Source: an uncultured Gammaproteobacteria bacterium (GTDB lineage: Bacteria; Pseudomonadota; Gammaproteobacteria; Pseudomonadales; Azotimanducaceae). From it: DNA of 45,324 nucleotides. Position 1 is the first letter of the stretch. Each line of letters begins with the position of its first letter. The stretch spans positions 1 to 45,324 of the forward strand of contig CAJWNY010000013.1 in assembly GCA_913043815.1 (NCBI GenBank), given 5' to 3'. Made by a program: the position numbers and the translations under genes. Shown in pieces: positions 1-45,324 of the stretch. The notes beneath the pieces are model-generated. The model saw only the letters and a program-made list of their open reading frames with translations, ran no database searches and was not told the DNA's origin.

Positions 1-2125
1 TGGCATTAACAGCTTTAAATTTCAAACTCAAATCTACAACTTTGTCATATACACCATTTAAATAGATCACGTAGTGGTCTTTGTATAGGCCCCGTTTACT
101 TAATGCCGGTTTGACCTGCAACTCTCCCAGTGCGAAAGAATCTAGTCCCGAATCTGCTGGAAGAAGCAAAACTAGGCGGCTAGCCGACCTGTTACTTTTC
201 AATTTAAGTCTTACAGTCTGATCGCTCTGCATAGTCGAGTAAGCCTTAAGAGAGGGCCCTTCCCATCCACTGGGATCGGTTTTGGCCCAATTAGTAGACA
301 AGATCTGACTATTCAACGGCAGCAACGATTCGGCTTGCTTAGTATTCACATACATTGACAAAGGTTCTATGAAAGGTTCGGCGAAGATAGCCTTATAGTC
401 TCCTGACAATTCGACATGTGCTTGACCTGAATCTAAATCTTCGTAGTAAAGAATATTGACGTGCTGCGGTCTTTCCTCGGTATAAAGGCGGCTAGTGCTT
501 GCCGTGAGTAGAGACGCCCCTAGAGCAAAAAACAGAACGCTAAAAGAAACTCTCCTATTAATGTCGTAAAGAAAAGGCGTAATTAATACGGCAAAGAGAC
601 CGATAAAAGGCAGCAAAGCCCAAACTAATTTATAGCCTTGGCTTTGTTCAAGGGAAAACAAGAGGCCGAGAGTAAACGGTATACTCATCACTAATACTAA
701 AGATAAAAATAGGACCCTGTATTTTTGCTTAATGAAGTTTGACACCGCGATCAGCAAGCTTGCGCTCATCATAGGCAGGATGAAATTGTTTGCTGCATCT
801 GGTAGATAAATTGAGGTTGCAATGGCAGTAAAGAACCAAAAAAACCAGGTTCCAAAGATCATATCGGTTTGATCGACAAACTTTTTGTTTAGCATAGTTG
901 CTATCAGTAAGCCGATGCTAGTGGAGCTGAGGAGTAAAAGTCGATACGGCCAATCTATACCTGGCCAACTTATTATCGTGCCCGATATGATTGATAGCAA
1001 ATAGAAAGCTAACGCGCCCGATATGATTGTGATAATTAGCGTAAATGGAGAGAACGCAAACCCCATCATAACACCCTTAATGCTGACATTAGATTTGGCT
1101 GCGGCAGTCATAAGTATAAGTATGCTAACCAGCAAAATAATTAGGCTATTTTTAGATTCCCACTGCGTCCAGTAACCATATATTTTTCCTCCATAAACAT
1201 ATTCGGCGCCCATTTCATCCCATGCAACGGAGGCTAGTTCTCGAGATAAGGGTAGAATGTTTTCTCCATGATGCTGGATGGTTTTAAGATTAATATTTTC
1301 TAAGTTGTCGTTGGGTGTGTGGTAGTGGTTTCTCTCTCCAGCGAAAGCAAAATCAATTCCGGGAATTTGCGCTCTTTCAACGACACTGAAATCTGTATCG
1401 TTTGGCATCCTTTTAAAAATTTCTTTCACAAAAGAATATCCATAAGGTTCTGAGTTTTCGCCGGAATAGCTTTTTATGAGTAGCTCATTATTTTTTGAAG
1501 TTCTAAGCACCATACTACTGCCTGAAGATCCGCTGCCCTCAATGTTTAGCACGATGCCTACTTTCTCAGCCATCGGGTGTTGCTTAAAAAAAGCTTCCGC
1601 TCCTATTAGCCCATTTTCTTCTGCATCAGTAAAAATCAGCATGATGGGGTGTTGGAAGGGGCTTTCTGTTTTGAGCGCTCTAGCAGTTTCTAAGATCGCC
1701 GCAACCCCGGCCCCATCGTCACCAGCGCCTGGCGACATAGGCACAGAATCGTAGTGGGCCATCAAAGCAAGGTAAGGGGAGTCTGTTTCCCCAGGGATTA
1801 TTGCTATGATGTTTTCCACTTCAGCGCAGCTTGCGAACCTCGAAGCACAGGCCCAAGTTTTTTGCTCTTCATAATCTATCGCAAGCTTATCTAGTTCCGT
1901 CATGATGCGATTTTTTACCAACCGGTTCATTGGCGAGCCGACAGGATGAGGTTTATTTTCCTGCAGTAGAATTTGTAAAATCTTGTAGGCTCTTTCTGCT
2001 GAAAATTGATTTTGAGGCGCGTCTGCCCCCTTTATAGTTGGTGGCTGCGTAGCTAGGTGTTGTAAACAAAACAGAAAAAAGCTCAAGAGAACCACCAAAA
2101 TGGGTAACAAATTTCTATTTTTCAT
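1..2125 (-). CDS. M28-family metallopeptidase with polytopic C-terminal membrane region (partial, runs off left edge)
   Basis: The frame is open from the ATG at 2125 to the left end of the window (about 707 residues), so the C-terminus is missing. An N-terminal hydrophobic stretch (about residues 5-23) acts as a signal anchor. It is followed by an M28 aminopeptidase-type domain. Visible zinc ligands are H124 and D126 in AHYDSVP, the bridging aspartate in GAGDDGAG, the catalytic/metal pair in TDAEENG (about 167-172) and a distal histidine in NHYHTPNDN. After about residue 325 come several hydrophobic segments, then a soluble-looking tail. This layout (extracytoplasmic peptidase, then many membrane spans) resembles the eukaryotic vacuolar/ER M28 membrane proteases and their bacterial relatives. 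The substrate cannot be deduced. The gene downstream lies outside the window. Confidence 0.88.
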   Translation of the reverse strand, partial: MKNRNLLPILVVLLSFFLFCLQHLATQPPTIKGADAPQNQFSAERAYKILQILLQENKPHPVGSPMNRLVKNRIMTELDKLAIDYEEQKTWACASRFASCAEVENIIAIIPGETDSPYLALMAHYDSVPMSPGAGDDGAGVAAILETARALKTESPFQHPIMLIFTDAEENGLIGAEAFFKQHPMAEKVGIVLNIEGSGSSGSSMVLRTSKNNELLIKSYSGENSEPYGYSFVKEIFKRMPNDTDFSVVERAQIPGIDFAFAGERNHYHTPNDNLENINLKTIQHHGENILPLSRELASVAWDEMGAEYVYGGKIYGYWTQWESKNSLIILLVSILILMTAAAKSNVSIKGVMMGFAFSPFTLIITIISGALAFYLLSIISGTIISWPGIDWPYRLLLLSSTSIGLLIATMLNKKFVDQTDMIFGTWFFWFFTAIATSIYLPDAANNFILPMMSASLLIAVSNFIKQKYRVLFLSLVLVMSIPFTLGLLFSLEQSQGYKLVWALLPFIGLFAVLITPFLYDINRRVSFSVLFFALGASLLTASTSRLYTEERPQHVNILYYEDLDSGQAHVELSGDYKAIFAEPFIEPLSMYVNTKQAESLLPLNSQILSTNWAKTDPSGWEGPSLKAYSTMQSDQTVRLKLKSNRSASRLVLLLPADSGLDSFALGELQVKPALSKRGLYKDHYVIYLNGVYDKVVDLSLKFKAVNA

Positions 2126-2247
2126 ATTTTTTCCGGAAGAATTCGCATCATTGGAGAAGCGTTTTGACTGAACTCGCAGGTGTGTGTCGGCGAGTTACAA
2201 ATTTTGTTAAATGACACGAATAAAATGATGCAATTGATGGCGTGGAT

Positions 2248-3078
2248 CTAGCTCGGTAAAAACGGCTGTCCATTTACCGCTTGAATAAATGTGCCTACGC
2301 TGAATATTGCATAGCAAATAATAAATCCACTCAGCAGACCTAGCTTGAGTTTCTTATTCCAATTAATTGGCAGTAGTAAAGCAAATAGAGGGAAGGCTTG
2401 CATCGCATGCATTCCAAAAAAATGCGCTACTCTTAGGTCGCCACCATCTCTCGCCCAGTTAAATAGCCAGAGGCCGTTAGCATCCGTTGGGGCGGCATCG
2501 ACCCAGTGATTATTGCTGCTGCCTAGGTAGTTGCCAAAGCCTCCGCCTAAGATAAGCGTTAAACATAAGCCTATAACAATGGCAAATATTAATGGGTTAG
2601 ATATAGGGTTTTGTCTGGTTATCAGATAGGCCATCCAGGGCAGCACCAAGACCATAGACGCTGCTCCAAGACCCATAAGGCTGTACATTATGGTAGTGAA
2701 GGTGGAAGTGTAGTTGAAATGTGAGGGCAATCCCAAGCCCGCCATTACCGCGATGTAAAGCACCTCTACTACCCCTGCAATAAGAGGTATCGCTACGAGG
2801 CACTTGCCCGCACTACTGGCCAGTGTTTCTTTGGTAAGAAAGGACGCAAACCAAACTAGAGTTAGAAAGTATATGCCTATGGACAAGCCGAATTTTATAG
2901 GTTTACTCCATACGGAAACACCGTTAAATGTTCTATCATCGAAGGCGCCAGCAATGAGGCAAAAGGCCATTAGTACAAAGTTAAATAGGGCGGCGTAGAA
3001 CCAGAGCGGTTGGGTGTCTTTCAGGCCGGTCAGTGTTGGCCAAGTTTGGTTTTTAGCAGATAGGTGCCGCGTGCTCAT
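2248..3078 (-). CDS. polytopic membrane protein of unknown function
   Basis: 276 residues with about seven or eight hydrophobic segments, so an inner-membrane protein. I do not recognise a named family. Polar residues stand out in a loop near residues 190-225 (an NHW motif, RDGGDLRVAHFFGMHAMQ), where two histidines sit at the head of a membrane segment and could bind a metal, heme or quinone; that is only a guess. The start codon overlaps the stop of the ABA4-like gene by 4 bp (ATGA), so the two are almost certainly co-translated and probably act together. Confidence 0.8.
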   Translation of the reverse strand: MSTRHLSAKNQTWPTLTGLKDTQPLWFYAALFNFVLMAFCLIAGAFDDRTFNGVSVWSKPIKFGLSIGIYFLTLVWFASFLTKETLASSAGKCLVAIPLIAGVVEVLYIAVMAGLGLPSHFNYTSTFTTIMYSLMGLGAASMVLVLPWMAYLITRQNPISNPLIFAIVIGLCLTLILGGGFGNYLGSSNNHWVDAAPTDANGLWLFNWARDGGDLRVAHFFGMHAMQAFPLFALLLPINWNKKLKLGLLSGFIICYAIFSVGTFIQAVNGQPFLPS

Positions 3079-3527
3079 GCGGCTGCCTCCTCATCCTGAT
3101 GCTTACTTCGTTTAACCAATGTCACAACAACGCGCACAAGCCAATATAAGGCAAGACCCGCTGGGCCAGCCAGTAATGTGGCAAACAAACAGGGTATAAC
3201 CAGTAAATGATGAATGCCTTGGCGCTGTGCATCACGCACTTCCCATGCGCCAACAAAGAGGTCAAAGGCTAAGTAGTGGATCCAGCCGGCCAGCAATAAG
3301 TTGGGGTCGGAAAATAGCAGGGCTACTTCTGTTAAAGAGCCGAATCCGCTGCCAGCGGGTGGGGTAGTGCTGGTCATTAGCCATATATAAAAGCCTGCAA
3401 TGACCAATGGCGCCACAACCGGGGCAGCCCAGTCTCGAGTCACAGTCCACTGAGGGGCGAGGATTAAACCTGCCCAGCCTGTCATAGCGAACATGCTGCA
3501 TAAGCTAAAAATTTGTTCTGCGGTCAT
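3075..3527 (-). CDS. ABA4-like (DUF4281) integral membrane protein
   Basis: 150 residues with four predicted membrane spans. The pattern LAGWIHYLAFDLFVGAWEVRDAQ followed by a PCLFATLLAGPAGLALY stretch is typical of the ABA4-like/DUF4281 family. The plant member ABA4 is needed to convert violaxanthin to neoxanthin; bacterial members have no firmly established role. It is the first gene of a two-gene unit with the membrane protein that overlaps its stop. A 27-bp palindromic element lies 54-80 bp upstream of the start and overlaps a plausible promoter, so regulated expression is likely. Confidence 0.82.
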   Translation of the reverse strand: MTAEQIFSLCSMFAMTGWAGLILAPQWTVTRDWAAPVVAPLVIAGFYIWLMTSTTPPAGSGFGSLTEVALLFSDPNLLLAGWIHYLAFDLFVGAWEVRDAQRQGIHHLLVIPCLFATLLAGPAGLALYWLVRVVVTLVKRSKHQDEEAAA

Positions 3528-3580
3528 ATTGAATATCCATACAGAAATTGAAGTTGCAGTTTAGAGTGGTATTATTAATG

Positions 3581-3607
3581 AATAATGTTTACATAGTAAA
3601 CAATATT
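3581..3607. promoter_or_regulatory. palindromic operator-like element upstream of the ABA4-like gene
   Basis: Perfect 7-bp arms TGTTTAC / GTAAACA are separated by ATA (3586-3602). After one mismatched pair, a further 4 bp (AATA / TATT) also match, giving a 27-bp near-palindrome. Read on the minus strand, a TTGTTT hexamer inside it is followed 17 bp later by an AT-rich stretch that could be a -10 box, so a bound repressor would block transcription of the ABA4-like gene. The binding protein is unknown. Confidence 0.5.
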
Positions 3608-3820
3608 CTCGGTTGGGGCCACCACAGAAAAAATCTGAAAGAGCGACTTGTAGGAAATGCGGTTGCTTTTGTAAATAAAGCAGAAGCGGCTCGCTGTAGG
3701 GGTTCAACAGTATCAGGTTTCATATTGAGGGAGGCGACGATGCCTTGCTTTCAGCTTTCTGACTTAGGCCTCGCATAATCCTAAGGCGCAATGCCAAATT
3801 TTTGAACCTTTAGGGCATAA

Positions 3821-3847
3821 AAAAAGGAACTCAGCGAGATCCTTTTT
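3821..3847 (-). terminator. intrinsic terminator of the epimerase gene
   Basis: On the minus strand AAAAAGGA-T-CTC pairs with GAG-T-TCCTTTTT around a GCT loop. That is an 11-bp stem with a single T/T mismatch, ending in a run of T. It lies about 30 bp beyond the stop codon of the epimerase-like gene. Confidence 0.75.
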
Positions 3848-3879
3848 CTACGTGACGTGCGCGTTTGGCTTAAAGTTTG

Positions 3880-4971
3880 TTAGCTTTCTGCTTCGATGAT
3901 GCCCAGTGAATAATAAGAATCTACGGTGTCTCGAATCGTCGTCTCAATATCAAAAGGCTCCAGTCCCAATTCCTGCATTGCCAACAAACAATAAGCTCGA
4001 GGCGCATCGTAGGTGGCTTTTACGGGCATGTCTTCCTTCATGGGCTCTCCGCCAATTTCATCAACCATTGGGTACATAGACTCAAGCAGAGCCTGCAGCT
4101 GCCAGGTATACATTTCACCACTGCGATCTGCGGCGGCCATAATATAGCGGCTACCGTTGGTGCCGATCGTTGTTTCAATGCTCAACCTATGAGCACGGGC
4201 TACGTCGCGAACGTCCGCTGCATTCCACAACATTCGACCTTCGCGGCCACCGCGATAAGCTTTTCCAAGCATCATACCTTTAATATGGTTTTGCCAGCTC
4301 CAAGGTTGATCGTGGTTGGGAGCGATAAGTGGTCCAACAACGTGTAAGGGCAGAATAGCTAACGCTTCAAAGCTACCATCGGCTTCTGCTTCTGCATAAA
4401 TTAGCTTTTCTGAGTTGGCTTTGGCCATGGCATAAGCGATGTCGCGATTTTCAGAAATTTGCTCTTCGCTCCAGCGTCCTTTATAGGCTTCAATGTTGTC
4501 ACCACACCAATCCTTCTCAGTAAAAACATAGCCTTCAGAACGCGGATGGCTGACTGCAGCAAACGAGGAGGTAAAAACAAATCGCTTAACACTGCCTGAG
4601 CGTTTAACCGACTCGATAACGTGCGCGTTTTCTTTAAAGCAACCATTGTAAACTTCTTGAGGTGTTTCTTTATTAAAGCCAACCGTGGCTCCCGCGTGGA
4701 TAACGGCTGCACAGCCGCTAAACGCTTCATCGTAGCTGCCGGGTTTAAACAAATCGGCTTCATAGAGTGAAACACTGCCGCGCATCCCGTCGTAATTAAG
4801 GTCAAGTAAATGCTCTACTTTGGCAGGGTTATTCTTGTCACGAACGCAAGCGCGTACTTCGTATCCTTGTTCCATGCAGTCTTGCACAATCCAGGATCCG
4901 ATGTAGCCGCTGGCGCCGGTAACAGCAATTGGACCGTCTGCAGGCGATACAGCGAATTGAGCTGAAAACAT
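3880..4971 (-). CDS. NAD(P)-dependent epimerase/dehydratase, dihydroflavonol 4-reductase-like
   Basis: 363 residues, extended short-chain dehydrogenase. The N-terminal Rossmann motif GASGYIG is at residues 19-25. An RxCVRD segment after strand 2 suggests NADP preference. A VIHAGATVGF segment and the FTSSFAAV strand are typical of the dihydroflavonol-4-reductase/cinnamoyl-CoA-reductase branch. The usual catalytic YxxxK appears as YAMAK in IAYAMAKANSEKL. Bacterial members reduce diverse aldehydes or ketones, so the substrate is unknown. It is monocistronic, with its own strong terminator downstream and a 471-bp gap upstream. The first 10-12 residues before the Rossmann strand are unremarkable and the ATG start is reasonable. 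Confidence 0.85.
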   Translation of the reverse strand: MFSAQFAVSPADGPIAVTGASGYIGSWIVQDCMEQGYEVRACVRDKNNPAKVEHLLDLNYDGMRGSVSLYEADLFKPGSYDEAFSGCAAVIHAGATVGFNKETPQEVYNGCFKENAHVIESVKRSGSVKRFVFTSSFAAVSHPRSEGYVFTEKDWCGDNIEAYKGRWSEEQISENRDIAYAMAKANSEKLIYAEAEADGSFEALAILPLHVVGPLIAPNHDQPWSWQNHIKGMMLGKAYRGGREGRMLWNAADVRDVARAHRLSIETTIGTNGSRYIMAAADRSGEMYTWQLQALLESMYPMVDEIGGEPMKEDMPVKATYDAPRAYCLLAMQELGLEPFDIETTIRDTVDSYYSLGIIEAES

Positions 4972-5442
4972 TTATTTTCCCTTCTTTTAATGGTGTGGAT
5001 AAGACTAATCGCTGTGGTAGAGAACGCAAGTGGGTCGAGAACTATATAGCCATGTGTGGATAAATTTTAGAGTAAGTCTAAGTGCAATAGTGGTTAAGGC
5101 CGCAATGCCTTCAATTAGAATAACGTTATCTAACCCTGCGCTCTACTTATCGTGACAGCCTTTAGAAGGCTTATCCGGCACCCTTTTACCTCCCTATTTT
5201 ATATAATTTTAGGTGTGGTGTATTTTCTCAAGGCCCAAATCGTTTAATACGCATTTGACGTGAACATTATATTTCGATCAAGGATGAGGTTTCGGATGCC
5301 TGCATTGCCTACTCTCATGCGCACCTAGAAATTTTGCTCGCCGATAAAAAGGAGTTTGACAGACCAGATAATCAAAGTTTTGTGTCAGATGATTGCGGAA
5401 TCTAAAGTGTTCAATCCTGTGTATGTCAGCGAGTTTTTTCAG
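4972..5442. other. intergenic region, no gene seen
   Basis: This 471-bp stretch lies between two minus-strand dehydrogenase genes. It contains the promoter region of the epimerase gene and a small AGCCTT/AAGGCT hairpin with a 3-nt loop near 5159-5173. I find no open frame with a ribosome binding site and no RNA gene. Confidence 0.4.
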
Positions 5443-6438
5443 CTATTTTGACGATTGTGGATTTCGTTTTTGGGCTTCGCGAAACATTGCGCCGGTCAAC
5501 GTTGCTGTTTTTACATCGCCGGATTTCTTCGGGAATGCACCGGAATTATCGAGAGTAAGATCTAGCATGTTTTCCATTCGCTCGCTCACAATCGCCAATG
5601 CTTCAAATGGGTAGTCGTGCTCCACGTAGGGGCGAACATTGTCAGTTATTATATAGAATTTGTTAGCTGCTATAAGGTCGAAAACTTGCTGGGCATGGCT
5701 CTCTGTGGTCATGGCGAAGTCGTTTGTTTCAATACTGCTTGGCTCAATGTCTTTGGCGGCAATCTCACCAGATTGTTCTTTTGCATTGGTTTTGCTGTTT
5801 CTCAGCAGGGCAGATTCAACAATGCACGGACATAACACGTGTACTCGTATTTGAGGTGATCGGCTAGCAATTTCAAATGATAGGGACTCGGTTAGTGATA
5901 CGACCGCATGCTTGCTTGCTTGGTAGGATGCAGTGCCGCCGTCTCCGCGAACTAGTCCGCCGACCGAAGCCGTGGTGCAAAAAATAGAATCGTTTTTACT
6001 GAGTTGCATCTTCGGTAAAAATGCCTTGATGGTGTTAATGACGCCGATGACATTTACGTTGAGCGTAGCCGACCAATCTTCTATGGAACTCTTGAGTATC
6101 GTTTTGTGAAAAAAGATTCCAGCGTTGGCGAAAACAGCTCCGATTTCGAGATCGCTAAAATATGTTTCAATCGAAATGAGCGCTGCGGCTAATTGATCTG
6201 GTTTTGTTACATCACACTCTATGCCCAGGACTTTTACTTCAGGGTAAGCGCTTCGCAGTCGTGCTTGGGCAGAGTCAACTAAGTTTTTATGTAGGTCCAT
6301 GGCGACCACGTGCATTCCAAGATGTCCGGCAGCGTGTTTGCAAAGGCCCCAGCCAATCCCGTTATTGCCCGCGCCAGTGACGATTGCGATCTTGCCCTTT
6401 AGCTGTGTTAAATCAAAGGTCTTTTGTTGTTTACTCAA
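5443..6438 (-). CDS. SDR family NAD(P)-dependent oxidoreductase
   Basis: 331 residues, classical short-chain dehydrogenase. The cofactor motif TGAGNNGIGWG is near residues 21-31, a CDVT acidic loop near 75-78 and an NAG strand at 105-107. The catalytic triad is Ser158 with Tyr172 and Lys176 (YQASK). The long C-terminal part beyond residue 250 is typical of SDRs acting on bulky hydrophobic substrates, but the substrate is not clear. The start is TTG: no ATG exists before the Rossmann motif, and a GAGG lies 8 nt upstream. It is preceded by a 181-bp gap and appears to be transcribed alone. Confidence 0.87.
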   Translation of the reverse strand: MSKQQKTFDLTQLKGKIAIVTGAGNNGIGWGLCKHAAGHLGMHVVAMDLHKNLVDSAQARLRSAYPEVKVLGIECDVTKPDQLAAALISIETYFSDLEIGAVFANAGIFFHKTILKSSIEDWSATLNVNVIGVINTIKAFLPKMQLSKNDSIFCTTASVGGLVRGDGGTASYQASKHAVVSLTESLSFEIASRSPQIRVHVLCPCIVESALLRNSKTNAKEQSGEIAAKDIEPSSIETNDFAMTTESHAQQVFDLIAANKFYIITDNVRPYVEHDYPFEALAIVSERMENMLDLTLDNSGAFPKKSGDVKTATLTGAMFREAQKRNPQSSK

Positions 6439-6619
6439 TTAAATTGCCTCTTTATGAATCGGGCTCTACTCTTAAGGTTAATGGTAGCAATCGTCTTTGC
6501 GACTAGGATCATATTAGCAGGGAATACACTATGTAAAAATTTAAAAAAACTACCTCAGGCTTGGTAAATGTGCTGTTGAAGTGCAAGGCCTTCGTGCTAA
6601 ATATTTTTTATTGAAAGGT

Positions 6620-7003
6620 CTATTCGCCAATGGCGGGGCGGCTATCAGACATTATTTTATCAAGTTTCTTTTGCGCCTCTCTGTGGTCGGTGATGTCTCT
6701 AAGTTCTAGCATTTCGCAGTCATCTTGAATCATCTGAGAAATCTCAACGGGATAGTGGCGGCAGTCCTCGGGCCTATCGTGATAAATGGAGCAGCTATAT
6801 TTCTTCTCGGGTAACTCTGCTAGCCAAGGACAGCGTTTTAATTGCTGGCCTGTATCTGGATCCATCCAGATTTTGCCTTCGGCTACATACTTTGAAATAT
6901 TGGGGCGAAAGGTTTCCCACCAGTTTATTTCCTCCCTGCTTGCCGAGAGTCCGCCGTCGCTGTAGTTGATGCAGCATTTACCGCATTGGTTACAGGCCTT
7001 CAC
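6620..7003 (-). CDS. YkgJ family cysteine cluster protein
   Basis: 127 residues. The N-terminal CNQCGKCC motif, the later CPWL and CSIYHDRPEDCRHYPVE segments form the CxxCxxCC...C...C pattern of the YkgJ/UPF0153 family, thought to bind zinc or iron. The biochemical role is unknown. The start is GTG immediately before KACNQC; a GGAG lies 11 nt upstream. It is the last of three small minus-strand genes with short gaps between them. Confidence 0.85.
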   Translation of the reverse strand: MKACNQCGKCCINYSDGGLSASREEINWWETFRPNISKYVAEGKIWMDPDTGQQLKRCPWLAELPEKKYSCSIYHDRPEDCRHYPVEISQMIQDDCEMLELRDITDHREAQKKLDKIMSDSRPAIGE

Positions 7004-7059
7004 TTCTCAATATGCTCCATATTTTAGCAACTTTAGTTGAATGTTGACTAACCTGAATA

Positions 7060-7392
7060 TTAGCGTCTTTTTGGCAGATTTTTTCGCTCTGATTTTTTAT
7101 TTTTTTGTAGGGTGAGGATTTTAGCGCTCTGCGTCGCAGGTGTGTCGACGTCCAGTAGCCAATTTTTGTCTGCGGAAAATAGTTTGCAGATTGGCTCAAC
7201 TAAGCGGTAGATGTGTTGGGCTTGAGTATCATTCACACCGCTTCGCTCCCAACTTATCCACAGTGCTGTGGTAATTAGTTCGTTTGCTTCTAGCGTTAGG
7301 CGGTAAGCGCATTCTTGTTCTGACCAACCAACATTCAATCTAAGTAGATGAAGCTTTTGTCCTGGCGATTGAATGTTGGATTTTGCTGTCAT
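7060..7392 (-). CDS. putative XRE-like helix-turn-helix protein
   Basis: 110 residues. The segment from about residue 11 to 75 (GQKLHLLRLNVGWSEQECAYRL, then ISWERSGV, then HIYRLVEPICKLFSADKNWLLD) has the spacing of a Cro/XRE-type helix-turn-helix: a GWS start of helix 2, then WERSG at the end of the DNA-binding core. The tail is lysine- and arginine-rich. The target is unknown. ATG start. It lies between DUF6482 and the YkgJ-type gene on the same strand and could be in one transcript with them. Confidence 0.6.
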   Translation of the reverse strand: MTAKSNIQSPGQKLHLLRLNVGWSEQECAYRLTLEANELITTALWISWERSGVNDTQAQHIYRLVEPICKLFSADKNWLLDVDTPATQSAKILTLQKNKKSERKNLPKRR

Positions 7393-7413
7393 AGTTTCTA
7401 AATGCCGGTCGGA

Positions 7414-7710
7414 CTAGAGCTTTATCGTTTCTCTCAATTCGGTTTTTCGTCCGCTGTGCTCAAAGCCGATCATTTCCTCGTATGCGGTTTGATGTACAAA
7501 ATCGGTTTTAAGAATCCCCGCCTCTCGAAGCAATAAAAAAGCACTGGTGCGGCTCTTGCATTTTAACGTTTTATTCTTGCTATCTAAGATTGGTTTTATA
7601 TCTTCTCCAACTCGATAAAAAATCAGATAAATATTGGGGTCGATCGAGTGCACTTCTATTGCTGGCGCTTGGTATCTTTCCACTAGAGATTTGATGTTTT
7701 CTAAATTCAA
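7414..7710 (-). CDS. DUF6482 family protein
   Basis: 98 residues. The pattern IEVHSIDPNIYLIFY near the N-terminus, a PILDSKNKTLKCKS middle and a VHQTAYEEMIGFE...LRETIKL ending match the short DUF6482 proteins common in Pseudomonas and other gammaproteobacteria. No function is established. The start is TTG with an AGGGA 6 nt upstream; no earlier ATG is in frame. Confidence 0.7.
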   Translation of the reverse strand: MNLENIKSLVERYQAPAIEVHSIDPNIYLIFYRVGEDIKPILDSKNKTLKCKSRTSAFLLLREAGILKTDFVHQTAYEEMIGFEHSGRKTELRETIKL

Positions 7711-8120
7711 TTCAGGTCCCTAAAAGTGAGCGATGAACAGCAATATTTTGCGCTTCTATTGTCCAAGTCAAATATTAAAATGGCTTACATGAAGGCTTTG
7801 TGAAAGATCTCAGCAATTAGTTAAAGCTTATGGGCATCTTCTTGAAGTCGATCATTTTTGTAAGGAGCTTAGCAGTTTAAATAAAAGAAGAATCTGTGTA
7901 AGGCGCCGATGGAAAAACGACGGACGTGGAATCACTAAGCGATTGAAAAGGTCAGATGAATTACCCTGGGTCTTCGATAAAAATGTGCCCGTGTTTCGTT
8001 GCCAATACTCTATCAATGCTAAAGCCATTTGGTTGGCTAAGTTAACTTTATTGGGCTTGATAGTCTCAAAGAGGTGCAGGTAGCTGGATATTAGGTGTTC
8101 TATACGTATAACCTTACAAA
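7711..8120. other. intergenic region with open frames but no supported gene
   Basis: This 410-bp gap separates divergently transcribed genes. The plus strand is open from a stop at about 7790 to a stop at about 8081 (some 95 codons) with a rather protein-like arginine/lysine-rich translation, but it has no in-frame ATG, GTG or TTG until near its end. The minus strand is open from 8166 to 7852 but overlaps the start of the lipoprotein gene. Either could be the remnant of a lost gene; neither is called. Confidence 0.35.
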
Positions 8121-9413
8121 ATGAATCCGAGCATAAAAAAAAGCACAAAAAAAAAGTCCTTCTCAATTTTTTTAAGTTTGATGTCGGCTCTCGTTCTGAC
8201 GTTCCAGTTTACTGGATGTGACAAGGGTTCCTTCACAGCGCATTCGAGTTTTACAGAAATAGACTCTCCGGCTGGTTTGAATTCTCAGTCGCCACGACTG
8301 TCGCAAGATCTCCAGGGCAATCCTTTATTAAGTTGGATTGAGCTAGAGGGAGAGCGGTCGATCCTTAAGTATTCCGTTATGCGTCAAGACCAGTGGTCAC
8401 TATCTCAAGAAGTTGCTCGAGGTGATGACTGGGTAATAAACGGGTCAGATACACCCTCTGTGGTTCAGTTATCTGAATCTCTAATGGCCGCGCATTGGTT
8501 GGTAAAGAACCCAAACGGATCCTTTGCTTATGATATTTTCACTAGCCATTCGCAGAATAATGGCAAGACATGGTCGAATCCCGTAACACCCCATACAGAC
8601 GGCACTGCTGTTGAACATGGCTTTGCAAATATCTATAAATCCTCTGGGGAGGGCCGCGAGGGCTATGGGCTCGTTTGGTTAGATAGCGCGAACGTTTCGA
8701 TGAAGATTTTCGCCGATAGTGTGCATAGTACGTCAGGTGTCTCTCTTCGTTCTGCGCTGATTGATCTAGACGGTTCCATTTATGAAGAACAATTGGTTGA
8801 TTTTTTAGTATGTGATTGTTGTCCAACGGCGTTAACTCAAGGTTCACAAGGTCCGATTGTTGCTTATCGCAACCGTGACGAAACTGAACAGCGAGACATT
8901 TTTTATACGCAGTTGAGAGATGGTCATTGGAGCAAGCCATCTCCCGTAGGCTTTGACGATTGGCACATTGCGGGATGTCCAGTTAATGGCCCGGCCATTG
9001 CGTCAGTAGGTAATACGGTGGCTATCGCTTGGTTTACCGCAGCTGGGGGGCGAAAGAGTGTTCGCATAGCAATTTCGAGAAATGGTGGGGTGACATTTGA
9101 GCCACAGTTTGAGATTGATCACGGTGACACATTAGGGCGAGTGAGTCTGGCTATGGATAGCTCCAAGCAAATTACTGTAAGTTGGTTGACGGTGCCCAAA
9201 GGCAGTAAATTTGCTCAGATTCAGTTGGCAGCCTATGATTTGAAAAGTGGACCCTTGTCACAAATCAGTCAAGACACAATAATTCTTGAAACGAATAAGC
9301 CGGTTGGCGTGCCTGTAATGGCGTCTCTGGCATCAGGAGGCGGGATTTTGGCATGGACAGCTGGCGGTGTTAGGGGTCCCAGAGTAAAAGTGTTTAGTTG
9401 GACAGAGGGCTGA
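8121..9413 (+). CDS. exported lipoprotein with BNR/Asp-box (sialidase-fold) repeats
   Basis: 430 residues. A lysine-rich n-region (residues 1-13) is followed by a hydrophobic core and a lipobox-like FTGC with Cys33, so a lipoprotein signal. The mature part shows Asp-box-like motifs SQNNGKTW (about residues 144-151) and SRNGGVTF (about 320-327) characteristic of beta-propeller BNR repeats. The catalytic arginine triad of true sialidases is not obvious, so a binding or structural propeller, or another glycan-acting enzyme, is as likely as a sialidase. No good ribosome binding site precedes the ATG, but the signal peptide fits this start. Confidence 0.72.
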   Translation: MNPSIKKSTKKKSFSIFLSLMSALVLTFQFTGCDKGSFTAHSSFTEIDSPAGLNSQSPRLSQDLQGNPLLSWIELEGERSILKYSVMRQDQWSLSQEVARGDDWVINGSDTPSVVQLSESLMAAHWLVKNPNGSFAYDIFTSHSQNNGKTWSNPVTPHTDGTAVEHGFANIYKSSGEGREGYGLVWLDSANVSMKIFADSVHSTSGVSLRSALIDLDGSIYEEQLVDFLVCDCCPTALTQGSQGPIVAYRNRDETEQRDIFYTQLRDGHWSKPSPVGFDDWHIAGCPVNGPAIASVGNTVAIAWFTAAGGRKSVRIAISRNGGVTFEPQFEIDHGDTLGRVSLAMDSSKQITVSWLTVPKGSKFAQIQLAAYDLKSGPLSQISQDTIILETNKPVGVPVMASLASGGGILAWTAGGVRGPRVKVFSWTEG

Positions 9414-9422
9414 GAGCAGGTA

Positions 9423-9459
9423 GCTAAATTAGAAAAAATATAATCTATTCTAATTTAGC
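9423..9459. repeat. AT-rich inverted repeat after the lipoprotein gene
   Basis: Perfect 12-bp arms GCTAAATTAGAA / TTCTAATTTAGC are separated by 13 nt, starting 10 bp after the stop codon. No T-run follows the stem, so it is not a textbook terminator, but its place suggests a transcript-end hairpin. Confidence 0.5.
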
Positions 9460-9976
9460 AAAAGAACAGATCACGGCGCAGCGGATATTTCCCAGAGCAA
9501 TTTTCAAAATATTTTGAGCTTAGGCGCTGCCGGCGCTCTTGCGCAGCGCGTTTTATAAAGGACCGGCGCCATTGTAAATTCTGTGTCCAGCAGACGTCGT
9601 TCAGTTATATTTCTTTCTTATATTCTTATAAACGGCTGTTCTAAATTTCGCCTTATAATTAAAGGCTATGCGCGTATCGAACTTGATTTGATGAAAGCAA
9701 TCGCCGACGGAAAGTTGACCGGTTTCGTCAGCGCTGAAACCTTGAGATTGCAACTCTACCGGCTGTTTGATGCGTATTTTTTCTGAGTTTACTTACAAAC
9801 CTTTAGCAAGTATCTGCAGATCATCGTAAGGCATTTGCCTTGCATAATTGCTCTTTTGTATATGCGCATTTGGAATCTTGGTTACGGCGAATATATTTGA
9901 GAGGTCCCTGAAGTTTGAAAATCTCTCGTTTATGAGCCAAGGTACTAGCCGAGAATTAATCTAAAGGGGATAGTAA
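9460..9976. other. intergenic region with palindrome and doubtful small ORF
   Basis: The gap holds a perfect 14-bp palindrome (TCAAAATATTTTGA, 9504-9517) and a GC-rich stretch of GGCGC/GCGCC elements at 9522-9570. A 67-codon GTG-started frame at 9583-9786 has a somewhat protein-like C-terminal half (LDLMKAIADGKLTGFVSAET). I see no ribosome binding site for it and no family, so it is left uncalled. The AGGGGA ribosome binding site of the next gene lies at 9965-9970. Confidence 0.4.
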
Positions 9977-11059
9977 TTGCCGATTAATATTTTAGGCATG
10001 ATTGGCGTTACGCAGCCTGTATCTGCTTCTACGGTACACATTGTAGGTGGCGGGCTTGATGCAGATTACGTAAGTAAGTTCACCCAAGTACATGAAACAT
10101 CAGATTTTGACGCAGTGCTGATTGGTCATTCTTCTAGCTCAGCCGACGGTTTTGCGATTGCTCAGCATGCGGCTTATCACACCGAGAAAATAAAGATTCT
10201 ATTGGCGCACCGCCCCGGTTTTGCTGCGCCTACCCAGGCGGCGCGGCGCGTTGCCACTCTCGACAACCTTATTGGTGGTCGATTGTTGCTGCATATTATT
10301 ACCGGGGGTGTGGATGCAGATCAGCGCCGAGATGGCGACTACCTACCTCATGACGAACGCTACCAACGCACTGATGAGTATCTCGAAGTTATGCGTAAGG
10401 TTTGGACCAGCGATAAGCCGTTTGATTTTGAAGGTAAATACTATCAAGTGAGTCGGGCATCCTCTGAAGTGGCTGCGGCGCAATCGCCCTATGTACCCCT
10501 ATGGTTTGGAGGTATTTCAGACGCCGCTATTCCGGTGGGAGCAAAGCATTGTGACACTTACGCCTTGTTTGGTGAACCTCGCAGGCAGGTCTCAGAGTTA
10601 ATGGCTCAGTTAGATAAGGCCGCCCAAGGCTTTGGTCGTACCCTCAACTACAACCTGTCATTCAGGCCCATTATTGGCGACACGGAAGAGGCGGCGTGGC
10701 GGAAAGCCAAGGACATTTTAGCAGGTGTGGAAGCCGAAGCTGGGGTGCGCAAGTCATCCAAAGTGCCTGAGGCTGAAACAGCGCGCCGATTGAGCAATCT
10801 TATTGAGGGTGGTGAAGTACAAGACGAGCGTCTTTGGGTGCCGATTGCAGCAGCGGCGCAGGGCAGTGGTAACTCTACTGCCTTAGTGGGTACTCCAGAA
10901 CAGGTAGCGGAAGCGATCGCAAAGTATTACGACCTTGGCGTTAGTGGCGTCTTGATAAGAGGGTTTGATCCTTTCGCGGATGCCAAGACCTATGGTGAAG
11001 AATTGATTCCTTGGATTAGAGAAAAGGTAAACCAGCGTGATGCTGCTACTATCAAATAG
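9977..11059 (+). CDS. LLM-class flavin-dependent monooxygenase, SsuD-like
   Basis: 360 residues, a TIM-barrel luciferase-like monooxygenase close in pattern to alkanesulfonate monooxygenase SsuD: LLAHRPGFAAPTQAARRVATLD, then LHIITGGVDADQRRDGD, then YQRTDEYLEVMRKVW and the PLWFGGISDAA strand. Such enzymes use FMNH2 from a separate reductase and oxygen to cleave C-S or other bonds. No flavin reductase or sulfonate transporter gene is next to it, so the substrate is open. The start is TTG, chosen because AGGGGA sits 6 nt upstream; the next ATG is only seven codons in. Confidence 0.85.
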   Translation: MPINILGMIGVTQPVSASTVHIVGGGLDADYVSKFTQVHETSDFDAVLIGHSSSSADGFAIAQHAAYHTEKIKILLAHRPGFAAPTQAARRVATLDNLIGGRLLLHIITGGVDADQRRDGDYLPHDERYQRTDEYLEVMRKVWTSDKPFDFEGKYYQVSRASSEVAAAQSPYVPLWFGGISDAAIPVGAKHCDTYALFGEPRRQVSELMAQLDKAAQGFGRTLNYNLSFRPIIGDTEEAAWRKAKDILAGVEAEAGVRKSSKVPEAETARRLSNLIEGGEVQDERLWVPIAAAAQGSGNSTALVGTPEQVAEAIAKYYDLGVSGVLIRGFDPFADAKTYGEELIPWIREKVNQRDAATIK

Positions 11060-11228
11060 TTGGCTATAGATAGCGCGTTACTCCGCGGAAGGGTGAAGAT
11101 GAGGATCAGTGATTTTGTCTGGTGCAAAGAAAGTCAGTTCAATGTGAACATCTGAAAGCGGTAATAATAAGCTGCGCTCAGATTTGCATCTTTACGCGTA
11201 TACGCAGGCCGATAAAAAACATCTGAGG

Positions 11229-11387
11229 TTATAGAACGCGGCCTTCTAAGGGGCCAACTACAGCCCAATCTACTAGAAAAGACGCAACTGCCAGCACTAC
11301 GCACACGAAGCCTATGAATCCGAGTAGTCTCCAAACATGAAAGGTCTCTTCGCCCTCAGAGGCATGATCTTGTTCTTCGGGTAGCAT
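11229..11387 (-). CDS. small single-span membrane protein (52 aa)
   Basis: A 52-codon frame begins with ATG at 11387 and ends with TAA at 11229. A GGAG lies 6 nt upstream of the start. The protein has an acidic N-terminus (LPEEQDHASEGEET), one hydrophobic span (about residues 21-45, LLGFIGFVCVVLAVASF then WAVV) and a short tail ending GRVL. This is the layout of small bitopic membrane proteins. No family is recognised. It lies 128 bp downstream of the Ldh2-type dehydrogenase on the same strand. Confidence 0.6.
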   Translation of the reverse strand: MLPEEQDHASEGEETFHVWRLLGFIGFVCVVLAVASFLVDWAVVGPLEGRVL

Positions 11388-11515
11388 TAATGGCTCCGTT
11401 GTGAGTTTTACGCGTTGCGGGCGTCAGACGCCTTCGATGGCAAAACGGGAGTTTAAAGAAGACACGTCTATTCTGCGTGAATTAGCCGTGGTTGATAATA
11501 TTTGTCCAAATAGTT

Positions 11516-12589
11516 TTAGGCACTATTGCTTATAGCGCTCATCGTCTCAGCCGTTAGCCCTGCGGCCTCTCCTGAGCGCAGCACGTCTTTCCAACTGTTA
11601 TCGTCTATGTCAATACCATTCGCCTCTCTAGCAGACTTGGTTATTTGCTCTGGGTCACCAGGAATCAACACTTTCTCGGTCCCGTCAGCAGGCGTACTGG
11701 CGTAGATATAATCAATCATAGCACTGACTTCATCGTCAAATGCTTGGAGATTGCCAACCGCAGCGGGGTCGATAATAATTGATAGCATGTTGTTTAAAGT
11801 AGCCCCTACACGAGCGTTTTTTGGTTGCATAGTAAAATTCCCGCCCAGTCCGCCGCCTAACAGTTCGCACATAACCATCAGTCCGTAGCCTTTATGTTGG
11901 CCGAAGGGCTGCATTGCGCCTTTGGCTTCAGGCCCAAATATGACAGCCGGATCATTTGTGTCCACGCCATTTTCGTCCACCAATGAATTGGGCGGCACGG
12001 CCTCACCTTTCATGTGGGCAACGCGCACTTTTCCCGCGGCCACTGTAGTCGTGGCCATATCTAGAACCACGTGCTTTCCATCTGCTCGCGGCACGGTGCA
12101 GCAAAAAGGATTAGTAATAAAGCGTCGATCCCGCCCGCCATAGGCAACGACCATAGGGTCGTGACCCACCACGTTCACATAATGCGTGGACACCAAGCCG
12201 GCGTCTGCACAAACTTCGCCAAAGGCACCTATTCTTCCAAGGTGCGCGGCATTGCCTAGGGCCACGCAGCAAATGCCCAGTTGTTTAGCGCGCTGGATGC
12301 CTAGCTCCATGGCTTGCATACCAACAACCCTTCCGAGACCGAGTTCGGCGTCAAAGGACACAACCGCGCCGTTGTCTTTAATCAATTTTGCGTCATTAGA
12401 TGGTTTTATGTGACCTGCCTTCATGGATCGGACATAGCTTGGAATCATGCCAACGCCGTGAGAGTCGTGGCCTTTGAGATTTGCTTCAACTAAATGTAGT
12501 GCCACGGCTTGTGCGTTTGCTTGTGGAGTGCCGGCAGCACGGAGGATTGCGCTTGCTAGATTGGTTAAATTTTGGTGTTGAATGATCAT
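11516..12589 (-). CDS. Ldh2-family (malate/L-lactate/ureidoglycolate) dehydrogenase
   Basis: 357 residues of the family that includes YbiC/HcxB, malate dehydrogenase MdH and ureidoglycolate dehydrogenase AllD, which is unrelated to classical LDH/MDH. The active-site GHDSHGV motif puts the catalytic histidine at residue 44. Other family marks are AAHLGRIG, the VLDMATTTVAAGKV strand near the NAD site and GHKGYGLMVMCELL. These enzymes oxidise 2-hydroxy acids with NAD(P). Sequence alone does not fix the substrate. ATG start; a weak GGA lies 10 nt upstream. Confidence 0.88.
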   Translation of the reverse strand: MIIQHQNLTNLASAILRAAGTPQANAQAVALHLVEANLKGHDSHGVGMIPSYVRSMKAGHIKPSNDAKLIKDNGAVVSFDAELGLGRVVGMQAMELGIQRAKQLGICCVALGNAAHLGRIGAFGEVCADAGLVSTHYVNVVGHDPMVVAYGGRDRRFITNPFCCTVPRADGKHVVLDMATTTVAAGKVRVAHMKGEAVPPNSLVDENGVDTNDPAVIFGPEAKGAMQPFGQHKGYGLMVMCELLGGGLGGNFTMQPKNARVGATLNNMLSIIIDPAAVGNLQAFDDEVSAMIDYIYASTPADGTEKVLIPGDPEQITKSAREANGIDIDDNSWKDVLRSGEAAGLTAETMSAISNSA

Positions 12590-12841
12590 GGTATTGCATT
12601 CCAGTCTTTAGCGGTGATTTTTCGTTGCCAAATAATGTCTTGATCTTTGCCCAAGCGCTAGTATGAAATTTTTCCCAAGTGTGTTCCGGGAAGTTTTGTT
12701 CTTTGCGAGGGACGAGGGGTCAAGAGCGGAATAGGTGACCAAGGTTTTAAGAATACGGGAGCATCAGAGGGAAAGTTGATCAATCTCTAACCATGAGCTT
12801 ATCGTTGAAATCTTAATAACGCTCTAGGTCATTGACTTATA

Positions 12842-12918
12842 TGGTGCACCCGACTGGATTCGAACCAGTAATCGCCGGTTTCGTAGACCGGTGCCTTATC
12901 CAGTTGGGCCACGGGTGC
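12842..12918 (-). tRNA. tRNA-Arg(ACG)
   Basis: A 77-nt cloverleaf with encoded CCA. The acceptor stem is GCACCCG/CGGGTGC, the anticodon stem CCGGT/ACCGG closes a CTACGAA loop with anticodon ACG, and the T-arm is ACTGG-TTCGAAT-CCAGT. It is the usual inosine-34 arginine tRNA reading CGU/CGC/CGA. One D-stem pair is a C/A mismatch. Confidence 0.95.
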
Positions 12919-12932
12919 GCAACGAGGCCGGC

Positions 12933-12961
12933 ATTATCTTGAAGAATGCTTTGGATCTCAA
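12933..12961 (-). promoter_or_regulatory. sigma-70 promoter of tRNA-Arg(ACG)
   Basis: On the minus strand TTGAGA (-35) and GATAAT (-10) are separated by exactly 17 bp and followed by a GC-rich discriminator (GCCGGCC), as is usual for stringently controlled stable-RNA genes. The -10 box ends 14 bp before the tRNA 5' end. Confidence 0.75.
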
Positions 12962-13143
12962 CTCATTTAGTACTCTTGAGTAAAACTAATTTCCTATTTG
13001 GACAATTTTGCGGTCTTTTGTCGCCCTAGGCGGGTATTTATGGCCCGAAGTATTTTTGATTGGCGTATTCTGCTGGGTTCGCTATACACTCATGAGGGAG
13101 AGTTACAGCGAGAGCATAGTGGGCCAGCGAAGAGGAGGTAAAT

Positions 13144-13404
13144 GTGGGTGGGCTTTTAGAATCAGGTTTTGAGTTGATGATGATTGGCATGGGAACAGTG
13201 TTTTCTTTTCTTGCTTTGTTGGTTGTTGTCACCCAAAGCATGTCATGGGTAGTTTTGAAATTTGGCTTGGCAAGTGATCCTCACGTTGCAAACTTACGGT
13301 TGGGTGCCGCAGACAAATTGCCCAGCACTTCCAAACAGTCAGCCCAGCATGTTGCGGCAATAGCTGTTGCTTTAGATACTCACTTGCGAACCCCTCCCCT
13401 CTAA
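13144..13404 (+). CDS. oadG: oxaloacetate decarboxylase gamma subunit (OadG family)
   Basis: 86 residues. A single membrane span near the N-terminus (about 10-32, ELMMIGMGTVFSFLALLVVV) with the GMGTVFxFL pattern of OadG, then a variable soluble tail. OadG tethers the alpha subunit to the membrane pump and helps bind zinc. Start is GTG: AGGAGG lies 5 nt before it, and the overlapping ATG two bases upstream reads into a stop after five codons. First gene of oadGAB. Confidence 0.85.
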   Translation: MGGLLESGFELMMIGMGTVFSFLALLVVVTQSMSWVVLKFGLASDPHVANLRLGAADKLPSTSKQSAQHVAAIAVALDTHLRTPPL

Positions 13405-13513
13405 TCTGAGTTGGTAACTCTTTCACAGAGCCGTTTGTCTACGCAGTGAATTTGCTAAGTGTAATACAAGACAAAGTACAGGAATCAGCCCTAGCGGTTT
13501 TGAGGAGACATTA

Positions 13514-15298
13514 ATGAATAAGAACAAACCCTTAGGTATTACTGACGTAATTTTGCGTGATGCGCACCAAAGTATTTTGGCTACACGTATGCGGGTTGAA
13601 GATATGCTGCCCATAGCTGAGAAACTCGACCAGGTAGGTTATTGGTCTTTAGAATCTTGGGGAGGCGCAACCTTCGACGCCTGCATCCGTTACCTTGGCG
13701 AGGACCCTTGGGAGCGCATTAGACTGCTTAAAGCAGCGATGCCAAACACGCCTCAGCAAATGCTTTTGCGTGGACAGAATATTCTGGGTTACCGCCACTA
13801 TGCCGACGATGTGGTGGAAAAATTTGTTGAGCGCGCGGCGATTAACGGTGTAGATATATTCCGTATTTTTGATGCAATGAACGATATGCGCAATTTGACT
13901 ACAGCCATCAAAGCAACGCTTGCGGTAGATAAACATGCGCAAGGCACTATTTCATATACGGTTAGCCCGGTGCACACCATGGATATGTGGGTAGATTTAG
14001 CCAAGGAAATAGAAGATATGGGTGCGCATAGCATTTGTATTAAAGATATGGCCGGGCTGCTTAAGCCTTATGTAGCCTTTGATCTTGTAAGTCAGTTAAA
14101 AGCCTCGTTAGATATCCCTGTACACATGCAGTGCCATGCGACTACTGGTATGTCTACAGCTACGTATCTCAAAGCTATTGAAGCAGGCATAGATAATGTA
14201 GATACAGCTATCTCCTCTATGAGCATGACTTATGGGCATTCTGCAACCGAGTCTGTAGTGGCAATTCTTCAGGACGAAGAGCGGGATACCGGTCTAAATA
14301 TTGAGTTGTTAGAAGAGATTGCAGGTTATTTCCGTGAAGTACGTAAAAAATATGCGCAGTTTGAAGGCGCTATGCGCGGTGTCGACTCACGCATTCTGGT
14401 TGCTCAAGTTCCGGGGGGTATGTTGACCAATTTGGAAAGCCAGTTGCGTGAACAAAACGCCACTGAGCGTTTAGATGAAGTCCTTGAAGAAATCCCCAAA
14501 GTTCGCAAGGACTTGGGTTTTATTCCATTGGTGACACCAACCTCGCAAATTGTTGGCACTCAGGCGGTGCTCAATGTTTTGGCGGGCGAACGGTATAAAA
14601 ATGTCACCAAAGAAACCACCGGCGTTTTAGCTGGAGAGTATGGTGCTACTCCCGCGCCTTTAAATAGCGAATTGCAAAGGCAAGTATTGGGCGATATTGA
14701 GCAAATTACGTGTCGGCCTGCAGATCTTCTTGCGCCTGAATTAGAGGCACTTACTGAAACCTTTGATGAACTAGTAAAAAGGGAAAATATTGCTTTAGCC
14801 GATGTCAAAATAGACGACGTGCTGACTTATGCACTTTTTCCTCAGGTCGCTACAAAGTTCCTGATTAATCGTAACGACCCCTCCACTTTTGAGGCCGCGC
14901 CGTCCGCGCAGGCAGCGCCAACTCAAGTGGCAGCACAAACCAATCCAGTAGCAAATAATAGCAGCGGTTCTTATACCGTGACTGTAGATGGCACGCCTTA
15001 TTCGGTGCAGGTTGAAGAAGGCGAAAGCAGCGCTGGGGAGCGGATGCAGGTTGCCGCGCCAGCGAAAGTTACCACAGTCGGTGAGTGGATGAATGCAGGC
15101 TTGGCGGGTACGGTCCATCAGGTCCTGGTGAAAGTTGGCGATATAGTCTCAGCCGGGCAAAAGATTATGGTGCTTGAAGCCATGAAAATGGAAACCGACG
15201 TTAGTGCGGCAGTAGCGGGTGAAATTGCTGCGATTAATGTGGGCTCTGGCGATCAAGTTGCTGTGGGGCACCCCCTGCTTCTCATTAACCCAAGCTAA
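13514..15298 (+). CDS. oadA: oxaloacetate decarboxylase alpha subunit (carboxyltransferase + biotin carrier)
   Basis: 594 residues, normal family length. The N-terminal carboxyltransferase TIM barrel carries the metal site [10 protein letters not shown] (about residues 9-18) and the MQCHATTGM strand. A PYC/OadA conserved region follows, then a proline/alanine-rich linker (about 460-480) and a C-terminal biotinyl domain with EAMKMET, biotinylated on Lys558. It transfers CO2 from oxaloacetate to biotin for decarboxylation by OadB, pumping Na+. GAGGAGA lies just before the ATG. Confidence 0.95.
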
Positions 15299-15380
15299 CG
15301 GTTAAAACCTGGTTTGCAGGTTTATTGCAGCTGACGCTAACGATTGTTAATGGGCATTAACTAAAATTCGAGGCTCTTAG

Positions 15381-16514
15381 ATGGATCTATTGGATCAACT
15401 TTGGAACGGTTCTGGTTTGGCGCAAATGACATTTGGTCAATTTGCCATGATTTTAATTAGCCTTTTACTGCTGTATCTGGCCATTGCGAAAAAATTTGAA
15501 CCTTTGTTATTAGTGACTATTGGCTTTGGTGGTCTACTGAGCAATATTCCCGGCGCGGAAATAGCCACCGGCAACGGATTGCTGCATCTTATCTATGAAG
15601 TGGGTATTGAAACCGGTGCGTTTCCACTGATCATATTTATGGGCGTGGGGGCTTTGACTGATTTTGGCCCTTTATTAGCTAACCCTAAAACTTTGTTACT
15701 GGGCGCAGCAGCCCAGTTTGGTATTTTTGCTACCTTGTTAGGTGCGTTGGGTTTGAGTGCGCTAGGGGTTATGGATTTCGATTTAAAACAAGCAGCTGCA
15801 ATAGGCATTATTGGTGGAGCAGATGGCCCGACTGCAATCTTTGTGGCGGGTAAATTAGCGCCGGAGTTACTTGGCGCAATTGCGATAGCGGCCTATTCCT
15901 ATATGGCTTTGGTGCCGATTATTCAGCCGCCTATCATGCGCGCGCTGACTACGGAAAAGGAACGCGGCATTGTGATGGTTCAACTACGCGAAGTTTCAAC
16001 GCTAGAGAAAATCGTTTTCCCGCTGCTTTTACTTTTGCTGGTGGCTTTTTTACTGCCTTCAGCGGCACCTTTATTAGGTATGTTTTGTTTTGGCAATTTA
16101 ATGCGCGAATGCGGCGTTGTAGAGCGGTTAGCAGAAACTACGCGCACCTCTTTGATTAATGTGGTGACTATCTTCCTGGGGTTGGGTGTGGGCTCTAAAT
16201 TGGGTGCGGATAGTTTTTTAACTGCTGAAACTCTGGGTATTTTAGCTCTTGGTATGGTTGCATTCTCTATTGGCACGGCTAGTGGTGTGCTTATGGCCAA
16301 GTTAATGAATCTGTTTTCTGCTAATCCCATTAACCCTCTCATTGGCGCTGCAGGCGTGTCAGCTGTGCCCATGGCCGCTCGGGTGGTGAACAAAGTTGGT
16401 TTGGAAGCAAATTCACAAAACTTTTTGCTCATGCACGCCATGGGGCCAAATGTCGCTGGAGTTATTGGTTCCGCGGTGGCGGCGGGCTTGATGATTATGA
16501 TTACAGGTGGCTAA
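15381..16514 (+). CDS. oadB: sodium-pumping oxaloacetate decarboxylase beta subunit
   Basis: 377 residues, polytopic. Family marks include [12 protein letters not shown] and [40 protein letters not shown], holding the conserved aspartate needed for carboxybiotin decarboxylation and Na+ transport, and a glycine/alanine-rich end. It lies 82 bp after oadA with GAGG 7 nt before the ATG, completing the G-A-B operon. The complex converts oxaloacetate to pyruvate while exporting Na+, or may run as part of anaplerotic balance. Confidence 0.95.
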
Positions 16515-16607
16515 CTAATGTTTGGTCCTTTGCTGACCTTTCAAGGTACATTATGGCGCCACCCCATTGCTCCTGCTAGACTGCACCTCGATTTTGGGTG
16601 GATCAAT

Positions 16608-17141
16608 ATGAAATTTTCCAAATTAGTTGCACTAGTGGCTTTGGTTACAGCTCCTATCGCACACGCCGATTATTGGGTGTCCGTTGCGAGCTTTCAAAGC
16701 CGAGATAATGCTGAGGCTGGACTGCTTAAAGCTCAGTCGCGCAGCGCTGAAACCTTTGCGGTGATTGCCAGCGAGACCAGCAGTGGTTTTTTTTACAGAA
16801 TTGCCGCTGGGCCATACACATCTGCTGCAGATGCTAAGAGCCCCCTGCAGTATTTACGCAACAGTGGATACGCGTCAGCTTGGATTTGGCAAGGCCAATC
16901 GTCTCAAGGCATAAGTTCTGTGGCATCCCGTCGCCAGGCAGATGAAAGCTTTGATTTCAAAATAGAAGGTTCAAAACAGGCTGATGACCTTTTCAGCGAT
17001 GATGATTTTTTTAACGAAGATCTAGATGCACTTTTCGATAGCGACAAAAATGATGGTGTTAGCGAAGTGGTAGTAGATTTGCCCAAAGAGCTGGCCCCGG
17101 CGCCTGCAAATTACCAACTAAATAGACTACAAAGAGACTAA
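16608..17141 (+). CDS. small exported protein with SPOR-like domain
   Basis: 177 residues from the ATG at 16608. An earlier ATG at 16518 would put 30 unrelated residues before a normal signal peptide (KFSKLVALVALVTAPIAHA), so the internal start is preferred. The mature protein opens with YWVSVASFQSRDNAEA and continues to YASAWIWQ, a SPOR (Sporulation-related, peptidoglycan-glycan binding) pattern. A low-complexity acidic region (DDLFSDDDFFNEDLDALF) follows. It sits about 90 bp after oadB and may be co-transcribed. A similar N-terminal SPOR segment occurs in the 952-residue protein at 33027-35885. Confidence 0.7.
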   Translation: MKFSKLVALVALVTAPIAHADYWVSVASFQSRDNAEAGLLKAQSRSAETFAVIASETSSGFFYRIAAGPYTSAADAKSPLQYLRNSGYASAWIWQGQSSQGISSVASRRQADESFDFKIEGSKQADDLFSDDDFFNEDLDALFDSDKNDGVSEVVVDLPKELAPAPANYQLNRLQRD

Positions 17142-17148
17142 TGCGAGA

Positions 17149-17165
17149 GTCACGCCCTGCGTGAC
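17149..17165 (+). terminator. hairpin after the SPOR gene, possible terminator of the oad operon
   Basis: GTCACGC/GCGTGAC arms (7 bp) with a CCT loop begin 7 bp after the stop codon. The following sequence is only moderately T-rich (GTGTTTGTTG), so termination may be weak. Confidence 0.5.
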
Positions 17166-17347
17166 CGTGTTTGTTGTCGAGCCTGTTCTTTTTGTTGCAC
17201 GCCTGATTGGCCTGCAGCTCAAACGCCACCTTGCCCTTTTCATGAAGCGCGTATAAAGGGTTCGTAGTCGGCTTTTTTTCATTGGAACAAGTTCTGTATT
17301 GGCATTGCGCTAGTTTTTCCCTAGGCTAATTACCAATTCATTATTCA

Positions 17348-19633
17348 GTGGCCGTTATGCGCTATCGCAATGCAACTCAGTGGGGCATTTACGACGTTGA
17401 GGTAAAAGAAGGGCAGATTGTCGATGTATTTGCCATCGATGAAGACCCAAATCCTGCTGAGATTCGTCATACCCTGCGTGATGGCGTTCAGCATTCCTCA
17501 CGGATTAAAAGCCCAGCTATTCGTCGTGGCTGGCTGGAGGGCACCGACCCCGAAAATAGTATGCGCGGTGCTGACGAGTTTGTAGATGTCTCTTGGAATG
17601 TTGCGCTGGATTATGCCGCTAAAGAGTTAAAACGGGTGAAACAAGCCCATGGTAACCGCGCTATTTTTGCCGGATCATACGGCTGGGCCAGTGCCGGTCG
17701 CTTTCACCACGCCCAGTCTCAGTTGCATCGCTTTATAAATTTCATAGGTGGCTGTACTCGGGCTATGAACAGCTACAGTACTGCCGCCGCTCAAGTGATT
17801 TTGCCTCATGTGATTGCGCCGTGGGCGCAAATGGAACTAGAGCAAACAAGCTTAGAAGATGTTGTGGATAACACTGAGTTATTCATTGCTTTTGGTGGTC
17901 TGCCCTCGCGTAATGCGCAGGTGGCTTATGGCGGTATTACCGAGCACAGAACAGCCATTGACCTGCAGCGTGCGCGCAAGTCTGGAACTGCATTTATTAA
18001 CATCTCGCCGGTTAGACACGACGTTGCCGATGAGCTAGATCCGCGCTGGATTGCGCCAAGGCCAGGCACCGATGTGGCGGTCATGTTGGCCATGGCTTAT
18101 GTCCTTGAAACTCAAAATCTGGCGGATAGAAAATTCTTAGCAAGTCACTGTGTAGGCTATGAGCGTTTTCAGAGCTATTTACTCGGGCAAACTGATGGGC
18201 AAGCAAAAACGCCTCAATGGGCGAGCGAGATCTCCTCTGTATCTGCTAGCATCATTGAGTCTTTGGCGATTGAGGCAGCAGGTAAAAGAACATTTCTCAC
18301 GGCTGCATGGTCTTTGCAGCGAGCAGATCATGGTGAACAACCCTATTGGATGCTGGTCACGCTGGCGGCCATGTTGGGGCAAATTGGCCTTACAGGTTGT
18401 GGCGTTGGCTTTGGTTATAGCGCTGAAGGGTTTGTTGGTAGTAATTGGCGTCGTTTCAATTGGGCAACAGTAAGTAAGGGTAAAAATCCTGCTGACTTTG
18501 CTATTCCCGTGGCGCGTGTCGCAGATATGTTGCTTAACCCAGGCGACACCATAAATTATGACGGCCGAGATATTACTTACCCAGATACTCGGCTGATTTA
18601 TTGGGCCGGTGGTAATCCATTTCACCATCATCAAGATCTTAACCGGCTGGTGGATGCGTGGCGGCGACCAGATACGGTGATTGTTAACGAGCCTTGGTGG
18701 ACGCCTACCGCGCAATGGGCAGATATTGTTTTCCCCGCTACCACGTCATTTGAGCGCACGGATATTTGTGCGTCTAGCCACGATCCGTATGCGCACTTAA
18801 TGCAGCAAGCACTGCCACCTCAGTTTGAGGCGCGCTCTGATTATGAGATTTTTGCCGGCCTCGCAGACAAACTAGGTTTTGCCGACGAATTTACCGAGGG
18901 CAAAGGAGAGATGGCATGGCTTCAAGATCTATGGCGCAGGTCCAATGAGCGGGCTAAAGCACAGGGCTTTGAATTGCCAGATTTTGATGAGTTTGTAGAG
19001 AAGGGCAGCTATCAGATTCCGCCCAAGTATGACTCCGGTGACTGGCTGGAGGGTTTTCGCATAGATGCAAAAAAGCATCCGTTGTCCACGCCCTCTGGAA
19101 AAATTGAAATTTTTTCCAAAACAATTGACGGCTTCGGCTACGCGGATTGCCCTGGCCATGCTGTCTGGTTAGAGCCTTTTGAGCGGTTGGGTGGGGCGGG
19201 TAATGATAAGTTTCCATTGCACCTAATTTCGCCCCAACCCAAGCGCAGGTTGCATAGCCAATACGATCAAAGCGCTTATAGTCAAGCTGGGAAGATACAA
19301 GGCCGGGAGCCTCTAACTTTGCACCCTAATACTGCGGCAAGCCGAGGGATTCAGGCCGGAGATCTACTTCGAGTATTCAATGACAGAGGGGCGTGTGTTG
19401 TTGGTGCGGTGATCAGTGGAAACATTAAAGAAGACGTTGCAATCCTACCAACTGGTGCTTGGTTTGCGCCCAGTGCTGCCATTGCTGGATTGGAGATGAA
19501 CGGTAACCCTAATGTGCTTACCAAAGATAAAGGTACGTCCAGTCTGGCCCAGGGGCCCAGTGCGCATACTTGTTTGGTAGAGGTAGTGAAGTTGTCCGTA
19601 GATGAACTTCAGACTTTGGGAATAGGAGGTTGA
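17348..19633 (+). CDS. molybdopterin-dependent oxidoreductase, BisC/TorZ-like (DMSO reductase family)
   Basis: 761 residues. GSYGWASAGRFHHAQ (about residues 108-122) matches the region where the DMSO-reductase/TMAO-reductase/biotin-sulfoxide-reductase branch binds the molybdenum through serine. CTRAMNSYSTAAAQVILPHV, YWAGGNPFHHHQDLNRL and the WTPTAQWADIVFPATTSFERTD segment are also diagnostic. There is no twin-arginine signal and no N-terminal Fe-S cysteine motif, which suggests a cytoplasmic BisC-like reductase of sulfoxides or N-oxides. GTG at 17348 or ATG at 17357 could be the start; neither has a clear ribosome binding site. Confidence 0.88.
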   Translation: MAVMRYRNATQWGIYDVEVKEGQIVDVFAIDEDPNPAEIRHTLRDGVQHSSRIKSPAIRRGWLEGTDPENSMRGADEFVDVSWNVALDYAAKELKRVKQAHGNRAIFAGSYGWASAGRFHHAQSQLHRFINFIGGCTRAMNSYSTAAAQVILPHVIAPWAQMELEQTSLEDVVDNTELFIAFGGLPSRNAQVAYGGITEHRTAIDLQRARKSGTAFINISPVRHDVADELDPRWIAPRPGTDVAVMLAMAYVLETQNLADRKFLASHCVGYERFQSYLLGQTDGQAKTPQWASEISSVSASIIESLAIEAAGKRTFLTAAWSLQRADHGEQPYWMLVTLAAMLGQIGLTGCGVGFGYSAEGFVGSNWRRFNWATVSKGKNPADFAIPVARVADMLLNPGDTINYDGRDITYPDTRLIYWAGGNPFHHHQDLNRLVDAWRRPDTVIVNEPWWTPTAQWADIVFPATTSFERTDICASSHDPYAHLMQQALPPQFEARSDYEIFAGLADKLGFADEFTEGKGEMAWLQDLWRRSNERAKAQGFELPDFDEFVEKGSYQIPPKYDSGDWLEGFRIDAKKHPLSTPSGKIEIFSKTIDGFGYADCPGHAVWLEPFERLGGAGNDKFPLHLISPQPKRRLHSQYDQSAYSQAGKIQGREPLTLHPNTAASRGIQAGDLLRVFNDRGACVVGAVISGNIKEDVAILPTGAWFAPSAAIAGLEMNGNPNVLTKDKGTSSLAQGPSAHTCLVEVVKLSVDELQTLGIGG

Positions 19634-19694
19634 TATGGCGAGTTAGAACTAGTCAGAGTTACTAACACTTTAGCCCAGCGTGATAGTGCTTGCG

Positions 19695-20942
19695 TTAATC
19701 TTCTATGGTTTTGGGAGAGGCATTTAACGTACTTAGTGCAAACCCTGCGGCTTTTTTATAGGCGGACATAAATTCACTGATCTCATCTTTGTTAATGACA
19801 TCGTCTATTGATTGAAAAGGTTCTCGTTGTTCAATGACACCCAAAATCCCAATGGGCCCCGCACCGCGGTTGCGTAATATCAGTTCATTCACCGCAGGTA
19901 AGACCGTTGCTTGATACGCCATCAACGCTTCTACTGTCATGCCCAGCGCCTTTAGTTTCGCACCTAATACTCTAGCGTCAACAATGCCTTGGCTAGCGCC
20001 GTTCGAACCAACTGGATACATAGCATGAGCGGCGTCACCAATGAGTGCTATAGGCCCGTCAACCCATTTATCCACTGGATCTCTGTCCACCATTGGATAT
20101 TCATAAACCGCATCAGTGCCCTTAATTAATGCGGGTACGTCTATCCAATCAAACTGCCAATGGTTAAATGGATTGATGAAATCCTCAATTTCGGCGGTGC
20201 TGTTCCAATCACTTTGTGTGGCGGATGCATGCGTGGGCAAGGTTAGTTCTGCAATCCAATTAATTTTACTTAGGCCAGTTTCTTGGTCCGGTTTAGAAAT
20301 TGGATAACAGATAAACCTCTGTCGCATGGACCCCACGAGCACGAAGGAGTTTTGCGTCCTAGTGGGTAGGCCTTCCGAAATTCCACGCCACATAACCGCG
20401 CCGCCCCAGTTTGGTTGGCCCTGACTAGGGTGCATTTGATTTCGAACTTGGGAATGAATACCATCTGCGCCAATCAATAAAGTGCCGTTAACCCAATAAG
20501 TCGTGCCATCAATCGCTGTAAATTTAGCTGAAACACCAGAGCCGGCGACTTTGTACTGGGTAAAACGCGCATTAGTCACTACTGCGTCATTACCCAAACG
20601 GTTTTTCACAGCTGCCAGCAGGCCCATCAGTAATTGGCCGCGATGCACAGAGTACTGTGGCCAGTTATAGCCCGCCTTTAACCCGCGAGCTTCGGCCCAA
20701 ACTAACTCGCCGCTTTTAGTAAATAACGCCCATTCCTCGGCTTGGATACCAATATCCGCCAGTAAGTCTTCTAGCCCTAAGTCAATTAGCTCCCTAACGG
20801 CATTGGGCTGTAGGTTTATACCCACACCTAGCGGTTTGATCTCGCTAACTGCCTCAAAAATTTGTGCTTTTAGTCCTAATTGGTGACAGGTTAAGGCCAT
20901 GGCCATACCTGCTATGCCACCTCCGGCTATTAGTATAGTAAT
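19695..20942 (-). CDS. FAD-dependent monooxygenase, PhzS-like, with probable ATT start
   Basis: 415 residues when read from an ATT at 20942. The first ATG (20906) lies inside the nucleotide-binding fold: the 12 preceding codons give TILIAGGGIAG, the first strand and glycine motif of the FAD site, which cannot be dispensable. No ATG, GTG or TTG exists between the upstream in-frame TGA and this ATT, and AAAGGA lies 9 nt before it. Later marks are PLGVGINLQPNAV, the YSVHRGQL strand, GADGIHSQVR and LIGDAAHAMYPVGSNGASQ. The pattern is close to PhzS-type aromatic hydroxylases. It converges on the BisC-like gene. Confidence 0.82.
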   Translation of the reverse strand: MTILIAGGGIAGMAMALTCHQLGLKAQIFEAVSEIKPLGVGINLQPNAVRELIDLGLEDLLADIGIQAEEWALFTKSGELVWAEARGLKAGYNWPQYSVHRGQLLMGLLAAVKNRLGNDAVVTNARFTQYKVAGSGVSAKFTAIDGTTYWVNGTLLIGADGIHSQVRNQMHPSQGQPNWGGAVMWRGISEGLPTRTQNSFVLVGSMRQRFICYPISKPDQETGLSKINWIAELTLPTHASATQSDWNSTAEIEDFINPFNHWQFDWIDVPALIKGTDAVYEYPMVDRDPVDKWVDGPIALIGDAAHAMYPVGSNGASQGIVDARVLGAKLKALGMTVEALMAYQATVLPAVNELILRNRGAGPIGILGVIEQREPFQSIDDVINKDEISEFMSAYKKAAGFALSTLNASPKTIED

Positions 20943-21071
20943 CTGAAATATTCCTTTGTTTGCTCGCCTTCAACGCTGACAGTTTATTCGAAGGGTAGTT
21001 TTTCGACCGCTGGCTTTTGGCGATTTTCTTGGGGATTGGAGTGTCTTGGAATACCGTAGGAAATAGGTATA

Positions 21072-21374
21072 TGGTAGCCCCGACAGGAGTCGAACCTGTA
21101 TCTATCGCTTCGTACCACTACTACTTTCGTAGCCACTCTAAATGTTCGTGGTCTGGACTTTCTCTTAACCATTACTTGCCCTTTTGCACATGGCAGGTTT
21201 TAGGTTGCATCCGTCAAGTCTCTACACCTTCCGAATTGATCGGCTTGGCTCGGGATTGCCATTACGTAAGCAAGAAGGTTTCCCCGAATTTGAATGCATT
21301 TCATATGCCGTTTCCAAACACATGACCCAATTTTACTTAGGAGGCGACTATTCTATCCATTGAACTACAAGGCC
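21072..21374 (-). tRNA. tRNA-Arg(CCT), interrupted by a group I intron
   Basis: Exon 1 is 21374-21339 (36 nt) and exon 2 is 21110-21072 (39 nt); joined they give a 75-nt tRNA with encoded CCA. The acceptor stem is GGCCTTG/CGGGGCT (with three G-U pairs), the D-arm GTTC/GAAT, the anticodon stem GTCGC/GCGAT, the loop CTCCTAA (anticodon CCT) and the T-arm ACAGG/CCTGT with TTCGACT. The gene is broken directly after the third anticodon base. It reads AGG codons. Confidence 0.9.
21111..21338 (-). ncRNA. group I (IC3-type) self-splicing intron in tRNA-Arg(CCT)
   Basis: This 228-nt insertion begins AAGTAAAATTGGG and ends in G (position 21111). P1 forms between exon/intron CCT^AA and TTGGG, giving the required U-G pair at the 5' splice site. 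The core resembles the Azoarcus tRNA-Ile intron: AATTCGG-GGAAACC, ATGGCAA then CCGAGCCAAGC, GGTGTAGAGACT and AAGTCC are shared or near-shared, in the same order. P7 pairs GACTT (21220-21216) with AAGTC (21160-21156), while the Azoarcus pair is GACUA/UAGUC, so both sides changed together. No homing endonuclease is encoded. Confidence 0.92.
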
Positions 21375-21383
21375 TTGGGACCG

Positions 21384-21412
21384 ATGGTAATCAAGTTGGC
21401 GGTTAAAGACAA
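21384..21412 (-). promoter_or_regulatory. sigma-70 promoter of the intron-bearing tRNA-Arg gene
   Basis: On the minus strand TTGTCT (-35) and TACCAT (-10) are separated by 17 bp and followed by a GC-rich CGGTCCC discriminator. The -10 ends 9 bp before the mature 5' end. Confidence 0.6.
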
Positions 21413-21512
21413 AGCATGCTTGCCGCAGGCACCCGATTTGGCGGCAAAACAAGCGTGAAGCTGGATTGACCAAGGGTTGAACTTGGTCCGCCCCAGGCCA
21501 TATTATCTGACT

Positions 21513-22157
21513 TTAGCCAGACCAGCGATCAAAGCGCAGAATCTCTCCCATTGGCTTTCTGGTGACAGGGCCGAACTTTCCTAATGGGTAGCCCACTGGA
21601 ATCAGACAGTAAGCGTGCATTGAGTCCGGTAGGTGCAGTACTTTAGCTACTGCTTCTGGGTTAGTTAACGCCAATGTGGTGGGTGCAGCACCCAATTCAA
21701 GCGCTCTGGCGGCCAATAGTAGATTTTGAATACCGGGCCAAATAGAGCCATTTCCTCCGGCGATCATTGCTGGGGTCGGAGCTTCTCCGAAGTCCATGCA
21801 CGCAATAATCAGCGCAGGTATTTCGTGCAAATGTTCTTTTTGCCATACCACGGCGTTGACCATGCGTTGGCGTTTGTCCGCTGGTTGGTGTGAGAGACTG
21901 CCGGGGTTGTTCACTAATGGCGCCAAGTAGCTTTCAACGCCAATTTTGTTTAATTCTGCCAGTTGTGATTTAGTTTCAGGGTCTCTTACTAAAATCCAGC
22001 GTGCGCCTTGAGTATTAGATCCAGATGGAGCTTGGTTGGCGGCGCTGATCAGCTTAACCAAGTGCTCTTCAGGTACTTCTTTGGTATCTAGCTTGCGCAT
22101 GGCGCGGCAGTTGTACATGGTCTCAAATAGACCCATCTCTGTTGTCGCTTCAGTCAT
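21513..22157 (-). CDS. nitroreductase family protein
   Basis: 214 residues of the FMN-dependent nitroreductase fold. The N-terminal NCRAMRKLDTKEVPEEHLVKLISAANQAPSGSNTQGARWILV segment contains the FMN-phosphate arginine and APSGSN loop. The GGNGSIWPGIQNLLLAARALELGAAPTTL stretch and the GYPLGKFGPVTRKP ending complete the family pattern. Reduces nitro or quinone-type compounds with NAD(P)H in known members; substrate here unknown. ATG start. It is upstream of the tRNA gene on the same strand. Confidence 0.87.
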   Translation of the reverse strand: MTEATTEMGLFETMYNCRAMRKLDTKEVPEEHLVKLISAANQAPSGSNTQGARWILVRDPETKSQLAELNKIGVESYLAPLVNNPGSLSHQPADKRQRMVNAVVWQKEHLHEIPALIIACMDFGEAPTPAMIAGGNGSIWPGIQNLLLAARALELGAAPTTLALTNPEAVAKVLHLPDSMHAYCLIPVGYPLGKFGPVTRKPMGEILRFDRWSG

Positions 22158-22305
22158 CTTTACTCCCTCTGGTTAGACCTAATTTAGTGATGATTAAACA
22201 TTCAAGTTATCAGAGGTTAGCGGCTTACGCTTGTACATATATATTGAATTTTGAAGAGAATGTTTCGGGCGGTCATGCGTAGGCCCACAGTTGAGCAGGA
22301 GATCT

Positions 22306-22893
22306 TTAGCTATTAAAGTTCTCGCCATCGAAATCTGCAAATAGCTTTTTGCTGATCTCATCTGGTACTCGGCTCCAGTTGCCAAGCAGGCGCCCGAGGC
22401 GCGTTATGCCCACGGGCACTGTAGGGCTGTCATGAATAATGCTCGAATACATAGTTTTTCGCATTGATTCGAAGCGACCGTTAATTATGGCAGCGGATGC
22501 GGTGAGGATTTTAATTGCAATAGCTGGGCTCTTTTCGCTGATCTCATCGAAGGTTTCTTTCGATAAATACAGGTAATCACAGGGTTCTCTAGCGACTACG
22601 GTGGCTGTACGTGTATTGTCTAAGACTAGGTTGACTTCGCCCAGTAGGCTTGGACCGGGCCAGTTACCTACATTGGTCGCTACAGAAGTCAAATTAACGC
22701 GGATTTTGTAAAAAGCCGAGAAAGAGCCATTTAATAGCAGGTACAGGTCGCGGTCAGTGTCTCCCTGTGAGACCAAAATTGTTCCACCCTCGGCGTGTCG
22801 TTCTTCAAGGAAGGGCAGAAAATCGTCAATGTCTTTTGGGCTTAACGCCGGCAAGATTTTTGCGATTTTTTCCTTCTTTTCAGCATCTTCCAT
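22306..22893 (-). CDS. cyclic nucleotide-binding domain protein
   Basis: 195 residues with one cNMP-binding (CRP-like) domain and no C-terminal DNA-binding helix-turn-helix. The phosphate-binding cassette LLGEVNLVLDNTRTATVVA has the conserved Glu86 (ribose) and Arg95 (cyclic phosphate) followed by Thr96, so it should be able to bind cAMP or cGMP. The C-terminal part (about 120-195) is helical and of unknown role. It lies 125 bp downstream of the MBL-fold gene on the same strand, and within 7 kb of a class III cyclase, which suggests a shared second-messenger pathway. Confidence 0.85.
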   Translation of the reverse strand: MEDAEKKEKIAKILPALSPKDIDDFLPFLEERHAEGGTILVSQGDTDRDLYLLLNGSFSAFYKIRVNLTSVATNVGNWPGPSLLGEVNLVLDNTRTATVVAREPCDYLYLSKETFDEISEKSPAIAIKILTASAAIINGRFESMRKTMYSSIIHDSPTVPVGITRLGRLLGNWSRVPDEISKKLFADFDGENFNS

Positions 22894-23018
22894 AATGTTT
22901 TGAGGCCCTAATATTTGACTACGATCTAAGCAGATGGCGACTGCGGTAGCCCGCGGCTGGCTTTATTGAAAGGCTTTCACAGTTTGCGTTAACTTCAACA
23001 ATTCAAGGCCGGCGGCTG

Positions 23019-23855
23019 TTAAAGAGTGAGCGATTCGCCCTCTATGGCGACAATAGTATTGCCTTCCATACCATTAGTTACGAGCGCAATTTTGTCCAAA
23101 TCATCGTCGCCAAGGTCCGGGTTAAAACCGGAAAGAACCAGAGTTTTTACATTTAGCTTGCGAGCAGTCTTATATCCTACTTGCCACGTCGAATGCCCCC
23201 AGCCCTTAAATTTTGGGTAATCTTCATCAGAGTAGGCTGCATCGAAAACCAGGACGTCAGCATCTTGGGCCAACTTGCTTAACCCTTTATGAATCTCGTT
23301 CTGGTTATCATGTTCGTGGTCCAAGCAATAAGCTAGGCTTTTTCCTTGGTACTCGATGCGAAACCCAATACTGCCATCTGGGTGGTTTAATTCAGCGGTG
23401 CAAATTTTGAGGTCGTCGAGCTCGATAGTTTCACCTGCTGCAACCTCGTTGATTTGATTAATGCCCTTTAATAGATCGAATGGAACAGGGAAGTTTGGTG
23501 GCTTCATGCCTGCTTCTAAGCAGCTACGAAGAGTGAATCCAGCTCGCTTAGGGCCGTAAATTTTGATGCTGTTCGCGGGGTTAAATGCCAGTTTAAAAAA
23601 TGGTAGACCTTGAATGTGGTCCCAGTGGGTATGACTGAGCAAGATAGTAATGTCGAGCCCTTGTTCCTGAGCTTGAGTTAGGCGCTCGGTAAACCTGCAA
23701 ATGCCTGTTCCAGCGTCGATTAAGAGTAATCTATTTCCTGCTCTAACTTCCAAACATGGAGTGTTTCCGCCATATTTTCGAGTGTGTAGCGCTGGTGTGG
23801 GCACAGACCCTCTCACTCCCCAGAAAGTGATCTCAAATTTTGTGTGAGACGTCAT
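23019..23855 (-). CDS. MBL-fold metallo-hydrolase (PhnP/COG1235-like)
   Basis: 278 residues. The N-terminal FWGVRGSVPTP...YGGNTPCLEV segment and the metal motif SHTHWDH (H75, H77, D79, H80), followed by later metal ligands in AELNHPDG, CLDHEHD and GHST, place it in the metallo-beta-lactamase fold branch that includes phosphoribosyl cyclic phosphodiesterases. Its neighbourhood (cNMP-binding protein beside it, cyclase nearby) makes a cyclic-nucleotide phosphodiesterase role conceivable, but that is inference. It is divergent from the TonB-C/SiaA operon. Confidence 0.82.
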   Translation of the reverse strand: MTSHTKFEITFWGVRGSVPTPALHTRKYGGNTPCLEVRAGNRLLLIDAGTGICRFTERLTQAQEQGLDITILLSHTHWDHIQGLPFFKLAFNPANSIKIYGPKRAGFTLRSCLEAGMKPPNFPVPFDLLKGINQINEVAAGETIELDDLKICTAELNHPDGSIGFRIEYQGKSLAYCLDHEHDNQNEIHKGLSKLAQDADVLVFDAAYSDEDYPKFKGWGHSTWQVGYKTARKLNVKTLVLSGFNPDLGDDDLDKIALVTNGMEGNTIVAIEGESLTL

Positions 23856-24247
23856 TGAGCTTTAGGTACCTTTTCGGCGTTAAGTGTTGTTGGGGAAGGG
23901 ATGTTACCACGACATTGTCAAGAAAACTGCGCAAATTATATCCTTTAAGTAGTAATGTCTTTCCCCAACGAGGGCCGATAAGATGTCTAGTAGATGTCTA
24001 GTCGATGTCGAATTAAAGATGAAATCTACTGTGTGGCTGCGTTCCTTTTGTTTGGTCGTTGTATCTCTCATATCTCCTCTTGTACACTAGTTGCGGCTCG
24101 GCGAAAGATGTCCGCCGTCGGCGATCCAATATTGCGACAACCGCTGTCGTTTTGGTAAAATTTAATTGGTCAAAGTTGGTTTGAAGAAAAGTCTCGGTGA
24201 AACGCGATTGTTTGATTGAATTTGGTTTAACAAAAGAGGAATTACGA
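23856..24247. other. divergent regulatory region between MBL-fold gene and TonB-C/sia operon
   Basis: 392 bp that must contain promoters for both directions. It carries the 11-bp tandem repeats at 23981-24013 and a short CGACA/TGTCG hairpin followed by TTTT near 24135-24153. AGAGGAA at 24235-24241 is the ribosome binding site of the TonB-C gene. No gene or RNA is recognisable. Confidence 0.5.
23981..24013. repeat. tandem 11-bp repeats in the divergent control region
   Basis: Two perfect copies of AGATGTCTAGT (23981-23991, 23992-24002) are followed by a partial third, CGATGTCGAAT. The 11-bp period is one DNA helical turn, which puts identical sites on one face and suggests cooperative binding of a regulator. 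Confidence 0.55.
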
Positions 24248-24637
24248 ATGGTTAAGCAATTGTCACTGCTTAAGGCGGCTGGTTTAAGTTTGGTTGCAAT
24301 GGTGCTGAGTGTGCCACCGGTTTTTGCTGAAACTTTCACAGGCAGAGTTAGTGGGGTTGGCGACGTGGATGTAGAACTCGTTGAAAAGGGAACGCCCTCG
24401 TTTCCAAGAAGAGCGAAGTCCTATGGCGTAAGCGGCTTCGTTACGGTGAAATTTGACATTGACGTTGAGGGTAGCGCTGTTGGAGCCGTGATTGTTGAAT
24501 CCAAACCACGGAGAATGTTTGATCGTTCAGCAATGCGATACATGGAAACTCTGAAGTTTACCCCCTATGAGGATAACGGAGACGCCGTGGTGGTGTCAGA
24601 TGTGGTTATGAACGTTACTTACAAGTTAAGCAATTAA
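24248..24637 (+). CDS. periplasmic TonB C-terminal-domain protein without membrane anchor
   Basis: 129 residues from the ATG at 24248, chosen because AGAGGAA lies 6 nt upstream and because it begins a normal signal peptide (KQLSLLKAAGLSLVAMVLSVPPVFA, cleavage before ETF). The mature part is a TonB C-terminal domain: PSFPRRAKSYGVSGFVTVKFDIDVEGSAVGAVIVES, then FDRSAMRYMETLKFTPYE. Unlike TonB it has no retained transmembrane anchor and no proline-rich spacer, so it cannot transmit ExbB/D energy in the usual way. First gene before the siaA-like gene, 57 bp apart. Confidence 0.8.
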   Translation: MVKQLSLLKAAGLSLVAMVLSVPPVFAETFTGRVSGVGDVDVELVEKGTPSFPRRAKSYGVSGFVTVKFDIDVEGSAVGAVIVESKPRRMFDRSAMRYMETLKFTPYEDNGDAVVVSDVVMNVTYKLSN

Positions 24638-24694
24638 TCAGCGGTAAAAGGGTTGTCCTTTTCAGACCCAGCATTAGGTTAAGGTCAGGAATAT

Positions 24695-26968
24695 ATGTCT
24701 ATACGCAATAAGCTAGTTACACTTCTCGTTGCCGGATTCACGGTAATTTTCAGCATCTTCTTTTTCTCTACTCAAACTCTGAAGGCAGCCTCCGATGCCT
24801 TCACATCGGAGTCGTTAGCGCAAACATACAGCGCCGCTTGGTTGTCTGCCTCAGACGCGCAATTCGAGCGATCGGTTGAGAAGTTTGATCCAGAACTTGG
24901 CTCGCCAGACATCACGATGTTTTGGGACCCTCTGGAAAATGTTTTCTCTGCAGTGGGAAACGAAAATCCCCTAACCGCGGCTTTAAGCGATGGTCGTACA
25001 GACCTCGCGCAAGATTTTTTTAATCAGGTATTTGAAGAACCAATTGATCTAGAAGAAATCAGCTTTGTAATGGCGTACACCATAACGGGACGACAAGTTT
25101 ATTGCCTGTCCGGTTTATTTTTGCAAGGGGCGGACCCTTGCGGAAAAGATGCGCGCCCGGATTTCTTTTTGAATTTCGATAGTTTTCTACGTAACGCGAT
25201 AGACCAACCCACACGAAATATTGTGCGTGTCACCGACCTTAGTGGAGAGAAAGCGCTCTCAATAAATGATTCGATCAGTTTTGGGCTTCGTGACGCTAAC
25301 GACGAGGCTGTTGCATTGGTTGTGATCGGCAAGAATTTGGTCGATAACCTAGAACTTTTTAGTGAAGACTTTGAAGTTCGGCTCGCTGTTCGGTCAAATG
25401 GAAAGTCGATCAGCCTTGACGAATATTATGGCGATGATGAGATCGTTGACGTGGAATACGGCGTTGCCAATTTACGCCAGCTCATGGCAGAAGCTGAGTC
25501 ACGCGCTCAGATCTCCTCAGATGCTACGTTTAGCGATGTGGTCGCCGATCTGGGTGTGTCGATGACATCTATCCCATTGAGTTATCAGGCCTCGGCGGCA
25601 GAGCTTAGCTTGCTGATCTTTAAAGACCAAAGCGAAAGTATTGGGCTGCAAGTTACCACTACAAACAACACATACATCACCATAGCCGCAGTAGCATTGT
25701 TCGTCGTTGCGATAATCCTTGCTTTAACGATAGGCGCTTTTGGGCAGATCACAGCTGCGATAGGTATTTTGCGCGGCATGTCGGAAGGGAATTTGTCATT
25801 GGAAATGCCCCCCAGGAGTAAGCTGTTGTCTTCAGACAAAGACGAGGTAGGACGCTTATCTGAGACAATAGATCAGTATCGTGATCACCTCGTGGAATCT
25901 GAAGAACAGCGCGTCGACCGCGGTAAACGTCGCCAAGAACGGGACAATTTGATGTTCTCCAAGATGGAGGTCTTAGCGACCGAACTTGATGGCGGACCAA
26001 AAGAAATGATGATTAACGATATTGATCATATGCGCAGTGAATTAGCGTCTGGTGACGACGAAACGAAAGAGCGCGCTTCAATCGAGCTGATGGGTGTGGC
26101 TTTTTCTCGTATGTCAGACGAAGTGGCGTCGCTAATCAATGCTCGAACAGAAGAGCTTGTGCGGACGCGAGATGAGATAGACAGTTCAATTCGTTATGCG
26201 GCCCGTTTACAAAATGCGTTGCTACCCAAAGAATATCCGGGTGATATTTCGTTTAAGGTGCATTGGCGTCCACGAGACTTGGTGGGTGGCGACATTTATT
26301 TTGTTCGCAGCCTTCCTGATCGCGTGTACATTGCCGTAGTAGATTGCACTGGACACGGGGTCCCTGGTGCGTTCTTGTCGATTATCGCTCGCTCAGTGCT
26401 GGACAAAGCTATCGATGAGACCTATTCGCAAAATGCCGGGGACTATTTGACTAAGGCTAATCAACTGGTGATGGAGACCTTAAGTCAACAAGATGCATCT
26501 AATCAAAAAATTGATGAAGGCTTTGATGGCGGTGTTTGCATCTACCACCGTAAAGAGCGTCGCTTGGAGTATGCAGGAGCTAAATCCTCTCTGTTTTTGG
26601 TAGGCGAAGACGGCGCCTCGGAAGTGAAAGGGGATAGACGATCCGTTGGTTCCTCGAAGACGTCTGGCGAATTTCAGTTCAATACTCACATAATCGAAAA
26701 TTTAAGCGGCGCTTTTGTCATGCTAACGGACGGTGTTACCGACGTAATGAGCGCGGAAGATAGACCAATTGCCTTTGGACGACGACGAGTGATGCGCTCT
26801 TTGCAAAATACAAAGCAAGCGACACCAGATAGTTTGGTAACGAATATTATGACGAGTGTTGATTTATATCGAGGGGGTGCGCCTTACCGGGATGATCTTA
26901 CTCTGCTGGCATTCTCACTCAACGATGACGAATCCAGTTCACCAGCTTTGGAAGTAGAGGAGGTATAA
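24695..26968 (+). CDS. siaA: SiaA-like membrane phosphatase (sensor-HAMP-SpoIIE/PP2C)
   Basis: 757 residues. TM1 is at about 8-26 and TM2 at about 325-347, enclosing a large periplasmic sensor region. A HAMP segment (about 345-400), a charged coiled-coil linker (about 395-510) and a C-terminal PP2C/SpoIIE phosphatase follow. The metal-binding DCTGHGVPGAF starts at Asp550, with GAKSSLFLV, LTDGVTDVMS and YRDDLTLLAF following. In Pseudomonas aeruginosa SiaA dephosphorylates SiaC. AGGA lies 5 nt before the ATG; siaC starts 3 bp after this stop. Signals sensed are unknown. Confidence 0.88.
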   Translation: MSIRNKLVTLLVAGFTVIFSIFFFSTQTLKAASDAFTSESLAQTYSAAWLSASDAQFERSVEKFDPELGSPDITMFWDPLENVFSAVGNENPLTAALSDGRTDLAQDFFNQVFEEPIDLEEISFVMAYTITGRQVYCLSGLFLQGADPCGKDARPDFFLNFDSFLRNAIDQPTRNIVRVTDLSGEKALSINDSISFGLRDANDEAVALVVIGKNLVDNLELFSEDFEVRLAVRSNGKSISLDEYYGDDEIVDVEYGVANLRQLMAEAESRAQISSDATFSDVVADLGVSMTSIPLSYQASAAELSLLIFKDQSESIGLQVTTTNNTYITIAAVALFVVAIILALTIGAFGQITAAIGILRGMSEGNLSLEMPPRSKLLSSDKDEVGRLSETIDQYRDHLVESEEQRVDRGKRRQERDNLMFSKMEVLATELDGGPKEMMINDIDHMRSELASGDDETKERASIELMGVAFSRMSDEVASLINARTEELVRTRDEIDSSIRYAARLQNALLPKEYPGDISFKVHWRPRDLVGGDIYFVRSLPDRVYIAVVDCTGHGVPGAFLSIIARSVLDKAIDETYSQNAGDYLTKANQLVMETLSQQDASNQKIDEGFDGGVCIYHRKERRLEYAGAKSSLFLVGEDGASEVKGDRRSVGSSKTSGEFQFNTHIIENLSGAFVMLTDGVTDVMSAEDRPIAFGRRRVMRSLQNTKQATPDSLVTNIMTSVDLYRGGAPYRDDLTLLAFSLNDDESSSPALEVEEV

Positions 26969-26971
26969 AAA

Positions 26972-27367
26972 ATGCAATTAGCAGCTACACAAAGAACGCC
27001 CTTGATGGAAATTTCGGGATCCAGTTGCCGTATCGTTGGCGAGTGCTACCCTGAAAATATTCAGGAATTTTCTAGCCCAGTTATGACTGAGCTAAAAAGT
27101 GTTGTGCCAGATAGTGGCTCATACACAGTAGAGTTGGAGCTCTTTTACTTTAATAGTTCGTCGGCTAAGTTCTTCTTTGATTTTTTTGAGTTCTTTGAAG
27201 AGAAGGCTGAGGCGGGTTTAACGGTAAATGTTAATTGGAATTATCGCTTAGACGACGACACAATGCTCGAAGCAGGTGAAGATTTCGCTGAGGATATGAT
27301 TAAGTGCAAGTTCGAGCTTGTCGAAATGCCGAGTGAAGCCAGTGCTGACGCTGAAGGCGAAGAGTAG
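26972..27367 (+). CDS. siaC: SiaC family regulatory phosphoprotein (DUF1987)
   Basis: 131 residues. GECYPENIQEF, LELFYFNSSSAKFFFDFFEF (NSSSAK at 61-66) and VNWNYRLDDDTMLEAGEDFAEDM are the family signatures. The Ser/Thr cluster after the FN is where SiaC proteins are phosphorylated by SiaB; in the known member, the unphosphorylated form activates its target cyclase. GGAGG overlaps the end of siaA, so translation is coupled. The order siaA-siaC-siaB differs from siaA-siaB-siaC in Pseudomonas. Confidence 0.9.
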   Translation: MQLAATQRTPLMEISGSSCRIVGECYPENIQEFSSPVMTELKSVVPDSGSYTVELELFYFNSSSAKFFFDFFEFFEEKAEAGLTVNVNWNYRLDDDTMLEAGEDFAEDMIKCKFELVEMPSEASADAEGEE

Positions 27368-27397
27368 GTGGTTTGAATAGTTATGAGGAATTTTTAG

Positions 27398-27931
27398 ATG
27401 GTAAGTGATGCAACTTTAGAACTCCACAAGTTCATGCAAGCGCGGAAGACCCTTTTTTGTTACTCAGGCCCGTTATCCGAAGACCTTCTGACGTCTATCT
27501 CTAATCCGGTAAGACATCAGCTTTCAGAAACCGATTCCTCTGACAGTGTCGCTAAGAAAGTTTTCGGCGTATTTATTGAGCAAGCCCAAAACATTATCCG
27601 TTACGCAGATACTCGATCTACGGTTACAGGCGACGGAGTAGGTACGATCGCAATCAGTCTAACGGATGAAGGATTTTTGATTGAAGCCGTAAATACCATC
27701 GACTCTGAAAAAAGCAATGCTTTAGAAAAGAGTTTGGTGGATCTAAGCATGAAAGACGCTACGGAGCTTCGGAAAATGTATAAAGAGCGTTTGCGCAGCG
27801 GGCCGCCAGAGGGCTCAAAAGGCGCGGGACTTGGGTTTATTGAAATGGCTAGGCGTGTGCAGCGATTTGAATTCGAAATAGCTGAAACCGAAAACGGACC
27901 TGTATTCGTTTACCGCGGTTACGTCGAATAG
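27398..27931 (+). CDS. siaB: SiaB family protein kinase (DUF6272)
   Basis: 177 residues with a GHKL-type ATP-binding fold. The N-box appears as FIEQAQNIIRYA and the G-box as GSKGAGLGFIEMAR. These match the SiaB kinases that phosphorylate SiaC and oppose SiaA. It starts 30 bp after siaC with GAGGA 8 nt before the ATG. It is the last gene of the operon; the adenylate-cyclase-like gene converges on it. Confidence 0.87.
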   Translation: MVSDATLELHKFMQARKTLFCYSGPLSEDLLTSISNPVRHQLSETDSSDSVAKKVFGVFIEQAQNIIRYADTRSTVTGDGVGTIAISLTDEGFLIEAVNTIDSEKSNALEKSLVDLSMKDATELRKMYKERLRSGPPEGSKGAGLGFIEMARRVQRFEFEIAETENGPVFVYRGYVE

Positions 27932-28071
27932 CCCGAGCTCCTTAAAATATTAGAAAAGAATGCATAACAAGCTGGCTTGTCTCGGAAGCGGAGGCAAGTG
28001 ATTCCTGCTGATGTGCAAGCTGCCTTGATTGGAAGCGAAGCATCGTCTCCGGATTAGTACTATGCCCATAC

Positions 28072-28089
28072 CCTCGCAGTGCAGCGAGG
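28072..28089. other. hairpin between convergent siaB and cyclase genes
   Basis: CCTCGC/GCGAGG arms with a 6-nt loop lie 17 bp beyond the cyclase stop codon and 140 bp after siaB. No T-run flanks it on either strand. It may act as a weak two-way terminator or as a transcript-stabilising stem. Confidence 0.35.
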
Positions 28090-28105
28090 TCATTAGGTCA
28101 ATTTG

Positions 28106-29149
28106 CTAGAGCAGTGACGCTTGTTTGCTCATGTCGTCTCTGGTGCCTTTTACTTTCTCGATTGCGCGCAGTAATGAGTCTTCAAATTTTTCCAAATCTT
28201 CTGCTGACAATGCTGAAAGATTTGCGTTCAGTGATGACGTACCTACCTCTAGAGAAATTGACGACTGGATATCTTCGATGTTTTGTAACGGCTGGAATGT
28301 TCGAACTGGTCCTATGCCTTTTAGGTTCACGGTAGCGAGTTCTTGGCAGGGGATTTGGTCGCTGACAAGAGCGTAGGTGTCGAAGGACATCAATATTTCG
28401 CCGTTTTCTGCCGCCGCTTCTAACCTTGCGGCTGTATTAACACCAGAGCCAATAGCAGTGTATTCCAATCGAGTCTCGCTCCCAAAGTTACCTACCGTAC
28501 AAAAGCCTGTGGCGATGCCTATGCGCATCTGCAGCGGACTTTGCAGTCCATATTGGTGCCAGTTGTCCTGCAAGCCGTGAAGGCTTTCCTGCATCTCTTG
28601 GGCCATTTTTACGCAGTTTACAGCGTCTTCTTTTATGCCAGCTGATTCAGGGTCACCAAAAAATAGCATAATGCCATCGCCAATATATTTGTCGATGGTC
28701 GCACCATAATTGAGTGCTATTTGGGTCATTGTTTCTAGATACAGATTCAACATGTCTGTTACATCTTCAGACTCTAGATTTTCCGCAATATTAGTAAAGC
28801 CGCACAGATCAGAAAAGAATACGGTGAGTTTTTTCCGTGAGCTGGTTCGAGCTACCGCCTTATTACCCGTAAAAATAGATTTGTAGAGTTGCGGTGATAG
28901 ATATTTAGAAAGCTGGTTAGATAATCCTTCAAGCTGTTTGTTGGTGTCTTGGGCCTCTTTCGACAGCGCGGTAAGTCGTTGCTCGCTTTTATCGCTGAGT
29001 TTAATAATGCGTTTAGTAGTGCGGAGCAATTTTCTATATTCAGCACCGAGTTTTTCATGATCCGCCGGCGTGGCGCCACCTTGACTTACGAGCTCTTCTG
29101 CCGCCTCTAAGACCTTAGCCTCATGATCAAAAATATCTCCTGAAGACAT
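28106..29149 (-). CDS. class III adenylate (or guanylate) cyclase
   Basis: 347 residues, no membrane span. An N-terminal helical/coiled-coil part (about 10-85) leads through LSKYLSPQLYKSIFTG into the catalytic domain. The metal aspartates are D114 (FSDLCGFT) and D158 (GDGIM). Lys154 (DKYIGD) and Thr231 (EYTAIG) are the purine-specifying pair expected for ATP. Asn238 and Arg242 (GVNTAARLE) are the transition-state residues. All catalytic residues are present, so it should be active as a homodimer, making cAMP more likely than cGMP. GGGAA lies 7 nt before the ATG. It converges on siaB. Confidence 0.9.
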   Translation of the reverse strand: MSSGDIFDHEAKVLEAAEELVSQGGATPADHEKLGAEYRKLLRTTKRIIKLSDKSEQRLTALSKEAQDTNKQLEGLSNQLSKYLSPQLYKSIFTGNKAVARTSSRKKLTVFFSDLCGFTNIAENLESEDVTDMLNLYLETMTQIALNYGATIDKYIGDGIMLFFGDPESAGIKEDAVNCVKMAQEMQESLHGLQDNWHQYGLQSPLQMRIGIATGFCTVGNFGSETRLEYTAIGSGVNTAARLEAAAENGEILMSFDTYALVSDQIPCQELATVNLKGIGPVRTFQPLQNIEDIQSSISLEVGTSSLNANLSALSAEDLEKFEDSLLRAIEKVKGTRDDMSKQASLL

Positions 29150-29338
29150 ATCTATTTCCCATTTTTTTCTTTGATAACATACCAGAGTGTTGTGCTAAGC
29201 CAAAGAAGAAGTCCTCTCTTGCGACAATAAACTCACAAAAGGTGATGAAAATTGAGTAAAAGCTAAAACTTCAAAAACGCATCGCACTTTTTGGGCGCAC
29301 ATTACTCCAACTAATATAAATATTTATAAGCCGCGTAT

Positions 29339-30628
29339 TTATTTGTCTTTGAGCAGCTTTTTGTAGTCCCGCCAGTAGTTCGGGTAGGTTTTATTGACCA
29401 CTGATTTGTCGTCAATTTGTAATGTTTCGCAACGACTCCCAAGCAGCGAAAATGCCATTGCCATTCTATGGTCGTGGTATGTGGTCAGGGTGTGAGGGTT
29501 GAGCAGCGCAGGATCTATTGCCTCAATAGTTATTGTGTCTAACGTGGTGCTCACCTCGACCCCCATTGCCCGTAACTCCGCAGCAGAGCACTCGAGTCGG
29601 TCGCACTCTTTATGGTGGAGCGACTGTAATCCTCTTATGGTGTTGGTCCCGGGCAGAAGCGGTGACATGGCTATAAGAGTAAGCGCGGCATCTGGCATTG
29701 TTTGCATATCGACGTTTGGTAATGGCATTAGCTGTGAAGGTCCTACAATGCGAGTGCGCCCCTGTCGTTCAACTTTTGCTCCTAATGACTCCATAACATC
29801 GCAAAATTCGTAATCACCTTGGTGTGTAGTTTGATCAAGGTTCGTTAATGTCACAGTGCCGCCATGGGCGGTGGCAAGAGCGCTGAAATAGGTAGCGGCA
29901 GTGGCGTCCCCCTCAACCGTTCGCTGGCCGTTTTGATACTGGCTTTGCTCTACAACAATTGTTTTGTCGTTAAGCCAGTGAGCTTTGACGCCGGATTTGT
30001 TCATCTCATGTAAAGTAATATCAAGGTAGGGCCTGGATACGAGATCTCCCGAAATATTCAGTGTTTGACCCGATTCTGGGCAGGTCATGGGCGCAATGAG
30101 TAATATTGCGGTTATATATTGGCTAGACAGTGATCCATCGATCGTTAGGCTTGGGCATACTTCAATGGGGCCCGTGATTGTTGCCGGTAGTCCTCCGCTA
30201 GCTGATTCAACCTTGCAGCCGTGTTTTTGTAACACGTTAAACAAGGGTTGATTGGATCTAGCTCGTAGGGAGGAGTGTCCGTCGATGTGGGTGACGCCTT
30301 TGCGCAGAGCCGCCATACCGATAAGTAGGCGTGTAGAGGCGCCACTCATTCTAGCGTTTAGGTTTACGGTAGCCGGGCCAAAATCCATTGGGCCCTTGAC
30401 GATAGTGGCTTCGCCGTCTCCTTCTATGCTGACACCTAAGGCAATCAAGCAATCGATCATTGCGTTTGTGTCATCGCAATCAGGGATTCCTATGAGGTGT
30501 GTCGTACCCTTGGCTAAGGCGGCCATTGCCAGCTGCCTTAGGGCAATAGACTTGCTGCCGGGCAGGGTGATTTCGACGTCGAATGACCTGATGATGGGGG
30601 GGATCAAAAACGGGGTTCGAGAGGACAA
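29339..30628 (-). CDS. aroA: 3-phosphoshikimate 1-carboxyvinyltransferase (EPSP synthase), divergent
   Basis: 429 residues, the normal length. LPGSKSIALRQLAMAALAKGTT, the SSQYITAILL region, DATAATYFSALA, the HHKECDRL segment and YHDHRMAMAFSLLG are EPSP synthase marks. Substrate motifs are unusual: the usual NAGTxxR reads MSGASTR (Arg kept), and the usual RxRP loop reads RARSNQ. It should catalyse the penultimate step toward chorismate, but could be a divergent paralogue. The start is TTG with AAGGTG 4 nt upstream; there is no ATG before residue 34. No other aromatic-pathway gene is adjacent. Confidence 0.85.
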   Translation of the reverse strand: MSSRTPFLIPPIIRSFDVEITLPGSKSIALRQLAMAALAKGTTHLIGIPDCDDTNAMIDCLIALGVSIEGDGEATIVKGPMDFGPATVNLNARMSGASTRLLIGMAALRKGVTHIDGHSSLRARSNQPLFNVLQKHGCKVESASGGLPATITGPIEVCPSLTIDGSLSSQYITAILLIAPMTCPESGQTLNISGDLVSRPYLDITLHEMNKSGVKAHWLNDKTIVVEQSQYQNGQRTVEGDATAATYFSALATAHGGTVTLTNLDQTTHQGDYEFCDVMESLGAKVERQGRTRIVGPSQLMPLPNVDMQTMPDAALTLIAMSPLLPGTNTIRGLQSLHHKECDRLECSAAELRAMGVEVSTTLDTITIEAIDPALLNPHTLTTYHDHRMAMAFSLLGSRCETLQIDDKSVVNKTYPNYWRDYKKLLKDK

Positions 30629-31134
30629 GCTGCACCTTTAGGCTAAAAATGAAAGTTTAGTGCTTATATGGCGGTAGGGACAGCTTTTGCGGTTGGGCGC
30701 GCAACATACGGGTAAAGTGCTCGTTTCTTAGCCAAGCCAGCTTTTCAGCTAGGTAATAAAAAACGTCCCCAAGAACGGCTGAATATGCTCGCTTTCATTG
30801 CTTTTTGGGGAGTTCCAACAACACTTACATGGAATCTGATTAAAATGTTAGGCGACAAGTAAATTGCTTTCGATCGTGGTTTATCGCTATGCGCAGCTTA
30901 ATCCCCTCATAGCGCCCCGACTTATTCACAAACTTAAAACCTGACATGACTTGCTCTTGGAATGCATCTTAAAATCGACATAGAAGAAGTTGGATCTTGC
31001 AATAGTTCAAAACATAGTTTTTTAGTCAGTGTTCGTAATATGGATGCATACATAGACAGTGCTCGAAACTACGAATAATCACTAAAGCCCCTAGAATTTT
31101 GGTTAGTATTCGAGCCTTCACTACGGGAGTTATG
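30629..31134. other. intergenic region between aroA and matB
   Basis: A 506-bp divergent region holding the promoters of aroA (minus) and matB (plus). It contains one possible micro-ORF (30785-30862) with an open frame extending back to a stop at 30713. GGGAG at 31125-31129 is the matB ribosome binding site. I see no RNA gene or strong hairpin. Confidence 0.4.
30785..30862 (+). CDS. possible 25-residue hydrophobic small protein
   Basis: ATG at 30785 to TAA at 30862. The translation begins MLAFIAFWGVPTTLTW and has one short hydrophobic stretch with a charged end, like small membrane peptides. The frame stays open upstream for about 23 codons with a basic, protein-like sequence (KPAFQLGNKKRPQERLN), but without any ATG, GTG or TTG; a CTG at 30779 is the only near-cognate start. 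No clear ribosome binding site. It could also be the tail of a decayed gene. Confidence 0.3.
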   Translation: MLAFIAFWGVPTTLTWNLIKMLGDK

Positions 31135-32622
31135 ATGTCGAATTTTTACCACACTCTTGAAAATAGTTTTGTTACCAATTTGTCTGGCGATGCATTGCGC
31201 TTCGCCAACGGCACAGCTTGGAGTTATCAGCACCTTCACGAACGTGTGGGCGAAATAGCGCGCGTGCTAGCAGCCCAGGGGCTAAAGCCGGCGGATCGTT
31301 TAGTAGTGCAGGTAGAAAAGTCTGCTGAGAACCTAGCGCTTTATTTGGCTTGCCTAAAAGTCGGTGGCGTTTACGTTCCCTTGAACACCGCGTACACCGA
31401 AGCCGAAGTCGACTATTTTGTTCAGGACGCGAACCCGACATTGTTTGTTGGTCAGAATCAACGTACCGATGTGAAGACCTTTACCATGGATGAGCGTGGT
31501 CAGGGCTCATTGTTAGAGTGCGTTGCCGCACACTCTGACCTACCAGTACCTACCACTGTGATAAGACAACCAGTCGATTTGGCCGCTATTCTTTATACCT
31601 CTGGCACTACCGGGCGATCCAAGGGCGCTATGTTAAGTCACGCTAACTTAGCTTCAAACGCGATCAATCTAAGTACTTGTTGGGGTTGGCAGAAAGACGA
31701 CGTGTTGCTGAACGCTCTGCCAATATTTCATGTCCACGGATTATTTATTGCCAGCCACTGTGCACTTTTGAATGCCACTCCTATGATTTTTTTGCCGAAG
31801 TTTGATGCTGCCCAAGTACTCGAACTGTTACCACAAGCAACGGTGCTTATGGGTGTGCCAACTTTTTATACTCGACTACTCCTGCAGGCGGGTCTAAATC
31901 ACGCGAGTGTTGCGAGTATTCGCGTATTTATTTGTGGCTCAGCTCCGCTGACTGAGCAGACGTTTAACGCCTGGGAGGCAGCGACGGGCCAGCGTATTCT
32001 TGAGCGTTACGGCATGAGTGAAACTATTATCAATACCAGTAATCCGCTTGAGGGCGAGCGGGTGGCTGGAACCGTAGGGTTTGCTTTGCCAGCACAGGAG
32101 TTCCGTATAGCGGATGCTGATGGCGCACCGCTGCAAAATGGCGAGATTGGCACTATTGAAGTTAGGGGCCCTAATGTGTTTCAGGGTTACTGGCAAATGC
32201 CGGAAAAGACAGCTGAAGAAATACGCCGCGACGGTTTTTTTATTACTGGTGATCTGGGTACAACTGATGACGATGGCCGGTTGTCTATTGTTGGCCGTGC
32301 CAAAGATTTGGTGATATCCGGCGGCTACAACGTTTACCCGAAAGAAGTAGAAGGTGTGATCGACAAAATTCCGGGCGTGACCGAGTCGGCTGTCATTGGT
32401 GTACCCCATGCCGATTTTGGTGAGGCGGTGGTTGCCATTATCGTACCCTCTGCTGAAGAAGTAAGTATAGAATCCATTCAAGAATACCTTTCCGATAAAC
32501 TTGCACGGTTTAAACAGCCAAAAGTAACTGTGAACGTAGATACCTTGCCTCGCAATACTATGGGTAAAGTTCAGAAGAATGTTTTACGAGATAGATACGC
32601 AGGGTTGTTCTCAGAACTTTAA
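31135..32622 (+). CDS. matB: malonyl-CoA synthetase
   Basis: 495 residues from the second of two tandem ATGs; GGGAG lies 5 nt before it. The N-terminal half shows LVVQVEKSAENLALYLACLKVGGVYVPLNTAYT, strongly MatB-like. The AMP-binding motif is ILYTSGTTGRSKGAMLSH, then ERYGMSET, VISGGYNVYPKEVE and the NTMGKVQKN lysine motif. It activates malonate (or methylmalonate) to the CoA thioester with ATP. No malonyl-CoA decarboxylase or malonate transporter is adjacent. Confidence 0.88.
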   Translation: MSNFYHTLENSFVTNLSGDALRFANGTAWSYQHLHERVGEIARVLAAQGLKPADRLVVQVEKSAENLALYLACLKVGGVYVPLNTAYTEAEVDYFVQDANPTLFVGQNQRTDVKTFTMDERGQGSLLECVAAHSDLPVPTTVIRQPVDLAAILYTSGTTGRSKGAMLSHANLASNAINLSTCWGWQKDDVLLNALPIFHVHGLFIASHCALLNATPMIFLPKFDAAQVLELLPQATVLMGVPTFYTRLLLQAGLNHASVASIRVFICGSAPLTEQTFNAWEAATGQRILERYGMSETIINTSNPLEGERVAGTVGFALPAQEFRIADADGAPLQNGEIGTIEVRGPNVFQGYWQMPEKTAEEIRRDGFFITGDLGTTDDDGRLSIVGRAKDLVISGGYNVYPKEVEGVIDKIPGVTESAVIGVPHADFGEAVVAIIVPSAEEVSIESIQEYLSDKLARFKQPKVTVNVDTLPRNTMGKVQKNVLRDRYAGLFSEL

Positions 32623-32741
32623 CGCTTTCCGAAAATAAACTATTTCTATGACATACTCCTAAAAGTTGTCACCCTTAGCGCTCTCAGTATGCAATTAAGA
32701 TAATTAGTCTTAATTTGGGTGGTAGAGCGGTTGACTACGCT

Positions 32742-32780
32742 GTGTCTCAGTAACTTGCATATTGCAAGTTACTGAGACAC
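32742..32780. repeat. perfect 18-bp inverted repeat with 3-nt loop, downstream of matB
   Basis: The arm GTGTCTCAGTAACTTGCA is followed by TAT and its exact reverse complement, an uninterrupted 18-bp stem. It lies 120 bp after matB and 247 bp before the DUF5916 gene within a 404-bp gap (32623-33026) that otherwise shows no gene. There is no T-run after it, so it is not a standard terminator. Confidence 0.75.
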
Positions 32781-33026
32781 TATATTATCAAGAAGGATGA
32801 GATCTAATTCTGGTTCTTAACCTTCTCAGCCGCTAAGCAATATTAGAACAGGGTCATTTGCACGCAGGAATCCCACTTTTGTGTTTTAAAAGAAGGGGCC
32901 ATAAAGTGTTTTTTCGTCCTGTGAAAGATTTTATATTCTTGGCATATTAGCTAATATCGGCGCTTTCACCCAACCGTTTAAACGATTAATTATCAAGCCG
33001 TTATTGGCCTGTCCTTGGAGTAGAGA

Positions 33027-35885
33027 ATGCTTGTGAGTAGTTATAAATCCTTCGTTTTATTATTACTTAGTCTGATTTTTACAGGGTTGCTGCATGCAGA
33101 GCCAGTGCTCGTATTTGGCAGTTTTACCGAAAGAAACAATGCTTCCAACTTTCAACGTCTTGTAGAAGTTCGCTTAAATCGTCAAGTTTACTTGGCCGAA
33201 ACGCTAGTCAACACAGTCTCTTACTATCGCGTAGTTTTGCCAACCAGTGGGTTGCCCGTTATTGATTTAAAGCGGCAAGCCGCGGATGCAGGATATGATG
33301 GGGTTTGGTCTTGGGATGCCTCCTTAACTCGAGGGCGCGCAATAGCAGTTAAGTCCAAAGTGCTTGAAGCGGATAGCGGAAAACAACCAGTCAACCTCGT
33401 TGGAGACGAACGTGCCGTCTCAGTGCAAGTGGCAGATAAAATAGGGTTTAAGACTTTGCCGGAAGGATTTAGTGATGTGATTGCGCTGGATTCAGATGGT
33501 ACTAATGTCGATATTTTGATTCCGCAAATTGTAAAGTTATCCAAACCGATGATCATTGATGGGAGGATGGACGAGTCCATTTGGTCTGAGGTGCCCGGCT
33601 ACGATAATATGCTGGTAATTGAGCCGGATACTTTGACTGATCCCCGTTACAAAACGGACATGCGCATGTTCTATACAGACAAGGGTCTATATATAGCGGC
33701 GTTTATGGAACAACCGCCAGACACGATGGTGGCGCGTTTATCAAGCCGAGACGAATTCATAAATCGAGACGCCTTTGGCATAACCCTCGATACCTCTGGC
33801 GAAGGCCTCTATGGCTATTGGTTCTCGGTCAATCTTGGGGGTTCTGTCATGGATGGCAAGGTTGCAGCGGAACGTCAATTCTCCCGGGAATGGGACGGAC
33901 CTTGGACTAGTGGCACGGCCGTTTTAGAAAACGGTTGGAGCGCAGAGATGTTTTTGCCGTGGTCCATGATGACTATGGCTGGTAGCAAGTCTGGTGAGAG
34001 AAAGCTTGGGTTTTGGGTGAACCGTAAGGTTGCGTATATCGATGAGCGTTGGAGTTGGCCAGCATTGCCTTTTGCATCCAAGCGATTTATGTCTGCATTG
34101 GCCACGATGCGGACCCCGGATGTGGAACCTAAGCAACAAATAGCGGCATTTCCCTATGCTTCTTTTACTGTAGATGAGGCTTCTGGGGAAAACGAGAGTC
34201 GTGTCGGCGTGGATTTATCGTGGCGTCCGTCTTCTGATATGCAGATCACTGCAGCGATAAATCCAGACTTTGGCGCAGTGGAATCTGATGATGTGGTAGT
34301 TAACCTGACTGCTTTTGAGACTTTCTTCCCTGAAAAGAGACTTTTCTTTCTTGAAGGGCAAGAAGTCTTCGCTACATCACCACGAAGTCTTCAGAGGGGC
34401 CCATCGCCTGTAGGTGGCGGCTCTAGAGGTACTGCGTCAACTTACAGTAGCGAGCCAACGACATTATTAAATACCCGTCGTATTGGAGGTGCCGCGCGCG
34501 TCGACGTGCCAGACGATATAGATGTGGCGGATGTCGAGCAGGGTAGTCCTACGGATTTATTGGGCGCTGCGAAAATTACAGGCCAGTCAGGTGCCTGGCG
34601 CTATGGGGTTTTGGGCGCTTTCGAAGATGAAGTCTCCTGGCGTGGCACAGTTAAAAGCGGTATTAACGAGGGTAAAGGACTTGAGGTTACTCAAGATGGA
34701 CGCAATTTCGGCGTTGTGCGCTTACTTTATGAAGATGTAGGCGAAGGTCGTCGCTCTATAGGTTATTTAGGCACGCTTGTTAGCTATCCAGATAATGAAG
34801 CGGTAGTGCATGGGGTTGATTCCCACTGGCTATCAAAAAATGGTGCGTGGCAATTTGACGGTCAGTTAATGGCTAGTGATGTCGCCGACACCTCTGGTTA
34901 TGGCGGTATGGTTGATATTTCCTATAAGCCTAAACAGGGTGTTCAACACTCTCTAGCTATGGATTATTTGGACGATTCTTTAGACATTAGTGACTTGGGC
35001 TATATTTATCGGAATGACTCAACATCGATGGTGTACTCCTACTCTTGGTCTACTGGACGGGGATTAAAATATCTGCGGAATAAAAAACGTTCGATAATGG
35101 TAAATACGCGTTGGAATACTGATGGGTTCTTAGTCCGGTCAGGTGTCTTCGTCCGTAACGCGTGGACCTTCAAAAATCTCAGTGAAATTCGCACTGAATT
35201 TGACTACTTTCCAGCTCGTTGGCACGACCGTAATAGCTATGGAAATGGACGCTATAAAGTCGAGGATAGGCTCGTTGCTGAAGTAGGCTTTGGTACTAAT
35301 ACTTCTAAGAAGCTTTCCTTTAGTGCTTTGCTTGGAGTTCGGCAGGAAGAGTTGAGTAGTTGGACGAAAAGGTCCTCCATAGGGGTAACTTACCAGCCAT
35401 CTGATCGCTTTTCCGTAGATTTCGATCTAAATTATTTTCAACGTAAAGATTGGTTGTTGCATGATCGCGATCGATTGTTGGTGACTTACGATGCAGGAGA
35501 ATTTCAACCTCGATTAGGGATGGATCTATTTCTTAGCGCGAAACAGCAGATTCGCTTCACCTTGCAATGGGCTGGCATAAGAGCCGAAGAACGAGACTTT
35601 TATGGTATTCCGTTGAGTGAAGGTAAGTTAGTGGGCTTGGCTGATCCGATACAATCTGGTCTAGTCAGTGCGACTAATGGCGATTTCACATTATCTAGGC
35701 TCACTACTCAGTTACGTTACAGGTGGGAGATTGGGCCGCTCTCCGACTTGTTTCTCGTATATACCCGAGGTAGTAATTTGCCCAACAGAGTAGACGATGT
35801 ATTTGCTGATTTATTTGATGACGCGTTCAATACGCCCATTGTAGATGTGTTTGTTGTGAAGTTGCGTTATCGCTTTGGCAACTAA
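33027..35885 (+). CDS. large exported protein: SPOR-like + CBM9-like + DUF5916 beta-barrel-type domain
   Basis: 952 residues. A signal peptide (about 1-24, ending LLHA) precedes a SPOR-like segment (about 26-100: VLVFGSFTERNNASNF to GYDGVWSW). After a linker, a CBM9-like/DOMON-type domain starts near residue 168 (PMIIDGRMDESIW to PWSMMTMAG). From about 380 to the end comes the long DUF5916 region, rich in alternating beta strands, with PDFGAVESDDVVVNLTAFETFFPEKRLFFLEG as its hallmark. DUF5916 proteins are thought to be outer-membrane or surface proteins of unknown function. GGAG lies 6 nt before the ATG. Confidence 0.8.
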   Translation: MLVSSYKSFVLLLLSLIFTGLLHAEPVLVFGSFTERNNASNFQRLVEVRLNRQVYLAETLVNTVSYYRVVLPTSGLPVIDLKRQAADAGYDGVWSWDASLTRGRAIAVKSKVLEADSGKQPVNLVGDERAVSVQVADKIGFKTLPEGFSDVIALDSDGTNVDILIPQIVKLSKPMIIDGRMDESIWSEVPGYDNMLVIEPDTLTDPRYKTDMRMFYTDKGLYIAAFMEQPPDTMVARLSSRDEFINRDAFGITLDTSGEGLYGYWFSVNLGGSVMDGKVAAERQFSREWDGPWTSGTAVLENGWSAEMFLPWSMMTMAGSKSGERKLGFWVNRKVAYIDERWSWPALPFASKRFMSALATMRTPDVEPKQQIAAFPYASFTVDEASGENESRVGVDLSWRPSSDMQITAAINPDFGAVESDDVVVNLTAFETFFPEKRLFFLEGQEVFATSPRSLQRGPSPVGGGSRGTASTYSSEPTTLLNTRRIGGAARVDVPDDIDVADVEQGSPTDLLGAAKITGQSGAWRYGVLGAFEDEVSWRGTVKSGINEGKGLEVTQDGRNFGVVRLLYEDVGEGRRSIGYLGTLVSYPDNEAVVHGVDSHWLSKNGAWQFDGQLMASDVADTSGYGGMVDISYKPKQGVQHSLAMDYLDDSLDISDLGYIYRNDSTSMVYSYSWSTGRGLKYLRNKKRSIMVNTRWNTDGFLVRSGVFVRNAWTFKNLSEIRTEFDYFPARWHDRNSYGNGRYKVEDRLVAEVGFGTNTSKKLSFSALLGVRQEELSSWTKRSSIGVTYQPSDRFSVDFDLNYFQRKDWLLHDRDRLLVTYDAGEFQPRLGMDLFLSAKQQIRFTLQWAGIRAEERDFYGIPLSEGKLVGLADPIQSGLVSATNGDFTLSRLTTQLRYRWEIGPLSDLFLVYTRGSNLPNRVDDVFADLFDDAFNTPIVDVFVVKLRYRFGN

Positions 35886-35977
35886 AGCGTGGCTTCGAGC
35901 GTGAGTATTTTAGGCGGTGGTCCAGACTAACATGCACAACCCTTTGGGGAACGTGCATGTTGTCTGTTAGGCGCTCT

Positions 35978-37675
35978 CTAGAAGCTGTCTTCTACTTGCA
36001 ACGAATCGCGTAATTCCTTTTTGAGAAATTTCCCAGAGGCGTTGCGTGGCAGTGCTTCGTCCATAAACCAGAAGTAGCGGGGTATTTTGAACTTGGCGAG
36101 TTTGCCTGCACAGTGACTGCGTAGCTCATCTGCGGTGGTTGTGGTGCCAGGCTTAAGCAGTAGGGCTATACCAACTTCTTCACCTAGGCGGTCATCTGCC
36201 ACGCCAAATACAGTGCATTCTGTGACATCTTCGTGGTCAAAGATTGCGCTCTCAACTTCTGCGCAATAAATATTTTCCCCGCCACGGAGCACCATGTCTT
36301 TAATGCGGTCAACAATAAATATGAAATCGTCTTCATCTTTTCTTGCCATATCACCGGTACGTAACCAACCGTTGATAATTGTCTCTGCGGTAGCTTCTTC
36401 GCGGTTCAAGTAGCCGCGAATTACATGTCCGCCACGGACCCAGAGTTCGCCTGCTTCACCTAGCGGCACTTCTATGCCGCTATCAGGATTAACCACCTTG
36501 CTCTCAAATACAGGCATTGCAGGCCCACAGCTCGCTGGTTTATCCACAAAGTGATCCGCACTTATAGAAGTAATGATGCCACAGGTTTCCGTCATGCCGT
36601 AACCGGTATTAGGTCGTGCGGTTTCAACGGCTTCTTCAATTTTGCCGACCAAGTCTGGTTGTAGCTGGGCGCCACCGCCTCCAAGGGTTAGTAGAGTCGA
36701 AGTATTAGTTGTTGCAAAGTTCGGGTGAGAAATGATTTCTCGGGCCATAACGGGAACGCCGCTAACCGCGGTGATCTTTTCTTTCTCGATCAGTTCTAGT
36801 GCAACGCCGGCATCCCATTTGTACATGTGGATCAACTTACCACCGGCTAAAGTGGTGCCATGGGCTACGCAGTTGTTTGCTGTGACATGGAAGAGCGGTG
36901 TAGTGACTAGCGATGAAGGTACAACAGGTTCTGCATCGGCTTCTAGCAAGCCTTTTTTGACCGCTAGTGTGCGCTGAAGCGCTCCAGCGAACATCAAGCT
37001 CCATACATTACTCACGCAACCTCTATGGGTCAGCTGAGCGCCCTTAGGGTTGCCTGTGGTGCCTGAAGTATAGAATATACATGCGTCATGATCTGTATCA
37101 ATGTCGATATCTGGGAGCTGAGCCGGATTTGCAACCGCCTCTGCCCAAGGTGTGACATCTGCAGCGTCAGTAGGGAAGCGTACGCCCAAAAGTTTGATTG
37201 CACTCACTTCATTGCGCAGTTCGCCCAGTTGACTGAGGCGCTCGGGGTCCAAAATCATGACTTTCGGCGTTGAATCTTTCAGTGCGTAGAGCATTTCTCG
37301 GCCTACCCACCATGCATTCATACCCACTACAGCTGCGCCTATTGAAAGTGTTGCCCAATAGCACAGCATCCACTCTGGGTAGTTGCGCATAGCAATGGCA
37401 ACTCGATCTCCAGGCTTAACGCCCTGAGCAATAAGCCAATGGGCCAGTGAACCAACTCGTTCGTGTGCTTGGGCGTAGGTGATTCGCTCGTCTTCATAAA
37501 CCAAGTAGTCGCGATCGGCAAAAGGTTGTGTAGACAGCCATACATCGCGCAGGTTTTGCGCTGCATTAGCATAAGTTCTAATCGGTACGCCACGCACTTG
37601 CTGCACAGCAATTTCGAAATCGGCGCCCGGTGCGACAAGCTCTGCCCAGGTATCTTTATACTCTTGATACATCAT
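35978..37675 (-). CDS. class I adenylate-forming acyl-CoA synthetase
   Basis: 565 residues. The AMP-binding motif FYTSGTTGNPKGAQLTH, GYGMTETCG, the WLRTGDMARKDED hinge and the C-terminal PRNASGKFLKKELRD lysine motif are all intact, so it is an active acid:CoA ligase. The acid is probably a fatty or aromatic acid; it cannot be fixed from sequence. Two tandem ATGs start the gene. Two 11-bp direct repeats lie 62-83 bp upstream of the start and could bind a regulator. Confidence 0.87.
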   Translation of the reverse strand: MMYQEYKDTWAELVAPGADFEIAVQQVRGVPIRTYANAAQNLRDVWLSTQPFADRDYLVYEDERITYAQAHERVGSLAHWLIAQGVKPGDRVAIAMRNYPEWMLCYWATLSIGAAVVGMNAWWVGREMLYALKDSTPKVMILDPERLSQLGELRNEVSAIKLLGVRFPTDAADVTPWAEAVANPAQLPDIDIDTDHDACIFYTSGTTGNPKGAQLTHRGCVSNVWSLMFAGALQRTLAVKKGLLEADAEPVVPSSLVTTPLFHVTANNCVAHGTTLAGGKLIHMYKWDAGVALELIEKEKITAVSGVPVMAREIISHPNFATTNTSTLLTLGGGGAQLQPDLVGKIEEAVETARPNTGYGMTETCGIITSISADHFVDKPASCGPAMPVFESKVVNPDSGIEVPLGEAGELWVRGGHVIRGYLNREEATAETIINGWLRTGDMARKDEDDFIFIVDRIKDMVLRGGENIYCAEVESAIFDHEDVTECTVFGVADDRLGEEVGIALLLKPGTTTTADELRSHCAGKLAKFKIPRYFWFMDEALPRNASGKFLKKELRDSLQVEDSF

Positions 37676-37736
37676 TTTCTCCCTTCAAAAGTGCTCAGAA
37701 CTGTACAGGTAAAAAGACGGTTTGCGAAGGTGCTAT

Positions 37737-37758
37737 GTGTGCAAAACGTGTGCAAAAT
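37737..37758. repeat. two 11-bp direct repeats upstream of the acyl-CoA synthetase
   Basis: GTGTGCAAAAC and GTGTGCAAAAT are contiguous, differing only in the last base, one helical turn apart, and located 62 bp before the acyl-CoA synthetase start codon in the 318-bp divergent gap (37676-37993). Confidence 0.45.
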
Positions 37759-37856
37759 GTGAAAGACTGAAGTTTTAGAGCGTGAGTTAGCTATCGCGGG
37801 TCCAGTGGACTCTCAGTATTTAGCCGGTCAGTTAAGTTAAGTGTTCGGCTCTTGGT

Positions 37857-37880
37857 GCGGCGCATTTTGTGCCGCTTTTA
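37857..37880 (+). terminator. intrinsic-terminator-like hairpin ahead of the glycosyltransferase pair
   Basis: GCGGCGCA pairs with TGTGCCGC (8 bp, one G-U) around a TTT loop and is followed by TTTTA. The orientation is plus, yet no plus-strand gene precedes it in this gap, so it may be a leader attenuator or end an unseen short transcript. Confidence 0.55.
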
Positions 37881-37993
37881 TTTGAGTTATGCCCTAGGAC
37901 TTGGAGTTAAGCTCGTTGGCTTCAGACCTGAGGCGTCATTGGGCGTTAATGGCGCTAGCGTGTAGCGCTACGGTTTTCGCAACGAGTGAACAA

Positions 37994-38716
37994 ATGAACT
38001 TATGTATTGTCATACCCGTATACGGGCACTTCAGCCAATTGTTTGACTTGCTCGGCGACCTTGAAAGTGTAGACGCACAAGTGCTTGTGGTGGAAGCCTC
38101 CTCGGCGCTGGGCAAGGGTGAGTCGGATCGATCAGATTCGCTTAACTTACGCGAACAATGTCGTCAAAAAACGCTTCTGCGCGGAGGTCAGTGGTTGTCT
38201 AGCCGCCCTTCTCGCGGCGCCCAAGTGGCGTTAGGTTGTGAGCATAGCAGTGGTTCTTGGCTATGGATTCTGCATGCGGATACGCGCGTCGATCAGCGAG
38301 TTACTGAATATCTTGAAAGGGTTATCGCTGCCGAGTCGATAGGCTGGGGTAGATTCGATATACAATTTTTGGAACATCATCAGCGTCTTGAGTGTCTTGC
38401 ATTCTTTATGAACTGGCGCTCGCGGTTGACCCGGATTTGCACCGGTGATCAAGGCATGTTTTTTCATCGAGATTGCTTGGCGCATATTGGCGGGTTTCCT
38501 ATCCAACCGCTTATGGAAGATATTGAAATCAGCAGCCTGCTTAAACCTCAGGGAACATTTTCTTTCTTTGCGCCGAAGATTTCGTTGCAGACAAGCGGCC
38601 GGCGTTGGCTGCAAAACGGCTGGCTCAGGACCATTTTGAACATGTGGCGATTCCGTATTCAGTACTTTTTGGGTAAATCGCCTCAAGTACTTTTCGATCA
38701 ATATTACAGAAAATGA
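37994..38716 (+). CDS. TIGR04283-type family 2 glycosyltransferase
   Basis: 240 residues from the ATG at 37994. An upstream TTG at 37901 would add 31 residues with no relation to the family, while IVIPVYGH directly after this ATG is the GT-A start. The nucleotide-sugar motif is LHADTRV, followed by GDQGMFFHRD and MEDIEISSLL. This family is found paired with TIGR04282 proteins, and the pair is tied to arsenosugar or other glycoside synthesis in some bacteria; the actual product here is unknown. It overlaps the next gene by 4 bp (ATGA). Confidence 0.83.
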   Translation: MNLCIVIPVYGHFSQLFDLLGDLESVDAQVLVVEASSALGKGESDRSDSLNLREQCRQKTLLRGGQWLSSRPSRGAQVALGCEHSSGSWLWILHADTRVDQRVTEYLERVIAAESIGWGRFDIQFLEHHQRLECLAFFMNWRSRLTRICTGDQGMFFHRDCLAHIGGFPIQPLMEDIEISSLLKPQGTFSFFAPKISLQTSGRRWLQNGWLRTILNMWRFRIQYFLGKSPQVLFDQYYRK

Positions 38717-39333
38717 ATATACGCCAACAGCTGAGTATTTTTACTAAAACGCCCATCTTAGGTAGTTGCAAAACACGCCTCATTCCTTTGCTAGGAGAAG
38801 AAGCTGCAATGGCCGCCCATTGTGAACTTGTGCAGCGCGCGCTAAGCCAAGTTAGCGCTGCCGAAAATATTCAAGCCAGTCTGTGGGTCACTGAAATTGA
38901 GTCGCAAACTCAGCAGTGGGCTCATGCTTGGCAGTTGTCATTAGTTTTGCAAGAGGGCGCTGATTTGGGCGAGCGTATGTTCAACTGTCTAGACCGTCTG
39001 TGTAACACGGCAGGACAAGGGGCAATGCTAATGGGCACAGACTGCCCAGATGTTGATGCCAGTTATATAAATGCAGCTGCTCAAAGTTTGCGTGATTATG
39101 ATGTGGTGCTGGGTCCAGCCGAAGATGGAGGTTATGGCTTAATCGGTATGCGCCAAGCCCACAAAGCTCTTTTTCAGGCTATAGATTGGGGCACAGACGC
39201 CGTGACAGAGCAAACTTTGGTGGCCGCAAGCAAGCTTGAACTCCGCGTATTTGAAATGCCAAAAATTTGGGACGTGGATCGACCTGAAGATTGGCAACGT
39301 TATCTTTTGTTAAAAGCGCAAGAGACGGAGTAA
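38713..39333 (+). CDS. TIGR04282 / DUF2064 family glycosyltransferase-like protein
   Basis: 206 residues. The N-terminal IFTKTPILGSCKTRLIPLLGEEAA motif is like nucleotidyltransferase-fold GT-A proteins. MGTDCPDVDASYI and GPAEDGGYGLIGM are the DUF2064 signatures. It is translationally coupled to the TIGR04283 enzyme, the standard pairing of these two families. The role is probably transfer or activation of a sugar in a shared pathway. Confidence 0.85.
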   Translation: MNIRQQLSIFTKTPILGSCKTRLIPLLGEEAAMAAHCELVQRALSQVSAAENIQASLWVTEIESQTQQWAHAWQLSLVLQEGADLGERMFNCLDRLCNTAGQGAMLMGTDCPDVDASYINAAAQSLRDYDVVLGPAEDGGYGLIGMRQAHKALFQAIDWGTDAVTEQTLVAASKLELRVFEMPKIWDVDRPEDWQRYLLLKAQETE

Positions 39334-39471
39334 ACCGAAAAAAACAGGGCTAGTTAAAGAAGCTGAAAATTAGTTTTAGCGTGGTCTTTTCGATTTATGG
39401 TTTAGTGGAGCGAGTAAAAACAGCAGTCAAAACGGCTGAAAAAATAGTAATCCCTCGCGTCAGTTGTCTAA

Positions 39472-39882
39472 TTAGCTGCGCGCTGCAATGTGCTTAATTT
39501 TCTCAATCATAGATCTCAAGCCATTACCTCGAGTCACCGATAGGTGGGCGAGTAAATCCAGTTCATCGAACAATCCATCTAAATCGAGCGCTGTAATTTC
39601 ATCTGGTCTTTGATCATTGGAAGCAATGAGGACCACTGCGCTAAGACCTCTGACAATGTGGGCGTCACTGTCTAGCTGGAATTGTAATTTCCCGTTGACC
39701 AGATGATGGGTAAGCCAAACCTGGCTTTGGCATCCACGAATGAGGTTCTCTTCAGTTTTCTCAGTGTCAGATAAAGGCGTCAGATCTTTGCCTAAGTCTA
39801 TGATAAATTTATACTTATCTTCCCAGTCGTCAAAAAAACTAAAGGTCTCTTTCAACTCTTCTAGGTCCATACTTACGGCCAT
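39472..39882 (-). CDS. sufE: SufE family sulfur acceptor
   Basis: 136 residues. The catalytic cysteine sits in NLIRGCQSQVWL, followed by DSDAHIVRGLSAVVL and the LSVTRGNGLRSMIEKI ending. SufE accepts persulfide sulfur from SufS and passes it to the SufBCD scaffold. It starts 4 bp after sufT and ends the SUF operon. A second in-frame ATG four codons in is a possible start. Confidence 0.92.
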   Translation of the reverse strand: MAVSMDLEELKETFSFFDDWEDKYKFIIDLGKDLTPLSDTEKTEENLIRGCQSQVWLTHHLVNGKLQFQLDSDAHIVRGLSAVVLIASNDQRPDEITALDLDGLFDELDLLAHLSVTRGNGLRSMIEKIKHIAARS

Positions 39883-39886
39883 TAGT

Positions 39887-40417
39887 TCAAAACACTCCCA
39901 ATTCTAGCTGTGCTTCTTCGCTCATCATTTCGCGCGACCAAGGCGGGTCTAGAACCAGTTCTACTTCCACCTCATTTACGCAAGGTGCCTGCATGACGCG
40001 ATCTTTGACCTCCTCAATAAGCACTGGACCCATGCCGCAACCGGGTGCGGTTAACGTCATATTAATGTCTACTCTTCCGTTATGAGTTTTAACCCCGTAA
40101 ATGAGGCCGAGATCTGCAATATTGACCGGTATTTCTGGGTCAAATACTGATCGTAGGGCATGCCATACATGTTCTTCATCGACCGTTTCGTCGTCATTGG
40201 CAGACTTATGGAACTCTAAAGGTTCTATTTGCAGGCCAATGGCGTCAGCGTCCATGCCGGCGATTCGAGCCATGTTGCCATTAAGGATAACGGTGAACGT
40301 GCCGCCTAATGATTGGGTTAGTGTGATGAATGCACCGGAGGGAATGGTTACAGGGTCGCCTGTGGGTACCAAGCGCGCTGCGCATTCTCTTGTGGTGGTC
40401 ACAATTCTTCTTTCCAT
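39887..40417 (-). CDS. sufT: SufT-type Fe-S assembly protein (DUF59/MIP18 family)
   Basis: 176 residues. A short N-terminal domain precedes the DUF59 core: LRSVFDPEIPVNIADLGLIYGV, then MTLTAPGCGMGPVLIEEVKDRV with the conserved cysteine, and VELVLDPPWSREMMSEEAQLELG. SufT helps mature Fe-S proteins under iron limitation or high demand. It starts 5 bp after the SufA/ErpA-like gene. Confidence 0.92.
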   Translation of the reverse strand: MERRIVTTTRECAARLVPTGDPVTIPSGAFITLTQSLGGTFTVILNGNMARIAGMDADAIGLQIEPLEFHKSANDDETVDEEHVWHALRSVFDPEIPVNIADLGLIYGVKTHNGRVDINMTLTAPGCGMGPVLIEEVKDRVMQAPCVNEVEVELVLDPPWSREMMSEEAQLELGVF

Positions 40418-40422
40418 GCGGG

Positions 40423-40827
40423 CTATTTCTGCGCAGTTGCGTCTGTGGCGAGGTCGGAAGCGTTGGCTGAATTTACGCCATCTATGTCGACTTCGTTAGA
40501 CAGCGCAAAGCTCTCGCCGCAGCCGCAGTAACTGTGGGCATTAGAGTTTTTGAAGACCAGAGCAGAGTTCAAACCTTGGGTCACCATATCAATTTCAGTC
40601 CCAGCGACTAAATCAACGTCTTCCTTATGGATGCAAATATTCACGCCATCTGCCACCTCAATTTGAATGTCGCCAGTTGAAGTATCCTCCAAAAAATCCA
40701 GCGTATACATATAGCCGTTGCAGCCACTTTCTTTTACTCCGAGTCGTAAAAAGCGGGAGCGTGTTAGTTCAACTTGCTTGCGAATGTGCTCGCATGCAGT
40801 GGGCGAAACGGTAATTTGTGTATTCAT
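40423..40827 (-). CDS. A-type Fe-S carrier (SufA/ErpA-like)
   Basis: 134 residues. The three cysteines that bind the cluster are in ESGCNGYMY and CGCGESF. It transfers assembled clusters to target proteins. A short C-terminal extension beyond the CGCGESF motif (about 30 residues) is longer than usual and of unknown use. It lies 114 bp downstream of sufS. Whether to name it sufA, iscA or erpA cannot be decided from sequence alone. Confidence 0.88.
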   Translation of the reverse strand: MNTQITVSPTACEHIRKQVELTRSRFLRLGVKESGCNGYMYTLDFLEDTSTGDIQIEVADGVNICIHKEDVDLVAGTEIDMVTQGLNSALVFKNSNAHSYCGCGESFALSNEVDIDGVNSANASDLATDATAQK

Positions 40828-40941
40828 AATATTTGTATCAGTTATCTGCCAACTAAGATCGTTTATTTTCTATTTGTACCTAACGCGCATCTCAGGTTGA
40901 TTTGAGAAAAGGCCTTTGATTTAAGTTTATAGTGTAGGCGG

Positions 40942-42141
40942 TTATAGAAAAGTAATCGCCTTGCTCACCCCTGCAATCAGCCTATCTACATCCTCTTCAT
41001 TGTTATACAAGCTAAATGATGCTCTTACAGTGCCAGGAATACCTAACCGGGTCATTAGTGGCATATTGCAATGGTGTCCGGAACGTACAGCAATACCCTG
41101 CTGGTCTAACAGAGTTCCCACATCATTAGGGTGGCTGCCTTCAATTAGGAACGAAATGACAGCCGAGCGTTTAGCCGGCTTACCAATTAGTCTAAAGCCC
41201 TCTATCTGCTGTAAACCAGATAACGCGTTACTGACTAGGGCGTCTTCTGCCACAACAAGTTCAGTAATAGGCTGCTGTTTGAGGTAGGTGATTGCAGCGC
41301 CAAGACCAATGGCGCCAGCAATGTTAGGTGTGCCGGCTTCAAACTTGTAGGGAGCAGATTGGTAGGTGCTGGAGGTCAGAGTCACCTGTTCAATCATTTC
41401 TCCGCCGCCTTGCCATGGGGGGAGTTCTTCAAGTAACGTCTCTCGACCATACAATATGCCTATGCCCGTAGGCGCATAGAGTTTATGGCCAGAAAATACA
41501 TAGAAGTCGCAACCTAGGTCCTGCACGTTTATGGGCAAATGTAAGATTGCTTGAGCTCCGTCAACCAGTGTAAGCGCTCCTACGTCCCGAGCCATTTCAA
41601 TCAATTTTTTGGCAGGGTTAATTGTGCCGAGCCCATTTGAAATGTGGGTGAAGGCAAACAGAGCGGTGTTCTTTGTCAGCTTTTTTGCGGCGTCATCTAG
41701 GTCTAATTCGCCCTCGTCGGTAATGGCTACAGCCTTTATATTGGCTCCAGTTCTTGCAGCGAGCATTTGCCAAGGCACAATGTTGGAGTGATGTTCTAAT
41801 TCAGTAATCAGAATATCCTGACCCGGCTTTATCCTCTGAGTGAGAATGTTGGCCACTAGGTTTATGGATTCAGTGGTGCCTCGAGTGAAAATAATTTCTT
41901 TACGGCTCTCGGCGTTAATGAAGTCTTGGCAAAGACTTCTACCGGATTCCATCATCTGGGTAGCTTCTTCTGCCAGTTCATGCGCCGCTCGATGCACGTT
42001 AGAATTATGTTGTTGGTAGTACTGATCGATAGCGTCAATGACAACTTGAGGCTTTTGGGTTGTGGCGCCGTTATCCAAATAAACTAAAGATTTACCTCGG
42101 CTTTGGCGCGCTAATATTGGAAAGTCTCTGCGAATAGTCAA
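40942..42141 (-). CDS. sufS: cysteine desulfurase SufS
   Basis: 399 residues from a TTG at 42141. The longer frame starting at 42213 lies inside sufD and adds an unrelated 24 residues. TTG overlaps the sufD stop (TTGA), and AGGAG lies 8 nt upstream, so translation is coupled. The PLP lysine is in SGHKLYAPTG, the catalytic cysteine in RSGHHCNMPL, and YLDNGATTQKP is the N-terminal mark of class II desulfurases. It takes sulfur from cysteine and hands it to SufE. Confidence 0.93.
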   Translation of the reverse strand: MTIRRDFPILARQSRGKSLVYLDNGATTQKPQVVIDAIDQYYQQHNSNVHRAAHELAEEATQMMESGRSLCQDFINAESRKEIIFTRGTTESINLVANILTQRIKPGQDILITELEHHSNIVPWQMLAARTGANIKAVAITDEGELDLDDAAKKLTKNTALFAFTHISNGLGTINPAKKLIEMARDVGALTLVDGAQAILHLPINVQDLGCDFYVFSGHKLYAPTGIGILYGRETLLEELPPWQGGGEMIEQVTLTSSTYQSAPYKFEAGTPNIAGAIGLGAAITYLKQQPITELVVAEDALVSNALSGLQQIEGFRLIGKPAKRSAVISFLIEGSHPNDVGTLLDQQGIAVRSGHHCNMPLMTRLGIPGTVRASFSLYNNEEDVDRLIAGVSKAITFL

Positions 42142-43271
42142 GCGTCGTGCTCCTGCTTGATGGCATTGATCAAGATCGGTAATGCGGCCTCGGCAAGGGG
42201 CCCTTGCGTGCACTGGCGTAAAAAACCTTCACTAAGCAACGCTTGGGCTGCTTCTGGGCTAATGCCGCGACTTGATAAGTAGAAAAGTTCTTGGTCGCTT
42301 AGCTGGCCTATCGTAGCGCCGTGGGCGCATGTCACATCATCTGTATAAATTTCTAGTTCAGGTTTGGTATTAATAGTGGCGTTTTTACCTAGGCCCAAAT
42401 TTTTGTTGGCCAGTGTGGCATCTGTGCCATTGGCACCTTCGTGGATATGGATTCGGCCATTGAAAGTGCATTTGCCGCCATCTGCAACAATGTTATGCAC
42501 AACTTGCTTGCTTTTACCGTTAGCGACTAGGTGCTCTAAGGTGATCTGCTGGTCTAGAGCCAATTTACCGCTAATCACGGCAGCGCTGATTAATTCGGCA
42601 TTGGCTCCCTGGCCTGACAAGCGGATATGAATATCTTGCCTTCGCAGGCCAGCGCCCGCAGCGTGATTGTTCAGCAGATAATCTGCATTTTTGCCAATAT
42701 CTACGCATAAGTATTGCCAGTGTAGTTCTGCGGCCTCAAGGCTGTTGCGTGAGTGCTTTAAGTGACTGCGCTCGGCAAGGCTAATCCACAGCGTATTCTG
42801 TGGCTGCAAGTTGCCCGCAAAATGTTCTAACAAGGTTGCTTCCGCATTTGTGCCGAGGCTTATTAATATGGGCACAGTGCTGCCGGCGTGATGAATTTCC
42901 AGCGGCGATTTTAGCGTCTGTTCAATATGGATGAAGAGTGCTTCTTGAGCGTAGCAGAGTCGCGCAAAGGCTTCTGGTGCTTGAGACAGATCAAAGCTAA
43001 ATCTCACATTTTGCTCCGGCGCTTGGCTGATTTGAACGCCAGCCTGCTCACCACCAATAATAGTAGGCAAATTCATAGTTCTGATCAGACCCTCTAACAC
43101 AGGAGCGGTTTTAGAATACTTCCATCTCTCCCTATGCAAGGTGCTATTCAGGGCGGCAGTCAATGCGCTAGGCATATCTTCGCCGTTAAGTATTTGAGCC
43201 GGCAGGGCGAGCCGATCCTGAGAGAAATAGTTGGGCAAAGTTACCGCTTGTGGAAGGCTCAGGTCAGCCAT
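42138..43271 (-). CDS. sufD: Fe-S cluster assembly protein SufD
   Basis: 377 residues. The RWKYSKT segment near the N-terminus, VVHNIVADGGKCTFNGRIHIHEGA and the DDVTCAHGATIGQLSDQELFYLSSRGIS ending are SufD/SufB-type beta-helix marks. SufD forms the SufBC2D scaffold. Its start overlaps the end of sufC by 13 bp and its stop overlaps the sufS start. Confidence 0.93.
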   Translation of the reverse strand: MADLSLPQAVTLPNYFSQDRLALPAQILNGEDMPSALTAALNSTLHRERWKYSKTAPVLEGLIRTMNLPTIIGGEQAGVQISQAPEQNVRFSFDLSQAPEAFARLCYAQEALFIHIEQTLKSPLEIHHAGSTVPILISLGTNAEATLLEHFAGNLQPQNTLWISLAERSHLKHSRNSLEAAELHWQYLCVDIGKNADYLLNNHAAGAGLRRQDIHIRLSGQGANAELISAAVISGKLALDQQITLEHLVANGKSKQVVHNIVADGGKCTFNGRIHIHEGANGTDATLANKNLGLGKNATINTKPELEIYTDDVTCAHGATIGQLSDQELFYLSSRGISPEAAQALLSEGFLRQCTQGPLAEAALPILINAIKQEHDA

Positions 43272-44014
43272 GCGTAGCCTTTGTCTTCTAATTCTAAGGC
43301 TAGAGACTTATCCCCGGACTGAATAATTTTGCCGTCTGCTAAGACGTGGACAAAGTCGGGTATGATGTAATCTAGCAGTCGTTGATAGTGGGTGATAAGC
43401 ACCACACCATTATTTGAGTTTTTGTATCGGTTAACGCCCTCGGCAACAACCTGCAACGCATCGATGTCTAGTCCCGAATCTGTTTCGTCAAGGATAGCTA
43501 GTTTTGGTTCTAAAAGTAGTAGTTGCATGATTTCATTGCGCTTCTTTTCACCGCCGCTAAAACCCTCATTTACGCCACGTTTAAGAAACTGTGGGTCTAG
43601 ATCAACTGATGCGGCGAGTATCCGCACCTTTTTAATGAAAGCTGCTGTATTAGGCTGCTCTTCGCCTCGTGCTCTGGCTAAAGAGTCGACACTGGCCTTG
43701 AGGAATTCCATATTTGAAACGCCGGGAATTTCTACCGGATATTGAAAAGCCAGAAATAATCCCAGTTGCGCGCGCTCATGAGGTTCCATGTCGGCTAGGT
43801 TAGTATTAGCTAAAATCATAGATCCATCGGTGACGGTATAGCCCGGCCGCCCGGACAAAACGTTGGCTAGAGTTGACTTACCTGAACCGTTAGGACCCAT
43901 AATAGCGTGAACTTCTCCAGGGTTAACGCTGATGTTCAACCCCTTAAGAATGGCTTTTTGTTGATCTTGAGCGCCAACAGTGGCGTGGAGGTTTGTTACT
44001 TCTAATAAACTCAC
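43259..44014 (-). CDS. sufC: Fe-S cluster assembly ATPase SufC
   Basis: 251 residues from a GTG at 44014. AAGGAG lies 7 nt upstream and the GTG overlaps the sufB stop (GTGA). A longer frame from 44158 only reads sufB sequence in the wrong frame. Walker A is GPNGSGKST, the signature [13 protein letters not shown], Walker [17 protein letters not shown] and the switch LITHYQR. SufC powers the SufBC2D scaffold. Confidence 0.95.
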
Positions 44015-45324
44015 CCTACGGCTCCTTCTAAGCTGACTTCTAACAATTTTCCTGCTTCTACTGCAAATTCCATGGGCAGTTCTCGGAATACTTCTTTGCA
44101 AAAACCGTTGACGATCATGCCCACGGCTTTCTCGCTGTCTATGCCGCGCTGTTGGCATGCAAATAGCTGGTCATCGCTGACCTTAGATGTGCTCGCTTCG
44201 TGTTCTATAATGGCGGAATTATTTTTGTTCTCTATGTAGGGGAACGTATGCGCTCCACATTGCCCACCTATGAGTAAAGAGTCGCATTGTGTGAAATTGC
44301 GCGCGTTTTCAGCCGTTGGCGATATACGTACCAAACCTCGGTAACAGTTTTCGCTAAACCCGGCACTAATGCCTTTAGATACAATAGTGCTTTTTGTGTT
44401 CTTACCCATGTGGATCATTTTTGTGCCGGTATCAGCTTGTTGGCGATTATTCGTCAGTGCTACTGAGTAGAACTCACCAACCGAATCGTCCCCGCGCAAT
44501 ACCACGCTGGGGTATTTCCAAGTGATAGCAGAACCGGTTTCTACCTGTGTCCAAGAAATTTTGGAGCGAGCACCGCCACACAAGCCGCGTTTGGTGACAA
44601 AGTTATAAATTCCTCCTTTGCCATTTTCGTCGCCCGGGTACCAGTTCTGCACCGTCGAATATTTAATTTCTGCGTCTTCAAGTGCTATCAATTCAACCAC
44701 GGCTGCGTGGAGCTGATTTTCGTCGCGCATCGGCGCAGTGCATCCCTCTAAGTAGCTCACGTGTGAACCCGCATCGGCAATAATTAAGGTGCGCTCGAAT
44801 TGACCTGTATTACGCTCATTAATGCGGAAGTACGTAGATAACTCCATGGGGCAACGTACGCCTTTAGGGATATAGACAAATGAGCCATCGCTAAATACAG
44901 CGGAGTTGAGCGCTGCATAAAAGTTATCCTTCTGCGGAATAACGCTGCCCATATATTTTTGGATGAGCTCTGGGTGGCTGTGTACGGCCTCGGAAATAGG
45001 GCAAAAAATCACCCCAGCTTCGGCTAGTTTTGCTTTGAAAGTGGTAGCAATAGATACACTGTCAAAAACAACGTCCACCGCTACGTTAGAACCCATGTTT
45101 GGTGCCTGGGGCACATTGGCATTAACAACGCCCGCCAGCACGGCTTGTTCATGCAAGGGGATGCCAAGTTTTTCGTAGGTGCGCAGCAGTTCTGGGTCTA
45201 CCTCGTCCAGAGACTGTGGGCCGTCGGCCTGGCTTTTCGGTGCGGAATAGTAAGAAATGTCCTGAAAATCTATTGGCGGGTAGTGCACATGTGCCCAAGT
45301 TGGCTCAGGCATCGTTTTCCAGTG
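44011..45324 (-). CDS. sufB: Fe-S cluster assembly scaffold SufB (partial, N-terminus beyond right edge)
   Basis: About 437 residues in the window. The in-frame methionine at 45312 is not the start: the codons before it read HWKT, matching the SufB N-terminal half that continues past the window edge (family length near 480). [63 protein letters not shown] and [24 protein letters not shown] are SufB signatures. It is the assembly site for new clusters. GTGA overlap with sufC. Confidence 0.93.

Follow-up and report, generated by a model that had tools for sequence, protein, structure and literature searches.

The window analysed here (45,324 nt, the whole stretch taken from contig CAJWNY010000013.1 of an uncultured gammaproteobacterium) carries on its minus strand a tRNA-Arg(CCT) gene that is interrupted by 228 nt between tRNA nucleotides 36 and 37, after the anticodon, as located by ARAGORN with introns allowed. 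The joined exons alone give a complete 75-nt cloverleaf with an encoded CCA, in which the acceptor stem is fully paired (three pairs being G-U). An earlier note, made from the sequence alone, had claimed that the exons rebuild a full tRNA-Arg(CCT) with CCA once 228 nt are removed, and the ARAGORN coordinates agree with it exactly. The features of the locus are the following, pair counts and percentages of paired cells referring to an alignment of 26 tRNA-Arg(CCT) introns:

21374-21072, minus strand: split tRNA-Arg(CCT) gene with encoded CCA (ARAGORN, introns allowed)
21339..21374, minus strand: 5' exon of 36 nt, with the anticodon CCT at its end (ARAGORN)
21111..21338, minus strand: group I intron of 228 nt, last base G at 21111 (RF00028 match and covariation)
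21326..21341, minus strand: P1, exon CCU (21341-21339) and AA with UU and the internal guide GGG (21328-21326), U-G pair at the 5' junction (guide counts)
21301..21325, minus strand: P2, GAAA-type loop (loop assigned by eye); 6 of 7 pairs vary on both sides, 85.7% of cells paired
21207..21297, minus strand: P3, 21297-21292 with 21212-21207; 4 of 6 pairs vary on both sides, 99.4% of cells paired
21249..21288, minus strand: P4, 21288-21283 with 21254-21249; 3 of 6 pairs vary on both sides, 100% of cells paired
21278-21277 with 21260-21259, minus strand: P5, inside P4; 98.1% of cells paired, no two-sided change
21227..21248, minus strand: P6, 21248-21247 with 21228-21227; 1 of 2 pairs varies on both sides
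21243-21240 with 21234-21231, minus strand: P6a; 4 of 4 pairs vary on both sides
21156..21220, minus strand: P7, the guanosine-binding helix, GACTT (21220-21216) with AAGTC (21160-21156)
21167..21206, minus strand: P8, 21206-21203 with 21170-21167; 3 of 4 pairs vary on both sides
21114..21152, minus strand: P9, 21152-21148 with 21118-21114; weaker, 89.3% of cells paired
21132-21129 with 21124-21121, minus strand: P9b, GAAA loop; 4 of 4 pairs vary on both sides
21072..21110, minus strand: 3' exon of 39 nt with encoded CCA (ARAGORN)

The 5' exon is identical in three relatives from the same genus (loci L002-L004), and all 39 nt of the 3' exon are identical to those of the intact genes of loci L013-L015. 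The sense strand of the intron contains stops in all three frames. The split gene is missed by ARAGORN run on the window without the intron option (the sole tRNA-Arg reported being tRNA-Arg(ACG), 12842-12918) and also by Rfam at gathering scores, which reports this tRNA-Arg(ACG) alone; the earlier note had rightly foreseen that standard tRNA callers might overlook the gene. A search with the group I intron model RF00028, which the note had proposed, gave with an E-value threshold a match at 21136-21344 on the minus strand that covers model positions 1-253 of 253 (E 1.7e-10 on 551 bases searched). The match spans the whole model, but its score of 45.7 bits does not reach the curated gathering score of 50, which explains why the split gene is missed by default Rfam. 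The best RF00028 score among the tRNA-Arg introns of the genus is 48.7 (genome G016).

A fold traced by eye on the window sequence was scored on the 26 tRNA-Arg introns, whose hosts are found among proteobacteria and cyanobacteria. Standard pairs occupy 95.9% of the 1160 cells of the 45 proposed pairs, and this value falls to 28-44% when the partners are slid by 1-3 columns. Two-sided changes affect 27 of the 45 pairs, including 12 core pairs, and covariation is strong in P2, P3, P4, P6a, P8 and P9b. The covariation score (0.501) exceeds that of shuffles (0.178; none of 500 as high, the shuffles ignoring relatedness). Pairing in the core is nearly complete (99-100% for P3, P4, P6, P7 and P8, slightly less for P5), and the pairing of P9 is incomplete in relatives (12 of 24 cells unpaired at one position). 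When the single sequence is folded alone, its minimum free energy does not surpass that of shuffles (z -0.16, 85 of 200 as good) with a program that does not model the P3/P7 pseudoknot.

The P7 letters announced by the earlier note, GACTT/AAGTC, were found again, versus GACTA/TAGTC in all 36 tRNA-Ile introns compared. Among the 26 tRNA-Arg introns, the last pair of this helix is UA in 17, AU in 8 and GU in 1, and the four remaining pairs are invariant. GACTT/AAGTC is carried by 13 of 13 tRNA-Arg introns from the genus and by 4 of 13 from elsewhere, whereas the other non-genus introns carry GACTA/TAGTC (8, hence AU instead of the UA of the genus) or GACTG/TAGTC (1). The U-G pair in P1 at the 5' junction and the 3' terminal G, both read in the sequence by the note, are likewise present, with a U at -1 and the guide GGG. 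Within the first 50 nt, this guide (facing CCU) occurs in 26 of 26 tRNA-Arg introns and GTG (facing CAU) in 36 of 36 tRNA-Ile introns. The U at -1 and the terminal G occur in 62 of 62 introns compared, which is a description and not a test, as the extraction pattern required both letters.

Introns of the IC3 subgroup are short, lie in the tRNA anticodon loop and carry GAAA loops on P2 and P9. The window intron displays the traits of IC3 tRNA introns, i.e. an anticodon-loop site, a length of 228 nt, a short P5 stem without P5abc and GAAA in L2 and P9b. It does not match the protein-spliced introns of archaea and eukaryotes (short, with a bulge-helix-bulge at 37/38), as the insertion lies at 36/37, is 228 nt long and has a group I core. 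The absence of P5a-d regions in IC3 introns is mentioned in PMC11835236.

In the genus (K189A/HTCC2089 group), 22 of 40 genomes have RF00028 matches: the tRNA-Arg intron is present in 14 and the tRNA-Ile intron in 21, 13 genomes having both. The matches were sorted by exon and position, the tRNA-Arg match of G059 being assigned through coordinates (L063) and the tRNA-Ile 5' exon of G014 being partly masked. The alignment with relatives suggested by the earlier note revealed empty sites: an intact tRNA-Arg(CCT) gene, in which the exon sequence runs unbroken across the insertion point, is found in 14 of the 40 genomes (pattern with 0 mismatches), none of which carries the tRNA-Arg intron. Similarly, an intact tRNA-Ile2 gene is found in 9 of the 40 (pattern with at most 1 mismatch), none with the tRNA-Ile intron; one of these nine, G025, depends on the mismatch and may be another tRNA. 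Neither form was seen in 12 genomes for tRNA-Arg and in 10 for tRNA-Ile. The family match, the covariation among 26 introns and the empty sites in relatives support the assignment of 21111-21338 to a group I intron that follows the anticodon of tRNA-Arg(CCT). As the gene is split in 14 and intact in 14 of the 40 genomes, the genus provides a usable system to date intron gain or loss at one site.

On an rpoB tree of 30 genomes of the genus, the presence of the tRNA-Arg intron requires 3 changes (known states) and that of the tRNA-Ile intron 2. This tree comes from a quick search without bootstrap and includes 30 of the 34 genomes in which rpoB was matched; G022 lies on a long branch, and the window's genome (G000) as well as G005, G007, G013, G017 and G020 lack an rpoB match and are thus outside the tree. 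Of the 14 carrier genomes, 13 (all except G014) have a nitroreductase gene upstream of the split tRNA, and tblastn gave no nitroreductase match in the flanks of 16 intact loci (L013-L028, 14 of them from the genus). A gene resembling the molybdopterin oxidoreductase of the window flanks 11 of these 16 loci, and L014 has a short piece of it, so that the neighbourhood has been rearranged. In G036, the tRNA is intact and has the same cNMP-domain neighbour.

The genome to which the window belongs is a draft of 2,851,459 bases in 133 contigs that is 90% complete. A query made of the tRNA plus the intron found only one place in this draft. A tRNA-model search gave 25 matches, of which the 23 examined (from 19 of 20 fetched stretches) are ordinary tRNAs, including intronless tRNA-Arg(TCT) and tRNA-Arg(TCG); the CCT anticodon is absent from these 23. 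Outside this set are the window match and a weak match of 29.6 bits, and the twentieth stretch corresponds to a second intron. An intact second CCT copy, in which the earlier note would have seen the mark of a dead pseudogene, was not found in this 90% complete genome. tRNA-Arg(TCT) can decode AGG through wobble, and given the intronless tRNA-Arg(TCT) gene (L140), the AGG codon probably still has a reader besides the split tRNA. AGG is the rarest sense codon of the 21 open reading frames of the window (30 of 9414 codons). The idea that introns reside in the tRNAs of rare codons was rejected, as ATA (125 of 9414) does not qualify as rare and the idea fails for the second split gene.

This second gene, which lay beyond the reach of a first reading limited to the window, is the only other place in the genome matched by RF00028 (C1:15108-15483, 57.5 bits; L073, L154). 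It is a tRNA-Ile2(CAT) gene with a 372-nt group I intron after U36. ARAGORN labels it tRNA-Gln(CTG), but the aligned exons give a CT-CAT-AA anticodon loop and this label was discarded. It is the sole tRNA-Ile2 gene detected in the genome, the other CAT tRNA (L146) being initiator-like by eye. The reading of AUA generally requires tRNA-Ile2, and the intron of this gene is therefore very likely spliced in the cell, which in turn makes the splicing of the tRNA-Arg intron more plausible.

An intron tree was built from 65 introns: 26 from tRNA-Arg (13 from the genus and 13 others, identical to the set scored for covariation), 36 from tRNA-Ile and 3 from tRNA-Leu as outgroup. Incomplete loci (L011, L085, L087, L088, L046, L049 and L062), tRNA-Thr and tRNA-Lys loci and loci without tRNA (L119, L126, L130 and L132) were left out, and repeat copies of a locus were counted once. 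One group (99/95) unites the tRNA-Arg introns of the genus, and another (100/100) all 36 tRNA-Ile introns. Forcing the tRNA-Arg and tRNA-Ile introns of the genus together is rejected (p-AU 1.6e-5), and a single clade of all tRNA-Arg introns is not (p 0.224); some branches of this tree are long, its deep order is unsure and its bootstrap is not fully settled. Inside the genus, the groupings of both kinds of introns agree roughly, by eye, with the rpoB tree. The introns group by tRNA site rather than by host, which suggests two old residents and not one hopping copy.

The explanation that is held with high confidence from these comparisons is that the 228-nt insertion would be a small group I ribozyme, spliced from pre-tRNA-Arg(CCU), which has long resided in this tRNA gene in part of the genus and been passed on mostly by vertical descent, its presence varying between related lineages. 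The fold and the exon boundaries are established by comparison; the chemistry and the splicing in the cell would follow those of the known family. The process can be pictured as follows: the gene would be transcribed as a precursor of tRNA-Arg(CCU), in which the insertion would fold into a small IC3-like ribozyme, devoid of P5abc and too short for a homing endonuclease. A guanosine held in P7 would attack after U36, the freed 5' exon would then attack behind the terminal G, and ligation of the exons would yield the only tRNA-Arg(CCU) detected in the genome.

Alternatively, the insertion might have broken the tRNA gene and no longer splice, AGG being read by tRNA-Arg(UCU). Such a dead pseudogene would fit the intronless tRNA-Arg(TCT), the rarity of AGG and the RF00028 score below the cut-off. 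A dead copy would, however, be expected to decay, whereas the exons keep a full cloverleaf whose acceptor, anticodon and T stems contain no mispair, and the core helices stay paired over deep divergence; this possibility is considered very unlikely. Both introns of the genome lie after U36, share a common core and have guides only one base apart (GTG versus GGG), as if the tRNA-Ile2(CAT) intron had recently reverse-spliced into tRNA-Arg. The rejection of a common group of genus tRNA-Arg and tRNA-Ile introns, each kind having its own group, strongly disfavours such a mobile copy, though long branches weaken the deep order, and makes it extremely improbable.

The distribution of the nitroreductase gene, upstream of nearly all split genes and without a match beside the intact ones, could also mean that the whole split locus arrived horizontally, together with the genes beside it, in a single branch of the genus. 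However, 3 changes suffice on the host tree, the intron groupings follow the rpoB tree at least roughly, and G036 shows the cNMP-domain neighbour beside an intact tRNA, so that this scenario appears unlikely. The vertically inherited ribozyme might also be more than a tolerated parasite: as AGG and AUA would be decoded via two resident ribozymes in sole-copy tRNAs, their need for guanosine would tie the tRNA supply to the GTP level and serve translation control, a highly improbable speculation.

Agrobacterium is a host of a tRNA-Arg(CCU) group I intron. The tRNA-Ile(CAU) intron of Azoarcus lies after U36, has a guide that pairs with the anticodon and is IC3-like. The window intron resembles the bacterial tRNA-Arg(CCU) introns by its gene, its site after U36, its small size and its core order; it differs by its host, a marine gammaproteobacterial lineage. 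It shares the U36 site, the anticodon-pairing guide and the IC3-like character of the Azoarcus intron, and its genome also has an intron at the tRNA-Ile site; it differs from the tRNA-Ile introns by its guide (GGG instead of GUG), these introns having their own branch in the intron tree. The Azoarcus intron and its relatives are dealt with in PMC3984707 and PMC8450103, and a group I intron site in bacterial tRNA-Arg(CCU) is mentioned through a citation in PMC5733544.

The tRNA-Arg(CCU) and tRNA-Ile(CAU) intron sites are thus already known from other bacteria, and the present intron adds a further example. The present data add a host group, a record of which members of one genus have or lack the intron, and a genome with two split sole-copy tRNAs; a literature search judged from titles and abstract openings found no description of the tRNA-Arg intron in the K189A/HTCC2089 group. 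A marine gammaproteobacterial group is thereby added to the range of the tRNA-Arg(CCU) intron, and a sole-copy tRNA gene proves invisible to default tools. As the split tRNA-Arg gene is missed and tRNA-Ile2 is called tRNA-Gln(CTG), tRNA counts and codon-decoding models of such genomes may err.

A strict pattern applied to one genome per species (84,980 species) gave 30 hits, of which 25 are complete split tRNA-Arg(CCT) genes, a lower bound; two are false and correspond to intact tRNA-Arg(CCT) genes (L048, Aromatoleum; L052, Clostridiales) and three lie at contig ends (L046, L049, L062). Twelve of the 25 belong to the genus and 13 to other hosts (Thiotrichales, Halothiobacillaceae, Contendobacter, Endonucleobacter, Parasulfuritortus, two cyanobacteria and unclassified gammaproteobacteria). 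Within the class, 56 of 369 genomes have RF00028 matches under strict filters. The 30 loci fetched from them comprise 18 split tRNA-Ile2(CAT), 3 split tRNA-Leu(TAA), 4 without surrounding tRNA and, by eye, 4 split tRNA-Thr(TGT) (L105, L107, L110, L113) and 1 split tRNA-Lys(CTT) (L116). The tRNA-Ile, tRNA-Thr and tRNA-Lys insertions of these loci all lie after U36, as does the tRNA-Arg intron. ARAGORN mislabels the four split tRNA-Thr loci. Paired adjacent RF00028 matches on one strand were also observed (G232:C1:320016-320733, G100:C8:2539-3098), those fetched (L126, L130) being without tRNA.

Part of the window intron matches 1253 of 72,556 plasmid records with 60-80% identity, 18 of 20 of the matches listed covering nt 81-228. 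On pCTX-M3 (L185, 2386-2684), a tRNA-Leu(TAA) gene, labelled tRNA-Stop by ARAGORN, is split by a 221-nt group I intron. When matches over at least 80% of its length are counted, this split gene is present in 1257 of 72,556 plasmid records and, among 5426 complete Escherichia coli genomes, in 624; no annotation lies under it in the six E. coli matches listed (five full copies and one fragment). It lies about 650 nt from aac(3)-IId in the one copy examined closely; this resistance gene is near the split tRNA in L185 and L190, though absent from the L191 flank. These resistance plasmids (L185, L190, L191) also have an AAA ATPase or tunicamycin-resistance gene nearby. A brief literature search found no paper on a plasmid-borne split tRNA-Leu(TAA). 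A tRNA-Thr-like gene on a Tritonibacter megaplasmid (L188, 1397-1724) contains a weaker group I match (34.1 bits). In a 735-kb uncultured phage record (LR756501; L189, 1426-1716), ARAGORN reports a tRNA-Leu(TAA) split by 205 nt, without RF00028 match at E 0.01. The pelagiphage HTVC120P (L186) has a BLAST match between two capsid pieces, again without RF00028 match at E 0.01, and another marine phage (KT997847; L187) carries two group I introns beside capsid gene pieces (1446-1626 and 2155-2335, 78.0 and 76.9 bits).
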